Source: Candidatus Baltobacteraceae bacterium (GTDB lineage: Bacteria; Vulcanimicrobiota; Vulcanimicrobiia; Vulcanimicrobiales; Vulcanimicrobiaceae). Taken from it: 64,000 nucleotides of DNA. Positions 1-64,000 of this stretch are shown here, in pieces. Where the stretch lies: assembly GCA_036489885.1 (NCBI GenBank), contig DASXEW010000003.1, positions 124,001 to 188,000 of the forward strand, given 5' to 3'. The translations under genes and the position numbers were made by a program. The notes under the pieces were generated by a model. The model was given only the letters and a program-made list of their open reading frames with translations. It searched no databases and was not told the origin of the DNA. The stretch's first letter is position 1; every line of letters starts with the position of its first letter.

Positions 1-570
1 CCGTATGCGCTCTGCGAGCATCCCGACATGCTGCCGGCAGCCGGCGAAGATTACGTGCGCCAGATTCTCGAAGCGTTTTGGTCGAATCCAAAGACCTGGT
101 CGCGCACGGCCTTTATCATCGTCTACGACGAGAACGATGGGCTCTTCGATCACGTCGTGCCGCCGACGCCGCCGGCCGGTGCCGCAGGCGAATACGTCGG
201 CGGCGCACCGGTCGGTCTCGGTTTCCGCGTGCCGTGCCTCGTTATCTCGCCGTTTTCGCGCGGCGGATACGTGTGCGGCGACACCTTCGACCACACGTCG
301 TGTCTGCGTTTGATCGAGAAACGCTTCGGCGTAGAGGTTCCGAATCTCACGGCTTGGCGGCGACAAACCTGCGGCGATCTGACGAGCGCATTCGGCTTCG
401 GGGAAGCTCCCAACACAAGCGTTCCATCGCTGCCGCAAACGGCTGATGCACTCCGCGCCGTCCAAGCCGCGCTCAGCAGACTCAACCCGCCGGCGGTCCC
501 CTTTCACCAGGCGATGCCGAAGCCCGAACCCGGAACGATCGTCCGGAAGCGCCGAGGCACCATCGCGTAG
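1..570 (+). CDS. Phospholipase C/acid phosphatase-type phosphoesterase, C-terminal part
   Basis: The reading frame is open from the first base and lacks a start, so this is the last 189 codons of a gene cut by the window edge. The motif YDENDGLFDHV near residue 40 is typical of the PLC/AcpA phosphoesterase family (Pfam Phosphoesterase), where these acidic residues and the histidine help bind catalytic metal. PCLVISPFSRGGYV and the DHTSCLRLIEKRFG stretch are further family blocks. Members are usually exported and cleave phosphate esters or phospholipids. The signal peptide would lie outside the window. A diguanylate cyclase follows 12 nt downstream on the same strand. Confidence 0.8.
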   Translation, partial: PYALCEHPDMLPAAGEDYVRQILEAFWSNPKTWSRTAFIIVYDENDGLFDHVVPPTPPAGAAGEYVGGAPVGLGFRVPCLVISPFSRGGYVCGDTFDHTSCLRLIEKRFGVEVPNLTAWRRQTCGDLTSAFGFGEAPNTSVPSLPQTADALRAVQAALSRLNPPAVPFHQAMPKPEPGTIVRKRRGTIA

Positions 571-582
571 AAGTTAGGCCCT

Positions 583-2286
583 ATGCGGCTTCGTACGCTG
601 GCTTGGGCCTTTGCCCTAGTCATTGTTTTCATTTTTCCGATGGCCGTCCGCTGGAGGCTAGAGCCTTCCGCGTCTATTCCTATCTTGACGAAATCAGACG
701 CGTTGTACGATGCGTCGGGCGCCCTGCGCATCCAGGATGTCACCGGCGACGCTCGTACCGCATTTACGAGTGCGGCAGCGTTGCAGACGTTCCCTGAGGG
801 CTACGTTCCTCGCGTCTACTGGTTTCGCGTAACGTTTCCGCGCGATGCGTCGATTTCATCGCCGGTACTCTCCTACAGCTACAAGGTCACGCAGATCGAC
901 GTCTATCGCGCCACCGGCAACAGCTTCGAACACGCAGGCGCCGGATACGACCTCGCGGATCGCGATACGGCACTTGTTCCCGGAATATTACAGGTACCCG
1001 AATGGGCGCTCGACGGCGCGCCCATCTACATGCGCATCGCGACGGTCATAGACCCGCGCTCGGTGACGTTCCGGCCGCTCGCGCCGGTGTTGACGGCTTC
1101 GCTTCAGCGGCGTATCGCATTTGGATTTTTCGTAGGCTTCTTCGTTGCAATCGGCGCCTTCAATCTGTGGACATTCTTTGCGCTGCGCGATCGACCGCTG
1201 CTCGATTACGCGACCGTCATGTTTCTCGAAGCTGCCGCAACGGTCATCGGCTACGGCGCACTGTGGCAAGTACTTCCGCCGCTCACGTTCTTGGCCCGCG
1301 AGCTGATCTACGACTGCGCATCGCTCGGTGCCGCCGTCGCGCTAACCGTGTTCACCATCGGCTTTCTCCACCTGAGCGTACGCGACCGTCACGCGTTTTC
1401 CGTCGTCTTGTTCGGGACGGCGTGCGTGCTGACGGTCTACCTCACCGACTTCTTTCCGAACGCCACGCTCGCGTGGACGTGGACGCTCGTGGCAAGTCTG
1501 TTGTTCTACGCGACGTTGTTCTACGCCGGCGTGCGCGCGGCACGCTCGGGAATGCGCATCGGAACGATCTATGCGATCGGCATCGCGTGCACGATGCTCG
1601 GATACGCCATCAATATGAGCTCCTATGCGCTTCCGCGACAAGACCTCTTTGTCTACGCCTGGCAGGTCGGCGACGCGCTGCAGGCGCTGATCTTGGCGAT
1701 CGCCGTTGCTTCGAGCGTGCAAGAGACGCGTGCGGAGAACTTGCGACTCGTTTCGGAATCACGCGAACTCACGCAGCTTGCGGCGCTCGACGGACTCACC
1801 GGTGTCCTCAATCGCCGCTCGTTCGATCAAGCCTTGGACGATGCGGCGACGCGTTCCATTGCAACGAAGAAGCCGCTGGGCGTGCTGATCCTAGATATCG
1901 ACCACTTCAAGGACTACAATGACGGACTTGGGCATCAGGCCGGCGACGAAGCCTTGCGCGCGGTCGCGCAAGCTTGCGGTTCTTGCGTACGAACGGGAGA
2001 CGTCTTTGCGCGCTACGGCGGTGAAGAATTCGCCGCGATCGTTGTCGACTCGACGCTTGAAGATCTCCAACGTATCGCAGACCGTATGTTCATCGCCCTA
2101 TCAGCGCTATCGATTCCGCGCGGCGACGGGAACCCTCTGACGATCAGCATCGGCGGCGCGAACGGTACGCCGTTATCGCCACGCGACGCGACCGAGATCT
2201 TGCACGCTGCCGACGCCGAACTCTACGCAGCCAAACGCAGTGGCCGCAATCGCGCCAACTTGAGTCTCTACGAAGTTCTCGTGTAG
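583..2286 (+). CDS. 7TM-DISM membrane diguanylate cyclase (GGDEF)
   Basis: A 567-residue protein predicted to make cyclic di-GMP from two GTP at the inner membrane. It has an N-terminal membrane anchor, a beta-rich extracytoplasmic domain (about residues 40-175) resembling 7TMR-DISMED2, seven hydrophobic segments (about 180-385) and a cytoplasmic GGDEF domain. The active-site signature is GGEEF at residues 479-483, so it should be catalytically active. RTGD at 470-473 lies five residues upstream and fits the RxxD product-inhibition I-site. The sensed ligand cannot be read from sequence. The family often controls the choice between motility and attachment, and a flagellar operon lies a few kilobases downstream. 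Confidence 0.9.
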   Translation: MRLRTLAWAFALVIVFIFPMAVRWRLEPSASIPILTKSDALYDASGALRIQDVTGDARTAFTSAAALQTFPEGYVPRVYWFRVTFPRDASISSPVLSYSYKVTQIDVYRATGNSFEHAGAGYDLADRDTALVPGILQVPEWALDGAPIYMRIATVIDPRSVTFRPLAPVLTASLQRRIAFGFFVGFFVAIGAFNLWTFFALRDRPLLDYATVMFLEAAATVIGYGALWQVLPPLTFLARELIYDCASLGAAVALTVFTIGFLHLSVRDRHAFSVVLFGTACVLTVYLTDFFPNATLAWTWTLVASLLFYATLFYAGVRAARSGMRIGTIYAIGIACTMLGYAINMSSYALPRQDLFVYAWQVGDALQALILAIAVASSVQETRAENLRLVSESRELTQLAALDGLTGVLNRRSFDQALDDAATRSIATKKPLGVLILDIDHFKDYNDGLGHQAGDEALRAVAQACGSCVRTGDVFARYGGEEFAAIVVDSTLEDLQRIADRMFIALSALSIPRGDGNPLTISIGGANGTPLSPRDATEILHAADAELYAAKRSGRNRANLSLYEVLV

Positions 2287-2296
2287 CGCGAGCGGT

Positions 2297-3502
2297 TTAT
2301 TCACCTTGCTCGATCGGCGACTCGATCGCGTGAATGATATTGTTTGCGACGTAAAAGCTGGTCCCGCTCACGACGATCGTCTCCGCATCGAGAATGCCGG
2401 CTTCGACCAATCGATCGATTAGGGCTTTGGCGCTCGGATACTTTACCCCAAGTAAATCGCGCGCAATCGGCACCGAAATCGCCGGAATCTGAAAAAGTGC
2501 ATCGATCAGTCGATGAACGTTTTGCGTCGTACGAGGTCCCGTTAACCTCTCATGGTACCGCTTGCGCAGATCCGAGAGTCGCGACGTTCTCGCGGTCGCA
2601 TCGACCGCTTGGGTGCGCACGCCGCGAAGAAAGAACTCAATCCACTCTTCCCAATGTCCCTGGGTGCTCACATCTAAGAGCAAATCGTAGTATTCGTCGC
2701 GATGGCTCTCAAGATAGACGCTTAGGTACAGGAGTGGCCCTGTTAAGACGCCGGCGCGTTCCAGTGCAAGGGCGATCAGCAGTCGCCCAAGGCGGCCGTT
2801 CCCGTCTCGGAACGGGTGAATCGTTTCAAATTGGTAGTGGGCGACGGCCAGCTTTAGTAACAGTGGTTCTTTGTAATCCTGTAAGTACACATCGAGATTT
2901 TCGAGGAGCTCCGGCACGAAAAGCTCCGGCGGCGGCACGAACCGAGCGTTTTGAAGCGGCGGTTTTCCAATTACTACAAGACAATCTCGAATGACACCGG
3001 GGGTCTTTTCTCGCGCGTCGGCCCCGCGCATGAGGATCTCGTGCATTTCAGAAAGGAGACGCCGTCCGATCGGTAGATCGCCACACCGGTCGCGGCCGTA
3101 GTCAAAAGCAGCGAGGTAGTTGGCAACGATCTCATCGTCCTTTCGTTTTTCCGGCTCCGCGCTATTTGCGGCTTCAAAGATGATGAGATCTGCGAGCGTC
3201 GTGTGCGTGCCCTCAATCTTGCTCGAAAGCACAGCCTCGCGCCGTAGGAAATTACGAAATAGCAAATCGGGGCGTTCAATTTCGCGCGCCATCCCTCCGA
3301 GACGGGCCAGAGCCTGGTCAGCCTCGGAAAGTGCTAGCCGCAATTGCCTGGCACCAAAATCGCGCGCCGGCGGGAGTGAAGCGGGGACAAAGGCGTGGCC
3401 CTGATTGCCTAAGGCATCGGTTGCCTCGACGAGCCGGCCCGGTGCGGCCTCCGTAAATTGCTCAGGAGTCATGAATGCTGAACTTACAGCGTTCGCGACC
3501 AT
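2297..3502 (-). CDS. Fic/DOC family AMP-transferase, class II autoinhibited
   Basis: A 401-residue Fic protein. The active-site loop HPFRDGNGRLGR (residues 229-240) carries the catalytic histidine and the phosphate-binding Asn/Arg. SSKIEG at residues 93-98, inside an N-terminal Fic_N-like domain, fits the inhibitory [S/T]xxxE[G/N] helix, placing it in class II, where the helix blocks ATP binding in cis. The C-terminal ~90 residues look like a winged helix. Such enzymes AMPylate hydroxyl side chains of partner proteins; the target here is unknown. An internal ATG at residue 11 is an alternative start. No separate antitoxin gene is adjacent. Confidence 0.9.
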   Translation of the reverse strand: MVANAVSSAFMTPEQFTEAAPGRLVEATDALGNQGHAFVPASLPPARDFGARQLRLALSEADQALARLGGMAREIERPDLLFRNFLRREAVLSSKIEGTHTTLADLIIFEAANSAEPEKRKDDEIVANYLAAFDYGRDRCGDLPIGRRLLSEMHEILMRGADAREKTPGVIRDCLVVIGKPPLQNARFVPPPELFVPELLENLDVYLQDYKEPLLLKLAVAHYQFETIHPFRDGNGRLGRLLIALALERAGVLTGPLLYLSVYLESHRDEYYDLLLDVSTQGHWEEWIEFFLRGVRTQAVDATARTSRLSDLRKRYHERLTGPRTTQNVHRLIDALFQIPAISVPIARDLLGVKYPSAKALIDRLVEAGILDAETIVVSGTSFYVANNIIHAIESPIEQGE

Positions 3503-3592
3503 TAAGTTTTCGACCCTCTTAACCTTACAGTAGAGGGGTTTCTTTCAGTTTAAACTGCCTGCCAGGGCTAGGTCTTAGACCAAGCGCCTCCG

Positions 3593-4519
3593 CTACTTAG
3601 CCGATCCGCTGTCGAGGTTCATCAGGCCGCTCCCACCGCCGAGCATTTGAGGAACGCGCCCGTCCCAACCGTTGTCCTTGGTCATATGCTCGATGAACGT
3701 GAGCGAAACGAGGTCGGCAGCAATTCGCGGATCCGTGCCGAGTCCTTCACGCCGGAGCTGCTCGGCTTTGCGATCGCCGTCGGCGGTTGTGACCTCTTGT
3801 TGCGCGAGCACACGCTTCGTGTTCAGAACCGTTAGCTCGCGCTGATACTCTTGCTCGGCGGTGGCGCGCGCTTCTGATGCTTCCTGATATTTCGGTCCAA
3901 ACGAGATATTGGTGAGCGAAACGAAGGCCATGCGAACGCCGTACGGCTTGAGATCGCGATCTAAATCAGCCTGCAGGTCGTTCGCGACGCGCGCGCGATT
4001 CGCAAGTAAAACCGCCGCATTATAGTTGGGCTCGATTTGCTTGAGCCAATAGGACGCGCGCGGTTCGATGAGCCGCTCGGAAATGCTCGTGTCGCGTCCG
4101 TCGTTGCCCTTGAATTGCGCGACGATATTCCGCAGCTTGCTGTCGTCGAGCGAGAAGTTGATGACGTAGTCGTTGTCGGCGTTCTGGAGATCTTTGGTGA
4201 AGACTTGATCGCCGGTAATTTTCAACGCGCGCATTTGCGTATTGATGGGATAGACCCCGTTGATCAAGGGCCATTTGAAGTTTAGACCCGGTTCCAAAAC
4301 GCGATCCGTCAGCGCACCGTTGAACGTTACGATATCGATCTGACCGAACGGAACGATCACCATGCCGGAATCGACGACGACTGCAGCAGCCATCACGGCA
4401 AGCGCGCCGGCCGCCGGCAGCGGCGATGTCCTTACGCCCATGGTCTTCGTCCACAACCAGAGCATGTAGTACACGCCTGCCGCGATCAATCCGAAAACAA
4501 CGAGCACGATAAGCTGCAT
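3593..4519 (-). CDS. SPFH/prohibitin-family membrane protein
   Basis: A 308-residue protein with two N-terminal hydrophobic segments (about residues 3-22 and 36-55), then an SPFH domain beginning near GMVIVPFGQIDIVTFNG. A charged, probably coiled-coil stretch (about 205-260, rich in Glu, Gln and Arg) and a glycine-rich tail follow. The order matches prohibitin/HflC-like scaffolds, which form large membrane rings and modulate proteases or membrane domains. No FtsH or NfeD partner gene is adjacent, so the exact role is open. A GGAAGG-like ribosome site precedes the ATG. The gene sits alone between a Fic gene and maoC. Confidence 0.8.
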   Translation of the reverse strand: MQLIVLVVFGLIAAGVYYMLWLWTKTMGVRTSPLPAAGALAVMAAAVVVDSGMVIVPFGQIDIVTFNGALTDRVLEPGLNFKWPLINGVYPINTQMRALKITGDQVFTKDLQNADNDYVINFSLDDSKLRNIVAQFKGNDGRDTSISERLIEPRASYWLKQIEPNYNAAVLLANRARVANDLQADLDRDLKPYGVRMAFVSLTNISFGPKYQEASEARATAEQEYQRELTVLNTKRVLAQQEVTTADGDRKAEQLRREGLGTDPRIAADLVSLTFIEHMTKDNGWDGRVPQMLGGGSGLMNLDSGSAK

Positions 4520-4584
4520 AATCTACCGCCTTCCTGATCCCCTGAAATTTACTATTCGCCGGGCGGTCCGAAGTTTCTCGCCGT

Positions 4585-5034
4585 CTAGGGTTTTCGGGCG
4601 ATGAAGGCGATGGTCGTGAACGTCATCACCTCCTGATCTTTCTGATTGTAGACCTGGAAGCCGAGACGCATGATGCCGCGATCCTCCCGCGAGCGTGATT
4701 CGCGTTTCTCGAGGATCGTAATTTTGGTACGAATCGTATCGCCGGGACGAACCGGTTCCGTCCAGCGCAGCTCATCGATGCCGGGCGAACCATATCCCGT
4801 CTCGTTGATCAAACCCATGTGGAAAAACATCCGAAACGCAAACGTGAGCGTCTGAAATCCGCTTGCGATCAAGCCACCGTACGGCGATTTCTCGGCCGCT
4901 TCCGTGTTGATGTGAAACCGCTGCGGATCGTACTTGAAGGCAAAGTCGATGATGCTCGCTTCCGTCATCGTTACGCCGGGCGACATCATTGATTCGCCGA
5001 TCGTGAAATCCTCGAAGTAACGGCTGCCGATCAT
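4585..5034 (-). CDS. MaoC-like (R)-enoyl-CoA hydratase
   Basis: A 149-residue single hot-dog domain protein. The hydratase-2 block YDPQRFHINTEAAEKSPYGG (about residues 31-50) contains the Asp and His that activate water in MaoC/PhaJ enzymes. GLIASGFQTL follows, as in the family. The predicted reaction is hydration of trans-2-enoyl-CoA to (R)-3-hydroxyacyl-CoA, or a related acyl-CoA step. The start codon overlaps the kup stop by 4 nt, so the two are probably co-translated, although no functional link is obvious. Length is normal for the family. Confidence 0.85.
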   Translation of the reverse strand: MIGSRYFEDFTIGESMMSPGVTMTEASIIDFAFKYDPQRFHINTEAAEKSPYGGLIASGFQTLTFAFRMFFHMGLINETGYGSPGIDELRWTEPVRPGDTIRTKITILEKRESRSREDRGIMRLGFQVYNQKDQEVMTFTTIAFIARKP

Positions 5035-6917
5035 ACCGGAACCTCAACGCCTATCTTGACGACGCGATCGGGCGGGATATCAAGAACGGATTCAATCGGA
5101 AGTGCGTTCGTCACCATCCATGCAAACAAGGTGCGTTGCCAGCTCATCAATCGGTGTCCGTCTCCTCCAGGTATAAGTGTTGATTCTGCGAGATAGAATA
5201 CAGTATCGTCGAAGACATTATCTTTTGCCTTTTCGCGACATAAGACAAGTATCTCGCCGGTTTTGGGCGTCTCCATAAAGCCGTAGTGTGCTGTGACGCG
5301 ATAGAACGTCTTCTCACGTAACTCTTCGAGCTGTATTCGATCCTTCGCCGGTACCCATGGCCGCCGCTCGTAGATGATGGTCAGCAGTACGACCGTCTCG
5401 AACGTGACGTGCGTGCGTAACCACTGATGCGTCAGCGCATACGGAACGCCGGATGGATGCGCGGTAAGAAACACCGCTGTCCCGACCAACTTTGTGGGAG
5501 GCCGCGCATCGAGGTCTTTCATGAACTCGTCGACCGGAACGCCCATTTTTTCGAAGGCTCGCGCTTGACGTCTGCGACCGGTGTTCCATGTGACGAGGAT
5601 GTTGAAGACGACGATCGCGATCAACAACGGAATCCATCCGCCCGTCGGAATCTTCGCGATATTGCCGATCAGGAACGAGCCGTCGAAGCTCAAAAAAAGG
5701 AGCGTCACGATGGCAGTCTGCCACCATCGCCAATGCCACGAGCGCTGCGTCAACGCCGCGAACGCGATCGTCGTGGTGATCATCGTCAGCGTTACGGCTA
5801 GTCCATATGCGTCGCCTAAATTGGCCGAGTGTTTGAACGTTATCACGAGCACGATGCACAAAACTCCCAGGACGACGTTCACGAACGGGATATAAATCTG
5901 CCCGGCTTGCTCGCGCGACGTGTGGACGACTGCAATGCGCGGTATGTACCCGAGCTGCACTGCTTGTTGCGTTAGGGAAAATGCGCCGGAGATCAAGGCC
6001 TGCGAGGCGATGATCGTGGCGGCCGTTGCCAGCAGCACCATCGGCATCAGACCCCACGACGGTACGAGCGCATAAAACCCGAACGACTTCGGAGACGAGA
6101 GCGCAAACGCGCCCTGTCCCAAATACGCAAGCGTCAGCGCCGGAAAGACCGCCGCGTACCAGGCAAGACGGATCGGTCCGATACCAAAGTGTCCGAGGTC
6201 GGCGTATAACGCCTCCACACCTGAAACACAAAGCACCGTGGCGCCGAGAACAACGATTACCATGATGTTGGCGTGGAAAACGAAGCGCAACGCATGCAAC
6301 GGGTTAAGCGCCGCGAGAATCTCCGGATTGTGCACGATCGAATTCGCACCCAAAACCATGAGCGCCGCACACCACAGTAACATCACCGGCCCGAAGAATG
6401 CCCCGATCTTTCCGGTGCCACGCGACTGAACTGCAAAAAGCGCGATGAGAATGAGAACCGTGATCGGCACGGCCATATGCAGGGCGCCGGGCGTGGCAAC
6501 ATCGAGGCCTTCGACCGCGCTCAGAACCGAAATTGCCGGCGTGATGATACCGTCGCCGTATAGCGCCGCCGTACCAAAGAGAATGATGAGCGCGATGATC
6601 GGCAGCGTCTTCTGCTTGGCAGCTTTAAGCGGGTCGGTCGGATAGATCAAACCCAAAAGGGCGAGCGTCCCGCCCTCACCGTCATGATTCGCACGCATGA
6701 TAAACGTCGTGTATTTGATGCACACGACGCCGACGAGCGTCCAAAAAAAGAGCGACGAAATCGCGAGCACGTTTTCGTGCGTCGGGGCGGGTGCATTCGG
6801 ACCGAGGAAGCACTGCTGGAACGCGTAGAGCGGGCTGGTTGCAATGTCTCCAAAGACGACGCCAAGGGCTCCGAGAGCGAGAAACGAGCCTGCTCTCGAG
6901 CGTCCTTGCGATCCCAT
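5031..6917 (-). CDS. kup: Kup-type potassium uptake transporter
   Basis: A 628-residue membrane protein, close to the 622 residues of E. coli Kup. It has about twelve hydrophobic segments (residues 15-450) and a hydrophilic C-terminal domain. Family blocks visible are GALGVVFGDIATSPLYAFQ at the N-terminus, DGEGGTLALLGLIYP, and ALYGDGIITPAISVLSAVEG. Kup proteins import K+ with protons. The gene is the first of a two-gene unit with maoC (ATGA overlap). No c-di-AMP or potassium leader element could be recognised in the 14 nt before it. Confidence 0.93.
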   Translation of the reverse strand: MGSQGRSRAGSFLALGALGVVFGDIATSPLYAFQQCFLGPNAPAPTHENVLAISSLFFWTLVGVVCIKYTTFIMRANHDGEGGTLALLGLIYPTDPLKAAKQKTLPIIALIILFGTAALYGDGIITPAISVLSAVEGLDVATPGALHMAVPITVLILIALFAVQSRGTGKIGAFFGPVMLLWCAALMVLGANSIVHNPEILAALNPLHALRFVFHANIMVIVVLGATVLCVSGVEALYADLGHFGIGPIRLAWYAAVFPALTLAYLGQGAFALSSPKSFGFYALVPSWGLMPMVLLATAATIIASQALISGAFSLTQQAVQLGYIPRIAVVHTSREQAGQIYIPFVNVVLGVLCIVLVITFKHSANLGDAYGLAVTLTMITTTIAFAALTQRSWHWRWWQTAIVTLLFLSFDGSFLIGNIAKIPTGGWIPLLIAIVVFNILVTWNTGRRRQARAFEKMGVPVDEFMKDLDARPPTKLVGTAVFLTAHPSGVPYALTHQWLRTHVTFETVVLLTIIYERRPWVPAKDRIQLEELREKTFYRVTAHYGFMETPKTGEILVLCREKAKDNVFDDTVFYLAESTLIPGGDGHRLMSWQRTLFAWMVTNALPIESVLDIPPDRVVKIGVEVPV

Positions 6918-6931
6918 CGCGGCCTATTTCG

Positions 6932-8512
6932 CTAGAAGAAAGGGAAACCCCAGATGGTCGCAACGGAGCCGGCTTGCGAGCCGACGGGTGTCTGCGTGGA
7001 GGTTGATGCGAACGAGAACGTCGACGACTGGAGCACGCCGGCCCACGTGCCGTCAGGCGAAGTAACGACGCGAGTCGCAACCGGCGAGAACGTGGTGCCG
7101 AACGAGAACGCGCTTCCCGTGTTCTCTTCGTACAAGCCGACAATGGTGTTGCCGCTGCTAAAGAGCAAGCCGGGTACGCTCGATATCGTTGCCAGGGATC
7201 CGACGCTGCCGGAGTTGCTGCCGTACGCGTTCGCTTGTATATTCGCCAAGCACGGTGAGCTGTCGTAGAACGAACACGTTACGATCGCGTTATGGGGGGT
7301 TAGGTTTACGTCGAAAGCGCGGAACGACGCGTACAAATTCGCGTCGTCAAACGACGCGGCCGTCGTCACGACGGACGACGAAAACGAATAAATAGTGTTG
7401 CTGACGGAGACGCCATTGAGGCTGAACGGACCTCCCACGGGCGATCCGGTGTTGGCTCCGTCGACCTCATATAAATTCACCGTGTTAGCCGACGTCGCGA
7501 AAACGTAATCATCAACACCACTTGTGAGCGACGTAATCGAGCTGCCGGCCGCCGCAACGAGGCCGCCGGCGATTGCGCCGTCGTTCGTGGCTCCGTCCAC
7601 GAACGGATTATCGACGGCATTCGTATAGTCGACTCGTTGAATCGTGCCGTCTTCGTTCAGGATGTACGCTTGCAGATTAGGTGTCGCGGTAATGTCGAGA
7701 CCGGTCGTGCTCCCAAGCGTCGTCTGCACGACCGGAACGTAAATCGCGGGGGCAATAAACAGATCGTTTGCGAGGATAATGTCGACGGTCGGATTCGAAC
7801 CCGCAGCGTCGAGCACGACGATCGCACTGTTGCCGTCTTGCGACATCGACACCGGATTGGTAAACGTCACCACGCCGCCCGTGTTGTACGACGTCAGCGG
7901 AACCTGACCGCACGCGTACGAGGTCGGGCTGCCGCCGACGAGACCAACCGCGTAGAGACCACCGGAAGACGCAACGAGAGCTGTCTCATTGACCGAATAG
8001 AGCGCGGAGAAGTTCACCGGGAAAGTGCCGCTCGAGGTGCTTGCTGTGAGCGCGCCAGTCTCTCCGCTGAGATTACTCGGCGAGGCCAAAAACCAGTAGT
8101 CAGGATCCGGCGCGCTATAAAACGTGTAGGACGAACCGACGCTGTTTCCCGCGTACATTATCGAAAACGTGCCGGCATTGAACGTTACGGGATTTGCAAG
8201 CGGGCCGGTGACGATCGAGCCGTCGATGTCCTGGAAGAGGAAGTTGGTGCCGAATCCGTTGACGCACGGTGTCGGGCTCAAGGCCGTTACCGAGTTCGCG
8301 ATGCCATACGTTTGAATGAAGACCGCCCCGGAGTAGGGGATGCTGATCGGCGCCGGTGCCGTTCCATAGCTCGAGATCCCGGGAAGGCCGGGAGTCACCG
8401 AAAGCGTGCGGTGCTGTGAGTCGTACGTGGCAGCGTAAAACGTATCGCTGCCGCTCGGTACGTAAATATCACCGGCGGTCGTAAGGCCGGCCGCCGTTTT
8501 TTTCGCGCCCAT
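6932..8512 (-). CDS. Unknown beta-rich protein downstream of the flagellar genes
   Basis: A 526-residue protein I do not recognise. It is rich in Gly, Ser, Thr, Val and Ala, very poor in Lys and Arg after residue 5, and has repeated YxVDG- and ITSLTSG-like stretches, the composition of an extracellular beta-helix or propeller protein. Yet the N-terminus (MGAKKTAAGLTTAGDIYVPS) has no hydrophobic signal peptide, and an in-frame stop lies 30 nt before the ATG. It follows fliA and a 93-aa gene with only 17 nt between, so it may belong to the flagellar transcript. Export by the flagellar secretion system is conceivable but is an inference only. Confidence 0.65.
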   Translation of the reverse strand: MGAKKTAAGLTTAGDIYVPSGSDTFYAATYDSQHRTLSVTPGLPGISSYGTAPAPISIPYSGAVFIQTYGIANSVTALSPTPCVNGFGTNFLFQDIDGSIVTGPLANPVTFNAGTFSIMYAGNSVGSSYTFYSAPDPDYWFLASPSNLSGETGALTASTSSGTFPVNFSALYSVNETALVASSGGLYAVGLVGGSPTSYACGQVPLTSYNTGGVVTFTNPVSMSQDGNSAIVVLDAAGSNPTVDIILANDLFIAPAIYVPVVQTTLGSTTGLDITATPNLQAYILNEDGTIQRVDYTNAVDNPFVDGATNDGAIAGGLVAAAGSSITSLTSGVDDYVFATSANTVNLYEVDGANTGSPVGGPFSLNGVSVSNTIYSFSSSVVTTAASFDDANLYASFRAFDVNLTPHNAIVTCSFYDSSPCLANIQANAYGSNSGSVGSLATISSVPGLLFSSGNTIVGLYEENTGSAFSFGTTFSPVATRVVTSPDGTWAGVLQSSTFSFASTSTQTPVGSQAGSVATIWGFPFF

Positions 8513-8529
8513 CGCGCTGGTGCCGTTCC

Positions 8530-8811
8530 TCAGTCTAGTTTATAGCTCCCGCTCGCATCGACGCCGATTTGGCGGTCGCCAACCGGTGCGCTTCGCGTGC
8601 TGTGATCCCAAAAACCGGCGGGTGGTGCAAGCGGGTTGCTTGAGGGGTCCTCCTGGCTTCTGAACGCCTGGGTGCTCAAGGCGATCGTATCACCCGGCTG
8701 ACGCGGATAGTCGCGCGGCAGACGATCTTGTTTTTCGCTCGCAAGGTCTGCGAGTGCGAGCGGCCGCGCACCGGAGACCGAGGTGTTCGTGGCGCTTGCA
8801 ATATCGTTCAC
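8530..8811 (-). CDS. Small unknown protein in the flagellar operon (GTG start)
   Basis: A 93-residue ORF starting at a GTG that overlaps the fliA stop by one base (TAGTG), a coupling also seen at 11860. The product (VNDIASATNTSVSGARPL...) is polar, Pro/Ser/Asp-rich and probably disordered. It has no transmembrane segment. Its place directly after fliA suggests an anti-sigma-28 or flagellar accessory role, but I see no FlgM signature. A longer reading of this frame starts inside fliA and is rejected because it would overlap that gene by more than 200 nt. Confidence 0.55.
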   Translation of the reverse strand: MNDIASATNTSVSGARPLALADLASEKQDRLPRDYPRQPGDTIALSTQAFRSQEDPSSNPLAPPAGFWDHSTRSAPVGDRQIGVDASGSYKLD

Positions 8812-9470
8812 TAGACTTCTCCTATGACTGCAGCGCGCATACGATGCAGCGCTGCGCAGTGCAGTTGCGAGACGCGTTGCGGCGTCACGGCCATTGACTC
8901 GGATATCGTGCGCAACGGCGTATCCGCGAAGTAATGCCGCTCGACGATTTCGCGTTGACGCGGCGAGAGGCGCTCGAGCGCGCGGTACACGGCACGTTCG
9001 CGCGTGACGCACTCGTACAGCTGCGCGGGATCGTTGCCCCAATCGACGCGAGTGCGTGCGCCCGCCGGCAACGACGCATCGAGCGAGAGAGGCAATCCGC
9101 GCTCGACCTGCGCCCGCGCACGCGTGATGCCGGGTAACGCTTCTTCGAGTTCACGCTCGGAAAGCGGCACCTCTCGCCCGGCTTGTAACCGATCGCCTTC
9201 GCGCACGCGGCGGCGCGCACGTTCCGAGACCGGGTCTTTGCGCCGTAAGCCGTTGAGCATCGCCCCGAGAATCACATGACGTGCATACCGGTCGAGCGTC
9301 ACACCGCGACTCGCATCGTACGTGTCGAGCGCGCGAACGAGTCCGAGCGCGCCATCGCCGACGAGGTCGTCTTCATCCGGCACGCGACAGATGCGCGCGA
9401 CGCGATGGGCGATTCTGAACACAACCGGAAAGAGTTTGCGCACATGCCGATCGCGCTCGTCTGCACTCAT
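8811..9470 (-). CDS. fliA: Flagellar sigma factor FliA (sigma-28)
   Basis: A 219-residue sigma-70 family protein lacking region 1, with the FliA layout. Region 2 contains DEDDLVGDGALGLVRALDTYD and FDRYA-like TLDRYARHVILGAMLNGLRRKDP, region 3 follows, and region 4 has RLSPRQREIVERHYFADTPL with a helix-turn-helix ending SMAVTPQRVSQLHCAAL. It directs RNA polymerase to late flagellar and chemotaxis promoters. It is embedded in an operon after flgF-flgG and a small rod-binding gene; its start overlaps the latter's stop by 4 nt. No FlgM anti-sigma was recognised nearby. Confidence 0.88.
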   Translation of the reverse strand: MSADERDRHVRKLFPVVFRIAHRVARICRVPDEDDLVGDGALGLVRALDTYDASRGVTLDRYARHVILGAMLNGLRRKDPVSERARRRVREGDRLQAGREVPLSERELEEALPGITRARAQVERGLPLSLDASLPAGARTRVDWGNDPAQLYECVTRERAVYRALERLSPRQREIVERHYFADTPLRTISESMAVTPQRVSQLHCAALHRMRAAVIGEV

Positions 9471-9649
9471 CGAGGTTTGGGTATGAACAACTGTTGCGCA
9501 ACACTGCCGAGCGCGATCTCGCCGACCGGTCCGAGCGGTTTCGTGAGCGGCTCGAGCACTTGGGTGAAAAGCAGCGCTTCGAAGACGCTGGCCGCGCGCG
9601 GCTGCGGGTCAGGTGCGGTGCAGATTGTTTGCGATTCGCTGCATCTCAT
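9467..9649 (-). CDS. Minimal FlgJ-like rod-binding protein
   Basis: A ~60-residue ORF between flgG and fliA, overlapping both. The segment VFEALLFTQVLEPLTKPLG followed by QQLF resembles the FlgJ N-terminal rod-binding domain (usual pattern FEAxFLxQLLKxLR...LAxxLA). No muramidase domain is attached. The chosen ATG lies 41 nt inside flgG, with AGGAG 12 nt upstream; another ATG at 9682 would add 11 residues. FlgJ-N proteins cap the growing rod. The match is by eye on a short sequence, so the identification is tentative, but the operon position fits well. Confidence 0.5.
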   Translation of the reverse strand: MRCSESQTICTAPDPQPRAASVFEALLFTQVLEPLTKPLGPVGEIALGSVAQQLFIPKPR

Positions 9650-10337
9650 CGGCAGCCTGAACTCCTTTGGCGTTAGCTTCATACGCGCGCTGCGCGGACA
9701 GGATCTCCATCATCGATCCGATGATCGAAACATTCGAACGCTCGAGCATGCCGAAGCCAATCTTCGGACCGTGCTCGCCGCCGGGAAACACACGCACCGG
9801 CAGACCCGCACGATGCGTTGCTGCAAAGCGCGCGCTGCCAAGCGGTTCGAGCGCTTCGGGCGCTGCAAACATGCTGAGCACGATACGCCCGCAATCGGAC
9901 TTACTGCCGCCTGCGCGCTCGCAATGCACGCGACCGTCGGGTTCAACGCTGACGCTCGTCGCGTCGCTCGGAATACGAACGCCCGGAACACGCCAGCCGT
10001 CGCCGGTTTCGAGAGTGCCGTTCGGCGCGCGGTGAAATTCGCCGTTGCGCGTGTACGCGGTTCGGGAACCATTCGTAAGGACGAAGAATCCTGATCCGTC
10101 GATCGCGACATCGAACGGCCCACCGCTCTTCTCGAGTTTTCCTTGCTCGAAAACGGGATGCGTGCCGGAGGGAACGACGCCGAGTCCAATGCCGCCTGCG
10201 ACGCGTACGTCGCTGAACGCGGCTGCGGCTTGTTTGAAGCCGGCAACGTCGGCGTTCGCGAGATTGTCGGCGACGACGTCCAGATGAATCTGCTGCGCGG
10301 CCATGCCGGAGGCCGCAACGACGAGAGCTCGGTTCAT
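9609..10337 (-). CDS. flgG: Flagellar distal-rod protein FlgG
   Basis: A 242-residue flagellar rod/hook-family protein. The N-terminal motif MNRALVVAASGMAAQQIHLDVVADNLANADVAGFK is the conserved flagellar basal-body rod signature. The C-terminus (SNVSIIGSMMEILSAQRAYEANAKGVQ) is the matching C-terminal helix. FlgG polymerises to form the distal rod that crosses the periplasm and is exported by the flagellar type III system without a cleaved signal. It is about 20 residues shorter than the usual 260. It overlaps flgF by 4 nt. flgA, flgH and flgI, often next to flgG in diderms, are not in this operon. Confidence 0.9.
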   Translation of the reverse strand: MNRALVVAASGMAAQQIHLDVVADNLANADVAGFKQAAAAFSDVRVAGGIGLGVVPSGTHPVFEQGKLEKSGGPFDVAIDGSGFFVLTNGSRTAYTRNGEFHRAPNGTLETGDGWRVPGVRIPSDATSVSVEPDGRVHCERAGGSKSDCGRIVLSMFAAPEALEPLGSARFAATHRAGLPVRVFPGGEHGPKIGFGMLERSNVSIIGSMMEILSAQRAYEANAKGVQAADEMQRIANNLHRT

Positions 10338-10885
10338 CGCAGCCTCGCCAGCTCGTTGACGGCTTTCGCACGCGTCTCATCGATCGCACCGAGTGCCTTT
10401 TGCGCGGTCTCGAACGCGCGCTGCGCGTCGAGCACGTCGACCATCTCACCGACGGCGTTGACGTTCGGGCTTTCGAGCGCGCCGCTCACGAGCGAGGATC
10501 GATACGGCAATGGAATGCGGTCGAGTAACTTTCCGTCAGGCGCAACACGCACGAAACCGTGCACGCCCTGAACGCGTGCGCCGCCATCGTCAGCGAGAAA
10601 ACCATGCGCGTCGCGCATGAACGCGCCGTTACGCGTAGGCTTGCCGCCGATCAGGAACGCTCCGTCCCCCACGATCGCGAGATCGAGCGCGCGCCCGGTA
10701 TGCCGAAGCGCACCTTGTTCGGACGATGTCGTCTTCTGCGTTACGAGCCCGCTCGCCGACAACGTGACCCGCGCTACGGCCTTCCGGAACCCGTCTGATG
10801 AGGCGTTCGCAAGATTCTGCGCCGCGATTTCGAGCCGCGTACGAGCGGTTCGCATCGCGCTCGCGGTCCAGTCGATTCCATCCAT
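10334..10885 (-). CDS. flgF: Flagellar proximal-rod protein FlgF-like
   Basis: A 183-residue rod-family protein. It has the N-terminal helix DWTASAMRTARTRLEIAAQNLANASSDGFRKA and the C-terminal helix ESPNVNAVGEMVDVLDAQRAFETAQKALG, enclosing a short middle domain. It precedes flgG and overlaps it by 4 nt, the standard flgF-flgG order. It is clearly shorter than enterobacterial FlgF (~250), so the middle D1-like domain is reduced. Start: ATG at 10885, the first gene of this operon. The intergenic 38 nt upstream shows no clear promoter by eye. Confidence 0.82.
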   Translation of the reverse strand: MDGIDWTASAMRTARTRLEIAAQNLANASSDGFRKAVARVTLSASGLVTQKTTSSEQGALRHTGRALDLAIVGDGAFLIGGKPTRNGAFMRDAHGFLADDGGARVQGVHGFVRVAPDGKLLDRIPLPYRSSLVSGALESPNVNAVGEMVDVLDAQRAFETAQKALGAIDETRAKAVNELARLR

Positions 10886-10923
10886 GCAGCGCAGTATCGC
10901 CGCACGGGGTTACGCGTATGTTG

Positions 10924-11142
10924 CTACGACTTGTGCAATAAAATGGCCAACATGATCGTGATCCATGTCCCGACCGTCAGCGACATCATCCGCCACCCCA
11001 CGCGACCAATATCGTCACGAACTTCGCCAATCTTGCGGTCAAGGGAATCTAACCGGCGATCCATGCTATCGAGCCCCTTGTCGACTTGCTCGTAGGCGCC
11101 TTCGAGACGCGCCGTACGTGGTTCCAAGGGCTGGGCGGTCAT
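10924..11142 (-). CDS. Small coiled-coil protein with C-terminal membrane anchor
   Basis: A 72-residue protein with a heptad-like charged stretch (about residues 10-48, containing DSMDRRLDSLDRKIGEVRDD) followed by one transmembrane helix (about 50-69) ending in HKS. Small tail-anchored coiled coils of this type are common and of unknown function; some resemble phage XhlA hemolysin-associated proteins, but no holin or lysin gene is nearby. It is transcribed toward flgF, 38 nt downstream, and could share its transcript. Confidence 0.6.
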   Translation of the reverse strand: MTAQPLEPRTARLEGAYEQVDKGLDSMDRRLDSLDRKIGEVRDDIGRVGWRMMSLTVGTWITIMLAILLHKS

Positions 11143-11176
11143 GTGTAGTTATTTCCCCCGACCCGCCCCGGAAGAC

Positions 11177-11860
11177 CTATAAGAGTGTCTTCGCCAGCTC
11201 CGCGAAGTTCGCAACGATGACGTCGGGCTGATACGGCGTCTTGCCGAACGGGCGTTTTCGCCGGTCGATGAACGCCGAGCGCATGCCGAACGCTTTGGCT
11301 CCGAGACAATCGAAGGCGTGATTCGCGACAAAAAGCACTTCGTGTGGTTTGGCACCGATCAGCTCCGCGGCTTTCTTGTACGTGGCGACGTGCGGCTTAA
11401 ACGATCCGGACTCGGCGACCGAGATCACGCGATCGAATTCGATGCCGGAATACGGCACGCCGCTCGCGAGCATGTCGCGATCGCCGTTGGATAGGATGAC
11501 GAGCTTGTATCTGGTGCGCAAGCGATCGAGCGCCGCCGGCACGTCCGCGAAGGGCTTGAGCCGCGTGATCGCGTCGACGAGATCACGCACTTCCTGATCC
11601 GTGTGCGCGACTTCGGCCCGGTCGAGCGTGTAGTCAAGCGCGGCAAAACCAATCTCGCGGTAGGGCGTGTGTTCTTTGTGCAAGAGCGCGTCGATCATCG
11701 AGTTCTCGAAATGCGTTCGGCGCCACCAGGTGACAAGCTGCCCCGGCTTGCCTTCGTACTTCTTCTCTTTGAGATACGGCGCGATCGCTTCGGTAAGCCC
11801 GGCTTGCATGTCGACAACCGTGCCGTAGAAATCGAACATGAGCGTCGAGACGCCGTCCAC
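11177..11860 (-). CDS. HAD-superfamily hydrolase, type II haloacid dehalogenase-like
   Basis: A 227-residue HAD hydrolase. The nucleophile motif is DFYGTVVD (about residues 10-17), motif II is ILSNGDRD, the lysine motif lies in FKPHVATYKKA, and motif III/IV is VANHAFDCLGAKAFG followed by AFIDRR. The last block resembles the SSNxWDxxGAxxFG signature of L-2-haloacid dehalogenases, so a hydrolytic dehalogenase or small phosphatase is likely. The GTG start overlaps the upstream methyltransferase stop by one base (TAGTG), giving a coupled pair. The substrate is unknown. Confidence 0.8.
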   Translation of the reverse strand: MDGVSTLMFDFYGTVVDMQAGLTEAIAPYLKEKKYEGKPGQLVTWWRRTHFENSMIDALLHKEHTPYREIGFAALDYTLDRAEVAHTDQEVRDLVDAITRLKPFADVPAALDRLRTRYKLVILSNGDRDMLASGVPYSGIEFDRVISVAESGSFKPHVATYKKAAELIGAKPHEVLFVANHAFDCLGAKAFGMRSAFIDRRKRPFGKTPYQPDVIVANFAELAKTLL

Positions 11861-12594
11861 TAGCGTTCGCCGATCGTGACGAGATACTGCAACGCCATCC
11901 GCGCTTGTCCATCGCGCGCGTACATATCGAACAGCGCTTGAGCCTCGCGATGAAGTTGCTCGCTCTGGGGTCCCGTGTGCGGAAGGTACGAGCTGCTGTT
12001 CACGCGGTCGACGATGCCCGCGGCATCAAAGATCTGTTCGCTCGGCACCGATCGCTGCCGCACGCTGCGCCATCCGTCGAAAAGTGCAAATGTCTCGCGC
12101 GTTCGCGCACGCCGCTGCTCGGTGTCGTCGGTTGCGAACTTGCGGACCAGATTTCCGTATGCGCCCGCGAACGGATCGCTTTCATCGCGTTCGTAGTAGA
12201 CGAGTGCTGCGCGTCCGCCGTCTTTGAGAATGCGCATGATTTCCGGATACGTGACGGCCGGATCGAACCAATGAAAGGCTTGAAACGCGGCAACGACGTC
12301 GATGCTCGCGTCTGCGAGCGTCGTTTTCTCGGCTGAGCCATCGACCCACGTCACGCGCTCGTGCGTACCCGCCTTCGCGCGCATGGCGACGTTCGGCTCG
12401 ACGGCGCGAACATCGGGCCCGTGCGCCGCAAGGAGCAGCGAGGACGTTCCGGTCCCTGCGCCGAGGTCGGCGACGACGAGGCGGCTCGGATCGCCGAGTC
12501 CCTCAAAGATAATCTCGCCGACTTCGGGCGGATAGCCCGGACGGCCGGCGTTATAGACGCCCGCTAAGGTCGTAAAGCGTTCTTTTTCGTTCAC
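11860..12594 (-). CDS. Class I SAM-dependent methyltransferase
   Basis: A 244-residue methyltransferase. Motif I is VVADLGAGTGTSSLLLA (about residues 40-56), followed by an acidic VRAVEPN motif II and FQAFHWFD, as in the Methyltransf_11/25 type. The acceptor is unknown. The chosen start is GTG at 12594 (VNEKERFTTLAGVYNAGRPGY), which matches usual family N-termini. The longer frame to 12711 reads through a dispersed repeat (12624-12649) and gives nonsense residues such as VIPSEVEG. The gene is coupled to a HAD hydrolase and diverges from the YCII gene. Confidence 0.8.
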   Translation of the reverse strand: MNEKERFTTLAGVYNAGRPGYPPEVGEIIFEGLGDPSRLVVADLGAGTGTSSLLLAAHGPDVRAVEPNVAMRAKAGTHERVTWVDGSAEKTTLADASIDVVAAFQAFHWFDPAVTYPEIMRILKDGGRAALVYYERDESDPFAGAYGNLVRKFATDDTEQRRARTRETFALFDGWRSVRQRSVPSEQIFDAAGIVDRVNSSSYLPHTGPQSEQLHREAQALFDMYARDGQARMALQYLVTIGER

Positions 12595-12623
12595 GAGCAA
12601 AGCGTAGCAGAAAGATTCCGGCT

Positions 12624-12649
12624 GTCCCTCGACTTCGCTCGGGATGACA
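12624..12649 (+). repeat. Copy 1 of a 26-bp dispersed repeat
   Basis: The 26-mer beginning GTCCCTCGACTTCGCTCGGG and ending ATGACA recurs exactly at 34348-34373. Here it lies in the 116-bp divergent gap between the methyltransferase and YCII genes and is flanked by the inverted hexamers CCGGCT and AGCCGG, so it can form the loop of a hairpin. This looks like a REP-type intergenic element. Copy number elsewhere in the genome cannot be judged from this window. Confidence 0.75.
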
Positions 12650-12710
12650 AGCCGGAGTTGTCGATTTCCAGGCAGGCCATTCGTCTTAGGGGTACGGAGG
12701 AGAAGAACCA

Positions 12711-13049
12711 ATGCAATACATGCTGCTGATCTATTTACCGAACCGCCCGGTGACGCCGGAAGAGCGCGAAGCCGCTATGCCGGCCTGGATGGCCTATTCC
12801 AAAGAGCTGCAAGACCGCAAGGCCTACATCGCCGGTGCGCCGCTTGCCGAACCGACGAGCGCGACCACGGTGCGCGTGCAAAACGGGAAACGCGCCGTCA
12901 CGGACGGTCCGTTCGCCGAAACGAAGGAATGGCTCGGCGGATACTACCTGCTCGACTGCAAGTCGCTGGACGATGCGATCGAGCTCGCCGGGAAATGCCC
13001 CGCTGCGCAATATGGATCGATCGAACTTCGTCCCGTCGTCGACATGTAA
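12711..13049 (+). CDS. YCII/DGPF-domain protein paired with ECF42 sigma
   Basis: A 112-residue YCII-related protein. The signature VTDGPFAETKEWLGGYYLLD (about residues 64-83) contains the DGPF motif that names the group. These dimeric alpha/beta-barrel proteins are found next to ECF42 sigma-factor genes and are thought to be part of the same regulatory unit, though their chemistry is unclear. The ATG is preceded by a good ribosome site (GGAGGAG, about 8 nt upstream). The next gene starts before this one ends, so the two are translationally linked. Confidence 0.9.
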   Translation: MQYMLLIYLPNRPVTPEEREAAMPAWMAYSKELQDRKAYIAGAPLAEPTSATTVRVQNGKRAVTDGPFAETKEWLGGYYLLDCKSLDDAIELAGKCPAAQYGSIELRPVVDM

Positions 13050-14289
13050 TCAATCCGCGACGATCGAGCAATCGTTTCGCGATGATGCGGGACGCGCGCT
13101 CGCGACGCTCGCCAAGCACCTCGGCGACATCGAAGCCGCAGAGGATGCTCTTCAGGACGCATATCTCGTCGCGTTGGAACGTTGGCCGCGCGACGGAGTG
13201 CCGCAGAATCGAACCGCCTGGATCTTGGCGACGGCGCGCAATCGTGCGATCGACAAATTACGACGCGAGCGTCGCGGACGCGAGAAACTCGAGCTTCTCG
13301 CGACGCTCGATTTCGTACACAATGCGGAAGATGCAACAGAAATGACGGCTGTACCGGACGACCGGCTCGGATTGATGTTCGCGTGTTGCCACCCCGGCCT
13401 CGCGGTCGAAGCGCGCGTGGCGTTGACGCTGCGCACGCTCGGCGGACTCGAGACCGCTGAGATCGCCGATGCGTTTCTCGTTCCGGAAGCCACCATGGCG
13501 CAGCGGCTCGTGCGCGCCAAGCGCAAGATTCGTGAAGCGGCAATCCCACTCGACGTGCCGCCGGCGCAACGCCTTCCCGAGCGTCTCGCCGACGTGTGCG
13601 CGGTGCTGTACTTGATTTTCAACGAGGGCTATCTCGCCTCACGCGGCGAGCAGCTCGTTCGCCACGATCTCTGCGAAGAAGCGATTCGTCTGGGACGGAT
13701 TCTGATGCGGCTGATGCCGCAAGAGCCCGAGGTAATGGGACTGCTCGCGCTCATGTTGTACGCACACGCACGACGCGCGGCGCGCACCGGCCCGGCCGGT
13801 GAGCTCATCCCGCTTCCGGAGCAAGAGCGCACGCTCTGGAATCGCGAGCTGATCGCAGAAGCGAATGCGCTGCTCGGACGCGCCGTACAGCATCGTTTGG
13901 CGGGCGCCTATCAACTCGAAGCGATGATCGCGGCGGAACACACGAACGCACAGAGCGTCCAGCGCGTGCATTGGGACGCGATTGCACGCATCTACGGCGA
14001 GCTTGCCGTGGTCGCGCCGTCGCCCGTGATCGACTTGAATCGCGCAGTCGCCGTCAGCTTTGCAGACGGACCGGAGTCCGGACTGCGAATCCTCGATGCG
14101 ATCGAGCCGGAGCTGCTCGAGAGCTATCATCCTGCGCACGTTGCGCGCGCTGATTTTCTCTCGCGGTTGGGACGCCGCGGCGAGGCGCGCGAAGCTTACG
14201 TAGCGGCCCTCGCACTCACGCAGAACGCCGCGGAACGCGTATTCATCGAAGGAAAAGTCAGGGACTTGGATCAGTCGACCCTAGCCTGA
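13012..14289 (+). CDS. ECF42-type sigma factor with C-terminal TPR-like extension
   Basis: A 425-residue RNA polymerase sigma factor. Region 2 (GDIEAAEDALQDAYLVALERWP ... AWILATARNRAIDKLRR) and region 4 (MFACCHPGLAVEARVALTLRTLGGLETAEIADAFLVPEATMAQRLVRAK) are followed by ~220 alpha-helical residues containing ALGLLALML- and AYQLEAMIAAEH-like TPR segments. This layout and the adjacent DGPF gene define group ECF42. The start is the only canonical in-frame codon near the expected N-terminus; it lies 38 nt inside the YCII gene without a clear ribosome site, consistent with coupled translation. Such sigmas have no classical anti-sigma factor; the extension is thought to control them. Confidence 0.88.
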   Translation: MDRSNFVPSSTCNQSATIEQSFRDDAGRALATLAKHLGDIEAAEDALQDAYLVALERWPRDGVPQNRTAWILATARNRAIDKLRRERRGREKLELLATLDFVHNAEDATEMTAVPDDRLGLMFACCHPGLAVEARVALTLRTLGGLETAEIADAFLVPEATMAQRLVRAKRKIREAAIPLDVPPAQRLPERLADVCAVLYLIFNEGYLASRGEQLVRHDLCEEAIRLGRILMRLMPQEPEVMGLLALMLYAHARRAARTGPAGELIPLPEQERTLWNRELIAEANALLGRAVQHRLAGAYQLEAMIAAEHTNAQSVQRVHWDAIARIYGELAVVAPSPVIDLNRAVAVSFADGPESGLRILDAIEPELLESYHPAHVARADFLSRLGRRGEAREAYVAALALTQNAAERVFIEGKVRDLDQSTLA

Positions 14290-14334
14290 TCGCGAGAGCG
14301 CGTGATAGGGTAATGTGCACAGCGAGGAAACGAC

Positions 14335-14874
14335 ATGGCGCATCGAGCAGCAGCCCTGCGATACGAAGACCTCGAGGCGTTCCCCGAGGACAACACCCGG
14401 CGCGAGATCATCGACGGAGAGTTGTTCGTGAGCCCCTCGCCGTCGCTCCGGCATCAAGAAATCGTCGCGTCTCTCTGGGCAGCTTTCCATGCGTACGGGC
14501 GAACCCACGACGGCAAAGCGTATGTGGGTCCGGTCGACGTCCTTCTCGCGGAACACGATGTCGTAGCGCCGGACGTGATCTACATTGCAGCCGATCGCGC
14601 CACAATTCTACAAGAGAAGGCCATCTTCGGCGCTCCGAGCTTGATCGTTGAAGTCACGTCATCGAATCGCTCACGCGATCGCGGAAAGAAATTGCGCCTC
14701 TACGCGCGCTCCGGCATTCCCGAATATTGGATCGTCGATCCGAAGCACCCGTCGATCGAACGTTGTAGCGACCCGGTAGGAGAATGTTACGCGAACGTTC
14801 AGATTTTCACCGAGACGATGAATGCCGCAACCTTGCCCGATCTGCGCATCGTAATTCCCGAACTCGTCGACTGA
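14335..14874 (+). CDS. Uma2/DUF820 family PD-(D/E)XK nuclease-like protein
   Basis: A 179-residue Uma2-family protein. The nuclease-fold motif is read as Asp in VVAPDVIYI, Glu in SLIVEVTSSNRS and Lys in the KKLRLYARSGIPEYWIVDP block. The family is abundant in Cyanobacteria, Chloroflexi and related phyla, often in many copies, and its role is not established. A second member lies at 21598-22122. The stop codon overlaps the likely CTG start of the DNA ligase gene by 4 nt (CTGA). The ATG is used because upstream sequence is non-coding. Confidence 0.85.
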   Translation: MAHRAAALRYEDLEAFPEDNTRREIIDGELFVSPSPSLRHQEIVASLWAAFHAYGRTHDGKAYVGPVDVLLAEHDVVAPDVIYIAADRATILQEKAIFGAPSLIVEVTSSNRSRDRGKKLRLYARSGIPEYWIVDPKHPSIERCSDPVGECYANVQIFTETMNAATLPDLRIVIPELVD

Positions 14875-15845
14875 AACTCGCGATAAGTCCGCCCTTTCCG
14901 CCCATGGAGGCGCAGCTCACGCGCGCCTTGCCGCGCGGCGAGAATTTTCTCTTCGAGCCAAAGTGGGACGGCTTTCGCTGTTTGTGTTTCCGTGACGGCG
15001 ACGAAATTTATCTGCAATCGAAATCATCGCGCCCGCTGGCGCGCTACTTCCCTGAGATCGTTGCAATGCTCAAGGCGTTGCCGATGCGCAAGCTCGTCAT
15101 CGACGGCGAACTCGTGATTTCCGTCGACGATAAGCTCGACTTCGATCAACTGCTGCAGCGCATCCATCCTGCGGAAAGCCGCGTGCGCAAATTGTCCGCG
15201 GAATTTCCTGCGCAACTCATCGTCTTCGATCTGTTAGTCGATCCGGAGGGAACACGCATTGCCGATCTTCCACTCGAAGAACGCCGCGCGCGTCTCGAGC
15301 GTTTGGAAGGCTTGCGTCTTTCCGAAGCCACGCGAGATCGTTCGATGGCCGCAAATTGGCTTTCCGAATCGAACGCCGACATCGACGGCGTCATCGCGAA
15401 GCGCTTGGATTGCCCGTATCGTTCGGGCGAGCGCGACGGCATGTTCAAGGTTAAGCGCTTGCACACCGCAGACTGCGTGATCGGCGGTTATCGCACGAGC
15501 GACGACGGGACGCGCATCGCGTCGCTCCTACTCGGTTTGTACGATGCCGATGGCATTCTCCAGTATGTCGGCTTCACGTCGAGCCTGAATGCCGAAGACC
15601 GCGCGCATCTCGAACGCGAGCTCGAAAAGCGGAAGGCCGAATCCGCATTCACCGGCCGTTCGCCGGGCGGACCGAGCCGCTGGAGTCACGGCAAATCAAC
15701 GGAGTGGGTGCCGGTGAAACCGGAAATCGTCATCGAGGTCGGATTCGATCACGTGACCGGTGGACGTTTCCGGCACGGAACTCGCGCACTGCGCTTTCGC
15801 CCCGATAAGGCGCCGCAGCAGTGTACGACCGATCAGCTTCGGTAG
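14871..15845 (+). CDS. ATP-dependent DNA ligase, LigC type (probable CTG start)
   Basis: An ATP-dependent DNA ligase of about 324 residues with adenylation and OB domains. The nucleophile lysine is in FEPKWDGFR; other nucleotidyltransferase motifs are VIDGELVI, DGVIAKR and FKVKRLHTADCVIGGYR. It seals nicks and resembles mycobacterial LigC, a non-essential repair ligase. LigC proteins begin close to a PPxxPM segment. Here KLAISPPFPPMEAQL lies upstream of the first ATG (14904) and can only be included by starting at CTG 14871, which forms a CTGA overlap with the Uma2 stop. If the ATG is used, the protein is 313 residues. No Ku gene is adjacent. Confidence 0.85.
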   Translation: MKLAISPPFPPMEAQLTRALPRGENFLFEPKWDGFRCLCFRDGDEIYLQSKSSRPLARYFPEIVAMLKALPMRKLVIDGELVISVDDKLDFDQLLQRIHPAESRVRKLSAEFPAQLIVFDLLVDPEGTRIADLPLEERRARLERLEGLRLSEATRDRSMAANWLSESNADIDGVIAKRLDCPYRSGERDGMFKVKRLHTADCVIGGYRTSDDGTRIASLLLGLYDADGILQYVGFTSSLNAEDRAHLERELEKRKAESAFTGRSPGGPSRWSHGKSTEWVPVKPEIVIEVGFDHVTGGRFRHGTRALRFRPDKAPQQCTTDQLR

Positions 15846-15846
15846 G

Positions 15847-16416
15847 CTACTGCGTCCGCGGCGGTTTGGTGCGCGGCAGCTCTTCGGTCGCGCCCGGCCG
15901 ATAGGTGTATGCGCCTGAGGCCGGCGGAGGCGGCGCGGAACCGGGGGGCGGCGGAGGAATCGGACCGATCGTCATCCCGGAGCGCGGAAACTGCGCACCG
16001 GCCAGCATGGCGTTCGCAATTTGCGCGAGGCCAACGAACATCGGGATCAAGCCGCCGAGCAACCAAGGACCCGGCACGAAGACGCCATCGCGCATGCCGA
16101 TGAACGACAGGCCGATCAGCAGAGCAAACCCGACCGCCGTGGTGACGATGCCCTTACGCAGACAATTCTGAGCGTTCTGATTCCAGTTGCTTGGGTGCGA
16201 GACGTACATCCCAGGGCCAGGGGGCGGGGCCGCCTGGCGGGCCGCAAAGACGTGGTCCCACATCTCCCGGTTTGAAGAGTCGCCGGGAGGGGTGATGCCA
16301 CGCTTGATCATCTCCATGCGCTCCATGTGCTTGAGCATCCGGGTGACGATCCACCCGGCTACGGGGAGGCCGAAGATACATACGACTGCGAGAGCCGCTA
16401 CAACATTGTCGTCCAT
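15847..16416 (-). CDS. Membrane protein of unknown function, DUF6249-like
   Basis: A 189-residue protein with an N-terminal transmembrane segment (about 5-27), a short cytoplasmic linker (LKHMERMEMIKRGITPPGD), two further hydrophobic helices (about 88-107 and 115-135) and a proline-rich tail (PPPPPGSAPPPP near 155-166). The arrangement of a helix followed by a charged EMIKRG-type segment and two helices resembles DUF6249/DUF2154-like proteins found next to ECF sigma genes. It diverges from the ECF sigma gene at 16519, so a link to that system is possible but unproven. Confidence 0.6.
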   Translation of the reverse strand: MDDNVVAALAVVCIFGLPVAGWIVTRMLKHMERMEMIKRGITPPGDSSNREMWDHVFAARQAAPPPGPGMYVSHPSNWNQNAQNCLRKGIVTTAVGFALLIGLSFIGMRDGVFVPGPWLLGGLIPMFVGLAQIANAMLAGAQFPRSGMTIGPIPPPPPGSAPPPPASGAYTYRPGATEELPRTKPPRTQ

Positions 16417-16446
16417 GCTGCCCCATTTACAGTGCGACCCCGGGGA

Positions 16447-16489
16447 AATGTTTCACGGGCGGGCAAGCGGTGTGGAAGCCCGAAACATT
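16447..16489 (+). promoter_or_regulatory. Inverted repeat in the leader of the ECF sigma gene
   Basis: AATGTTTC (16447-16454) and GAAACATT (16482-16489) are exact inverted repeats, with an inner GGGC/GCCC pair, ending 30 nt before the sigma ATG. It could be an operator for the sigma-controlled divergent promoters or an RNA stem in the leader. No poly-T follows, so it is not a terminator. Confidence 0.5.
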
Positions 16490-16518
16490 CCGGCGCCTTC
16501 CTTCGTAGGTTTTTGTGC

Positions 16519-17136
16519 ATGGCGGCCATCTCCGCTCCCTCGGATCAGGATCTCGTAACTGGGACGCTCGCCGGAAACGGTGCGGATTTTGAAGTCCTCA
16601 TCAGCCGGTACGAGCGCGCCGTCTATAACCTCGCGCTCCGAATGCTGCGCAACGTCGAAGACGCCAAGGACGCGACGCAAGAAGCGTTCTTCAAAGCATA
16701 TCGCTCGCTACGCACGTTCAAGACCGGCGCGAAGTTCTCGACGTGGATCCTCGCAATCGCGTACAACGCGAGCTGCGATCGGCTTGCCAAGCGTCGCCGC
16801 TATTCCGATAGCGGACTCCCGGAACGCGCCGACCCCGGACCCGGACCGGCCGAAGAAGCTGAACGTGAAGACGAAGCACGCGCCTTGCGCTACGCGATCG
16901 ATCAGCTTCCGGACAAGTACCGTGCCGTGATCACGCTCTACCACCTGCAAGGAAAGCAGTACGACGAGATTGCGACGATATTAGGAGTGCCGATGGGAAC
17001 CGTGAAAACCCACCTGTTCCGGGCAAAAGATCTCCTACGCCGGCGTTTGTCAGGCGAACAAGACGAAGACGAAGAACCTGTCGCGATCAAATCACGGTTT
17101 GGTTGGATGCAGAGAAGGATGGCCGCAGTACTATGA
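16519..17136 (+). CDS. ECF RNA polymerase sigma factor (RpoE/SigW type)
   Basis: A 205-residue ECF sigma factor. Region 2 reads FEVLISRYERAVYNLALRML and VEDAKDATQEAFFKAYRSLRTF, then FSTWILAIAYNASCDRLAKRRR. Region 4 reads LPDKYRAVITLYHLQGKQYDEIATILGVPMGTVKTHLFRAK. Such factors switch on envelope or stress genes when released from a membrane partner. The ATG at 16519 is chosen because translation from the upstream frame has no sigma similarity. The downstream membrane gene overlaps its stop by 4 nt, the standard sigma/anti-sigma arrangement. Confidence 0.9.
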   Translation: MAAISAPSDQDLVTGTLAGNGADFEVLISRYERAVYNLALRMLRNVEDAKDATQEAFFKAYRSLRTFKTGAKFSTWILAIAYNASCDRLAKRRRYSDSGLPERADPGPGPAEEAEREDEARALRYAIDQLPDKYRAVITLYHLQGKQYDEIATILGVPMGTVKTHLFRAKDLLRRRLSGEQDEDEEPVAIKSRFGWMQRRMAAVL

Positions 17137-17483
17137 AATACGACGACGCAGCACTCGAACGCGCACTTGACGCGCTTTCGCTCGAGGATACGCCTTCGGA
17201 TTTGCATTCGCGTATCGTTGCGGCGATCGCTCCGCGACCGCAAACGGCTTTTCGACCCTGGGAGTTGTGGGTCGTCGGCGTCGCCTTCGCAATCTGCACT
17301 TGGTTGATTTTAACGATCGTCGGCGCACCTTCCGAAGCGCTTCGCATGGCGACGCAGCATCTGGAAGCCGCGATCATCACGATCGTCACGCCGCCTGCGG
17401 TTTATTGGCTGGCGCTTGGTGTCGTTACCGCAATAGTGGTGCAAGCGAGGCGCGCACCGCGTTCCCAAACTCCCGCGTACTAA
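17133..17483 (+). CDS. Small membrane protein, probable anti-sigma partner
   Basis: A 116-residue protein. The acidic N-terminus (MKYDDAALERALDALSLEDT) should be cytoplasmic; hydrophobic segments lie near residues 42-64 and 78-102. Its start overlaps the sigma stop (ATGA). Position and topology suggest it holds the sigma factor at the membrane. It lacks the HxxxCxxC zinc anti-sigma motif, so it would be a non-ZAS type. Its last 59 nt overlap the convergent leuB gene. Confidence 0.65.
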   Translation: MKYDDAALERALDALSLEDTPSDLHSRIVAAIAPRPQTAFRPWELWVVGVAFAICTWLILTIVGAPSEALRMATQHLEAAIITIVTPPAVYWLALGVVTAIVVQARRAPRSQTPAY

Positions 17484-18504
17484 GCGCTTTCGAATCGCCG
17501 ATCAAATCGGCGGTGCGCAAGCCGTCTGAGAATACGTGCGCGACGGCACGCTCGATACGTCCTGCGCTCTCGGAATCCGACAGCGAGTAGCGGCACAGCA
17601 ACGCAGCTGAAAGAATCGCCGAGGTCGGATTCGCGATGCCCTTGCCGGCAATGTCCGGTGCGGTTCCGCTGATCGGCTCGTACATGCCGAATTTTCCGAA
17701 TTCGGTTGTCCCGGTGCCGATGCTCGCGCTCGGCAGATTCCCCAGAGAACCCGCAAGCATTGCGGCCTCGTCCGAAAGAATGTCGCCGAACATGTTCTCG
17801 GTGACGATGACGTCAAAGCGTTTTGGTTCGCGCACTAAATGCATCGCGGTCGCGTCGACCAGCATGTGCTCGAGCGTAACGTCCGGGAATTCCTTGCTGA
17901 CTTCGTCGACCACCTCGCGCCACAGACGGGAGGTCGCGATCACGTTGAGCTTGTCGACGGATGTGAGTTTCTTGCGGCGTCCGCGCGCCAGCTCGAATCC
18001 GAAGCGCGCAACGCGGCAGACTTCGTCTTCGTCGTATTTCAGCTCATCGAACGCGCGTCGCTTGGGCGTGCGCTCGAAACGATGTTCGCCGTAGTAGACG
18101 CCGCCGGTCAGCTCGCGCAGCACGATCAGGTCGAGCCCTCGCACGAGCTCCGGCTTGAGGCTCGATGCGTCTTCGAGCCCGGGAAACACGTTGACCGGCC
18201 GCACGTTCGCGTACAACTCGAAGTGCTTGCGCAAACGCAAGAGCGCCCATTCGGGACGCTCCTCGAGCGGCTTGCCGTCGAATTGTAAACCGCCGACGGC
18301 GCCGAACATGATCGCCGATGCGCGCTCGCAGATCGCGAGCGTCTCGTCGGGCAGAGCACCCTTGCCTGCGAGCAACGGATCAGCACCGACTTCGCACGGG
18401 ACGTATTCGCAATCCGGTCGCACTGCGCGCAGTACGTCGAGCGCTTCCCGCGTAACCTCAGGTCCGATGCCGTCGCCCGGCAGTACTGCGATAACCGGTG
18501 CCAT
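17425..18504 (-). CDS. leuB: 3-isopropylmalate dehydrogenase
   Basis: A 359-residue isocitrate/isopropylmalate dehydrogenase family protein catalysing the NAD-dependent oxidative decarboxylation in leucine synthesis. Signatures: MAPVIAVLPGDGIGPEVTREAL at the start, GAVGG, LRLRKHFELYANVRPVN and DLIVLRELTGGVYYGE, and NMFGDILSDEAAMLAGSLG near the C-terminus. RE-LTGG with YYG fits LeuB rather than isocitrate dehydrogenase. It is the last gene of an otherwise cell-division operon (yggS-sepF-divIVA-gvpL/F), only 5 nt after the gvpL/F stop. No leuACD genes are in the window. Confidence 0.93.
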   Translation of the reverse strand: MAPVIAVLPGDGIGPEVTREALDVLRAVRPDCEYVPCEVGADPLLAGKGALPDETLAICERASAIMFGAVGGLQFDGKPLEERPEWALLRLRKHFELYANVRPVNVFPGLEDASSLKPELVRGLDLIVLRELTGGVYYGEHRFERTPKRRAFDELKYDEDEVCRVARFGFELARGRRKKLTSVDKLNVIATSRLWREVVDEVSKEFPDVTLEHMLVDATAMHLVREPKRFDVIVTENMFGDILSDEAAMLAGSLGNLPSASIGTGTTEFGKFGMYEPISGTAPDIAGKGIANPTSAILSAALLCRYSLSDSESAGRIERAVAHVFSDGLRTADLIGDSKALSTREFGNAVRASLAPLLR

Positions 18505-18509
18505 CGCGA

Positions 18510-19244
18510 CTAGATAAAGTTAAATGCGGGGCGCGGTCCTTCGAGATAGTACGTCAAGCCAAGCTCTTTGGCTTGCGGATGCAACTTCTCGAGCGTCTCG
18601 CGAAATTCGTCGCGGCGCGTCTGCGTCACGAGAAACGCGCCGCAGAATAATTGATGCGAATCGGCAAGTGCCTCGATCCGGCGCGCGGCCGTCGAAACCG
18701 CCGAGCACGCCCTCCAGACTTGCATGATGTGATCGCTGTGCGGTCGCACGGTCTTGCGGTTCGCGTCTTCGCGTGGGCGGGCCATCATCGTACGCAAAAG
18801 GTACGGCGTCAGCTCCGGCAAGCGATGCGGGCCGCGATAGACGTGAACGGCCCACTCAGCCTTGCCCGCGATGCGCGTCAAACTGCGGCGAAAGCGCGTA
18901 TAGTGAGCGCGCGTCGCCATGTCGAGCGACGTAGAGTCAGCGTAGACGGTGAAGGGCTGAACCGGAACGACCGTCCCTTGAATCATCGCGCGGGAAACGA
19001 TTGCTTCGTGCAGACGTGCTTCGCGCACAAGCCAGCTCGAATCGTTCTTCTTCAGCTCGAGCGTCTGCGGCGTCCAAATATCCGCCTCGACGGTGCGCAG
19101 CAACAGCGCAATCTTCTCGAAGCGCGAGAACGTGATGCGTTCGCCTTCGACCCGCAGACGGCGCCCTGCAAATTCTTCGTCTGCGACACCGATAAGATGA
19201 TAGGCGCGATCGACTGACGCGAGAGGCGCCTGTGCACGGCTCAT
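18510..19244 (-). CDS. GvpL/GvpF-family gas-vesicle-type protein (orphan)
   Basis: A 244-residue protein with the GvpL/GvpF layout. It starts with YHLIGVADEEF, has a central FSRFEKIALLLRTVEAD..., and ends with GAFLVTQTRRDEFRETLEKLHPQAKELGLTYYLEGPRPAFNFI, where the family has a G...LxGPWPPYxF ending. GvpF/L help assemble gas vesicles, but no gvpA, gvpN or gvpK is visible. The gene overlaps divIVA by 4 nt and sits 5 nt before leuB, so it is expressed with cell-division genes. A role outside gas vesicles is likely, or the remaining gvp genes lie elsewhere. Confidence 0.72.
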   Translation of the reverse strand: MSRAQAPLASVDRAYHLIGVADEEFAGRRLRVEGERITFSRFEKIALLLRTVEADIWTPQTLELKKNDSSWLVREARLHEAIVSRAMIQGTVVPVQPFTVYADSTSLDMATRAHYTRFRRSLTRIAGKAEWAVHVYRGPHRLPELTPYLLRTMMARPREDANRKTVRPHSDHIMQVWRACSAVSTAARRIEALADSHQLFCGAFLVTQTRRDEFRETLEKLHPQAKELGLTYYLEGPRPAFNFI

Positions 19245-19747
19245 TGGACGAGCGTGTGTTGATCGGGAAGTTCAGCGATGCCGTTGAGTATTACCGGGCT
19301 CGGGGCGACTCGTTCCAGTAATGCAAGGTGGGTCATCAAGAGACTCCTCAGTTCGCTCCGTGCCTTTTCGGCGTTGTCGAGAGATCGCTGGTACTCGCGC
19401 TTTGCTTCGTCGGTCCGTTCGACCAAAGAGCCGATCTCCTTTTCCGCTTCCATCTTCGCTTGCGCTTTGATGACGTCGGCTTCTTTGTGGGCTGTCGCCT
19501 TGACCTCATCGGCCGTGCGCTGCGCGAGGATCAGCGTGTTCTGAAGCGATTCTTCCATCGCCTTGAAATGACTGATACGCTCGCGAAGGTCCGCGGTTTC
19601 CGCTTCGAGCGCGGCCTTTTCCTGCGCCTCGTCCTCGAGCGATTCGATCAGGTCATCGAGGAACTGGTCGACCTCTGCGCGGTCATAGCCTTGCAGCGAT
19701 TTCTTGAAGGTCTTGTGCTGTATGTCGACTGGCGTGATCCGTTGCAT
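19241..19747 (-). CDS. divIVA: DivIVA-domain protein
   Basis: A 168-residue coiled-coil protein. The N-terminal membrane-binding motif ITPVDIQHKTFKKSLQGYDRAEVDQFLDDLIESLE is the DivIVA signature, followed by a long Glu/Ala/Lys-rich coiled coil (about residues 35-140). DivIVA senses negative membrane curvature and recruits division or polar-growth proteins. It stands directly after sepF (6 nt gap), in the Gram-positive/cyanobacterial order yggS-sepF-(yggT)-divIVA, here without yggT. Confidence 0.92.
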   Translation of the reverse strand: MQRITPVDIQHKTFKKSLQGYDRAEVDQFLDDLIESLEDEAQEKAALEAETADLRERISHFKAMEESLQNTLILAQRTADEVKATAHKEADVIKAQAKMEAEKEIGSLVERTDEAKREYQRSLDNAEKARSELRSLLMTHLALLERVAPSPVILNGIAELPDQHTLVQ

Positions 19748-19753
19748 CGTACC

Positions 19754-20182
19754 TTAGCCCTGCCGCGCGCCGAATGTGGTACGCGGCTTGAGGTCGATTA
19801 GTGTGTCGTTTTGAATTGCTTCGCGCACACCGGCAGAATTTACCGCAACGCCGGCAGGCACGACGAGATAAATTGAATCGGCGAGCTTCTGAATCTTTCC
19901 GTCGATTGTGTAGGCAACGCCTGACGTAAAGTCGACAACGCGCTGAAGAAGCGAGCGATCGGCGCCTTGCAAGTTGACGATTGCAACATGGCGCGAACGC
20001 AGCGCGTCGGCGATGTCGGTGACGTCCCCGAAAGCGGCGGGCGCGAAGATCGCGACCTCGACGCCTCCGGCGCGAATACGATTGGTCGACGTGATCGGCA
20101 CGACGTTACCGTGCTCGTCGAAGTCATCATCGTCGTCATCGCGCAGTGAGAAGAATGAACCGATGCGCTCCAAAACGCTCAT
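19754..20182 (-). CDS. sepF: Cell division protein SepF
   Basis: A 142-residue SepF. The N-terminal amphipathic helix MSVLERIGSFFSLRDD is followed by an acidic linker and the SepF/DUF552 domain with VEVAIFAPAAFGDVTDIADALRSRHVAIVNLQ and DFTSGVAYTIDGKIQKLADSIYLVVPAGV. SepF tethers FtsZ to the membrane. The ATG at 20182 is chosen because it starts the amphipathic helix, has GGAGG 9 nt upstream, and overlaps the yggS stop by 4 nt (ATGA). Longer readings enter yggS. Confidence 0.93.
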   Translation of the reverse strand: MSVLERIGSFFSLRDDDDDDFDEHGNVVPITSTNRIRAGGVEVAIFAPAAFGDVTDIADALRSRHVAIVNLQGADRSLLQRVVDFTSGVAYTIDGKIQKLADSIYLVVPAGVAVNSAGVREAIQNDTLIDLKPRTTFGARQG

Positions 20183-20868
20183 GCGGGAGTGCCTCCTTTT
20201 CTCGGGCGTGGGCCGAAGATCGCGGTGCCGACGCGGATCATTGTGGATCCGCATGCGACCGCGATTGGCCAGTCAGCGCTCATCCCCAGGGATAGGATCT
20301 GTCCGCCCACGCGCTGGTGCGCCTCAGCCGCGCGCAGAAATGCATCTCGAATGGTGGTGGGATCGTCTGTTAGCGGGCCGATCGCCATCGTGCCGGCGAC
20401 CTCGAGCCCCTCGGCACGCAACCGCTCGGCGATCTCTGGTGCCAGCTCGGGTTGCAGACCGTAGCGCTCTGCCGCCGAGATGTTGAGCTGGAGCAGCACG
20501 CGCGTCGGCGTTTCGCGTTCGCGCGCGGCTTTGGCGAGCGCCAAGCCGGCTTCGAGGCGATCGACGCTCTGCACGAGATCGAATTCGGCGACCATCCGCT
20601 TCGCTTTGTTCGTCTGCACGTGCCCGATGTAGTGGCGTTCGGCCGAATGCGAAAGGCCCGCAAACTTCGGGATCGCCTCCTGGACGTGATTTTCGCCGAA
20701 CGCGCGAATGCCCGCGGCATACGCTTCGAAGACGAACTGCCGGGGTTGAAGCTTCGAGACGGCAACGATCGCAATCTCAGCCGGGTTTCTGTTCGCAGAG
20801 CGAGCGATTTCCGCGACTTCTTCACGAAGACGTTGCACGCGCTCAGCGATCGTCGTCGAAGCGTTCAT
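20179..20868 (-). CDS. yggS: YggS family pyridoxal-phosphate homeostasis protein
   Basis: A 229-residue PLP-binding alanine-racemase-fold protein. Typical blocks are IAIVAVSKLQP (PLP lysine), FGENHVQEAIPK, HYIGHVQTNKAKRMVAEFDLVQSVD, RVLLQLNISAAERYG and LSLGMSADWPIAVACGSTMIRVGTAIFG. It buffers PLP and keeps amino-acid pools balanced; it is not an enzyme in the usual sense. The ATG at 20868 gives the standard length. It heads the operon yggS-sepF-divIVA-gvpL/F-leuB and diverges from the propeller gene at 20946. Confidence 0.93.
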   Translation of the reverse strand: MNASTTIAERVQRLREEVAEIARSANRNPAEIAIVAVSKLQPRQFVFEAYAAGIRAFGENHVQEAIPKFAGLSHSAERHYIGHVQTNKAKRMVAEFDLVQSVDRLEAGLALAKAARERETPTRVLLQLNISAAERYGLQPELAPEIAERLRAEGLEVAGTMAIGPLTDDPTTIRDAFLRAAEAHQRVGGQILSLGMSADWPIAVACGSTMIRVGTAIFGPRPRKGGTPA

Positions 20869-20945
20869 CGGCGCTCCGAGGGCGAGCTCCATGGAATGTT
20901 CTCTTCCACAGGCACCGTGCCGCTCCCCCATTTGAAAGGTGAAGG

Positions 20946-21590
20946 ATGCAAGAGATTCGCGAGACCAGCCGTCGACCCGCGCCGTTTGAAAAACCGCAAT
21001 CGGTTGCGTTCGATGGCTCGTCACTGTGGATCGGATCGATTGCGACGAGCAAAATCTATCGTCTCAATCCGGATACGCTTGCAATCGGATTTGAAGCCGC
21101 GGCGCCCGGCAAACCGTGGGGCATGGCCGCGATGAACGGCGAGCTGCGCGTCATTTGCGGCGAAACGGAGGAAGACAACCGCTTTGTCCGTCGCTTCGTT
21201 CCGGGTTCGGGCTTCACGCGCGATGGGGATTTTCAGTGCCCCGAAGACACGGGCTCACAGCTGTCGTTCGATGGGACACGCCTCTACGTCAGCCAGTGGT
21301 ATAAAAAGCGCTTGCTGGCCGTCGACACCAAGGGCAACGTCCAAGAGACGATCGAGATCCCGCACGGCGTCTGCGGTCAAACGTTCGCGAACGGCGCCTT
21401 CTACGTGCTAACCACCGACGACGAAGCCAAAGGCGACTACTGGATCACGCGCGTAGAGCGCAACGGCTCGAACAAGGTCGAAGACATCGCGCACGTCTCG
21501 TTCCCCGCACGCGCCCTCGCGTTCGACGGCAAGCACTTCTGGACGAACCATCGCGAGGCCGACCAGATCGTCTCGTTCGACCTTCCCTAG
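20946..21590 (+). CDS. Beta-propeller (SMP-30/NHL-like) protein
   Basis: A 214-residue protein made of repeated ~45-residue beta-sheet blades: PQSVAFDGSSLWIGSIATSKIYRLNPDT, KPWGMAAMNGELRVICG, TGSQLSFDGTRLYVSQWYKKRLLAVDTKGN, and PARALAFDGKHFWTNHREADQIVSFD. This is the pattern of SMP-30/NHL or glutamine-cyclotransferase-like propellers. No signal peptide is present, so it is probably cytoplasmic, and no catalytic residues can be named. A GGTGAAGG sequence lies just before the ATG. Confidence 0.65.
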   Translation: MQEIRETSRRPAPFEKPQSVAFDGSSLWIGSIATSKIYRLNPDTLAIGFEAAAPGKPWGMAAMNGELRVICGETEEDNRFVRRFVPGSGFTRDGDFQCPEDTGSQLSFDGTRLYVSQWYKKRLLAVDTKGNVQETIEIPHGVCGQTFANGAFYVLTTDDEAKGDYWITRVERNGSNKVEDIAHVSFPARALAFDGKHFWTNHREADQIVSFDLP

Positions 21591-21597
21591 GGGCGCA

Positions 21598-22122
21598 CTA
21601 CCACTTCCGATCGAGCGACGCGAAAACGTCGTCGACCGGAATCTGAAGGCCGGGAAAGCCCGCGTGCTCGATCGTTTCCCGCGCGCGAAAGATCGCCTCG
21701 CCGTGCACATCGGTAACACGAATCGTGCGCGTGGCCGGATCGACATTGAGAACCAACGTTGCTCCATGCGCGAGATAGAGCTCAGTTTTGCGACGAATTC
21801 GCAACTCGCGATCCTCGGGCGAGCGAACCTCCACGACGATATCGGGTGCGAAGGGCGGCCGCTCTTGCTCTTCAGCCGAAAGCCTCGCGAGGCGTTCTCC
21901 CGAGACGTAGGCCACGTCGGGAACGAGGGTAACGCCTTCGCCGAGATAGGCTCGCAGCTCCATTGCTACGCTGCCTCGATCACCGCCCCACGCCTTGAGG
22001 AGAATCCCCACGTTAAGCATGATCTCGCCATGGCCGCGCTGCGGGCTCACCTTCTCGTGAACCACGCCATCGAAAAGCTCTTTGTAGGGTTTCTCGTCCA
22101 ACCATGCGTCGATTGACAACAT
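21598..22122 (-). CDS. Uma2/DUF820 family PD-(D/E)XK nuclease-like protein
   Basis: A 174-residue Uma2-family protein, the second in the window. The nuclease-fold residues are likely Asp in VTLVPDVAYVS, Glu in PDIVVEVRSPEDRELRIRRKTELYL, and Lys in the following helix, ending LVLNVDPATRTIRV. It is only distantly similar to the copy at 14335-14874. It lies downstream of lgt on the same strand with a 47-bp gap. Its role is unknown. Confidence 0.83.
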   Translation of the reverse strand: MLSIDAWLDEKPYKELFDGVVHEKVSPQRGHGEIMLNVGILLKAWGGDRGSVAMELRAYLGEGVTLVPDVAYVSGERLARLSAEEQERPPFAPDIVVEVRSPEDRELRIRRKTELYLAHGATLVLNVDPATRTIRVTDVHGEAIFRARETIEHAGFPGLQIPVDDVFASLDRKW

Positions 22123-22143
22123 CGCGACCTCACACCGACCTTA

Positions 22144-22164
22144 TCACGCGGTTTTCGCGCGTGA
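22144..22164. other. Small inverted repeat between lgt and the Uma2 gene
   Basis: TCACGCG (22144-22150) and CGCGTGA (22158-22164) form an exact 7-bp stem with a 7-nt loop in the 47-bp gap. It lacks a T-tract in either direction, so it may be an mRNA-processing or stability hairpin rather than a terminator. Confidence 0.35.
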
Positions 22165-22169
22165 CAAGA

Positions 22170-23000
22170 TTACGCGGTAGGATTCGGCTTTAAGGTCTCG
22201 TCGGTGTGGGTGCCGCCCTGCAGGGCACGCACGATGAGATAGATTCCCAGGACGATCATTGGAATGGAGATCAGCTGCGCAGCGGTGAGTGGCCCCAGCG
22301 TTGCGTCCGGCTCGCGCCAAATCTCGCCCAGCGAACGGCAGATGCCGTAGCACGTGAACCACGTCCACGCAACGACACCATCGGGCGCACGGCGCCGATA
22401 AACGATCAGGAGGATCGGCAGGACCAAGATGTCGAGGATCGCTTCGAATATCTGCGAGGGGTACCGATAGCCGTAGTAATTCGGGAATTTGATGCACCAC
22501 GGACGATCCGGATTGCAAATGTCTCCCGGCAGCTCGTCGTTGATGAAATTCACAAAGCGCGTCAACATGAGCGCTATCGGGATCATCATCACGATCTCAT
22601 CGGCGAAGACCTGAAACTTGAGCTGCGGACGCTTGCGCAAGAATAGCCATATCGCAAGCATGACGCCCATCAGACCACCGAAGAATCCCATCCCGCCATT
22701 CCAGACGGCGATGATATTGAGCGGATTCGAGATATAGTCGCCCAGCGTATGCCGCGTGACGATGTCGGCCGCGACGAAAAAGAGCCGCCCGCCGACGAGC
22801 ACGCCGATCAGCGCGTAGACGAGAAAATCCTGAATCTCTTCGGTCGACAACCCAAGCCGGCGTCGCCCAGCCGGCCGATTCAACCAGAGAAAGACCAGAA
22901 TGAATCCGGCCAAATACGACAGGCCATACCAATGTATGCCAACGGGCCCGATCTGAATCGCGATCGGATTGATATTGGGATAAGTAAACCAGTGCTCCAC
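22170..23000 (-). CDS. lgt: Prolipoprotein diacylglyceryl transferase
   Basis: A 276-residue integral membrane enzyme that transfers diacylglyceryl from phosphatidylglycerol to the lipobox cysteine of prolipoproteins. Recognisable blocks are IHWYGLSYLAGF, GGRLFFV, VWNGGMGFFGGLMGV, RFVNFINDELPGD and RYPSQIFEA, holding the family arginines and asparagine. The position of the His in the usual FHGGL motif is Phe here (FFGGL), a deviation from E. coli Lgt. lspA is 0.8 kb away on the opposite strand, so both steps of lipoprotein maturation are encoded close together. Several lipoproteins occur in this window. Confidence 0.92.
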   Translation of the reverse strand: MEHWFTYPNINPIAIQIGPVGIHWYGLSYLAGFILVFLWLNRPAGRRRLGLSTEEIQDFLVYALIGVLVGGRLFFVAADIVTRHTLGDYISNPLNIIAVWNGGMGFFGGLMGVMLAIWLFLRKRPQLKFQVFADEIVMMIPIALMLTRFVNFINDELPGDICNPDRPWCIKFPNYYGYRYPSQIFEAILDILVLPILLIVYRRRAPDGVVAWTWFTCYGICRSLGEIWREPDATLGPLTAAQLISIPMIVLGIYLIVRALQGGTHTDETLKPNPTA

Positions 23001-23056
23001 AATGCGCGCGTTAGCCGGAGGCGACGGCTCCTCCCTGCTCGAAACGCGGCTGGTCG

Positions 23057-23788
23057 ATGCAGCCGAATCTCAACGTCTTGACCGCGCTCGGTGCTGGCCT
23101 GTTGTCTTTCATCTCACCGTGCGTGCTACCGCTTGTTCCCGCATATCTTTCATTTTTGACGGGTTCGAGCGTCGAAGAATTACGCGACGGCACGCAGCAG
23201 ATTCACCGTCTCAAGGTGTTCTTGCACGCCGTTGCGTTCACGCTTGGCTTCTCGTTCATCTTCATCACGATCTTTGGGCTCGGTTCGGCGGCGCTCGGCG
23301 CAGCCTTCGCGGCAAATAAAGAACTCATCGCCAAGATCGGCGGCGTCGTCATCGTGGTCTTGGGCCTCAACATGATGGGCGTCTTCCGCATTCCGTTCTT
23401 GATGATGACGAAGCGCGTGCAAGTCCACAGCCCCAATCGCTCGCTGCTTGCGTCGTTCTTGGTCGGCGTCGGATTCGCCGCGGGCTGGTCACCATGCGTC
23501 GGTCCGTTTTTGGCGAGCGTCATCTTGCTCGCATCGCAACAAACGAATATCGGCAATGCAATCTTTTTGCTCGCCGTCTATTCGCTGGGTCTCGCAATTC
23601 CGTTCCTGATAGCCGCCGCAGCAATCAGCTTCTCGCTCTCTGCGATGAACCGGATCAAACGGTTCCTCGGCCCCATCGAGTTCGTAGCAGGCGGCTTGCT
23701 CGTCGCGACGGGATGCATCGCGTTCTTCGGACTGTTTTCAAAAGTCGCGAGCTTTTTCTCGCAGTTCATCCCGACCCCGAGTCTGTGA
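23057..23788 (+). CDS. ccdA: CcdA-type thiol-disulfide transporter
   Basis: A 243-residue membrane protein with six transmembrane segments. The paired redox cysteines are in LSFISPCVLPLVPAYLSFLTG (first helix) and VGFAAGWSPCVGPFLASVILLA (fourth helix). CcdA carries electrons from cytoplasmic thioredoxin to extracytoplasmic thioredoxin-like proteins for cytochrome c maturation or disulfide repair. It begins the operon ccdA-lspA-rluD-tgt; its stop overlaps the lspA GTG start by 4 nt. No ResA/ResB partner is visible. Confidence 0.9.
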   Translation: MQPNLNVLTALGAGLLSFISPCVLPLVPAYLSFLTGSSVEELRDGTQQIHRLKVFLHAVAFTLGFSFIFITIFGLGSAALGAAFAANKELIAKIGGVVIVVLGLNMMGVFRIPFLMMTKRVQVHSPNRSLLASFLVGVGFAAGWSPCVGPFLASVILLASQQTNIGNAIFLLAVYSLGLAIPFLIAAAAISFSLSAMNRIKRFLGPIEFVAGGLLVATGCIAFFGLFSKVASFFSQFIPTPSL

Positions 23789-24243
23789 CCGGACTCTGGC
23801 TCTCGGCCCTGATCGTGCTCGTCGCCGATCAGCTAACCAAACGCCTCGTCATGCACACGTTTCTTCCAAATGAAAGCCGCACGGTGATTCCACACGTGCT
23901 GTGGTGGGATTACGTGCAGAATACGCACGGCGCATTTGGCCTCTTCGGCGATTCGGCCGCTCTGTTGGTCGTGATGGCGCTCGTCGTGCTCGCGGTCTTC
24001 TGGTTCGCGTTCCGCGATGCAGCACGTCAGTCGCTAATCGTGCGCATCGCCTTCGGTGCGATCGTCGGCGGTGCGATCGGTAATATCGTCGATCGCATCC
24101 ACTACCACTTTGTCGTCGACTTCATCGACCTGCACTGGTGGCCGGTGTTCAATATTGCCGATTCATGCATCAGCGTCGGCGTCGTTACCCTCGTGCTTGT
24201 GAGCTTGCGAACTGAAGCAGTACGTCGCCAAGCAGGAGGATGA
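23785..24243 (+). CDS. lspA: Signal peptidase II (GTG start)
   Basis: A 152-residue, four-helix aspartyl protease that removes the signal peptide of diacylglyceryl-modified prolipoproteins. The catalytic motifs are GAIGNIVDRIHYHFVVDFID and WWPVFNIADSCISVG, each contributing an Asp. NTHGAFGLF corresponds to the family NxGAAFG loop. The GTG at 23785 overlaps the ccdA stop (GTGA) and gives the expected N-terminus TGLWLSALIVLVADQLTKRLV. A longer frame starting inside ccdA is rejected. Confidence 0.9.
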   Translation: MTGLWLSALIVLVADQLTKRLVMHTFLPNESRTVIPHVLWWDYVQNTHGAFGLFGDSAALLVVMALVVLAVFWFAFRDAARQSLIVRIAFGAIVGGAIGNIVDRIHYHFVVDFIDLHWWPVFNIADSCISVGVVTLVLVSLRTEAVRRQAGG

Positions 24244-24262
24244 CGGCCACCGCACCGATGCG

Positions 24263-28720
<4,458 letters not shown>

Positions 28721-28797
28721 GCGACCATGGCCCTTCTTAGCGGTGCCTAAGGCGGCGCGGTTACTGAATTCCTTATGCCTGCCCCTTGTTAATAAGC

Positions 28798-28806
28798 TGT
28801 GGATAA
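28798..28806 (-). promoter_or_regulatory. Perfect DnaA-box-like 9-mer in the divergent LuxR intergenic region
   Basis: TGTGGATAA on the + strand is TTATCCACA on the minus strand, the consensus DnaA box. It lies in a locally A/T-rich part of the 229-bp gap between the two divergent LuxR genes. It is single, so it is more likely a regulatory or chance site than an origin. Apart from this the gap shows only the GGAGGGG ribosome site of the downstream gene. Confidence 0.4.
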
Positions 28807-28949
28807 GCCATTTGGCTCTGCTTGCTACGGGTCTTGATTAGTGGTTTTGCGGGTCGATTTAGTGAATTTTCCTCATTGGCAGTCGCGCCGCAGCGCCGTA
28901 CGCTACGCACAAATACGGAGTGTCCTCGCTAGCTTATCGCGGAGGGGTT

Positions 28950-29159
28950 ATGCAGAGCGGCCGGAGTCTTTCAAACATCGAACTCGCGATAGTACGAGCC
29001 TTGGCGCAGGGAATGCAAAGCAAAGAAATCGCGTCAAGTCTCGATCGCAGCAGACCGACGATCGAGTTTCACATTCGAATGCTTTTCGCAAAGATGGAGG
29101 CCCGATCGAGGGCGCAAATCGTCGCCCGCGGCTACGAGCTTGGCCTGTTACGGGATTAG
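28950..29159 (+). CDS. Stand-alone LuxR/GerE-type helix-turn-helix protein
   Basis: A 69-residue protein consisting only of a LuxR-type DNA-binding domain: SLSNIELAIVRALAQGMQSKEIASSLDRSRPTIEFHIRMLFAKMEARSRAQIVARGYELGLL. There is no receiver or ligand domain, as in Bacillus GerE. ATG 28950 is preferred over an upstream start at 28920 because GGAGGGG lies 2 nt before it and the domain begins at once. It is transcribed between, and convergent with, the TPR-LuxR gene, overlapping it by 12 nt at the 3' ends. Confidence 0.75.
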   Translation: MQSGRSLSNIELAIVRALAQGMQSKEIASSLDRSRPTIEFHIRMLFAKMEARSRAQIVARGYELGLLRD

Positions 29160-30749
29160 GCGGAGAACGCGTCCCTTGGCGATCGCCGCTATCGTACGAT
29201 TTACACCGAGCTTCTTAAGAATATTATTTCGGTGCCAGACCACCGTCGCCTCATCGATTCCGAGCTTCTGCCCGATCATGCGAGCAGTCTCACCTGCTGC
29301 ACAGGCATGTAGAATCTCAGTTTCTCGCTTCGTCAAACGAACGGTTGATTCGTAAATTTGTGCTTCGGCCTGCTGCAAAGCCTGGAACATCATGCCGTAA
29401 CCGACCAAATCGGGGGCCGTATCACGCAACGGCTCATAATTATCGTCGACTACCGCCTGCATAAGACGGCGCACCGACAACGTCATGCGATGGCTGAAAG
29501 CGTGGAACATGCGCATCGCCTCGCTCTTTCGATTTGCGCGCATCAGCACGGTGGCCCCCATTACCCGCGCCAGTAAGCGTAGCCGCGTCTCGAAGACGGA
29601 TTCCTTCGCTGTGGGGCGTGCCATCGAGAGAGCACGGTAAGCGTACTGTAGCGCTTCCTCTTCATCACCGCAGCCAGACGCGGCGACTGCTCGAAGCCCG
29701 TGACATATTGCTCGCTGCGCGTCGCCAATTCTGCCGAGACTCACGGCGCCGAGATACTGGCGCATCGTATCAAAAGCAAGAGTCCAAGAATAGTATAGTG
29801 CATCTGCAAAAACGATGACAAACCGTTCACCGTACTTCTCCGCAGCACGAAGGGGCTCGAGTTGAGCGCGAAGGTCCCCCGCGAGTGCTCGATCGCCTAT
29901 CTCCGCCGCTAACCCATAGCGTGACACCAGTGCGATGAGCCATTGTGTCTTATCTCCCGCCTTCGTCGCCGCGTCCGCACACATATCCGCGTAATGCAAA
30001 CTAAGAGCTACATCGCCAACATAGTTAGAGTAGATACTCATTAAGATCTGGTAGGCGGTGGCGGCCTGTCGGCTTGCTCCCGCAGCTTCGGCGCTTTCAA
30101 CGGCGAGATGTGCGTACTTTTCTGCATCAGGAATGTCACCGAGAATATACGCGGCGTGACATGTGCGAATGAACGAGCGAGCTCGCCACAAGTCCGGGAG
30201 TAGCAATGCAGACTGTTCTACAGCATCAATATCGGCCCGAGCTCGACTGTCTCCGCGATGCGCGCGAAATGTCGCGCGAAGAGCGATTAGAGGTGAATAA
30301 TCCGGGGTTGCTGACAGAGCGCTCTCGACGATTTTTTCAGCTTCGATTGTCTCCTTACGTAGAAATCGAAGTACACCCAGGTTCTCAGCGATTTGCGCGC
30401 GCAGGTGGCTATCTCCAGCGGCGCTTACTGAGGCACGCTCATAAAGCTCGAGGGCCTTGTCGATGTGGCCTTCATATCTTTTTAGTGCCGCCCGAACCGC
30501 CAAGCATGCGGGATCGCTACTTCGTTTCGAAATCGGTATGAGAGAAAGGGCGCGCTCAACGTCCGCGCGGTCGTCCTTTTCGCACGCGTCTAACCCATAC
30601 TCACGGATCCACGCCAGTGCATCCGTAGCGTCCTTAAATAACTTTTCGCTTTCGGGCTCGTCCACTTGCTTCGCCTTACAGAGGGACAGCAAAAGCGCCC
30701 CTTCCCGTCTGAAGAGGGTCCTGCCACCTTGCAATAGGGCATAGCACAC
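29148..30749 (-). CDS. TPR-containing LuxR-family regulator
   Basis: A protein of about 533 residues with a long alpha-helical TPR region (for example AALKRYEGHIDKALELYERAS, TAYQILMSIYSNYVGDVALSL) and a C-terminal LuxR helix-turn-helix (LTKRETEILHACAAGETARMIGQKLGIDEATVVWHRNNILKKLGVNR). There is no NTPase domain, unlike its neighbour at 26183. GTG 30749 with GGGGAG 7 nt upstream is favoured over TTG 30767. Its target may be the divergent small-gene cluster starting at 30950. Confidence 0.8.
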   Translation of the reverse strand: MCYALLQGGRTLFRREGALLLSLCKAKQVDEPESEKLFKDATDALAWIREYGLDACEKDDRADVERALSLIPISKRSSDPACLAVRAALKRYEGHIDKALELYERASVSAAGDSHLRAQIAENLGVLRFLRKETIEAEKIVESALSATPDYSPLIALRATFRAHRGDSRARADIDAVEQSALLLPDLWRARSFIRTCHAAYILGDIPDAEKYAHLAVESAEAAGASRQAATAYQILMSIYSNYVGDVALSLHYADMCADAATKAGDKTQWLIALVSRYGLAAEIGDRALAGDLRAQLEPLRAAEKYGERFVIVFADALYYSWTLAFDTMRQYLGAVSLGRIGDAQRAICHGLRAVAASGCGDEEEALQYAYRALSMARPTAKESVFETRLRLLARVMGATVLMRANRKSEAMRMFHAFSHRMTLSVRRLMQAVVDDNYEPLRDTAPDLVGYGMMFQALQQAEAQIYESTVRLTKRETEILHACAAGETARMIGQKLGIDEATVVWHRNNILKKLGVNRTIAAIAKGRVLRLIP

Positions 30750-30949
30750 GCTGGGGCTCCCCGGCAAGTAGCCGGCCCAAAGTTTGGGAGCAACACAAGC
30801 GAGCGTAATCTTGCTATATTCTCATTTGCGCCGCAGATTCAGGCCATCAGCGAATCCGGGCTGCCCCCTCCCAAAACTGGAGGCGCGGCGCGCTTAGCGA
30901 GGCGCTAGACTGCCGGCAGATCACTCATCCTTTTGATGGAGAGGACCTC

Positions 30950-31039
30950 ATGCTTTTACTCGGTGTCGTTCACATCATGCTTTCGATCATTCAGTCTATC
31001 AGCCACATCATGGACGTAATGCCTGTCGGCCTTTCATGA
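30950..31039 (+). CDS. 29-residue hydrophobic peptide, coupled to the next gene
   Basis: A short ORF with a purine-rich ribosome site (GGAGAGGA just before the ATG) and an ATGA overlap with the next gene. The peptide starts MLLLGVVHIMLSIIQSISHI and has no lysine, arginine or glutamate. It could form one amphipathic or transmembrane helix with two evenly placed histidines in HI pairs. It might be a leader, a signalling peptide or a type I toxin-like peptide; sequence does not decide. The clear ribosome site and overlap argue that it is translated. Confidence 0.5.
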   Translation: MLLLGVVHIMLSIIQSISHIMDVMPVGLS

Positions 31040-31404
31040 GTCGAATGGCGCAGCTTCCTAGCCCGGAAATTCGAGAAACACTCAGCCTCATCGGCAGCTG
31101 CACGACCAGCGATCCTGACTTGCTCGCGCCTCGGATTCCGAGCGCACTCGAACAGATCGATCGTGCGGTGGTCGCAGGCGATCCGACGCTTCTAGCCCGC
31201 TGGGCCACAAGCACAGCGCGCACCATGGACTCGCAGGATGTCTGCAATCTCATCTATGCCGGCTGCAACGCTTACGCGAAGGTGTGGGCAAAGCGCTATG
31301 GCCGGAACGACCTCTCAAACGTGGTCGGGTTCCTATTACGCGCTCGGCACCACGTCGCGGACGCGGTTCTCGCAAGAGATCGCAGCCTGGCGGCTACGGC
31401 CTAA
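31036..31404 (+). CDS. Unknown 122-residue protein in the LuxR island
   Basis: A mostly helical protein (MSRMAQLPSPEIRETLSLIG ... VVGFLLRARHHVADAVLARD) with two cysteines near the middle (DVCNLIYAGCNAYAKVW). I recognise no family. It starts inside the stop of the 29-codon ORF, so the pair is translationally coupled. Codon use matches the surroundings. Two hairpins follow its stop, indicating the end of a transcript. It is divergent from the TPR-LuxR gene. Confidence 0.55.
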   Translation: MSRMAQLPSPEIRETLSLIGSCTTSDPDLLAPRIPSALEQIDRAVVAGDPTLLARWATSTARTMDSQDVCNLIYAGCNAYAKVWAKRYGRNDLSNVVGFLLRARHHVADAVLARDRSLAATA

Positions 31405-31469
31405 ACAACTGGATGGCGAGGGCTGTGGACACTCCGCAGCCTCTCGCCAACCAGAGAATTCCGTTCGTG

Positions 31470-31510
31470 AAGCGTCGGGGAAGCCCGAACGCTTGCTTGC
31501 CTTGTTTTAA
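31470..31510 (+). terminator. Probable terminator after the 122-aa gene
   Basis: AAGCGT-CGGG (31470-31479) pairs with CCCG-A-ACGCTT (31484-31494) around a GAAG loop, followed by the T-rich GCTTGCCTTGTTTT. A second strong hairpin precedes it: GGCGAG/GGCTG at 31415-31425 pairs with CAGCC/CTCGCC at 31437-31448. The two may act together to end the transcript starting before 30950. Confidence 0.5.
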
Positions 31511-31625
31511 AAAAACCCTGATTTAACGGGCTTCGGGGCTCAGACCCCATAGTTCTGCGTGGGCACGGCCCCTTAGCGACCGGTACGATGTAATCGTCCC
31601 CTCCTCGCAAGTAAGGAAACGGACC

Positions 31626-31958
31626 ATGCATACACTCGATACCGAAATCGCAAAAATCGTCCAGGACGCCCGCATTCGGCTGAATCCAGCCCATTTGCGC
31701 TCGCTCCCGACCCGGGAAGAGCAGCTCCGAATGGAGTTCGCGCTTTCAATCGTCGATTTTCTCCCGAGCGGTGTCAATTTGCTCAGCTACGATCTGGCGA
31801 GCAACCCGCACCTTCCGTTTGTCCTTTCGGAAGACGAGCCGTGGAAGTGCGCGCTCGCGCTCGAAGCGCAAGACGACACGCTCCGTCCGCTTCCGAAGTT
31901 GCGTCTCGATGCGCGCCTGACGGCGACGATCGAGATGCCCGAGTGGGCCGCGGCATGA
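31626..31958 (+). CDS. Unknown 110-residue protein, first of a coupled pair
   Basis: A soluble protein beginning MHTLDTEIAKIVQDARIRL. It contains an acidic VLSEDEPWKCALALEAQDD segment and no predicted membrane helix. I do not recognise a family. A TAAGGAA ribosome site lies 6 nt before the ATG. Its stop overlaps the start of the 68-aa gene by 4 nt. A terminator lies 86 nt after that gene, so 31626-32161 is a self-contained two-gene unit. Confidence 0.5.
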   Translation: MHTLDTEIAKIVQDARIRLNPAHLRSLPTREEQLRMEFALSIVDFLPSGVNLLSYDLASNPHLPFVLSEDEPWKCALALEAQDDTLRPLPKLRLDARLTATIEMPEWAAA

Positions 31959-32161
31959 CGACGATCGCTATCTCCAAGCCCGCGCTGCTCTCACTAATCG
32001 GAACAGCGGAAGACAACGAAGTGCGCGACGAGTCAACGTGTCTCTCCTGGCGCTGCGGATGCCTCGCGATCCAGGCGGATCTCTCGTATCTCTGGCAGCC
32101 GTGCCGCGATCATCGTAAGAGTGCTTATTGGACAGATTTTACCGACGCGCTTAGCGCGTAA
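31955..32161 (+). CDS. Unknown 68-residue cysteine-containing protein
   Basis: A small protein (MTTIAISKPALLSLIGTAED...) with four cysteines in a CLSWRCGCLAIQADLSYLWQ...C pattern. The CxxxxCxC arrangement plus a later Cys followed by DHRK suggests a small metal- or redox-binding fold, though it matches no zinc ribbon I know. It is coupled to the preceding gene by an ATGA overlap. Function unknown. Confidence 0.5.
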   Translation: MTTIAISKPALLSLIGTAEDNEVRDESTCLSWRCGCLAIQADLSYLWQPCRDHRKSAYWTDFTDALSA

Positions 32162-32243
32162 CCTCACTGCCCGTGTGGTGTGGGCTGATCCTCGTTGGCC
32201 GCCGGCCGAGGTCCAACAACGCCGACCCGAACGAGGAAAAAAA

Positions 32244-32274
32244 GAAGCCGGAAGTAGCGACCACTTCCGGCTTC
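32244..32274. terminator. Bidirectional rho-independent terminator between ileS and the small genes
   Basis: GAAGCCGGAAGT (32244-32255) and ACTTCCGGCTTC (32263-32274) form a perfect 12-bp stem with a 7-nt loop. On the minus strand it is followed by seven Ts, closing the ileS operon; on the plus strand by TTCCTTTTCTT, closing the 31626 unit. Confidence 0.88.
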
Positions 32275-32283
32275 TTCCTTTTC

Positions 32284-35085
32284 TTAGGCGTGCGTGGAAA
32301 CGGACTCGTCGAGCTCACGGACGATTTCCGCGCAGCTTGCGCAGAGCTGCGGATGTTCGGAATCGGTTCCGAGCGGCAGATACTTCCAGCAGCGCACGCA
32401 TTTGTCACCCGACGCTTTCGCAAGCGTGATCTCGGGTGTCGTGTTTGAAACTTCTTTGAGCTCGACGTCGGAAACGATCAAGGCTTCGCGCAGATTGTCC
32501 CCAAGCGCCGCGTAGCGACCGTAGCGTTCGTGCGGTGCGGTGACGTGCGCCATCAACTGGTAATCGCGCAAACCTTCGTTTGCGGCGATGCGCGCACGCA
32601 GCGCGCGCAGCTCATTCCATAACTCGAGCTTCGGTTCATCGACGTGCTCGATCCACGGGAACGTCAGATCGAAAACGCTTTCGTACTCGGCGCGCAACTG
32701 CTCGGGCAAGAACTGCCAGGCTTCTTCCGTCGTGAATGACAGAATCGGCGCGAGCAACACGCACAACGTTTTGAGCAGCTCGAGCGAGGCACTCTGCACG
32801 CTGCGCCGGCGATCTGAGTCCGGCGCGCTCGTGTAGAGCCGGTCTTTGACCGCGTCGACGTAAAACGCCGAAAACTCTTGATCGAATTTCACCAGCGCTA
32901 GGTATGCGTCGTGCAAGCGAAATGCGAGATAGTCCTCGCGTACTTGCTTCGCAAGCTCGTCGACGCGCGCGAGGGCAATCTGGTCGAGTGGTTCCATCTT
33001 CTCGCGCGGAATGATCCGCGCGACCGGCAAGTCATCGACGGCGGAAAGCAAATACCGCAACCGTAAACGCAGATTGCGGTAGACGTTCCCGACATTTTCG
33101 AGCATCGTCTTACCCAAACGAACGTCCGCACTCCACTCGACGGATGCCGCCCACAGACGCAAGACGTCGGCGCCATAGGTCTCCATGCCGTCAAGCGCGC
33201 CGATGTAGTTGCCGATCGATTTCGACATCGCGCGACCTTCGGCGTCGTTCACCCATCCGTAGGAGAGCACGCCTTTATAGGGCGGTCCATCCGTTACGGC
33301 GACCGACGTGATCAAGTTGCTTCGGAACCAGCCGCGATATTGATCGCCGCCTTCGAGATACAGATCCGCGGGGAAGGGCATCTTGCGTTCCCACAGCACG
33401 CCGCGCCACGTAACACCGGATTCAAACCAGATGTCGACGATATTGAATTCCTTACGGAAGCTGGTGCCGTTGCATTTCGTGCAGCGGAAGCCGTCGGGCA
33501 AGAATTCCTCGACCGGCAACGTCCACCACACATCGCTCCCGTCTTTGCCGAAACGTTCCGCGGCGATTCGCGCGACTGCCGGGTCGAGAATCGATTCGTT
33601 GCAGCTCGCGCAATCGATCGCCGGAATCGGAGTGCCCCACGTGCGTTGGCGTGAGAGACACCATTCGGGATGCAGCTCGATCATTTGTTCCATGCGCTGC
33701 TCGCCCCAATCCGGGATCCACTCGACGGATGGGATCACGCTGAGGATACGCTGACGCAGATCTTTACGATCCATTCCGATGAACCACTGCGCCGTCGCAC
33801 GGAAGATGACGGGATTGTGGCAACGCCAGCAGTGCGGATACGAATGCTTATAATCTTCGTACGCGACCAGCTTGCCGCTCTTGCGCAGATCGTCGATGAT
33901 CACCGCGTTCGCATCGAAGATCTCCATGCCGGTGTACGGCGCGCCGTCGGCGGTGTAGTGTCCGGACGCATCGACGGGATTGAGCGGCTCAAATCCATAG
34001 GCGACGCCGAGCTCAAAGTCTTCGGCACCGTGTCCGGGCGCCGTGTGCACGGCACCGGTACCGGTGTCGAGCTCGACGTGGTTGGCGATGCCGATCAGTG
34101 AATCGCGGTCCAAGAACGGATGGCGCACAGCGGCGCGATCCAGTTTCTCGCCTGTCGCCGTGGCCACGAGCTTCATCGGCTTGCCAAGCTTTTGCGCAAC
34201 GTGCTCCGAGAGCGCTTGCGCGACGAGCAACAATTCGCCGTCCGCTTCGTAGATGCCGTACGGCGCCTTGGGGTCGAGCGCGATCATCAAGTTTGCCGGA
34301 AGCGTCCACGGCGTCGTCGTCCAAATCACGACGGAAAGATTTTCGCCGTCCCTCGACTTCGCTCGGGATGACAAGGCAGGGTCATCGAAGCGCGCAACGA
34401 TGTCGGCTTTTTGCGCGGGCGATGCGGTGAAGCGGACGTAGACGGATGGCGAGACGTGGTCTTCGTATTCGATTTCAGCTTCCGCGAGCGCCGTTTCATC
34501 GTGAATGCACCAAAGCGTCGAGCGCAGGCCCTTGTAGATCAAGCCGCGTTCGGCAAGATCCGCAAGTGTGTTTGCGATCGCGCGTTCGAACGACGGATCG
34601 ATCGTACGATACGGATCGTCGTAGAGCCCGGCGAAACAACCCATGCGCAAAATCGTGTCGCGTTGAATGTTGAGCCAGTGCAAGGCGCGCTCTTTGCACT
34701 TCGCGCGCAGCTCGATCGGATCGACCTTGTGATAATCGAGCCCCAGATGCTTGAGCGTTTCAAGCTCGATCGGCAACCCGTGCATGTCCCAACCCGGCAC
34801 GAAACACGACCACGCACCGTCGAGCAGATGAATCTTCGTGAACGCGTCTTTAAGGAAGCGATTCAGGAAGTGTCCCATGTGCAAGTTGCCGTTCGCGTAC
34901 GGCGGACCGTCATGCAAAATCCAGGGCTGCGCGCTCTTATTGCGTTCCAGCCGCTTTTCATACGTGCGCTGCTCGGCCCACCACTGGACCCGGGCGGGCT
35001 CGCGCTTTGTAAGCTCGGCCTTCATCGGGAACGCGGTTTTGGGAAGTTTGAGGGTGTTTCGGTAGTCTCGGGTCTCGCCGGTCAT
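32284..35085 (-). CDS. ileS: Isoleucyl-tRNA synthetase
   Basis: A 933-residue class Ia synthetase charging tRNA-Ile. HIGH motif is PPYANGNLHMGH, the editing-domain motif is IWTTTPWTLPANL, KMSKS motif is GRAMSKSIGN, and a C-terminal zinc finger (CVRCWKYL ... CASC) is present. Start: ATG 35085 (MTGETRDYRNTLKLPKT) matches the family and overlaps the M50 protease stop by 4 nt. Residues 238-247 (LSSRAKSRDG), just before the editing motif, are encoded by a copy of the 26-bp dispersed repeat and look like an in-frame insertion. It is the last gene of the operon that contains csaB. Confidence 0.95.
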   Translation of the reverse strand: MTGETRDYRNTLKLPKTAFPMKAELTKREPARVQWWAEQRTYEKRLERNKSAQPWILHDGPPYANGNLHMGHFLNRFLKDAFTKIHLLDGAWSCFVPGWDMHGLPIELETLKHLGLDYHKVDPIELRAKCKERALHWLNIQRDTILRMGCFAGLYDDPYRTIDPSFERAIANTLADLAERGLIYKGLRSTLWCIHDETALAEAEIEYEDHVSPSVYVRFTASPAQKADIVARFDDPALSSRAKSRDGENLSVVIWTTTPWTLPANLMIALDPKAPYGIYEADGELLLVAQALSEHVAQKLGKPMKLVATATGEKLDRAAVRHPFLDRDSLIGIANHVELDTGTGAVHTAPGHGAEDFELGVAYGFEPLNPVDASGHYTADGAPYTGMEIFDANAVIIDDLRKSGKLVAYEDYKHSYPHCWRCHNPVIFRATAQWFIGMDRKDLRQRILSVIPSVEWIPDWGEQRMEQMIELHPEWCLSRQRTWGTPIPAIDCASCNESILDPAVARIAAERFGKDGSDVWWTLPVEEFLPDGFRCTKCNGTSFRKEFNIVDIWFESGVTWRGVLWERKMPFPADLYLEGGDQYRGWFRSNLITSVAVTDGPPYKGVLSYGWVNDAEGRAMSKSIGNYIGALDGMETYGADVLRLWAASVEWSADVRLGKTMLENVGNVYRNLRLRLRYLLSAVDDLPVARIIPREKMEPLDQIALARVDELAKQVREDYLAFRLHDAYLALVKFDQEFSAFYVDAVKDRLYTSAPDSDRRRSVQSASLELLKTLCVLLAPILSFTTEEAWQFLPEQLRAEYESVFDLTFPWIEHVDEPKLELWNELRALRARIAANEGLRDYQLMAHVTAPHERYGRYAALGDNLREALIVSDVELKEVSNTTPEITLAKASGDKCVRCWKYLPLGTDSEHPQLCASCAEIVRELDESVSTHA
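34348..34373 (+). repeat. Copy 2 of the 26-bp dispersed repeat, inside ileS
   Basis: The sequence is identical over 26 bp to 12624-12649 and in the same orientation. It is read in frame within ileS as SSRAKSRD plus flanks, and does not disturb the reading frame. Confidence 0.8.
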
Positions 35086-35804
35086 CCGCCAGTGGTTCGC
35101 GCTGCCCTCAGATGTGTCCACCCACTCCAGGCGATGAATCCCGCAAGCGCCGCGTACCACGCGTACGGCCATGAATGCGTCGAGCCGAGCATGACGAGCG
35201 ACGCGACGCCGATGCACAACGCGAGCGTCACTCCGACGAGCGCTGCGGCAATTGTCGCAGCGCGTTGGTCGCGCGTGCGCATCCAGATGAGCGCACGCAA
35301 GATGCGGCCGCCGTCCATTGGGAATGCGGGAACGAGATTGAAGACGGCAAGCACGGCGTTCGCAACTGCGATGTAAGCGAAGGTCACGCTAACGCCGGCA
35401 GCGATCGGTCCGTGGCCGATACGATCGATGAGACAGGTGATGCCGTAACACGCGAGCGCAACAAGTCCGCTCGTGAGCGGCCCTGCAATTGCGATTGCGG
35501 CTTCGGCGCGCGCTGTCGGCGGCTCGCTCTCGAGCGTCGCAACGCCGCCGAAAATGAAGAGCGTGATGCCGCGCGTCTGTACGTCGAAGCGGCGTGCTAC
35601 AAGCGCGTGCGCAAACTCGTGCACGATGACGCTCGTAAAGAGCAAGAGCGCGCATACGAAAGCGAGTCCGAACGCAAGCGCCTGGTGTAATTCCGAAAGC
35701 GAGCTCGCAATCGCCCAAACCACAAACAGAAATAACGCAATCCAGGAGATATGAAAGCCCACCCGGATGCGAAAGATTCTGCCGAGCGAATACGTCCCGA
35801 CCAT
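35082..35804 (-). CDS. M50/site-2-type membrane metalloprotease
   Basis: A 240-residue intramembrane protease. The zinc motif is VIVHEFAHAL (HExxH) in a transmembrane helix, with the third ligand in NLVPAFPMDGGRILRAL (NxxPxxPxDGG). About six hydrophobic segments are present and no CBS or PDZ domain. Family members cleave membrane-bound regulators. It begins exactly where csaB ends (stop TAG followed directly by ATG) and overlaps ileS by 4 nt, so it is part of the envelope operon. The substrate is unknown. Confidence 0.9.
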   Translation of the reverse strand: MVGTYSLGRIFRIRVGFHISWIALFLFVVWAIASSLSELHQALAFGLAFVCALLLFTSVIVHEFAHALVARRFDVQTRGITLFIFGGVATLESEPPTARAEAAIAIAGPLTSGLVALACYGITCLIDRIGHGPIAAGVSVTFAYIAVANAVLAVFNLVPAFPMDGGRILRALIWMRTRDQRAATIAAALVGVTLALCIGVASLVMLGSTHSWPYAWYAALAGFIAWSGWTHLRAARTTGG

Positions 35805-36890
35805 CTAGGCCAGGAGTTCGTCTACCACGTCGAAGTTCCGCTGCGCAAGTGCGCGCATTTTGTCAAGTTGTGATGCAAGTTGCACGCGTAAGCTTTCTCG
35901 CTCGTCCCACAAACGATCGACCAGCGCGCGCACGTTGTCCAGGTCCGTCCCGCTCCCGCGTTTGTTGGGCTCCCACAACGGCGGAAGCGGCCAAGCAAGC
36001 TGGGCGCACAGCGACGAAACTTTGGGATCGTACGGGATCGCCAGAAACGGAACACCTAGCCGCGCCGCGATGATGACGGCGTGCAAGCGCATCCCGATCA
36101 CTGCTTGCGCGCGCCCGATTACGTGCGCTGCTTTTTCCAGCTCGAAGGCCGGCAAGAGCACGGGCGCACTCGAGCATGCCCGGATCACGGTGGTGGATGC
36201 CTCGGCATCGTCCGGGCCACCTAAAGGAAGAAACGCGACCTTGGCCCCGCGCGCCGAGAGTTGATCGACTGCAGCGGCCATCGCGCGCACGCCCCGCTCG
36301 AAGGCCGGAATCTTGCGGACGCACACGATCGCGAGCGGATCGCTATCCGCGCCGAGACCCTCGGCTTCTAAATCGAAGTCCGCATCGCTGCGCTCCAGCA
36401 TCCAGACGGGATCAGCCGTCCGCTCGACGAGCACCTTTGGGAGAATGCGCTCGAGCAGCGCGCGCGAGGTTTCGTCCCGGACCGTGGCTCGCCGCAGTCC
36501 GCGACACATCTCGCGAACCATGAACCGCCCAACCGCATCGAGCGGGCCGATCGATTGCGCAAAGATCATCGCGGGCTTTTGGGCTCGGATCGCCGCGCGA
36601 ATGACGCCGGTGTAGTAAAGGAGACTCCGCGTGCTGGTTGCGTTCTGCAAAAGGCCGCCTCCCCCGGAAAGCACGAGGTCGGCCCGTCCGATCGCAGCGC
36701 GCACTGCGCCAAGATCGGCTCGCGGGGTCGACTCGACGCCGTAGCGACGGCTCGTCGCTTCGGGCTCGTGCGAGAGTACGTCGATTGCGAGCTGGGGGTG
36801 CCGGCGGCGCAGCTCGCGGATCGTTAGCTCGAGCAGCGCCTCGTCGCCGAGATTTCCGAAGCCATAATAACCGGAGAGCAGCAGGCGCAG
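35805..36890 (-). CDS. csaB: CsaB-type polysaccharide pyruvyl transferase (probable CTG start)
   Basis: A protein of about 361 residues that should add pyruvate ketals to a secondary wall polymer, creating the ligand for SLH domains. N-terminus LRLLLSGYYGFGNLGDEALL, then DLVLSGGGGLLQNATSTRSLLYY, AQSIGPL and GMRLHAVIIAARLGVPF are CsaB landmarks. The conserved N-terminus lies upstream of the first canonical start (GTG 36704). The frame is open back to the TAG of the preceding protease gene at 36900-36902 without ATG, GTG or TTG. CTG 36890 gives the exact family N-terminus; ATT 36893 is the other option. Operon: DUF5693 - proteases - csaB. Confidence 0.88.
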   Translation of the reverse strand: MRLLLSGYYGFGNLGDEALLELTIRELRRRHPQLAIDVLSHEPEATSRRYGVESTPRADLGAVRAAIGRADLVLSGGGGLLQNATSTRSLLYYTGVIRAAIRAQKPAMIFAQSIGPLDAVGRFMVREMCRGLRRATVRDETSRALLERILPKVLVERTADPVWMLERSDADFDLEAEGLGADSDPLAIVCVRKIPAFERGVRAMAAAVDQLSARGAKVAFLPLGGPDDAEASTTVIRACSSAPVLLPAFELEKAAHVIGRAQAVIGMRLHAVIIAARLGVPFLAIPYDPKVSSLCAQLAWPLPPLWEPNKRGSGTDLDNVRALVDRLWDERESLRVQLASQLDKMRALAQRNFDVVDELLA

Positions 36891-36899
36891 AATCGTCGC

Positions 36900-38399
36900 C
36901 TAGCCCGTGTACAAGAGGTACAACTTGCCGCCCAGCAGATCGAGGCTCGCAGCGAAGTGATCTAGCATGCCCGGCCCCATCAACCCGTCGGTTTCGGGCG
37001 AGTAGTTCTTCAATTGATCGATCGTGATCACGTCGAACGGCTTGAAATTGTAACGGCCAATGTCGACTTCTTGCATTCGATAGCCTTTTGCATCCGGCTC
37101 TTTTGCGCCGCCGTAAAGCGTCGGGTCTTGCGGGTTCGCGAGCTTGCTCGTGAATATCTCCGGATACCGCCGGACGAAGTATCCGAAGAGAATCATGTCC
37201 GCTCCCGCGCCGGTATCCAGCACAATGCGTTCAGCCGGAGCTCCGTTGATCTTCGCGGAGACTGTCGGTTGGTGATCGATCACGCGCACGCGAAGAATAT
37301 CTGAATCCGGAGTCATCACCGGAGCAACGAACTGATCCGAGGGGACAGCGGTCACGCGCCTCTTCGAGTGGTCAAACGTGACGGTCGCACTCCGAAAGAA
37401 ATCGTACCCAAGCGCTCCAACAGCTTGTGAAGCGATCTGCTGATCCGCACTTACGGGTCCGAGCGAAACGACGACGTTGTGCATCCTCAGCGCGCCTACG
37501 CGCATTTCAGGAATCGTTGCCTGGACGCCGGTGCGCCGTGCATTCGCAAGCAGCGTTTGCGTTGTGTTGATCAGACCGATTTGGCGCGCAACGTTGGCAT
37601 CGAGCGTTATTCCCTGCGACGACGTATCGAGCAAGAAGTTGAAAGTTCGGTCTCCGATCGTCACACGCACGGTAACATGCGGGGGATTGGTATCCGTGGG
37701 CAATGTGACCGCTCCGCTGCCCGCCGGAAACTCGATGAATTTCCGGCTCGGCGGCATCGCGAGATCGGCGTCGCTGATCGTGGTCGACGTAAACGTGATC
37801 ACGTTCGCGTCGATGTGCGCGCCGGTTGTCGCGTCGTCGGTCACCATGTGATGGGCGGTCGTATAGCCGCCGTCCGCGCGAAACTCATCGTAGACCGTCG
37901 TGATCGTTCCGGTTGGCGTTAGGTTCTCGACCCGCACGAGATGATAGTTGCTGGGGTCAAGATATCGGATCGTTCCATAACCGTGCACGTCCTGATCCGT
38001 AATACGCCATGCGGAAACGGGTTGGTTGACGCGCGTGACCGTTACTCGTCGCGGCTCGACACGCTCTTGGCTCGGTGTCGAATCGTGAACCGTCGTGATG
38101 CCGTTCGCGTCTTGATCCCATTCGCGCCCTTCGACACGGCCGGCTTGGTGCTGATACGCGCCCGTACCGTAGACGATACGATAGTCAAGCCCGCGATGAT
38201 ACTCGCGGCGCAGATAGGTGCCCTCGAGCGACGAGCTCGTTATGATCTCTTCGCGATACTGATCGGGGGGTTTCCCCTGCGCTTCGATCATCCGCTGCTG
38301 AAGCGATGCCGCATCCATCTGTTGAGCAGCGACCGGGTTCATCATCGACAACGTCATGCAGAGCAATAGAAATTTCGCGACTCTTGATGACGGTGCCAT
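36900..38399 (-). CDS. Secreted two-domain retropepsin-like aspartyl protease B
   Basis: A 499-residue protein with a signal peptide (about residues 1-25, ending VAAQQ), a ~180-residue beta-rich domain resembling LolA/MucB-type lipid-binding folds, and two retropepsin-like domains. Their aspartates are in FLLDTSSQGITLD (Asp258) and IVLDTGAGADMILF (Asp395), so one chain may form a complete pepsin-like site; the first is DTS instead of DTG. It is a paralogue of the gene just upstream (38402-39919). It lies between DUF5693 and csaB, suggesting processing of envelope proteins. Substrate unknown. Confidence 0.8.
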   Translation of the reverse strand: MAPSSRVAKFLLLCMTLSMMNPVAAQQMDAASLQQRMIEAQGKPPDQYREEIITSSSLEGTYLRREYHRGLDYRIVYGTGAYQHQAGRVEGREWDQDANGITTVHDSTPSQERVEPRRVTVTRVNQPVSAWRITDQDVHGYGTIRYLDPSNYHLVRVENLTPTGTITTVYDEFRADGGYTTAHHMVTDDATTGAHIDANVITFTSTTISDADLAMPPSRKFIEFPAGSGAVTLPTDTNPPHVTVRVTIGDRTFNFLLDTSSQGITLDANVARQIGLINTTQTLLANARRTGVQATIPEMRVGALRMHNVVVSLGPVSADQQIASQAVGALGYDFFRSATVTFDHSKRRVTAVPSDQFVAPVMTPDSDILRVRVIDHQPTVSAKINGAPAERIVLDTGAGADMILFGYFVRRYPEIFTSKLANPQDPTLYGGAKEPDAKGYRMQEVDIGRYNFKPFDVITIDQLKNYSPETDGLMGPGMLDHFAASLDLLGGKLYLLYTG

Positions 38400-38401
38400 G
38401 G

Positions 38402-39919
38402 CTACTCGCCTTCGTTGCGAACCAAATACATCTTTCCGGCGGCGTAGTCGAATCCGACCGTGAAATGCTTCAGGAACTCATATCCAACGAGAGCATCGAG
38501 GTTGAACTGGAATCGTCGCAACGATACGACTTGAAATGCGACAGCATTCGGAATGTTATACTTGCCGATACCGACTCGCATAAGCCTGACAGGTTTGCTC
38601 TCGAAAGGTCCACCGATGCCCGACATCGGCCCAGGCATGTTGCCTAAGAACGTCGTGACCTTCGGGGAGATTGCTTCCGGATATCGCGCGGTGAAATAAT
38701 CGAAAAGGATCAGGCTAGTTCCTCCGCCGGTGTCGACGACAACGTGCTCGGCGGATGCGCCGTTGATCGTCGCCGAGATCTCCGGAACGTGATCGCCTAG
38801 ACGGATCGGCAAGATGTCCGAATCCGGCGTCATGACCGGTGGCTGGTAGCTCCCCGCTGGAAATGCCGTAACGTGCCGGTGGGCGTAGTCGATCGTCAGT
38901 CCCACGCTTCGAAGGAAATCATAGCCGAGAAGCCCGACTGCTGTAGTTCTTTGGTTAGTGTACGGACCATAATCGAACGCAAAAGGGATCGTGTTCACGG
39001 CCACATTGTGCATCGTCAGGTCACCGACACGCATCTCGGGAATAATTGCCTGTCGAGTTTCGTACCTACCGGCGGTGACGGCTGAGTGGCTTGGCGAGGT
39101 TCTTAGGCCGAGCTCTTTCACCACCTGGCCATCGATGGCAATACCACTAGCGCCGCTGTCGAGAGCAAGGTCGAGTCCGCGGTCGCCGACCATTACCCGG
39201 ACGATGATCGTGTCATAAAGAAATGTCGTCGGCAGCTCTACCGACGCGCGATCCGACGGGAAGGAAACAAACGGTCTGCTCGGTGGTATCGCGAGATCTC
39301 CGTCAGTGACGGGACGAACATCAAACGCGACGACGTTGCCTTCGCTTTGTGTCTTACTTACCTGGTTGTCCGTCTTCCAGTGATATGGCTGTGTAAATCC
39401 GTTCACCGTTCGAAAGTCGTCGTAGTCACTCGTAATCGTTCCGTAGCGCGTCAGCGATTCGAGACGCACGACATGGAAGTTCACGGGATCGACGTAACGT
39501 ATGCGACCGAATCCCACCGGATTCAGCTGGGTTTCTTTCCACGCGTTGAGTGGCTGGGTTACGCGCGTAACCGTGACCTTGGTGGGCATCGGACGCTCGT
39601 TGCCGGCCGGCAGGTCGTGAATAGTCGTCAGGCCGTTCGCATCTTGATCCCAAATGTGCCCTTCGAATCGTCCGACTTCATCGTGGAAGAGCCGGTCATT
39701 GAAGATCACGCGGTAGTCGATGCCGCGGTGAAACTCAACCTGCGCTACGTCTCCAATCGTGGACGTCGTTCGGTCTTCTTCAAAATACGAATCGGGCGGT
39801 TTACCCTCGGCCATGATCATGTGCTGGCGGAGGGTCGTTTCATCCATCGTCTCTTGCGCGGTGACGGGCATCACCGGACATAGCAAAAGACAGGCGAGGA
39901 AAAATCGCAGCGTTTTCAC
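38402..39919 (-). CDS. Secreted two-domain retropepsin-like aspartyl protease A
   Basis: A 505-residue paralogue of the protein at 36900-38399, with the same order: signal peptide (1-21, ending VTAQE), LolA-like N-terminal domain with MIMAEGKPPDSYFEED, then two retropepsin domains with LALDSGASGIAID (Asp254) and VVVDTGGGTSLILF (Asp396). Both copies keep both aspartates. It overlaps the DUF5693 gene by 4 nt and is 2 nt from its paralogue, indicating tandem duplication within the operon. A periplasmic or surface location is expected. Confidence 0.8.
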   Translation of the reverse strand: MKTLRFFLACLLLCPVMPVTAQETMDETTLRQHMIMAEGKPPDSYFEEDRTTSTIGDVAQVEFHRGIDYRVIFNDRLFHDEVGRFEGHIWDQDANGLTTIHDLPAGNERPMPTKVTVTRVTQPLNAWKETQLNPVGFGRIRYVDPVNFHVVRLESLTRYGTITSDYDDFRTVNGFTQPYHWKTDNQVSKTQSEGNVVAFDVRPVTDGDLAIPPSRPFVSFPSDRASVELPTTFLYDTIIVRVMVGDRGLDLALDSGASGIAIDGQVVKELGLRTSPSHSAVTAGRYETRQAIIPEMRVGDLTMHNVAVNTIPFAFDYGPYTNQRTTAVGLLGYDFLRSVGLTIDYAHRHVTAFPAGSYQPPVMTPDSDILPIRLGDHVPEISATINGASAEHVVVDTGGGTSLILFDYFTARYPEAISPKVTTFLGNMPGPMSGIGGPFESKPVRLMRVGIGKYNIPNAVAFQVVSLRRFQFNLDALVGYEFLKHFTVGFDYAAGKMYLVRNEGE

Positions 39920-41907
39920 GCGGCTATTGTACTACGGCCCTCCTTGCGAAATAAACGATAGACGAAGATCGCAACCGCACCGATGATCGCGCCGAGAATT
40001 GCGCCGAGTATCACGCGGATGAACGAAACAGTCAAAGGTGTATGCAGATGCGAGAATGTGTCGAGCACGTCGGACAGCCCGACACCAACCGCCAGTGCGA
40101 AAAACCAACCCCACGCGCGACGATCGGCTGGGATAAGTGTCGACAGCAACATCAAAAACGGCCAACCGGCGACGAACTCTTTGAAGCGGGGACGCACCGA
40201 AAGCAGCGCTGTTAATTTCGAGCGAAGCAGCAGCTCGAGCGTGCTCGGCGTGACGTCGGGCTGATTGCCGCTGCGGATGATAACGAAAAAACCCGCGACC
40301 GCGAGGATCCCCAGAACGGCTAACTGGATGATCCGCACGGGCGAGTTGAGCGACTCGCGCACGTTCGTAAGGCGTCCGCCGAAGATCGGCGTCGTCCAGT
40401 ACAGGACGAGAATCGCAAGCGGCGGGACGACCAGCACGGTCTTCACGCCGAAGAAGCGATCGATCTCCTCCATCGTCAGGGGTGTGCTGAGCAAACCAAT
40501 GACGACGAGCGCTCCCGCAAGTGCGACTCCGATGGCGATCGCGAGCGCACGCGCCCCCGCGATGTACGGATTCCCACGACTGTCCCCACGGAATACCGGC
40601 GCAATCGCAATTGCCGCGGCAACCGGGAAGAGCAGTGCCGCAGCAAGCCCGTCGAGTTTGCGCACCGCCATATCGTGGTGCCCCGCGAAGCTGAGGGCAA
40701 CGACGATCACGTCGAGTGCGAAGAGCGCAAGGGCCAAACGCATGTCGGCAATCCCGAATGCTTCGAGCATCAAGAGAAAGACCGCGGGTACCGCGAGCGA
40801 GACGGCGATTACGACGATCGGATTGATGCGGAATGGCGGCACCGGCGTCGCGCGCCCGAGTGGGAAACCGCGTGAACGCAAACCCGTCGCAATCCCGCGA
40901 ACGATCGCAACGTTGGTCGCTTCGATCGAGCGCTTCTCCCACAGATGCGCGTACGGACGCAGGTAGACGACGCGAATGTTGCGCTCGCGCACGCCGAGGA
41001 TATATCGCGCGATCTCGGTTTGCGGGCTTAACTTGTCGAGCTCGGTCTTAGAGATCGCTTGCACGCGCGTCACGCGCCCGGAGAGGAGCGTGCCGAGGGC
41101 TTCCGTTCCGCGTTGATCCTGCGCTTTGTCGTACCATTCGATCGCGCCGAATGGAAGCTGCGAACGCTTAAAAGCGTCGGCCGTATCGTGCAAGTGATTG
41201 GGGTACCCGACGACTTCGTTTGCGAGTCCCATGAAAATGACGGTTCCGAGCTTTGCGCCACGGTTGAACGAGTCGAAGAGCGCGTTGATTTGCGGCGCGC
41301 CGTAACGCTCGTCGTTCTGCACGCGCGGATCGACGAGAAGATGCAGTTTGCGCGCCAGCGCAAATTGATCTTCCGGAATGCCGAGCCCCATGCCGTTGAA
41401 GAAATCCGATTGCGTGCGGATCGCGATGACGTAGGGATTCGTACGACTCAAGATGCGAATAGCCGGCGCGCCAAAACGAATCGGCAAATCACGTATATAG
41501 CGGCGGTATGTCGCGTCCTTAAAGACGACGAGGTACTCAAAATTCGGGTCGATTTTGCCCGTGCGAATAAGCTTGGCAAGGGTTGGGTTTGCGAGCGGCG
41601 TCACACGAGCTTGATTGATCAGAGCTGCGCCGGTGAAAGCAGCGGCATTGGGCGTGATGGTCCCGACCGTGCCTCCCAGCTCCTCGCCGATCGCAATCGA
41701 CGTGAGGCCGGCGCGTCGCAGCTCTATTAGGAACTGCTCTTCGTTATATCCGTACGAGCGCGCGAGCGCATCGAAATCGGTCCAATCCATGCTGATCTCG
41801 ACATGCTTGCTCTGCCGCTCTTTGGAATAGCGGATCGCCGTCACATACAGGCTCGCGAGGAGCGCTAGACCCAGCACGGCGACGAGGGCCTGGCGATAAC
41901 GACTCAC
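39916..41907 (-). CDS. DUF5693 multi-pass membrane protein (GTG start)
   Basis: A ~663-residue protein with an N-terminal membrane helix (about 8-24), a ~380-residue extracytoplasmic domain (starting RYSKERQSKHVEISMDWTDFDALARSYGYNEEQFLIELR) and about nine C-terminal transmembrane helices ending IFVYRLFRKEG. DUF5693 genes are known as csaB neighbours in Firmicutes, which supports a role in making or exporting the pyruvylated wall polymer. GTG 41907 is chosen because AAGGAGG lies 6 nt upstream; the longer frame to 42033 runs into the leader RNA. First gene of the csaB/ileS operon. Confidence 0.85.
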   Translation of the reverse strand: MSRYRQALVAVLGLALLASLYVTAIRYSKERQSKHVEISMDWTDFDALARSYGYNEEQFLIELRRAGLTSIAIGEELGGTVGTITPNAAAFTGAALINQARVTPLANPTLAKLIRTGKIDPNFEYLVVFKDATYRRYIRDLPIRFGAPAIRILSRTNPYVIAIRTQSDFFNGMGLGIPEDQFALARKLHLLVDPRVQNDERYGAPQINALFDSFNRGAKLGTVIFMGLANEVVGYPNHLHDTADAFKRSQLPFGAIEWYDKAQDQRGTEALGTLLSGRVTRVQAISKTELDKLSPQTEIARYILGVRERNIRVVYLRPYAHLWEKRSIEATNVAIVRGIATGLRSRGFPLGRATPVPPFRINPIVVIAVSLAVPAVFLLMLEAFGIADMRLALALFALDVIVVALSFAGHHDMAVRKLDGLAAALLFPVAAAIAIAPVFRGDSRGNPYIAGARALAIAIGVALAGALVVIGLLSTPLTMEEIDRFFGVKTVLVVPPLAILVLYWTTPIFGGRLTNVRESLNSPVRIIQLAVLGILAVAGFFVIIRSGNQPDVTPSTLELLLRSKLTALLSVRPRFKEFVAGWPFLMLLSTLIPADRRAWGWFFALAVGVGLSDVLDTFSHLHTPLTVSFIRVILGAILGAIIGAVAIFVYRLFRKEGRSTIAA

Positions 41908-41953
41908 GGGCACCCTCCTTCGCGGCTTCCCGAAGAAAGCTTCGCGAGAGCCC

Positions 41954-41983
41954 TGTGGATACAAGACCCTAAACTGTGGACAA
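41954..41983 (-). promoter_or_regulatory. Pair of DnaA-box-like sites
   Basis: TGTGGATAC (41954-41962) and TGTGGACAA (41975-41983) are, on the minus strand, GTATCCACA and TTGTCCACA. Each is within one base of TTATCCACA, and the second equals the actinobacterial DnaA-box form. They are 21 bp apart, two helical turns, between the leader terminator and the DUF5693 start. Confidence 0.4.
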
Positions 41984-42012
41984 AACAGAAAAGCCCGCTG
42001 TTGCAGCGGGCT
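41981..42012 (-). terminator. Rho-independent terminator ahead of the DUF5693 operon
   Basis: On the minus strand AGCCCGCTG (42012-42004) pairs with CAGCGGGCT (42000-41992) around a CAA loop, followed by TTTCTGTTTTG. It ends 74 nt before the DUF5693 GTG. It therefore either finishes a small RNA or works as an attenuator for the operon. Confidence 0.8.
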
Positions 42013-42152
42013 CTCACTGCCGTCGCGTAGCACATTGCTGCGCTACCGGGTGTGGGCGACGTCTTCACGTTTCGTTAACCAGCACGCCCACGGTTGCTGG
42101 GACTGCCGAGATTCTAGCTTGCTAAGGTGCTCCCTCGCTAGGGGTTAACCCA
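42013..42152 (-). ncRNA. Structured leader RNA or small RNA with H-type pseudoknot
   Basis: Between the quinone reductase stop and the DUF5693 gene the minus strand folds by perfect complementarity. CCAGCA (42100-42095) pairs with TGCTGG (42084-42079). The loop element GTGGGCG (42091-42085) pairs with downstream CGCCCAC (42058-42052), an H-type pseudoknot with a 20-nt A-rich third loop. GTAGCGCA-GCAA-TGTGCTAC (42046-42027) is an 8-bp hairpin with a GNRA tetraloop. CTAGC/GCTAG (42141-42114) forms a first hairpin, and a terminator follows. No known riboswitch, T-box, SRP or tmRNA motif was recognised; 6S RNA remains possible. Confidence 0.5.
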
Positions 42153-42173
42153 AGATTTACGGCGAGACGTGAC

Positions 42174-43145
42174 CTAGGTCTCTAAGACCACGTTGCCGAT
42201 TAGTTCGCCGCGTTCTACGATTTCGTGCGCTTCGGCGATTTCTTTGAGCGGCATGCGGCGCGCAATTGTGTGAATCAGTCGATTGCCTTCCAGCAATTCG
42301 TTAATCTCAGCAATCCCCGAGACGCGATCCTCCTGAGGAATCTCATATATGAGAAAGAGCCGCAGATCGGTCGTGTTCTGCATCATCCAGCTGCTGGGAA
42401 TCGTGCTTTCACCGCTCGACATTCCGTAGACGGCAATCGCAGCATGTGACGCAAGAATCGACGGATAGAGTTTTGCGTCGTTGTTGAGGTCCATTTCGAT
42501 CACGGCACCAACACCTTTGCCGCCGGTGAGCGCCTTGATGCGTGCACCGACGTCCTCGCTGCGGTAGTTCACGATTTCATCCGCGCCGGCGGCGCGCGCA
42601 TGCGCCGCTTTTACATCGCCGCTAACCGTCGTGATCACATGCGCGCCTCGCATCTTGGCAAATTGAATCGCGTAGTGCGCGACCGATCCCGCGCCGCCGA
42701 CGACGAGCACGTTCGTTCCGCGCTCGACGCGCGCGAGCCGAATCGCCGCAAGCGCAGTGAACACCGGAATTCCAAGACATGCGCCGGCGTCATACGTCGC
42801 GGCGTCCGGAAGTCGCGGAGCCTGCGCGCTCGGGACGACGATGTACTCCGCGGCTGTGCCGAAGGCGCGCTTCCATTGTCCGTTCCAAATCCAGACGCGC
42901 TCGCCGATTGGGCGATCGACGCCGGCTCCAAGCTTCTCGATCTCGCCGGCGCCGTCGCTGTGCGGGATGACGAGCGGTGCCACCATGGGGCGCGATCCGC
43001 CGCGCGCCTTCCAATCCGATGGATTGACGCCCGAGGTGCGGAGGCGTACGCGCACTTCGCCGGGTCCGGGTTCGGGAGTTGCGACCTCGCCGAGCTGAAA
43101 GACCTCACGGGCTGGGCCGTTCTTAGTATAGAAGGCTGCAAACAT
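42174..43145 (-). CDS. NADPH:quinone reductase-type MDR oxidoreductase
   Basis: A 323-residue medium-chain dehydrogenase/reductase without catalytic zinc. The GroES-like N-terminus includes PGPGEVRVRLRTSGVNPSDWKARGG; the nucleotide-binding domain has NVLVVGGAGSVAHYAIQFAKMRGAHVITT, matching the AxxGxVG motif of quinone oxidoreductases. It should reduce quinones or enones with NADPH. Its ATG is only 12 bp from the divergent ATG of the NHL gene, so their promoters must overlap the opposite gene. Its physiological substrate is unknown. Confidence 0.88.
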   Translation of the reverse strand: MFAAFYTKNGPAREVFQLGEVATPEPGPGEVRVRLRTSGVNPSDWKARGGSRPMVAPLVIPHSDGAGEIEKLGAGVDRPIGERVWIWNGQWKRAFGTAAEYIVVPSAQAPRLPDAATYDAGACLGIPVFTALAAIRLARVERGTNVLVVGGAGSVAHYAIQFAKMRGAHVITTVSGDVKAAHARAAGADEIVNYRSEDVGARIKALTGGKGVGAVIEMDLNNDAKLYPSILASHAAIAVYGMSSGESTIPSSWMMQNTTDLRLFLIYEIPQEDRVSGIAEINELLEGNRLIHTIARRMPLKEIAEAHEIVERGELIGNVVLET

Positions 43146-43157
43146 GAGGAGGGGTTT

Positions 43158-44285
43158 ATGACATCAAGGCGTTCGTTCATGTTTGGAGCCGCCGCAATGG
43201 GCTGCTGCGGCCACCTTGTCGCTGCGGGGCAGGCTGCGCTCGCGCAGAGCGCTCCCATGCCGCTCTTGCGCAAAGTGCCGACGATTCGTTACGAATCGGT
43301 TCCGAATTTGTTGACGTTACCCGACGATTTGTATTTGGGCGAATGCCCTGGCGTCGCGCTGAACTCCAAAGGACACATCTTCGTCTTCTCACGTGGAAAC
43401 TCGACGGGACCAGCCTATGCCGCGACCGCTTCGCAGCTGCTGGAATTCGGATCGGACGGAAAATTCATCCGCGAGATCGGCCATAACTTATATGCGTGGT
43501 CATTCGCCCACACCGTAAAAGTCGATCGCTACGACAATATTTGGTGCACGGATAAAGGCTCCGACATGGTGATCAAGTTCAAACCCGACGGACGCGTCGA
43601 CATGGTGTTCGGACGCAAGTTGGAAGCCTCGGACGAAGGCACCGGTCCGCTCAAGCATCCGAATCCGCCCTTGCCGGCCGAGAACGGACGCTTTCGCCAA
43701 GTTACCGACGTTGCATGGGATTCCGACGACAACGCATACATCAGCGACGGCTACATCAACTCGCGCGTTGCGAAGGTCGACAAGAACGGGAAGTGGCTCG
43801 CGTCGTGGGGCACGCCGGGAACCGGGCCAAGCCAATTCAGCACACCGCATAGCATCGCCGTCGATGCGCAGAATCGCGTCTACGTCGCCGATCGCGCCAA
43901 CCGGCGCATTCAAGTCTTCAATACGAAGGGCGAGTTCATTCGGCAAATCCATATCGACGTTGCGTACGACCCGAACACGTACGTCGCGATCGGCGACCGC
44001 CCGGCGGGCAAAGGGCTCGAGACCGGGACGTTCTCGCCCGGCGCGCCGTGGACGGTCGCGATCTCGCCGGGACCAAAGCAGTATCTCTTCGCTTCAGATT
44101 CATATCCGGGGCGGATCTACAAGATGACCCTCGACGGCGAGGTGATCGGCGTCTTAGGCGAGTCCGGAAAGCGGCTCGGACAGTTCGGCTGGATTCACGA
44201 GATGGTAGCGGCGTCGGAGCACGAGCTTTACGTCTCCGAGATCCTGAACTGGCGCGTGCAAAAACTCGTCCTGCATCCGTCGTAA
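43158..44285 (+). CDS. Tat-exported NHL-repeat beta-propeller protein
   Basis: A 375-residue protein with a twin-arginine signal (TSRRSFMFGAAAMGCCGHLVAAGQAALAQ; cleavage near residue 30) and NHL/peptidylamidoglycolate-lyase-like repeats: GVALNSKGHIFVFSRG, VKVDRYDNIWCTDKGSDMVIKFKPDG, VAWDSDDNAYISDGYINSRVAKVDKNG, PHSIAVDAQNRVYVADRANRRIQVF. It is folded before export and should act outside the cytoplasm, possibly as a lyase or binding scaffold. ATG 43158 has a strong GAGGAGGGG site; longer readings run antisense through the quinone reductase. A perfect -35 for hom begins 5 nt after its stop. Confidence 0.85.
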   Translation: MTSRRSFMFGAAAMGCCGHLVAAGQAALAQSAPMPLLRKVPTIRYESVPNLLTLPDDLYLGECPGVALNSKGHIFVFSRGNSTGPAYAATASQLLEFGSDGKFIREIGHNLYAWSFAHTVKVDRYDNIWCTDKGSDMVIKFKPDGRVDMVFGRKLEASDEGTGPLKHPNPPLPAENGRFRQVTDVAWDSDDNAYISDGYINSRVAKVDKNGKWLASWGTPGTGPSQFSTPHSIAVDAQNRVYVADRANRRIQVFNTKGEFIRQIHIDVAYDPNTYVAIGDRPAGKGLETGTFSPGAPWTVAISPGPKQYLFASDSYPGRIYKMTLDGEVIGVLGESGKRLGQFGWIHEMVAASEHELYVSEILNWRVQKLVLHPS

Positions 44286-44289
44286 AGGT

Positions 44290-44318
44290 TTGACAGAGCA
44301 GCACGCCTGTGCTAAAAC
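44290..44318 (+). promoter_or_regulatory. Sigma-70-type promoter of the hom attenuator
   Basis: TTGACA (44290-44295) is a perfect -35, followed by a 17-bp spacer and TAAAAC (44313-44318) as a 4/6 -10. Transcription should begin near 44325, placing the leader-peptide ATG at or within 2 nt of the 5' end, so the leader ORF would be leaderless. Confidence 0.7.
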
Positions 44319-44326
44319 CCTTACTC

Positions 44327-44410
44327 ATGACCCTCTCCATGTCGATGGCGATTACGATGTCGATGATTACGACTTGTCTGCGAGACGAGGCGGCATTCAG
44401 CGTACGCTGA
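44327..44410 (+). CDS. Leader peptide rich in Met, Thr and Ile codons (hom attenuator)
   Basis: A 27-codon ORF starting MTLSMSMAITMSMITT. Within its first 16 codons are five Met, four Thr and two Ile codons. Met, Thr and Ile are the amino acids derived from homoserine, whose dehydrogenase gene follows. This matches the logic of thrL-type leader peptides: ribosome stalling at the control codons when the charged tRNAs are scarce. The last 10 codons run over the antiterminator arm. No ribosome site precedes the ATG; translation is probably leaderless. Confidence 0.8.
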   Translation: MTLSMSMAITMSMITTCLRDEAAFSVR

Positions 44411-44441
44411 GATCGGGAGAGACCGAAAAATTGCCGCCTCG
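44386..44441 (+). promoter_or_regulatory. Antiterminator of the hom attenuator
   Basis: CGAGGCGGCA (44386-44395), inside the leader-peptide ORF, is exactly complementary over 10 nt to TGCCGCCTCG (44432-44441), which contains most of the 5' arm of the terminator. A ribosome stalled on the Met/Thr/Ile codons (44327-44374) leaves the first arm free, so this stem forms and read-through occurs. A ribosome reaching the stop at 44410 would mask it. No separate protector (1:2) stem was found. Confidence 0.78.
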
Positions 44442-44466
44442 CCTCTGTGCGAGGCGGTTTTGTTTT
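44434..44466 (+). terminator. Rho-independent terminator of the hom attenuator
   Basis: CCGCCTCGC (44434-44442) and GCGAGGCGG (44449-44457) form a perfect 9-bp stem with a CTCTGT loop, followed by TTTTGTTTT. It stands 15 nt before the hom ATG and shares its 5' arm with the antiterminator. Confidence 0.9.
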
Positions 44467-44480
44467 ATGGGGTTGACGTG

Positions 44481-45587
44481 ATGCTGGCTGCTCAGAAAAT
44501 CAAGGATGTTCCAAATCTCGGTTTACGGACCGCCGGTATGACGATCGGTCTGCTCGGTTGCGGCGTGGTCGGCGGAGGCGTAGCTGCACGACTCCTAACG
44601 ATGGAAACGCTGCTCGGAGTCCCGGTTCGGCTTGGCCGCGTGCTCGTGCGCGATCTGCACAAGGCGCGTCAACCTGAAGCCGTGATCCCGTTACTCACGA
44701 CGGACCCGAATGACGTGATCGGCGATGAAAACGTGCACGTCGTTGTGGAAGCAATCGGCGGTGTCGAACCGGCGCGCTCGTTCGTTGAAACCGCTCTCCG
44801 CGCCGGCAAGCACGTCGTCACCTCGAACAAAGCGTTGATCGCAGCGCACGGCGCGGCGCTGTCGCTCATCGCCCAGCAAAATCATGCCGCACTGCGTTAC
44901 GAGGCGTCGGTTGCCGGCGCGATTCCCGTCGTGCGAACGCTCAGCGAGATTCTCTCGGCCGAAGATGTCATCGAAATCGCCGGCGTGTTGAACGGTACGT
45001 CGAATTTCGTCGTCAACGCCATGCGCGACGGAAGTACGCTCGAAGATGCAATCCGGCGCGCGCAAGAAGCAGGTTATGCGGAGATCGATCCCAGCGATGA
45101 TCTCGACGGTGTAGATGCCGCGCGCAAGCTCGCCGTCCTCGCACCGCTCGCATTTCGCTGCCGCATCAACGACGCGCAGATTCTGCGCACGTCGCTCCGC
45201 ACGCTCAAGACCGAACATTTTGCCGATGCGCGCAAGCTTGGCGCGGCAATCGTGCCGCTGGCGCTGATTCGGCGCAGCGGCGAGCGCATCGAAGCAATGG
45301 TTTCGCCGGTGCTGGTGCCGGAGGATCACGAGTTCGGGCGCTTGCGCGGGCCCGAGAACGTGGTGCGCGTGCTAGGCACCCATTCCGGCACATTGCGATT
45401 TTCGGGTCACGGTGCGGGCCGCAGCGCTACGGCTTCGGCCGTGCTAGCCGATCTGGCCGAGATTGCGCGCCGTCGTGCTCGCTGGCAAGCGCAATCCGTC
45501 GCTCCGATCGACTTTCGTGAAACTACTCCGCGTGTGCCGGCGCTTTCGCGACAGGGCGATCTGCCCGTGTTCGAGTTCGAGGCCTAG
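44481..45587 (+). CDS. hom: Homoserine dehydrogenase
   Basis: A ~368-residue NAD(P)-dependent enzyme making homoserine, the branch-point precursor of Thr, Met and Ile. Nucleotide motif: IGLLGCGVVGGGV. Catalytic-domain signatures: SNKALIAAHG, YEASVAGAIPVVRTLSE, GVLNGTSNFVVNAM and PSDDLDGVDAARKLAVLA. It ends soon after the catalytic domain and lacks the C-terminal ACT domain that mediates threonine feedback in longer enzymes, consistent with control by transcription attenuation. ATG 44481 is chosen; ATG 44538 (MTIGLLGCG) is an alternative. A TTG in the terminator (44460) is unlikely. Confidence 0.93.
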   Translation: MLAAQKIKDVPNLGLRTAGMTIGLLGCGVVGGGVAARLLTMETLLGVPVRLGRVLVRDLHKARQPEAVIPLLTTDPNDVIGDENVHVVVEAIGGVEPARSFVETALRAGKHVVTSNKALIAAHGAALSLIAQQNHAALRYEASVAGAIPVVRTLSEILSAEDVIEIAGVLNGTSNFVVNAMRDGSTLEDAIRRAQEAGYAEIDPSDDLDGVDAARKLAVLAPLAFRCRINDAQILRTSLRTLKTEHFADARKLGAAIVPLALIRRSGERIEAMVSPVLVPEDHEFGRLRGPENVVRVLGTHSGTLRFSGHGAGRSATASAVLADLAEIARRRARWQAQSVAPIDFRETTPRVPALSRQGDLPVFEFEA

Positions 45588-46183
45588 CTCGAAGACTGAA
45601 TCGCAAAACTGTACGTTTCGCCGAGTAGCATCGAAAACGGCGGACACCTGTAAACTGTGCTCTGATTTTGCACGCTCGCGGGACAAGTGACTACGAACCC
45701 TGTTTGGATCGTCGCGTTCGAACAATCGCCGAAACTGACGCACGTCTCGCCTCCACCGTAAATCTGCAACGATGTGCTTGACGATCCGTTCGGATACGAA
45801 AGCAACAGATCGCCCTTCATCGTAAGCGTTCCGTTTATGGGCTGCTGCGAAGAAGAAATGAAATAGACCGTCCAATACGCAATCGGAGCCGTCGTCGACG
45901 AACCCGACGTGGAGACTCCCGGCGTCGGCACACAATACGTCGCATTGAGCACAACCGACACGTTGCCCGGCATATTGCTTTGCGGGAACGAGACGGCTCC
46001 CGATGTCCCCTTACATGCCGGAAGTGGAACGTCCGTACCATTCGCCGACACGACCTGCGTGAGCGACTCCGCGCCCAACATTCCGATCGATAATTTGGGA
46101 CCTGAAGCGTTACCACCGCATCCGGGCAGCAACAATGCAAGAACAATGCATATGCCGGCTCCCCTAGATAAGTGCATGGGCAC
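45584..46183 (-). CDS. Putative lipoprotein of unknown function
   Basis: A 199-residue protein with a lipoprotein signal peptide (MPMHLSRGAGICIVLALLLPGCGG; lipobox LLPGC, cysteine about residue 22). The mature part is Ser/Thr/Gly-rich, predicted beta, with six further cysteines (for example CKGTSG, CVPTPG, CVSFGDC) that may form disulfides. I recognise no domain. It is convergent with hom and overlaps it by 4 nt. Confidence 0.65.
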   Translation of the reverse strand: MPMHLSRGAGICIVLALLLPGCGGNASGPKLSIGMLGAESLTQVVSANGTDVPLPACKGTSGAVSFPQSNMPGNVSVVLNATYCVPTPGVSTSGSSTTAPIAYWTVYFISSSQQPINGTLTMKGDLLLSYPNGSSSTSLQIYGGGETCVSFGDCSNATIQTGFVVTCPASVQNQSTVYRCPPFSMLLGETYSFAIQSSS

Positions 46184-46241
46184 CTCCGCAATTGCAGTTT
46201 ACCAGCAAACGCCCAATATAACGCCTCTAGACTGTCGACAC

Positions 46242-46940
46242 TTACGTGCGTGCGCGCACGGCGTAGGTCACCGTCAGCTGCGTGGTGAGCGTCACCATCG
46301 GTTGCGCGGACATGTCGAGCGCGCCGTTCTGAACGTTCTGCTGAACCGGGCACGCGCCGTATGTTGCTTCCGACGCGCTTAAGAGATCGCCGAGACCCAC
46401 GCCCTCGTCGTGGGCGATCGCCTGGGCTCGGCGGTGCGCATCTGCTATCGCGGCAACTCGCGCTTGTTCTTCCGCAGCAGCGCAGTCTTGGAGCGCATAG
46501 CTTGCGCTTAAATTCTGAAACGCCAATCCGCTTACGTTCGCAACCGACGTCATTACATTCTGATACGTGGCTGCGAGCTGCGCAGCGGGAGCCGGGCGGG
46601 CCGACCCGTTGATCGTCAGCTCGATGGCTTGGTTTTGCGCATAGATCGGTCCGACGTCGCGCGAGAGCGTGTTCACATCAACGCCTGCCTTCGCGAATGC
46701 CTGCGTAACGGTATCGATCTGCGAGAGCAATGCATCCATTGAGGATGGACGCAAGCTGAATCGCGCCGTGAACCGAAGCACGTCAGGTCGCAATCGAATC
46801 GACGCCCGGCCGATTACGGTTATCCCGCCGGCCGATGAACTGCTCGGCACTGAAACGCCGGCTCTGACGATCTGCCCCGAGGCGCTTGCCGTCGAGGCCA
46901 ACAACAGTAAGGAAGCCATGAGTAATAGGCGAGCTCTCAT
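46242..46940 (-). CDS. SIMPL-domain (DUF541) exported protein
   Basis: A 232-residue protein with a signal peptide (MRARLLLMASLLLLASTASASGQ) and a SIMPL domain: GITVIGRASIRLRPDVLRFTARFSL, a helical DALLSQIDTVTQAFAKAGVDVNTLSRDVGPIYAQ, and a C-terminal half ending in VTLTTQLTVTYAV. SIMPL proteins are periplasmic or outer-membrane-associated and of uncertain function. ATG 46940 starts the signal peptide; the longer frame is rejected. It diverges from the 78-aa gene with a 36-bp gap. Confidence 0.82.
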   Translation of the reverse strand: MRARLLLMASLLLLASTASASGQIVRAGVSVPSSSSAGGITVIGRASIRLRPDVLRFTARFSLRPSSMDALLSQIDTVTQAFAKAGVDVNTLSRDVGPIYAQNQAIELTINGSARPAPAAQLAATYQNVMTSVANVSGLAFQNLSASYALQDCAAAEEQARVAAIADAHRRAQAIAHDEGVGLGDLLSASEATYGACPVQQNVQNGALDMSAQPMVTLTTQLTVTYAVRART

Positions 46941-46976
46941 ACTTTTTCTCCCGATGGGTAGTATAGTCAGTACGTC

Positions 46977-47213
46977 ATGGAACCGCGGCACTTCGATCAG
47001 AAAGACGAGGACACGAACGAGGCCCCGTGGGGTCCCGAGCGTCGCGTCAAGAAGCAAGATTTCGTGAAACCTGGGCTTCGCGAAGCGATCGAACGCTATC
47101 GTCTAGCACGTGCGGCGCGGCACGGCCGAGGTACTCCTGACGAACCGTTGGGGGCAATCGAGCCGATAGAACCGATCCATCCCGTCCGCAGCATCCGAGA
47201 ACGCGGCATCTGA
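46977..47213 (+). CDS. Small charged protein of unknown function upstream of the SDR gene
   Basis: A 78-residue, strongly charged protein (MEPRHFDQKDEDTNEAPWGP, then RRVKKQDFVKPGLREAIERYRLARAARHG, ending with an EPIEPIHPVR repeat). No family is recognised and no membrane segment is present. A TATAGT -10-like hexamer lies in the short gap upstream. Its stop overlaps the apparent CTG start of the SDR gene (CTGA), so translation is probably coupled. A real frameshift joining both is a less likely alternative. Confidence 0.5.
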   Translation: MEPRHFDQKDEDTNEAPWGPERRVKKQDFVKPGLREAIERYRLARAARHGRGTPDEPLGAIEPIEPIHPVRSIRERGI

Positions 47214-47965
47214 GCCCGCTGCTCTCTGAAGAGCGCGCACTCGTCACGGGCGTCGCGTCCGGAATCGGACGCGGAATCGCGCGTGCGCTTCGTGCTGAAG
47301 GCGCACAGCTCGCCGTCGTCGACATCGACGCCGAGCGCGGCGGCAACGTCGCCTCCGAAATCGGGGCGACGTTCATTCAAGCCGATCTGTCGACAGATGC
47401 CGGCGCACGTGGCGCATTCGATGCTGCGATGAACGCGCTCGGAAGAATCTCGATCTTTGTCCATTCCGCCTCACCGCCGCGCCGCGAGTCACAAACGGTG
47501 CTGAACGTAACCTCCGATGAATGGGACGCGATGGTGAACATCAATTTGCGTTCCGGTTTCGCGCTCGGTCAGGCAATCGCAAAACAGATGATCACCGAAC
47601 AAATCCGCGGCAAGATGTTGTTCGTGACGTCGCTCCACGCCGAATCACCGCGCAATCTCCCGCACTACAGTGCGGCCAAAGCCGGCGAGACGATGATCGT
47701 GAAAGAACTTGCGCGCGCGTTGGGCCCTCACGGCATTCGCGTCAACGCAATCGCACCCGGCGCTATTCCGGGCGGCGGATTTGCAGCCGACACCGCTGCG
47801 CTCGAAAAAATGATCGCACTCGGCCGCACCGGTACGCCCGAGGATATCGCTTCAATGGCAGTTGCGTTACTGTCGGATCGTTTTAGCGCGTATGTTACCG
47901 GCACGACCGTCGTCGTCGATGGCGGCCTTGCGCTCTACAACTGGATTCCCGCGCCGAGAACTTAG
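47210..47965 (+). CDS. Short-chain dehydrogenase/reductase (probable CTG start)
   Basis: A ~251-residue SDR. The cofactor motif VTGVASGIGRGIARAL, the acidic VVDID, the catalytic Ser in VTSLHAESP and the YxxxK in HYSAAKAGE are all present, with the C-terminal VVVDGGLALYNW typical of FabG-like enzymes. The cofactor motif lies upstream of the first canonical in-frame start (ATG 47429), so that start cannot be right. CTG 47210 gives MSPLLSEERALVTG, the expected N-terminus, and overlaps the stop of the 78-aa gene (CTGA). Substrate unknown. Confidence 0.88.
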   Translation: MSPLLSEERALVTGVASGIGRGIARALRAEGAQLAVVDIDAERGGNVASEIGATFIQADLSTDAGARGAFDAAMNALGRISIFVHSASPPRRESQTVLNVTSDEWDAMVNINLRSGFALGQAIAKQMITEQIRGKMLFVTSLHAESPRNLPHYSAAKAGETMIVKELARALGPHGIRVNAIAPGAIPGGGFAADTAALEKMIALGRTGTPEDIASMAVALLSDRFSAYVTGTTVVVDGGLALYNWIPAPRT

Positions 47966-48759
47966 GCTCCGTTGCGCTCCGGCCATTGCGGCGGGCGCTT
48001 TTCAACGAAGGCGCACATGCCTTCTTGGGCGTCGGCGGCGAGCGCATTCATACTCATGACTTCTTTCGCGTAGGCGTAGGCTTTGGGTTGATCGAGATCG
48101 ATCTGCGCGTAGAACGCCGCTTTGCCGAGTCCGATCACGAACTTGCTGGCCTCGGCAACTTTGCGCGCGAGTGCGAGCGCCTCATCATGAAGCTTATCTT
48201 TCGGCACGGCACGATTGATGAGGCCCCACTCAGCAGCCGTCTTCGCATCGACGAACTCGCCGGTGACGAGCATTTCCATTGCACGCTTGCGTCCGATTGC
48301 GCGCGTGAGCGCGACCATCGGCGTCGTGCAAAAGAGTCCGATCTTCACGCCCGGCGTCGCAAACTTTGAATCGTCGGAAGCAATCGCCAAATCGCAGCTG
48401 GCGACGAACTGACATCCCGCCGCCGTCGCGATCCCGGAAACTTCCGCGATGACGGGTTGCGGGATCTGCTGGATCTTCTGCATCAGATCGCTGCACACGT
48501 CGAAGATCTCGCGATAGGCGCTGACGTCGCGGCCGATCATCTCGCGAATATCGTGACCGGCGCTAAACACCGGCCCTTCGTGCCGCACCAGAACGGCGGC
48601 AATCGAATGGTCTCGCCCGATGGCGTCGAGCTCGGCGATCAACGTCCGCATCACCTCGAGTGAAAGCGCGTTGCGCTTCTCGGGACGATCCAGCGTAATT
48701 TCGGCGATTCCGTCCTCCACGACGGTGCGGCGTACGAACGTGCGAGCGTCGGCGATCAT
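47962..48759 (-). CDS. Enoyl-CoA hydratase/isomerase family protein
   Basis: A 265-residue crotonase-fold protein. The oxyanion-hole segments are SAGHDIREMIGRD (about residues 66-78) and VAEVSGIATAAGCQFVASCDLAIASDD, and KFATPGVKIGLFCTTPMVALTRAIG follows. The two classical catalytic glutamates are not both evident, so it may be a hydratase-like isomerase or another crotonase-family enzyme. It overlaps the upstream acyltransferase gene and the convergent SDR gene by 4 nt each. Confidence 0.88.
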   Translation of the reverse strand: MIADARTFVRRTVVEDGIAEITLDRPEKRNALSLEVMRTLIAELDAIGRDHSIAAVLVRHEGPVFSAGHDIREMIGRDVSAYREIFDVCSDLMQKIQQIPQPVIAEVSGIATAAGCQFVASCDLAIASDDSKFATPGVKIGLFCTTPMVALTRAIGRKRAMEMLVTGEFVDAKTAAEWGLINRAVPKDKLHDEALALARKVAEASKFVIGLGKAAFYAQIDLDQPKAYAYAKEVMSMNALAADAQEGMCAFVEKRPPQWPERNGA

Positions 48760-49838
48760 GTCAGCCCTCCGCTGCTACTATACACCAAGATCGGGCGCTC
48801 GATCCAATACGTGATGGCGCTTGCGACGAGGAGCCCCGCGACGATCGAGAGCACAAATGCCGTCGCCGGCGCGAGCCCCGCATTGTGCAGCCAGACTGCG
48901 ATCTCGAGGTTCCAGAGATATAAGTTGTAGGAAATCACCGAGAGAAATACCAGCACCGGCGTCGCGATCGTGGCTCGCCACATCTTGCCCGAGAACGCAG
49001 TCGACACCGCGATTGCAATGCACAGCGGCCCGATCAGGATCCGGTGCTCGTTAACCCACGCGTAGGTCGCATCGATACCGGAACTTTGATCGATCGCGCT
49101 GACCTTGGCGAGCCCGGCGATCGCGATCCCGACGAGTACGACGGAGATCGCGGTAAGCGTCGAGCGATTCAGCTTGGCATCAACGCGCCGCACGACGACG
49201 AACGCATACGCAGCGAACATACCCGCGCCGAAGATGTCGATGTACGCCGGCAATTGATTGAAGGCCCAGAACGTGGTGTCCATGTGCGTCGCCGTCAACG
49301 CGCCGCGAAAGCACTCCGCGACAATCGCCATGACGCCGTACGTCAAGAGCGGCCGCTTTCGGAACGGAATACAGATCAGCGGGAAAAGGAAATAGAATTG
49401 CACCTCGACGCCGATCGTCCACAGCGGACCGCTGATCGCACCGAACGTGTCGGGATCGAACGTGTGCAAGAACGTCAGATGGCTGAGCAGCGCGACAAGC
49501 GCGTCGGGCGTCGAGGCGAAGCGATCGCGATAGACGATCGTGAAAATGAACAGAGCGAACAAATAGGACGGCAGAATCTTCGCCGCGCGCCGCAAGAAAA
49601 ATCGGCGCGTCGTCGGCATCGGCTTTTCTTCGCTCAGGGCCCTGGCATAGGGATAAAACAAACAGAAACCGCTGATGAAAAAGAATAGATCGACGCCTAG
49701 AAACCCGGCCTCGGCGATGAAGTTGATCGCGCCGGCCGAGAGACCGGATACCAGCCACACGTGATACCAAACGACGAGCGCGATTGCGAGGCCGCGCAGC
49801 CCGTCGAGAATCTGCAATCGTTCACCAGGTCCCGGCAC
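48756..49838 (-). CDS. Acyltransferase-3 (OafA/YrhL-type) membrane protein
   Basis: A 360-residue integral membrane acyltransferase. It starts RLQILDGLRGLAIALVVWYHVWL (containing the catalytic His), then FFFISGFCLFYPYAR, FFLRRAAKILPSYL and GPLWTIGVEVQFYFLFPLI, all acyltransferase-3 landmarks. These enzymes O-acetylate or acylate cell-surface polysaccharides. The neighbouring SGNH hydrolase gene (43 nt upstream) could act on the same polymer, as in OafB-type acyltransferase-SGNH systems where both are fused. Confidence 0.88.
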   Translation of the reverse strand: MPGPGERLQILDGLRGLAIALVVWYHVWLVSGLSAGAINFIAEAGFLGVDLFFFISGFCLFYPYARALSEEKPMPTTRRFFLRRAAKILPSYLFALFIFTIVYRDRFASTPDALVALLSHLTFLHTFDPDTFGAISGPLWTIGVEVQFYFLFPLICIPFRKRPLLTYGVMAIVAECFRGALTATHMDTTFWAFNQLPAYIDIFGAGMFAAYAFVVVRRVDAKLNRSTLTAISVVLVGIAIAGLAKVSAIDQSSGIDATYAWVNEHRILIGPLCIAIAVSTAFSGKMWRATIATPVLVFLSVISYNLYLWNLEIAVWLHNAGLAPATAFVLSIVAGLLVASAITYWIERPILVYSSSGGLT

Positions 49839-49881
49839 GGGCGTGTCGTTCCCACGAAACGCTGTTTTCTAAGGTTGGGAG

Positions 49882-50691
49882 CTACTGCTTGGCGGCGACC
49901 GGAACGGGTTGTTGCCCGCTTACTTGCTCGAGGGCGCCCAGCCATGCGCGCGCGACGTCACCGTATCCGTCGCCACCGCTCGGATGAATGGTATCGGGAA
50001 AGTGCGTGCTGTCGCGCGGTACGGCGTCTGCCATCGCATTCGCAAGCGTGATGCGCGCGCCGCGGATTGCGTATGATGCGACGATCGGTCTAATACCATC
50101 GTTGAACGCCGTCAAATCACTAGTTGAAACAATTGGACTCGCAACAACCGGCGCGACGATCACGCGCACGTGCGGATCGATGCTGAAAATTTCACCGAGC
50201 AATAAATTCATCGATTCGAGCACGTTCGGCATCGTGTATCCCGGGACGTGATGCGTTAGGCGAATCAAATCGTTCGTGCCCGCCATCAATAAGATGACAT
50301 CGGGTTTCTCCCGCGTCATCGCGCGACGGGTTAGCGCTCCGTAGAGCTGCCCCGGTCCGGGATCGGCGGGAAACGAGCGCAACACGTAGCCGGGCCACCC
50401 GTCGTGCTCGCGGTTCGCGATCGCGGCCGAATAGTCGTGACGCGTTCCAACAAATTCCGCATTGATGCCGTTGTGCGACAAGAGCGTGCCGAGCGTGCCT
50501 CGATAGCCGCCTTCGGACGAAGGGCCGCCACCCGCGGAAACGCCGGCTGTTATGGAATCGCCGAGCGCCATGATGCGCACGGGCGCATCAGCAATCGCGG
50601 GCTTTACAAGAAAGCCAGCGGTTGCCAGGACAACGAAGAAGGCGGCGAGGCTGAAGACGCCTCTCCAAAGCAAGATCACGCGAGAATACAC
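49882..50691 (-). CDS. SGNH/GDSL hydrolase with N-terminal membrane anchor
   Basis: A 269-residue esterase-fold protein with an uncleaved hydrophobic anchor or signal (about residues 12-34). Block I is IMALGDSITAGVSAGG (catalytic Ser), block III is LLMAGTNDLIRL, and block V is FPDTIHPSGGDGYGDVA (Asp-x-x-His). It should be an extracytoplasmic lipase or polysaccharide deacetylase/acetyltransferase. It is transcribed with the acyltransferase-3 gene and diverges from the TamB-like gene 86 nt away. Confidence 0.88.
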   Translation of the reverse strand: MYSRVILLWRGVFSLAAFFVVLATAGFLVKPAIADAPVRIMALGDSITAGVSAGGGPSSEGGYRGTLGTLLSHNGINAEFVGTRHDYSAAIANREHDGWPGYVLRSFPADPGPGQLYGALTRRAMTREKPDVILLMAGTNDLIRLTHHVPGYTMPNVLESMNLLLGEIFSIDPHVRVIVAPVVASPIVSTSDLTAFNDGIRPIVASYAIRGARITLANAMADAVPRDSTHFPDTIHPSGGDGYGDVARAWLGALEQVSGQQPVPVAAKQ

Positions 50692-50777
50692 TTTCTTCCG
50701 AGATAACGTGCTTCTCCTTACAAACGTCCCATTCGAACGTGCGCGAGCCCGTTAAGAGTGGGTAAACCGCAGTAACC

Positions 50778-53700
50778 ATGCGCCGTTTTCAGATCATCCT
50801 CGCTGGGATCGTCGCGGCGCTCGTCGTCGTTGTCGCTGTAATTTTCTTTGCGCACGATGCCGTTGCCAAGGGTGTCGTCGAAGCATTCGTGCGTTCGTAC
50901 GGTTACCGCGTCAGTTTCGAACGCTTCGACATCGGGCTGCGCAACGCGAAAATCGCGAACATACGCGTGCAAAATCTTGCGGGCGAGCCCGTGCTTACTG
51001 CAGATCGCGTCTATCTGCGCTATTCGCTCATGGACTTTGCTCGCGGCAAGCGACGGTTCGGGCTCGAGAACGCGACGATCGAGCGACCGTACATCACGCT
51101 GATTCATCACGCCGACGGAACCTACAACGTCAAACCAATCTCGTTGCCGCGCGGTCCGCAAAAGCAGCAGCCGCCGCTGTGGATGCGCTTCAAACTGCAA
51201 GGCGGCACGGTTGCGATGATCGACGACTACAGCATCGCACCAAAGGCGCGGCATGAAGAGCTGATCGGAATCAACGCCGACGCCGATCTGGCCCCGAATC
51301 GCCGCTCTTCCTATAATGCACGTCTCGCGATTGCGGTTGGCGGGCGGCGATACCCCGTCTCGGGCTATGCCATCTTCGATGACCCGGAAGGTTTCGAGTC
51401 TGCGCACTGGACTGCTGCCGATCTTCCGGTTGCGGAGCTGCTCGATTTCGCGATCCCGACGCACCAAGTCAGCATCTTGAGCGGCGATCTGCACGGCATC
51501 GACTTCCGGATGTTCAGCCTGCAGGATCGCGACGGGTCGTTCCACGCGCACGTCGCCGGTCACGCGACTCTCCAAGACGCAAACATCTCGGCTGCTAGTT
51601 TGCGCGAGCCCCTGCGCAACGCCCACGGCGATCTCTTGATCGGTGACGATGTGATGACGATGCCGCGCCTGGATGCGAGGCTGGCCGGAATCCCGGTGGC
51701 TGCCGCCGGCGGCGTTTACGATTTTGCGAATCCGAAGTTGCGGTTCGGGATCTCGATCGCGGCGCCGCTCGGGCGCTTGCGGACCGTCGCGGCCCAAATC
51801 GCGAACCGTCCAATCAGCGGCAAGCTCGCACTTACGATGCTGGCCGAAGGGCACGCCGAAAATCCGCTCGTTCTTGCGACGTTCTCGTCGCCGGCGATTC
51901 ACTATGCGAATCTGAGCGCCACGCGCGCGCACGGTTTGATCGCACTCCAAGGCTCCGAACTCGACATCATCGATGCGGGTTTGCGCTACGGCCCGCTTGA
52001 CGTCGGCGCGCGCGGAAGCGTGACGTTCGGCAAGCACATCGGCACGGAGCTGGTCGCGCGCGTGGCAGGCTCCTCAGATCAGCTCCCCTACGTTGCGCAT
52101 GTCGTGCCGCATATGCCGCTGCGCGGCGTCGCCATACTGAGCGGCGTTGACCGCGCGGTGCGATTCGATGGCGTCGTCGACGGTGCGAACCGCACGCAAC
52201 GCCTCACCGCAATTGCAAGCGTCGACCCGAACGGGGCCGGCACCGCGGGTCCGGTTACGATCGACGGGCCCTCCGGCGAGATGCTGTATGCGCGCGTCGC
52301 CCTCAACCGTCCATCGAACGAGAATGCCGTTTTCGTCGCGGCGCATCACTTCGTCGTGCACCCCGGCATCAATCCGACGTTACCCGGCCTCGCCTCCAAA
52401 CCGTTCCCGTCGCTCAACGGCACACTGAGCACGCACGCCGTCGCACTGCAGCATGGCAAAGGTCTCGAATATCTGGGTGGTGAGGCAGCAGTCAGCTCGG
52501 CGCACGTCAACGATGTCGACATCGATCGAGCGCTCGCGCTCGGCGACTACGTTCGCGGCACCATGTCACTCTCGACGCTTGCCGACGCACGCGTCGATCG
52601 CACAAAAATCTCAGGCCACGCCGATCTTACGTACAGCGGCGATCGCTTGCAGATCGTGCGATCGGCCGTCTCACTCGGCGGCGGCATCGGCCTCGCAAAT
52701 GGAACGGTAACCGGTTTGCGCTCCGGGCATCCGAACTACGACGTCGACGCTCAGATGCGCGAAGCCGACATCGCGCTGCTCACAAAAGCGGCCGGTCTGC
52801 ATCTGCCGTATCCGGAAGGCTCGATCGACGCCGATGCGCGCGTGCGCGGCTCGGGACAGAATCCGTCGATTGCCGGCAACGTGACGATTCCCGCCGCGTC
52901 GATCAACGGGCTTGCGTTTTCCGGCCGGACGCGCTTCAGCGGAACGGTCTCGAATATCGTGACGAGCGGCGGAAAGATCGTCGTCGGTTCGACGCGACTG
53001 AACTTCGCCGCCAATGTCGGCGCAGCACACAGAGCGCTCAGCGTGTCGAGTAGTACCGTGAATCTCGCGGACTTCAACGATTACTTCGATGTGGCAGAAA
53101 CGCTTGCGGGCGAAGGCTCACTCAAAGCCAACGTTGACGAAACGGACGCCGGTCTTGCATCGAGCGGACGGCTCACGATGGCCGGCGTACGCTTCCGCCA
53201 TTTTTCGCTCGGAACGGCCAACGCGCGTTGGAACACCTCGGGAAGCCAAATCGCGGCAAACGGCACAGTCATCGGCAAAGGCGGCAGCGTAAGCCTGAAT
53301 GCGACGGCGCAAGTCAACGACGGCGACCCATACGTCAACGCGAACGCGCGCATTCGCAACGTCGATCTGGAGACTTGGCTGCCGGCAGCCGGCATCAACA
53401 TGCCGATACTCGGTCGCGTCGACGCCGATGCGATCGCAAAGGGACCGATTCGCACCGTTGCGATGAGCGCGAATGCAACTTTGCACAACGGCATCGTAAA
53501 TCAGATTCCGATACAACGATTCACCGTCTCGGCGACCGCCGGCAACGGACGCGGGCGCATCGTCAGCTCCCAGCTCGAAATTCCCAACCTCGTTGCGGAC
53601 GCAAGCGGCACGTTCGGATTTGACCAGGACTCGCCCGTCGATATGACACTGCACGCGACCAGCCCAGACGTCGGCGCGCTGGCCACGACGATCACGCATA

Positions 53701-55331
53701 AGAAGGTTACGTATCACGGCGCCGCCGGCACCACGCTGCATGCGACCGGCACGTTGAACGATCCGCGCCTCGACGACGTCGTCGATCTCACGCGCTTCAC
53801 GTACAACAATTTCGAGCTGCCGCACGCGCATACCGAAATCGTCGCATACGGCAAGACAATTGACGTTCGCAGCGGTTCGGTAACGTTCCAGAAAGGCAGC
53901 GCCGATTTTGCCGCCCAGCTGCCGATCAGCGAAAATATCGATCCGCCGGTGAGCGGGCATGTCACGGCCAATGGGATCGATCTCGCGCAGTTTGCCCCGC
54001 TACTGCCGAAAGGCACGAAGCTCGGCGGCATGCTCGCGGGAAACGTGACGTTGAGCGGCACGAACGTGGCGCCGCTTTTCGGCGGAGCACTGGGTCTCAC
54101 CAACGTTTCGTACTCTTCGCCGATCGAATCCACGCCGCTAACGCACGGCACCGCCAAGCTCGCATTTTCGGGGACCCGTGCGACGCTGAGCGACACGCGC
54201 TTCACCGTCGGCAAGAACGGCGCACTCGAAGCGCACGGCAACTTCAACGTTCCGAACCTGCGCGATCCAGCGCATGACGCAACGTACTACGTTGCGCTGT
54301 CCGCAACGCGCGCCGCCTTCAATCTGCCCAAATACTTCAGCGGTCAACTCGACGGCACGCTGTCGGCGGTCAAAGCCGCAACCGGCATTCCGCAGCTTAG
54401 CGGCACGCTCGCCTTATCCCACACGCGAATTCCGGCCGCTGCGGTCATCGCGCAAGCGCTCGCCAAACCCGGCACCGCGAAGCCGCCCGCGCTCGGACTC
54501 GACGTGAAGGTTGCGCTTGGGGGGGACGTGCGCGTGCAAGGCGCGGGCGTGGATGTCGGGGCGGCGGGTTCGATCGCTCTCGCGGGAACGCTCGCCGATC
54601 CGAAGATCACCGGCTCGATGACGTCGACCGGCGGCACGATTAACATGTATCGCGATTTTAATCTCGAGCATGCGGTCGTTGCATGGAACGGCAGCGGTGT
54701 TGTTCCCAACGTCAATGCGACGGCTACCACTCTGCTCTCGCAGCCCACAGCCGACGTTCGACTGCACGTGAGCGGACCAGCGACGCATTTGGATCTCAAG
54801 TTGACGTCGAACCCGCCGTACGATCAAGCACAGATCATCGCACTGATGATCGGCGGGCCGAGTCTGGCCGGGATCAACGGACTGCAAACGGCGAACGGTC
54901 CGCAACCGCCATCGTTCTTACAAGGTGCGGGACAAGGCTACATCAACGGTCTTTTCGCACGTAATTTGCTCGAACCGCTGCAGGGGAGCTTGGGCAGCGC
55001 ACTCGGATTGCAGAACGTTCAATTGAACTACGATCTGGCCGGACAGGGCGGCTTCTCGGCGCAAGTCAAAAAAGGCATCGGGAACAACATGTCGGTTTTC
55101 TTTGCATCAACGTACGGCTTCCCGTCGCGTTCGACGTTCGGCGCCGACGAGCGCATCAACAATGATAGTTCTGTACGTTTCTCGATCTTCAGCACATACG
55201 GCGAAGAAGGCTTCGGATATTTTCCGGCCTACCTCGCCGCACAACCCGGTTCGAACATCTCGTTACAAGCCCAGCAACCGCTTGCGGGTCAGCAAGGCTT
55301 TAGCGTGAACTACGTGCGCCGCTTCAAATAA
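50778..55331 (+). CDS. TamB-like (DUF490/AsmA-type) translocation and lipid-transport protein
   Basis: A 1517-residue protein with one N-terminal membrane helix (about 8-28), then a very long repetitive beta region and a C-terminal TamB domain. The latter contains GGTINMYRDFNLEHAVVAWNG, TLLSQPTADVRLHVSGPATHL, NPPYDQAQIIALMIGG and a final beta-barrel-like segment. TamB-family proteins form a hydrophobic groove bridging inner and outer membranes and support phospholipid transport or outer-membrane protein insertion. This is strong evidence for a diderm envelope. No BamA/TamA gene is adjacent. The last 22 nt overlap the convergent lipoprotein gene. Confidence 0.9.
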   Translation: MRRFQIILAGIVAALVVVVAVIFFAHDAVAKGVVEAFVRSYGYRVSFERFDIGLRNAKIANIRVQNLAGEPVLTADRVYLRYSLMDFARGKRRFGLENATIERPYITLIHHADGTYNVKPISLPRGPQKQQPPLWMRFKLQGGTVAMIDDYSIAPKARHEELIGINADADLAPNRRSSYNARLAIAVGGRRYPVSGYAIFDDPEGFESAHWTAADLPVAELLDFAIPTHQVSILSGDLHGIDFRMFSLQDRDGSFHAHVAGHATLQDANISAASLREPLRNAHGDLLIGDDVMTMPRLDARLAGIPVAAAGGVYDFANPKLRFGISIAAPLGRLRTVAAQIANRPISGKLALTMLAEGHAENPLVLATFSSPAIHYANLSATRAHGLIALQGSELDIIDAGLRYGPLDVGARGSVTFGKHIGTELVARVAGSSDQLPYVAHVVPHMPLRGVAILSGVDRAVRFDGVVDGANRTQRLTAIASVDPNGAGTAGPVTIDGPSGEMLYARVALNRPSNENAVFVAAHHFVVHPGINPTLPGLASKPFPSLNGTLSTHAVALQHGKGLEYLGGEAAVSSAHVNDVDIDRALALGDYVRGTMSLSTLADARVDRTKISGHADLTYSGDRLQIVRSAVSLGGGIGLANGTVTGLRSGHPNYDVDAQMREADIALLTKAAGLHLPYPEGSIDADARVRGSGQNPSIAGNVTIPAASINGLAFSGRTRFSGTVSNIVTSGGKIVVGSTRLNFAANVGAAHRALSVSSSTVNLADFNDYFDVAETLAGEGSLKANVDETDAGLASSGRLTMAGVRFRHFSLGTANARWNTSGSQIAANGTVIGKGGSVSLNATAQVNDGDPYVNANARIRNVDLETWLPAAGINMPILGRVDADAIAKGPIRTVAMSANATLHNGIVNQIPIQRFTVSATAGNGRGRIVSSQLEIPNLVADASGTFGFDQDSPVDMTLHATSPDVGALATTITHKKVTYHGAAGTTLHATGTLNDPRLDDVVDLTRFTYNNFELPHAHTEIVAYGKTIDVRSGSVTFQKGSADFAAQLPISENIDPPVSGHVTANGIDLAQFAPLLPKGTKLGGMLAGNVTLSGTNVAPLFGGALGLTNVSYSSPIESTPLTHGTAKLAFSGTRATLSDTRFTVGKNGALEAHGNFNVPNLRDPAHDATYYVALSATRAAFNLPKYFSGQLDGTLSAVKAATGIPQLSGTLALSHTRIPAAAVIAQALAKPGTAKPPALGLDVKVALGGDVRVQGAGVDVGAAGSIALAGTLADPKITGSMTSTGGTINMYRDFNLEHAVVAWNGSGVVPNVNATATTLLSQPTADVRLHVSGPATHLDLKLTSNPPYDQAQIIALMIGGPSLAGINGLQTANGPQPPSFLQGAGQGYINGLFARNLLEPLQGSLGSALGLQNVQLNYDLAGQGGFSAQVKKGIGNNMSVFFASTYGFPSRSTFGADERINNDSSVRFSIFSTYGEEGFGYFPAYLAAQPGSNISLQAQQPLAGQQGFSVNYVRRFK

Positions 55332-57010
55332 GTCGTCGCGGATTTCCGCGTGACACTTGTCGGTGCGGGCGTCGCATTCGGCAACGCGCCTGCGACGGGC
55401 CCCGCGACCGGCGAGCCATTCACGTTGCCCGTATTATTGTAGACCGGCGTTGCATCGTGCCCGCCGGCGGTAGCCGTGCCGCCGCCGGCCGCGCCCCCCG
55501 TCGTCGCGGAGCCGTTCGCGCCACTATTCGATGTCGCTAACGTACCGTTGTTCACGAAGATTGCCGGACCCGCGGCAGCTCCACCGCCGCCGTCGGCATT
55601 ATTCGAATTGTCGCCGTTACCACCATGGATCGTCGAAAGCGAGCCGCCCGCACCGGCGGTTCCGTTTGCAGCAACTAAACCCTGACCGGCACCGGCGCCG
55701 CCGCCACCGGGACCGCCCGCTCCCCCGGACGTACCCGTCTCGCCGGCCCCGTTCGCGTCGCCTCCGCCGCCTCCGCCGCCGCCGAAGCCGCCGGCCGCGC
55801 CCGGTCCGAGATTGAGGCCGCCGCCCCCTCCGCCACCGCCAAAGCCACCGGCGCCGCCCGCGCCACCAGTGCCGGTCGAACCGGACGCACCTGCGGTGTT
55901 TCCGGCGTAGGCACCACCGCCGAGCCCAGCCACCCCGCCGAATGCGCCGCCGCCGCCACCACCGCCGAAGCCGCCGGCGCCGCCGTTCACCACGCCACCA
56001 GCCGCACCGGCACCAAGAATGCCCCCGCCGCCGGTGCCTCCGCCGGTCGAGATGCTGTCACCGGCGCCGCCGAGGCCGCCGCCCCCACCGCCGCCATTGC
56101 CGGTCCCCTGAGATCCCGATCCGCCGGTGCCGCCGGCCGCGCTGCAATTCAAGAAGTAGTCGTTCACGACGCTGACCGTCGCGCCGGCTTTATTGACGAA
56201 CAATCCACCGCCGAGGCCGGCTCCGCCGCCACCGCCGCCACCGAGGGAGCTGCCTGCTCCGCCTGCGCCACCGTTCGCCGCAGCATTCTGAATTTGCAAA
56301 TTCTGCAACGTCACGCTTGCGGTGTCGACCCAAAACGCGCGATACGTGCTCGCACCGTCGATCGTTATGTGACCGAAATAACCGCCGTCGATCGTGAGAT
56401 TTTGAATGATCGGCGGCAACGGACCGGCGAGCGTTATCGTGCACACCGGGCTGCTGCACATCGCCGTGTTATCAAAAACGATCGTGCTTCCCGCAGCCGC
56501 GTTCAAAATCGCATTACGTAAATCGCCGGCAGCGCCTGCGCCGCTGCCCGCGGGATTTCCCGGAACCGTATCAGTCCCAAGCGTGACGACAACGGCACCG
56601 GTGTTCGTCACCGTGAATGTTTGCGCGGTTGTCGTTCCGCCCACAGTCGTCACCGTAACATTGTGCGTTCCCGTCGAGGCTTCCGCATCGACAAAGAAAT
56701 CTGCCGTGATCGAAGTTGCGCTGTTCACCACCACGTTACTTGCGGTAATTCCGCCGCTGCTGACGTTGATCGTCGCACCGCTCATGAAATTCGCTCCGGT
56801 GAGCGTTTCGTTCACGTTCGTTCCGATCAACGCGCTCGTCACACTTAGCGACGTTAATCCCGGTATTGGCGTCGCAGTGGGCGCGGGAGACGGCGACGGC
56901 GTCGGCGTGACAAGCGGAAAGACGCTCGGATTACCGCCGTGTCCTCCGATGCAGCCGCTGATCGCAAACGTCAGCGCGAATATGAAAAGCAGAGCTCGGG
57001 GAGAACGCAT
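55310..57010 (-). CDS. Glycine-rich TIG-domain surface lipoprotein
   Basis: A 566-residue lipoprotein (signal ending FAISGCIGG). After a Pro/Thr linker comes an IPT/TIG-like domain (about residues 50-135, LTSLSVTSALIGTNVNETLTGANF), a beta-helix-like part (VVTLGTDTVPGNPAG... TLQNLQIQNAAANGG), and then about 260 residues dominated by GGGG/GAGG repeats resembling mycobacterial PE_PGRS proteins and the glycine-rich passenger segments of Omp-like adhesins. It should be surface-exposed. The DNA is a run of GCC/CCG triplets that may be prone to slippage. Confidence 0.75.
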   Translation of the reverse strand: MRSPRALLFIFALTFAISGCIGGHGGNPSVFPLVTPTPSPSPAPTATPIPGLTSLSVTSALIGTNVNETLTGANFMSGATINVSSGGITASNVVVNSATSITADFFVDAEASTGTHNVTVTTVGGTTTAQTFTVTNTGAVVVTLGTDTVPGNPAGSGAGAAGDLRNAILNAAAGSTIVFDNTAMCSSPVCTITLAGPLPPIIQNLTIDGGYFGHITIDGASTYRAFWVDTASVTLQNLQIQNAAANGGAGGAGSSLGGGGGGGAGLGGGLFVNKAGATVSVVNDYFLNCSAAGGTGGSGSQGTGNGGGGGGGLGGAGDSISTGGGTGGGGILGAGAAGGVVNGGAGGFGGGGGGGAFGGVAGLGGGAYAGNTAGASGSTGTGGAGGAGGFGGGGGGGGLNLGPGAAGGFGGGGGGGGDANGAGETGTSGGAGGPGGGGAGAGQGLVAANGTAGAGGSLSTIHGGNGDNSNNADGGGGAAAGPAIFVNNGTLATSNSGANGSATTGGAAGGGTATAGGHDATPVYNNTGNVNGSPVAGPVAGALPNATPAPTSVTRKSATTYLKRRT

Positions 57011-57047
57011 CTCCCCGAGGTAGGCTATTGCCCTTTTGGTTTCCTAG

Positions 57048-57590
57048 CTAGCGAGCTTGCGGATGTCCGCTACTTATCGGACGAGTCAGTTGAATCGTGA
57101 CCGATGCCCCGGCTGGAATATCGATGTCGTTTGCGGTGTTGGCCGCCAGCAACCCGCCGCCGACCAGCCCGACTGCTCCGCCGATACCGACCCCGAGCGC
57201 TTTGCCGATGATATTGCCGGCGATCATGCCGCCGAGCGCCGTTCCCGCAGCCCGCGTGTAGTTGGTTTGTTTGTGCTGCTGCACGGCGACCACCGTCGCG
57301 TGGATGCGCGCCGTCGATCCGTCAGGAAAGCGAATCGTGTCGAAATTCAACTTCAAATGCGCCTTGCGTCCGATGTTGGCGCGATCGACTTGCGAGAGAT
57401 GTCCGTAGATCGTCGAACCGCCCGACGTCACCATCGTGAACCGGTCTCCGTCTTGTGCGGTTTTCGAGCGAAGCTCTTGTTGGATCGTCCCCGATATCTG
57501 CGCCCCGGCCGGCTTGTAATATTGCGCGAGTGCCGCCACCGGTAACGCGAGTGCCGCGATCAGTGCAACGAGCGTGATGCGTAGTTTCAT
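57048..57590 (-). CDS. Exported glycine-zipper protein
   Basis: A 180-residue protein with a signal peptide (MKLRITLVALIAALALPVAALAQ), a central beta domain (ISGTIQQELRSKTAQDGDRFTMVTSGG...) and a glycine-zipper membrane segment (about residues 112-145: GTALGGMIAGNIIGKALGVGIGGAVGLVGGG). Glycine-zipper proteins usually insert in the outer membrane. ATG 57590 has GGAGGG 4 nt upstream and begins the signal; the longer frame is rejected. It is 38 nt downstream of the Crp/Fnr gene on the same strand. Confidence 0.75.
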   Translation of the reverse strand: MKLRITLVALIAALALPVAALAQYYKPAGAQISGTIQQELRSKTAQDGDRFTMVTSGGSTIYGHLSQVDRANIGRKAHLKLNFDTIRFPDGSTARIHATVVAVQQHKQTNYTRAAGTALGGMIAGNIIGKALGVGIGGAVGLVGGGLLAANTANDIDIPAGASVTIQLTRPISSGHPQAR

Positions 57591-57628
57591 GTTCCCTCCA
57601 GTACCCGGTCCCCATAACCGTTCCCGTA

Positions 57629-58327
57629 TTAGCGCCGAAGGCCGCGCTCGCTCGTCTTGCTGCCGGTATATCCCATTATCTTTTTCCATTCTCGCTCGAC
57701 CACGGCATAGCACTCACAGGCTCCTGATTCCAAGCGCTCGCGATCCTTGACCGCAATACGCCCACGCATATACGAGATCGAACCGCCTTTCTGTAAGGCG
57801 GAAGCGGCAACGGTTACTCCGGCGCGCCGAACACCGAGCATCTGACTCAAGAAGTGATGCGTCAGTGAAATGACATCACCGTCAACGCGGTCATGTGCCA
57901 TCAGCAGCCATCGTGCGCAGCGCTGGTTCACCGGATGGAGTCGATTGCACGCACCGGATTGCGAAACAGCGACGATCGTTGCTTGCGCATATCGCAAGAG
58001 ATACGCGCCGAAATCCGGCTGTTTCTCGACGGCGGTCCGGAACGTTTTGGTGGACATGACCAGCGCAGAATCCGGAACCTGTACGACGTAGCGATGATTC
58101 GCGCTCGACTGCCCGAGCGCTACAGGAAGTCCCGTCGTCCCCTCACGGCCGATGATTCCGACCTCGGAGACTTTGCCGTCGGACATTTCCGAGACGACCG
58201 AGACGATGCTATTAAGGGGGAAATAGACTTCGCGAATCGTTTTCTGCGGAGCGTAAAGCGTTTCGCCCGACGCAGCGTCGGTGCGACGCAACGCAGACCG
58301 AAACGTTTTCAAAACCTGCGCTGGCAA
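57629..58327 (-). CDS. Crp/Fnr-family transcriptional regulator
   Basis: A ~232-residue regulator with a cNMP-binding fold (LYAPQKTIREVYFPLNSIVSVVSEMSDGK) and a winged-helix Crp domain (LTHHFLSQMLGVRRAGVTVAASALQKGGSISYMRGRIAVKDRERLE). The first visible start is TTG 58327, but the frame stays open about 70 nt upstream (GNLFLDCLPAQVLKTF...) with no ATG or GTG, so the true start is unsure. The pattern is that of Crp-like proteins lacking the cAMP-binding Arg-Ser. Possible operators lie upstream at 58399-58418. Confidence 0.82.
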   Translation of the reverse strand: MPAQVLKTFRSALRRTDAASGETLYAPQKTIREVYFPLNSIVSVVSEMSDGKVSEVGIIGREGTTGLPVALGQSSANHRYVVQVPDSALVMSTKTFRTAVEKQPDFGAYLLRYAQATIVAVSQSGACNRLHPVNQRCARWLLMAHDRVDGDVISLTHHFLSQMLGVRRAGVTVAASALQKGGSISYMRGRIAVKDRERLESGACECYAVVEREWKKIMGYTGSKTSERGLRR

Positions 58328-58398
58328 GCAATCTAAAAAGAGATTGCCCGTGGGACGCGATTCCCCGGAAGCTGGCGTGACCGTTGGCTGTCAATTCT

Positions 58399-58418
58399 GC
58401 TAATTGGTAGAAATTAGC
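58399..58418. promoter_or_regulatory. Inverted repeat upstream of the Crp/Fnr gene
   Basis: GCTAATT (58399-58405) and AATTAGC (58412-58418) form an exact 7-bp dyad with a 6-bp spacer, the geometry of a dimeric regulator site. It lies 72 bp before the Crp/Fnr start in the 314-bp divergent region and may be an autoregulatory operator. Confidence 0.45.
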
Positions 58419-58560
58419 GAGTTGCGCTTGCTCGGTCAAGAAGATCTGCCCGGTTCTACCCGAGGCGATCTACGCAGCTTGCTTAAAAAGCACGGCGAGC
58501 ACTAACAGCCTTCGGATGCGGTTCAGACCCACCTTTGTTTGGCATTTCCGCAAACAGGAC

Positions 58561-58589
58561 TGTACGGAACCGTACATATTGGGTATGAT
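58561..58589 (+). promoter_or_regulatory. Dyad operator overlapping a promoter-like element of the kinase gene
   Basis: TGTACGG-AA-CCGTACA (58561-58576) is a perfect 7-bp dyad. It is followed by TATGAT (58584-58589), a good -10 hexamer, with the left dyad arm in the -35 position (17-bp spacing). Bound protein would compete with RNA polymerase. The remaining part of the 58328-58641 gap contains no gene I can support. Confidence 0.5.
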
Positions 58590-58641
58590 GCTAATCGACG
58601 GCCATCTACCCCCAAGGGGACACCGTCCTTTAGGGGCGTTA

Positions 58642-59091
58642 ATGGAGTGGTATTTCAGAGCAGCCGATGCGGCAAAAGCCGTTTCGGAACGACGGGCGTT
58701 CACGAAATTCTTGCGCGCCCGATGCACGCCCGGCTCCGATTGTCAGGCGGCGGAAATTGTTTTCGGCGAATTGGTGGCAAATGTCGTCCGGCATGCGCCG
58801 GGACCGATCGAGATCATGCTTCGAAGCACTCCGCGCGGCGCAGTCACGCTCGAAGTGTGTGATACCGCGGCTCATTTCAAGGTCACGCGACCAACCCAGC
58901 CCCCGCTCAATGCGGAAAGCGGGCGCGGACTTTATGTCATCTGGCATCTCTGCGGAAACTTGTCGCGCACCAAAACTCCGACCGGTGGCAAGATGAGCGT
59001 CGTGTTGCCGGTCGTTCGTTTGCAAACGCGTAACCTAGACGATGGCTCGCAGAAATTGCGCGAGCTCCGGAGTTTGAGGCAAATCGAATAG
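58642..59091 (+). CDS. RsbW-like anti-sigma/HATPase-domain protein
   Basis: A 149-residue GHKL ATPase of the serine-kinase anti-sigma type (HATPase_c_2). The N-box is [18 protein letters not shown]; the G-box is [13 protein letters not shown], followed by [10 protein letters not shown]. Such proteins phosphorylate an anti-anti-sigma factor or bind a sigma factor directly. ATG 58642, with AGGGG 5 nt upstream, starts the fold; two earlier ATGs are possible. No STAS partner is adjacent. The 3' end overlaps the convergent ABC ATPase gene by 57 nt. Confidence 0.78.
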
Positions 59092-59763
59092 GTCGTCCGG
59101 TCTGCCGATCTCGTGGATTTTTCCCAGGTGCATAAAGATGAGTCGATCGCAAACTTTGCGGGCGAAGCTCATCTCGTGCGTCACGAGGATCATCGTCATT
59201 CCGCCGGCGGCGAGGCTCTCGACGACGCGTAGCACCTCGCCGACCAGCTCCGGATCGAGCGCCGACGTGATCTCATCGCATAGCAGCGCTTTAGGCGATG
59301 TGGCCAGCGCGCGTGCAATCGCCACGCGCTGCTGTTGTCCCCCTGAAAGCTGCGATGGAAAGTTCTCGAATTTTTCGCCGAGGCCGACCTGGGAAAGGCG
59401 CTCACGCGCGATTCGCTCCGCGTCGACGCGTGCCGCACCTTGAACGATGCGGGGCGCAAGCATCACGTTGCCGCCCGCCGACAAGTGCGGAAACAAATTG
59501 AACGACTGGAATACCATCCCCACGGTCTGCCGAACGGCGCGCACGTCGCGTGAGCTGCGATCGACGAGCCGGCCTTCGACGCGAATCGAACCCGCATCGT
59601 AGGTCTCGAGCGCGTTGATGCATCGCAACAGTGTCGATTTTCCCGAACCGCTACGGCCTATGATTGCTATCACCTCACCGCTTTCCACGCTCAGATCGAT
59701 GCCACGAAGCACCTCGTTTTGTGCGAACCGTTTGTGCACGTTTGAAAGCTCAATGAGCGGCAC
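59035..59763 (-). CDS. Polar amino-acid ABC transporter, ATP-binding protein
   Basis: A 242-residue GlnQ-type ATPase. Walker A is [18 protein letters not shown], signature [16 protein letters not shown], Walker [21 protein letters not shown], and the H-loop is in [17 protein letters not shown]. It energises uptake by the two permeases and the binding protein encoded just upstream (59750-61850). It overlaps the permease gene by 14 nt. Substrate specificity, probably a polar or basic amino acid, is not decided by the sequence. Confidence 0.93.
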
Positions 59764-60400
59764 GAAGCCTCCGCTCGAAGTCTCGACTCCAGACTGAGAG
59801 TGGGTAGCAGAGCGCGAAGTAGATGATCGCTACGAACCCGTAAACAAGGAACGGCTTGAACGTCGCGTTCGTGATGATGGTGCCGGCTTTGGTGAGCTCG
59901 ACAAAGCCGATGATCGATGCGAGCGCAGTGCCTTTCACGACTTGCACGGAGAATCCGACGGTGGGCGCGACGGCGATGCGAATGGCCTGCGGCAAAATGA
60001 CGTAACGTAGCATGTCGATGAACCGGAAGCCGAGACTCTCTGCGGCTTCGCGCTGACCCTTTGGAATCGCGTCAACGCATCCACGCCAAATCTCGGCAAG
60101 ATATGCGCTGCTATACGCCGTCAGCGCGATCGACGCAGCGACGAGGGGTGAGATTTCGAAGCCGAGCAGCGAGATCCCGAAGAAGCACAGGAAGAGCTGC
60201 ATCAAGAGCGGCGTTCCTTGAAGAACGTCGATGTAGGCAATACTCAGGGCGCGCAGCGCTCTGAGGTCGGAGACACGAAGCAACATGATTGCGAAACCGA
60301 CGATGCCGCCGCCGACGAAGGCGATGACCGAGAGCACAATCGTCCAGCGCGTCGCGAGCAGCAGGTTGCGAACGATGTCCCATACGGTGAACTGATCCAT
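59750..60400 (-). CDS. Amino-acid ABC transporter permease (HisM/GlnP type)
   Basis: A 216-residue permease of the HisMQ/GlnP family with about five transmembrane helices. The EAA coupling loop is EIWRGCVDAIPKGQREAAESLGFRFIDMLRYVILPQAIR (about residues 115-153). It forms a heteromer with the permease encoded at 60407. The ATG lies 6 nt after that gene's stop, so both are in one operon with the ATPase and the binding protein. Confidence 0.92.
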   Translation of the reverse strand: MDQFTVWDIVRNLLLATRWTIVLSVIAFVGGGIVGFAIMLLRVSDLRALRALSIAYIDVLQGTPLLMQLFLCFFGISLLGFEISPLVAASIALTAYSSAYLAEIWRGCVDAIPKGQREAAESLGFRFIDMLRYVILPQAIRIAVAPTVGFSVQVVKGTALASIIGFVELTKAGTIITNATFKPFLVYGFVAIIYFALCYPLSVWSRDFERRLRAAH

Positions 60401-60406
60401 TCGCGT

Positions 60407-61069
60407 TCAGCGCCTGGCGAACGCGAAGCGGCCGATGACGCCAAACGCACGCCGTATCGCGAAAGCAAAGACAAGATAGACCGCGCTGATGATGAAATAG
60501 ACTTCGAAGCTGCGGAAGTCTCGAGACTGTATGAAGTTTCCGGCAAACGTAAGCTCTTCTGCAGAAATCTGCGACGCAACAGACGAGCCGAGCATGAGAA
60601 TTACGAACTGACTGATGAGCGACGGATAGACATTTCGCAAGGCCGGAAGCAGGACGACGTGCAGAAATATCTGGAAACGCGTCATGCCCAGCGCTTCTCC
60701 GGCTTCGAGCTGCCCGCGACCGATCGATTCGATCCCGGCGCGAACGATCTCAACAGCGTAGGCTCCGAGATTGAGCGTCATCGCCAAGAGAGCTGCCTCG
60801 ACGGCCGAGATCTTGAGACCCAGCGACGGCAGTCCGAAGAACACGAAGAAGAGCTGCACGATGAACGGTGTGTTGCGGATCAGCTCGACGTAGCCCGCGA
60901 CAACGGCGCTCAAGACCGGAACGCGCGCCGATCGTATGTAAGCGCCGGCGACGCCGAGGAGCGTGCCGAACACGATCGCAATGAACGTGAGGACAAGCGT
61001 AAGCAACGCTCCGCGAACGAGGAGCGGCCAGTACTCGAGGACTGCGAGAAAATCGAAGTGGTAGCGCAA
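60407..61069 (-). CDS. Amino-acid ABC transporter permease (HisQ type, TTG start)
   Basis: A ~220-residue permease. Its EAA loop is VEIVRAGIESIGRGQLEAGEALGMTRFQIFLHVVLLPALRN, preceded by ELIRNTPFIVQLFFVFFGLP. TTG 61069, 4 nt after the binding-protein stop, gives the natural N-terminus RYHFDFLAVLEYWPLLVRG. Longer readings enter the upstream gene antisense-free but lack similarity. It pairs with the permease at 59750. Confidence 0.9.
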   Translation of the reverse strand: MRYHFDFLAVLEYWPLLVRGALLTLVLTFIAIVFGTLLGVAGAYIRSARVPVLSAVVAGYVELIRNTPFIVQLFFVFFGLPSLGLKISAVEAALLAMTLNLGAYAVEIVRAGIESIGRGQLEAGEALGMTRFQIFLHVVLLPALRNVYPSLISQFVILMLGSSVASQISAEELTFAGNFIQSRDFRSFEVYFIISAVYLVFAFAIRRAFGVIGRFAFARR

Positions 61070-61073
61070 CGCG

Positions 61074-61850
61074 CTACACTGGAAGATCCGGGGGCAGCGG
61101 CAACCCGAGCCACTTACGCGAGACCGCGTCGAGCGAACCGTTCTTCCTCGCCGCCGCAATGATCACGTTCACGCGTTCAAGCAGCTTGGGTTCGTCTTTG
61201 TTGAGACCGATGAAGCACGGCGAATCTTGGATAATGAATTTCTTCTCGGGTTTCACCGGCGGATTCTTTGCGAGAATTGCCGCGGCGACGACGTTACCGG
61301 TTGCAATCAGCTGCACTTGTCCAGAGAGAAACGCGGAGATCGTCGTGTTGTTGTCTTCGAAGCGCTTGATGTCGGCGGTAGGAGGCGCGATTTTCGTCAG
61401 GGCCAAATCTTCGAGGGCGCCGCGCGTGACGCCGATCGTCTTACCAGCAAGGTCATCAGCTTTATGAACGGTGATCGACGGCGGTCCGAACACGCCGGAA
61501 TAGAATGGCGCGTACGCGGAGCTGAAGTCGATGACTTTCAATCGTTCGGCGTTCTTGCCGAGACTTGAAATGATGAGGTCGACTTTGCGTGTCTGTAGGT
61601 ATGGTAGCCGGTTTGCGCTCGTTACCGGGACGAGCTCGAGCTTCACACCCAAGCCTTTGGCGATCAGACGTGCGGTGTCGATATCGTATCCTTGCGGCTG
61701 CATGTCGGGGCCCGAGGAACCGAACGGCGCAAAGTCTTGCGGAACCGCGATCCGAATTACGCCGGCCTTCGTTATATCGTCGAGTTCGTCCGCAAATGCC
61801 GGAGCCGAAACGGCGGCAAGCAAAATCGACGTAAATGTAAGACGCTTCAT
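61074..61850 (-). CDS. Amino-acid ABC transporter substrate-binding protein
   Basis: A 258-residue periplasmic binding protein of family 3. A signal peptide (MKRLTFTSILLAAVSAPAFA) is followed by GVIRIAVPQDFAPFGSSGPDMQPQGYDIDTARLIAKGLGVKLELVPV, the typical ligand-cleft opening, and VDLIISSLGKNAERLKVIDFSSAYAPF. ATG 61850 begins the signal; a longer frame runs back into the tRNA gene and is rejected. First gene of the transporter operon. Ligand not predictable by eye. Confidence 0.9.
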   Translation of the reverse strand: MKRLTFTSILLAAVSAPAFADELDDITKAGVIRIAVPQDFAPFGSSGPDMQPQGYDIDTARLIAKGLGVKLELVPVTSANRLPYLQTRKVDLIISSLGKNAERLKVIDFSSAYAPFYSGVFGPPSITVHKADDLAGKTIGVTRGALEDLALTKIAPPTADIKRFEDNNTTISAFLSGQVQLIATGNVVAAAILAKNPPVKPEKKFIIQDSPCFIGLNKDEPKLLERVNVIIAAARKNGSLDAVSRKWLGLPLPPDLPV

Positions 61851-61939
61851 ACGCGATTCTCTGCGGGCGGAGCCACGCGATGACCCTCTCGCAATGTCAC
61901 AGCATTCCAGCGCCGAGTTAGACCTTTGGATAATAGCAA

Positions 61940-62012
61940 TGGGCGATGACGGACTTGAACCGCCGACCTTCTCCGTGTAAAGGAGCTGCTCTCCCAACTG
62001 AGCTAATCGCCC
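61940..62012 (-). tRNA. tRNA-Val (TAC anticodon)
   Basis: A 73-nt cloverleaf on the minus strand. The acceptor arm GGGCGAT/ATCGCCC is perfect, the D-arm contains AGCTCAGTTGGGAGAGC, the anticodon loop TTTACAC gives anticodon TAC (valine), and the T-arm contains GGTTCAAGTCC. The discriminator base is A; CCA is not encoded. It lies 90 nt upstream of the ABC transporter operon. Confidence 0.95.
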
Positions 62013-62051
62013 GCGTTTTGCGCGGATGATCCTTCCGAATCGCGCCGCGCT

Positions 62052-62921
62052 TTAACCTTCCGGAGCGCGAGAACGGATGGCGATGGCAACGCACGCAATG
62101 ACGGCAAGCGCATAGACGAGATCGCGCGGCCTTACTGCCTCGCGAACGATCACGTGTGAGATTCCGATCGTGACGAGCGGCTGCAGCACGAGCAGCTGGC
62201 TGATTCGAGCTGTACCTCCCAGCTGCATCCCCCTATACCACGCCATTGCACCGAGAAACATGCTGATTAGCGAGACCCAAGCAAAACCACCCCACGCAGC
62301 CGGTGACACGTCGTGGGGCGGTGATTTAATCAGATCGATTCCCAGAGGGACGATAACGACGGGGATCATCAATAGCAGCGCCCACGACAGCGTTTTGTCG
62401 GCGCCGAGCGTGTGCGAAAGGCGCGAACCTTCGACATACGCGATGCTCGTGCTGACGACGGCGGCTACGAAATAAAGGTCGGCCACGCCGAAACCGCCGC
62501 CGGATGCGAAGACATACGCCGTAACGGCAATGAGCGCGCCGATGCAGCCGACCCAAAACATTGCGGGTGGACGTTCGTGGTTCCGAATGACTGCAAGCGC
62601 AGCTGTCGCGGAGGGCGCGAAACCCGCAACGACGGCGCCATGAACGGATGATGCCGTCGCGAGACCGAGTGCCACGAACCATGGGTACCCTATCGCGAGA
62701 CCGGCGCCGGTGACCGCGAGAACGGCGAGATCTCGCCAGGCGGGAACGCGGACGCGAGAGACGATCAACAACACCCCGCCGAGAGTGCCGGCGATGACGA
62801 TGCGCCCCGCGGTTACGACAAACGGATCGAAGCCGGTTATCGCCAGCTTCGTGGCCGGAAACGTTCCACTGAAGGCGACGATCCCGATCATTCCAAGGAG
62901 CACGCCGCCGCGAAGGTTCAC
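62052..62921 (-). CDS. EamA/DMT-family transporter (GTG start)
   Basis: A 289-residue membrane protein with ten predicted helices in two EamA repeats (first GGVLLGMIGIVAFSGTFPATKLAI..., second beginning near GADKTLSWALLLMIPVVIV). DMT proteins export or import amino acids and other metabolites; the substrate is unknown. The GTG start overlaps the acylphosphatase stop by 4 nt (GTGA), so it is the third gene of aldolase-acylphosphatase-EamA. Confidence 0.88.
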   Translation of the reverse strand: MNLRGGVLLGMIGIVAFSGTFPATKLAITGFDPFVVTAGRIVIAGTLGGVLLIVSRVRVPAWRDLAVLAVTGAGLAIGYPWFVALGLATASSVHGAVVAGFAPSATAALAVIRNHERPPAMFWVGCIGALIAVTAYVFASGGGFGVADLYFVAAVVSTSIAYVEGSRLSHTLGADKTLSWALLLMIPVVIVPLGIDLIKSPPHDVSPAAWGGFAWVSLISMFLGAMAWYRGMQLGGTARISQLLVLQPLVTIGISHVIVREAVRPRDLVYALAVIACVAIAIRSRAPEG

Positions 62922-63190
62922 CGCAAAACGCTAAATCCGCTGATGCCTCGCGCTTGGTCTTCGCGGCGCTCGACGCGATCGACATGCGCGCCGCTCGGCG
63001 GATCGCGCAGGACCGCGTCGATGAAATCGTTTACGGCATCGTCATCGCCCTCGACGTCGATTTCGACCGCGCCCGACGCCAAATTACGCACCGTTCCGGC
63101 GACCGGAAATCGCGCGGCGAGACGAATGACGGTATAACGAAAGCCGACTCCCTGGACGCGACCGTGCAGCTCGAGAACGATGCGCGCTAT
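62918..63190 (-). CDS. Acylphosphatase (non-canonical start likely)
   Basis: A ~90-residue acylphosphatase hydrolysing acyl-phosphate bonds. GRVQGVGFRYTVIRLA holds the catalytic Arg loop, and GTVRNLASGAVEIDVEGDDDAVNDFID contains the catalytic Asn. The family starts a few residues before GRVQGVGF. The only canonical start in frame (63283) adds 31 unrelated residues read from inside the aldolase gene. ATA 63190, overlapping the aldolase TAG, gives the natural N-terminus ARIVLELHGRVQGVGF; ATC 63181 is another option. The stop overlaps the EamA start. Confidence 0.85.
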   Translation of the reverse strand: MARIVLELHGRVQGVGFRYTVIRLAARFPVAGTVRNLASGAVEIDVEGDDDAVNDFIDAVLRDPPSGAHVDRVERREDQARGISGFSVLR

Positions 63191-63957
63191 GCCTTGACCT
63201 CGGCGCGCGCACCCTTCGCAGCACGCAAAAGCATCCCGCTGTCGCCCGAATAGCCGACAAGCGTGTAGCCCATTGCAACGCAATCATTCGCAAACGCGGC
63301 GTCATGAATCTGAATGCCGGCATATTTGCCGTGCTTTTTCGCAATTTGCGGTATGAGAGCGATCGCTTCCTTATACTTCGCGCTCATCTTCGACCAGATA
63401 AGCGCCGGCTCACCCATTGTTAGGGCCAAATCGTTCGGTCCGACGAAGAGCAAATCGACGCCTTCGGTCGCTGCGATCGAATCTGCATTCTTGACGGCTT
63501 CGGGCGTTTCGATTTGCACCATCAGCATCGTTTCCTCGTTCGCACGCGGACGATATTCGGGCATCTCCGCTCCGAATGCGATCGGTGCGCGAATCCCGCC
63601 GCAGCTCCGATTTCCAAGCGGCGGATATTTTGCATCGGCGACGGCCGCTTTGGCTTGGGTCGAGTCGTTGACGACGGGGACGAGCGTACCGTACGCACCC
63701 ATATCGAGCACCTTCTGAATGAGCGACGATTCGTTCCATGTAACGCGTACGAATGGAACGCAACCCGCGGCCCGGCACGCGTTGATGAGATGGATAACGG
63801 CGCTACCGGCGATCGGACCGTGCTCGGTGTCGACCATCAGCCATTCGAATCCGGCGGCGGCCATGATTTCAGCAGACAGCGGGCTCTCGAAGGCGAGCCA
63901 CGAACCGACGCTTACGCCACCAGCCCGCAATTTGTTTCTTACTGTGTTTTCACGCAT
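63187..63957 (-). CDS. HpcH/HpaI-family aldolase
   Basis: A 256-residue TIM-barrel class II aldolase of the HpcH/HpaI (2-keto-3-deoxy-L-rhamnonate/4-hydroxy-2-oxoheptanedioate) type. Signatures: SVGSWLAFESPLSAEIMAAAGFEWLMVDTEHGP, VRVTWNESSLIQKVLDMGAYGTLVPVV, MVQIETPEAVKNADSIAATEGVDLLFVGPNDLALTMG. The metal ligands are the Glu in QIETPEA and the Asp in GPNDLA. It cleaves 2-keto-3-deoxy acids to pyruvate and an aldehyde. It leads the operon with acylphosphatase and EamA. Confidence 0.92.
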   Translation of the reverse strand: MRENTVRNKLRAGGVSVGSWLAFESPLSAEIMAAAGFEWLMVDTEHGPIAGSAVIHLINACRAAGCVPFVRVTWNESSLIQKVLDMGAYGTLVPVVNDSTQAKAAVADAKYPPLGNRSCGGIRAPIAFGAEMPEYRPRANEETMLMVQIETPEAVKNADSIAATEGVDLLFVGPNDLALTMGEPALIWSKMSAKYKEAIALIPQIAKKHGKYAGIQIHDAAFANDCVAMGYTLVGYSGDSGMLLRAAKGARAEVKA

Positions 63958-63967
63958 TACCCAAACT

Positions 63968-64000
63968 ATGCGTCTCCTGACGCCGTTCCTGTTTGCGACA
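63968..64000 (+). CDS. Start of a gene running off the window (possible signal peptide)
   Basis: An ATG 11 bp from the divergent aldolase start opens a frame with residues MRLLTPFLFAT up to the last base. The basic-hydrophobic pattern looks like the beginning of a signal peptide, but only eleven codons are visible. Confidence 0.35.
   Translation, partial: MRLLTPFLFAT

Follow-up and report, generated by a model that had tools for sequence, protein, structure and literature searches.

The locus described here raises the question of how a homoserine dehydrogenase gene is controlled when feedback inhibition through an ACT domain is not available. In the window, the 64,000-nucleotide stretch of DNA that was analysed (G000:C3:124001-188000), hom stands alone, with an NHL-repeat gene on one side and, on the other, a convergent gene that matches no Pfam family. 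In the encoded Hom, the NAD-binding and catalytic domains are present and the ACT domain is lacking. A paralogue elsewhere in the same genome (C3:1687912) has the ACT domain and no leader, and every leader-bearing Hom is without ACT. Since ACT is the domain that would permit feedback inhibition, control at the RNA level may take its place. Homoserine is the common precursor of threonine, and hence of isoleucine, and of methionine. An earlier note on this DNA had proposed an attenuator in front of hom that responds to these three amino acids, to which the branch point finally leads. Our results support that proposal. The attenuator is real and well supported by its sequence parts, their conservation, the match between leader codons and operon content, and a predicted switch point, and we consider it highly probable that this element controls hom and the homoserine branch through ribosome-mediated transcription attenuation. 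The features are collected in Table 1.

Table 1 Features of the hom leader region (positions in the window)
Feature	Positions	Strand	Basis and remarks
-35 element TTGACA	44290..44295	+	read directly from the sequence
-10 element TAAAAC	44313..44318	+	direct reading; 4/6 consensus; TG at 44310-44311 makes it an extended -10
Leader ORF, 27 codons plus TGA	44327..44410	+	translation; counterpart in relatives
Control codons 13-16, Met-Ile-Thr-Thr	44363..44374	+	a ribosome stalled here stands immediately 5' of the antiterminator arm
Weak candidate protector, 5' arm	44373..44379	+	pairs with 44383-44389; MFE of full leader
Weak candidate protector, 3' arm	44383..44389	+	pairs with 44373-44379; MFE of full leader
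Antiterminator 5' arm (region 2), codons 20-23	44386..44395	+	10/10 pairs; shuffle p=0.002
Antiterminator 3' arm (region 3), common to terminator	44432..44441	+	folding, shuffle test
Intrinsic terminator hairpin (regions 3 + 4)	44433..44458	+	10 pairs, one G-U
Terminator T-tract	44458..44465	+	direct reading; overlaps last stem base
hom, homoserine dehydrogenase without ACT domain	44481..45587	+	NCBIfam and Pfam; ATG at 44481 most likely start

The perfect TTGACA and the 17-nt spacing to the -10 element, both named in the earlier note, are confirmed by direct reading; the -10 is imperfect in that the usual final T is missing. The leader ATG follows 8 nt past the -10, and by all signs in the sequence the start codon lies at about +1, so that the leader would be leaderless. 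The relatives share this promoter layout (TTGAC-17/18-TGnTAnnnT-7-ATG), most of them having TTGAC(A/G), a spacer of 17 or 18 nt, TGnTAnnnT and about 7 nt to the ATG. A complete TGnTAnnnT ending 6-9 nt 5' of the leader ATG was found in 28 of 39 loci (mode of the distance from -10 to ATG, 7) and a Shine-Dalgarno-like string upstream of the ATG in one of 39, counts that are biased upward because promoter score and composition were used in choosing the leaders. A check free of this bias, made with the promoter-only pattern in the window's genome, gave six sites, three of them Met/Cys leaders, and none in the reversed control. The pattern TTGACA..TGnTA..ATG occurs at only two sites in that genome, again with none in the reversed control, and promoter patterns with one mismatch added few sites. 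The short and nearly constant gap without a Shine-Dalgarno site, in the window and in the relatives, fits the requirement of leaderless translation.

Some neighbouring observations concern promoters in general. The leaderless layout also precedes ordinary genes, named by eye as rplU-like (L173), BlaI-like (L172), SufC-like ABC ATPase (L189), DNA polymerase-like (L196) and AbrB-like (L197), and leaderless translation seems to be common in the window's genome. Leaderless mini-ORFs reading MPLG* or MPLGR* share the layout before an rpoB-like (L174) and an rpoC-like gene (L191), both likewise named by eye from sequence. Between terminator and hom there is a sigma-70-like match, TTGACG-16-GAAAAT (9/12, at 44473-44500 of the window), which could bypass the attenuator.

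The leader ORF encodes MTLSMSMAITMSMITTCLRDEAAFSVR. As had been claimed for this 27-codon frame, its first 16 codons comprise five Met (start included), four Thr and two Ile, i.e. 11 of 16, and one Cys codon follows Met-Ile-Thr-Thr. The composition lies beyond chance: across the six frames of the window this is the sole start-initiated 16-codon stretch with at least ten Met, Thr or Ile codons, and none turned up in 30 windows simulated with the same dinucleotide composition. In this short leader ORF, codons for the final amino acids of the downstream gene's pathway are abundant.

The antiterminator consists of ten Watson-Crick pairs out of ten, reached by none of 500 dinucleotide shuffles of the 3' part of the leader, and the perfect 10-bp helix of the earlier note is upheld. 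The overlapping terminator in front of hom is present as well, and the hairpin is followed by TTTTGTTTT. With one arm in common, the two structures are mutually exclusive. The whole leader folds better than shuffled sequences (z -2.7), as does the segment 44380-44465 alone (z -4.8). The statement that no protector stem is seen needs qualification: a 7-bp candidate appears in the MFE structure, yet its probability is about zero while only regions 1-3 exist, and the antiterminator is predicted at 0.98 before region 4 is made. The candidate is weak and predicted to lose to the antiterminator, and no protector of the trp type was found beyond it. This folding fits the further claim that the translating ribosome itself must block the antiterminator. 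Rfam searches, which covered the window leader, the attenuator loci and those hom loci that have no leader, found no riboswitch.

For a stall profile, the RNA left free by the ribosome at each codon was folded; the ribosome was assumed to occlude 12 nt starting at the first base of the A site. When any of codons 1-17 is in the A site, the antiterminator is predicted at 0.86-0.95 and the terminator at no more than 0.06; codon 18 gives mixed states, and from codon 19 on the terminator reaches 0.99. Every Met, Thr and Ile codon of the leader lies within codons 1-16, before the switch point. In the model, stalling frees region 2 and completion of the leader covers it, the switch falling between codons 17 and 19; this position is taken from the helix-based measure, a general measure of region 3 pairing being less specific. 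Without a ribosome, terminator and antiterminator are predicted to be close and to compete at equilibrium, so part of the argument depends on the antiterminator being the first of the two to form. As long as only regions 1-3 exist, the protector has a probability of about zero, and a transcript that is not translated is therefore predicted to enter the antiterminated state first. A similar computation with Escherichia coli thrL as control gave the same kind of profile, in which the drop occurs at the last Thr, from codon 15 to codon 17; there the terminator wins at equilibrium throughout, so that in thrL, too, only the folding order makes the switch.

In the mechanism that we propose, transcription would start at, or a few bases from, the leader ATG, and a ribosome would initiate directly on the AUG of the leaderless ORF. 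When tRNA-Met, tRNA-Ile and tRNA-Thr are sufficiently charged, it would pass codon 18 and cover region 2, region 3 would pair with region 4, and the T-tract would stop RNA polymerase short of hom. Under a shortage of any one of these amino acids, the ribosome would stall at a codon up to 16 and leave region 2 free to pair with region 3, so that the terminator would be blocked and hom transcribed.

Among 148 genomes searched, 86 gave a Hom match. A scan of genome contigs with the single protein gave no match, and a scan with the alignment returned Homs of many phyla together with one Eremiobacterota contig; we infer that the family belongs to the phylum Eremiobacterota. A leaderless leader ORF precedes an ACT-less hom in about 45 relatives of the family and class, and promoter spacing and terminator recur with it. 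A terminator of 7-17 pairs with a T-tract, at most 45 nt past the leader stop, characterizes the 39 scored loci, and several more were seen by eye. In 21 of these 39 loci the antiterminator helix exceeds shuffles (p<0.05; mean z 2.1); almost every Thr-type leader has a strong one, and in several Met/Cys leaders the helix, scored as a contiguous one, is weaker or broken. Against the window's terminator arm, the window's own region 2 scored 28 and 17 other leaders at most 20.5, which indicates that the arms changed together. The comparison across relatives that the earlier note had called for thus bears out its attenuator interpretation: leader ORF and terminator are kept, the alternative stem in most cases, and the stall codons of the window are Met-Ile-Thr-Thr. 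Where Homs lack the layout (L003, L006-L009, L013, L014, L018, L020, L028, L029, L038-L040 and L066), leaders were sought and not found, and the short ORFs there are taken as chance.

The same evidence bears on whether the hairpin merely terminates the upstream NHL-repeat gene (stop at 44285) and the short ORF arose by chance. The hairpin lies about 150 nt past that gene and could end its transcript, and the ORF has no Shine-Dalgarno site; however, a promoter lies in between, ORF composition and alternative helix exceed chance, and about 45 genomes whose upstream genes differ show the same arrangement in front of hom, which leaves this explanation a close to negligible probability. It is also very improbable that hom is controlled through its translation or through Rho instead of an intrinsic terminator. 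That idea draws on the nearest relative, G022 (Hom 56% identical), which has a Met/Ile/Thr leader and a long hairpin without a T-tract, followed directly by a Shine-Dalgarno-like AAGGAG; in the window and nearly all other loci, a T-tract follows the hairpin. At the G022 hom locus itself (L002 / L186, G022:C3) the leader is MSRWMIRSITIITGSEESRSGW and the hairpin has 18 pairs, and control there is possibly exerted at translation instead of termination.

The leaders upstream of ACT-less Homs fall into two kinds, one rich in Thr, Ile and Met (e.g. MPALCVIMTTTITTTTTLGEGRSGSTSA) and one rich in Met and Cys (e.g. MSRLASSMMMSSMCGMRMHVAGSS). Directly downstream of hom, metX or metY was found for 31 of 32 Met/Cys leaders, and met genes for none of the 13 Thr-type leaders (Fisher 2e-10, kinship ignored). 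In the Hom tree, the Thr-type leaders occupy two separate clades, one comprising the window and G022 and the other the genera g8 and g19, so the association of codons with operon content rests on at least two separate contrasts. The stall window of Thr-type leaders consists of 67% Thr, 14% Met and 13% Ile codons (94% together), that of Met/Cys leaders of 25% Met and 21% Cys.

These figures bear on whether the window leader is a thrL-like attenuator of the Thr/Ile kind, in which the Met codons are there by accident and the leader does not respond to methionine. The predominance of Thr over Met in Thr-type leaders of other genera speaks for this, as do the Thr-Thr codons nearest the antiterminator arm, and Met sensing is complicated because a shortage of methionine also limits initiation. 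On the other side, the window leader has four internal Met codons in 16, one of which, codon 13, lies inside the stall window; any stall up to codon 17 is effective in the predicted profile; and the Met/Cys-rich leaders before hom-met operons indicate that Met codons are used in this lineage. We regard the Thr/Ile-only explanation as possible, though rather doubtful, and infer that methionine itself is sensed.

It is very improbable that the leader acts mainly in trans, through the peptide or a terminated short RNA with targets of its own. Such a second role is reported for the trp leader of Sinorhizobium meliloti, peTrpL (PMC7298713), and the Thr-type tails LGEGRSGSTSA are alike among relatives. 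The conserved tail is explained by the RNA helix encoded there, however, and the tail of the window peptide, DEAAFSVR, has nothing in common with it; moreover, the peptides differ with operon content, as expected for codon sensing.

The window's genome contains three further leaderless Met/Cys leaders with terminator hairpins, at L176 (G000:C4:111745), L171 (G000:C3:217613) and L175 (G000:C4:34718), which precede metY and two cysI-type sulfite reductase genes. The metY leader is MSAHARMMTMAMCCFPRGSA, and those of the sulfite reductase genes are MLSVYAMMMCCISPLRGSA and MFSAHAIMMMCCISPLRGSA. Family-wide, candidate Met/Cys attenuators were seen before hom-metY or hom-metX at L015, L024, L041, L047, L053, L055, L068 and about 25 other loci.

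Among known systems, E. coli thrL is the nearest in kind. It, too, stands in front of a homoserine dehydrogenase gene and has control codons for Thr and Ile; these end just 5' of an antiterminator arm located in the last leader codons, and a strong protector is absent. The start of thrL is leadered, and thrL precedes a fused aspartokinase-Hom operon. As the earlier note had pointed out, Met codons set the window leader apart: it has four internal ones, and thrL, with eight Thr and four Ile, has none. There is no sequence relation between the two leaders, which come from different phyla, and the window leader did not match the Rfam threonine leader family at the gathering score. In its working the window element resembles thrL, but it lies outside the curated family. 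SAM riboswitches and T-boxes also control methionine biosynthesis through transcription termination, whereas the window leader and the related loci match no Rfam family.

Leaderless leader peptides have been reported in Streptomyces lividans (trpL1, ilvL, leuL and metL) and in other Actinobacteria (PMC8079986), which tempers the implied unusualness of a leaderless leader with Met codons. Their start codons lie at the transcription start, as proposed for the window leader, and their codons are amino acid-specific, as here; metL (MSTTSDRTPATEATTTPGARCMCRRMCAF) contains Met, Cys and Thr codons, but precedes the metNIQ importer without a typical intrinsic terminator, and no hom attenuator is reported in that study (PMC8079986). 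The short leaderless Cys-rich uORFs of mycobacteria (PMC4633059) and actinobacterial cys leaders (PMC1262725) resemble the Met/Cys leaders before cysI and metY in preceding sulfur genes. No intrinsic terminator was found with the actinobacterial cys leaders, whereas one is present here, and for threonine and methionine operons the same survey of Actinobacteria detected nothing of this kind (PMC1262725). Leader-peptide systems were at one time known only from Proteobacteria and Actinobacteria, plus a then new case in Firmicutes (PMC2965389). Among open-licence papers we found no report of attenuation in Eremiobacterota, and targeted searches of that literature for Met-codon leaders had no relevant result, S. 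lividans metL being the only proposed case found. Judged from sequence, what appears new here is the combination of a leaderless leader, three amino acids and an ACT-less Hom, within a group of leaders that extends to genes for methionine and cysteine.

A wider proposal, quite possible and offered tentatively, is a regulon of leaderless attenuators in Eremiobacterota in which methionine and cysteine are sensed at cysI, metY and hom-metY/metX, and in which a hom apart from met genes senses the whole homoserine branch (Met, Thr and Ile). As there is no strong protector, lack of initiator tRNA and stalls at internal Met codons would both lead to read-through. If true, this default read-through would do away with the conflict because of which methionine serves trp-type attenuators poorly as a signal. 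The set makes it directly testable how a Met attenuator copes with a shortage of initiator tRNA. Methionine control by leader peptides is nearly unreported, and here dozens of candidates occur in one family of a little-studied phylum, with codon content tracking operon content. The pairing of leaders with Homs that lack ACT suggests that protein-level feedback has been traded for feedback at the RNA level.
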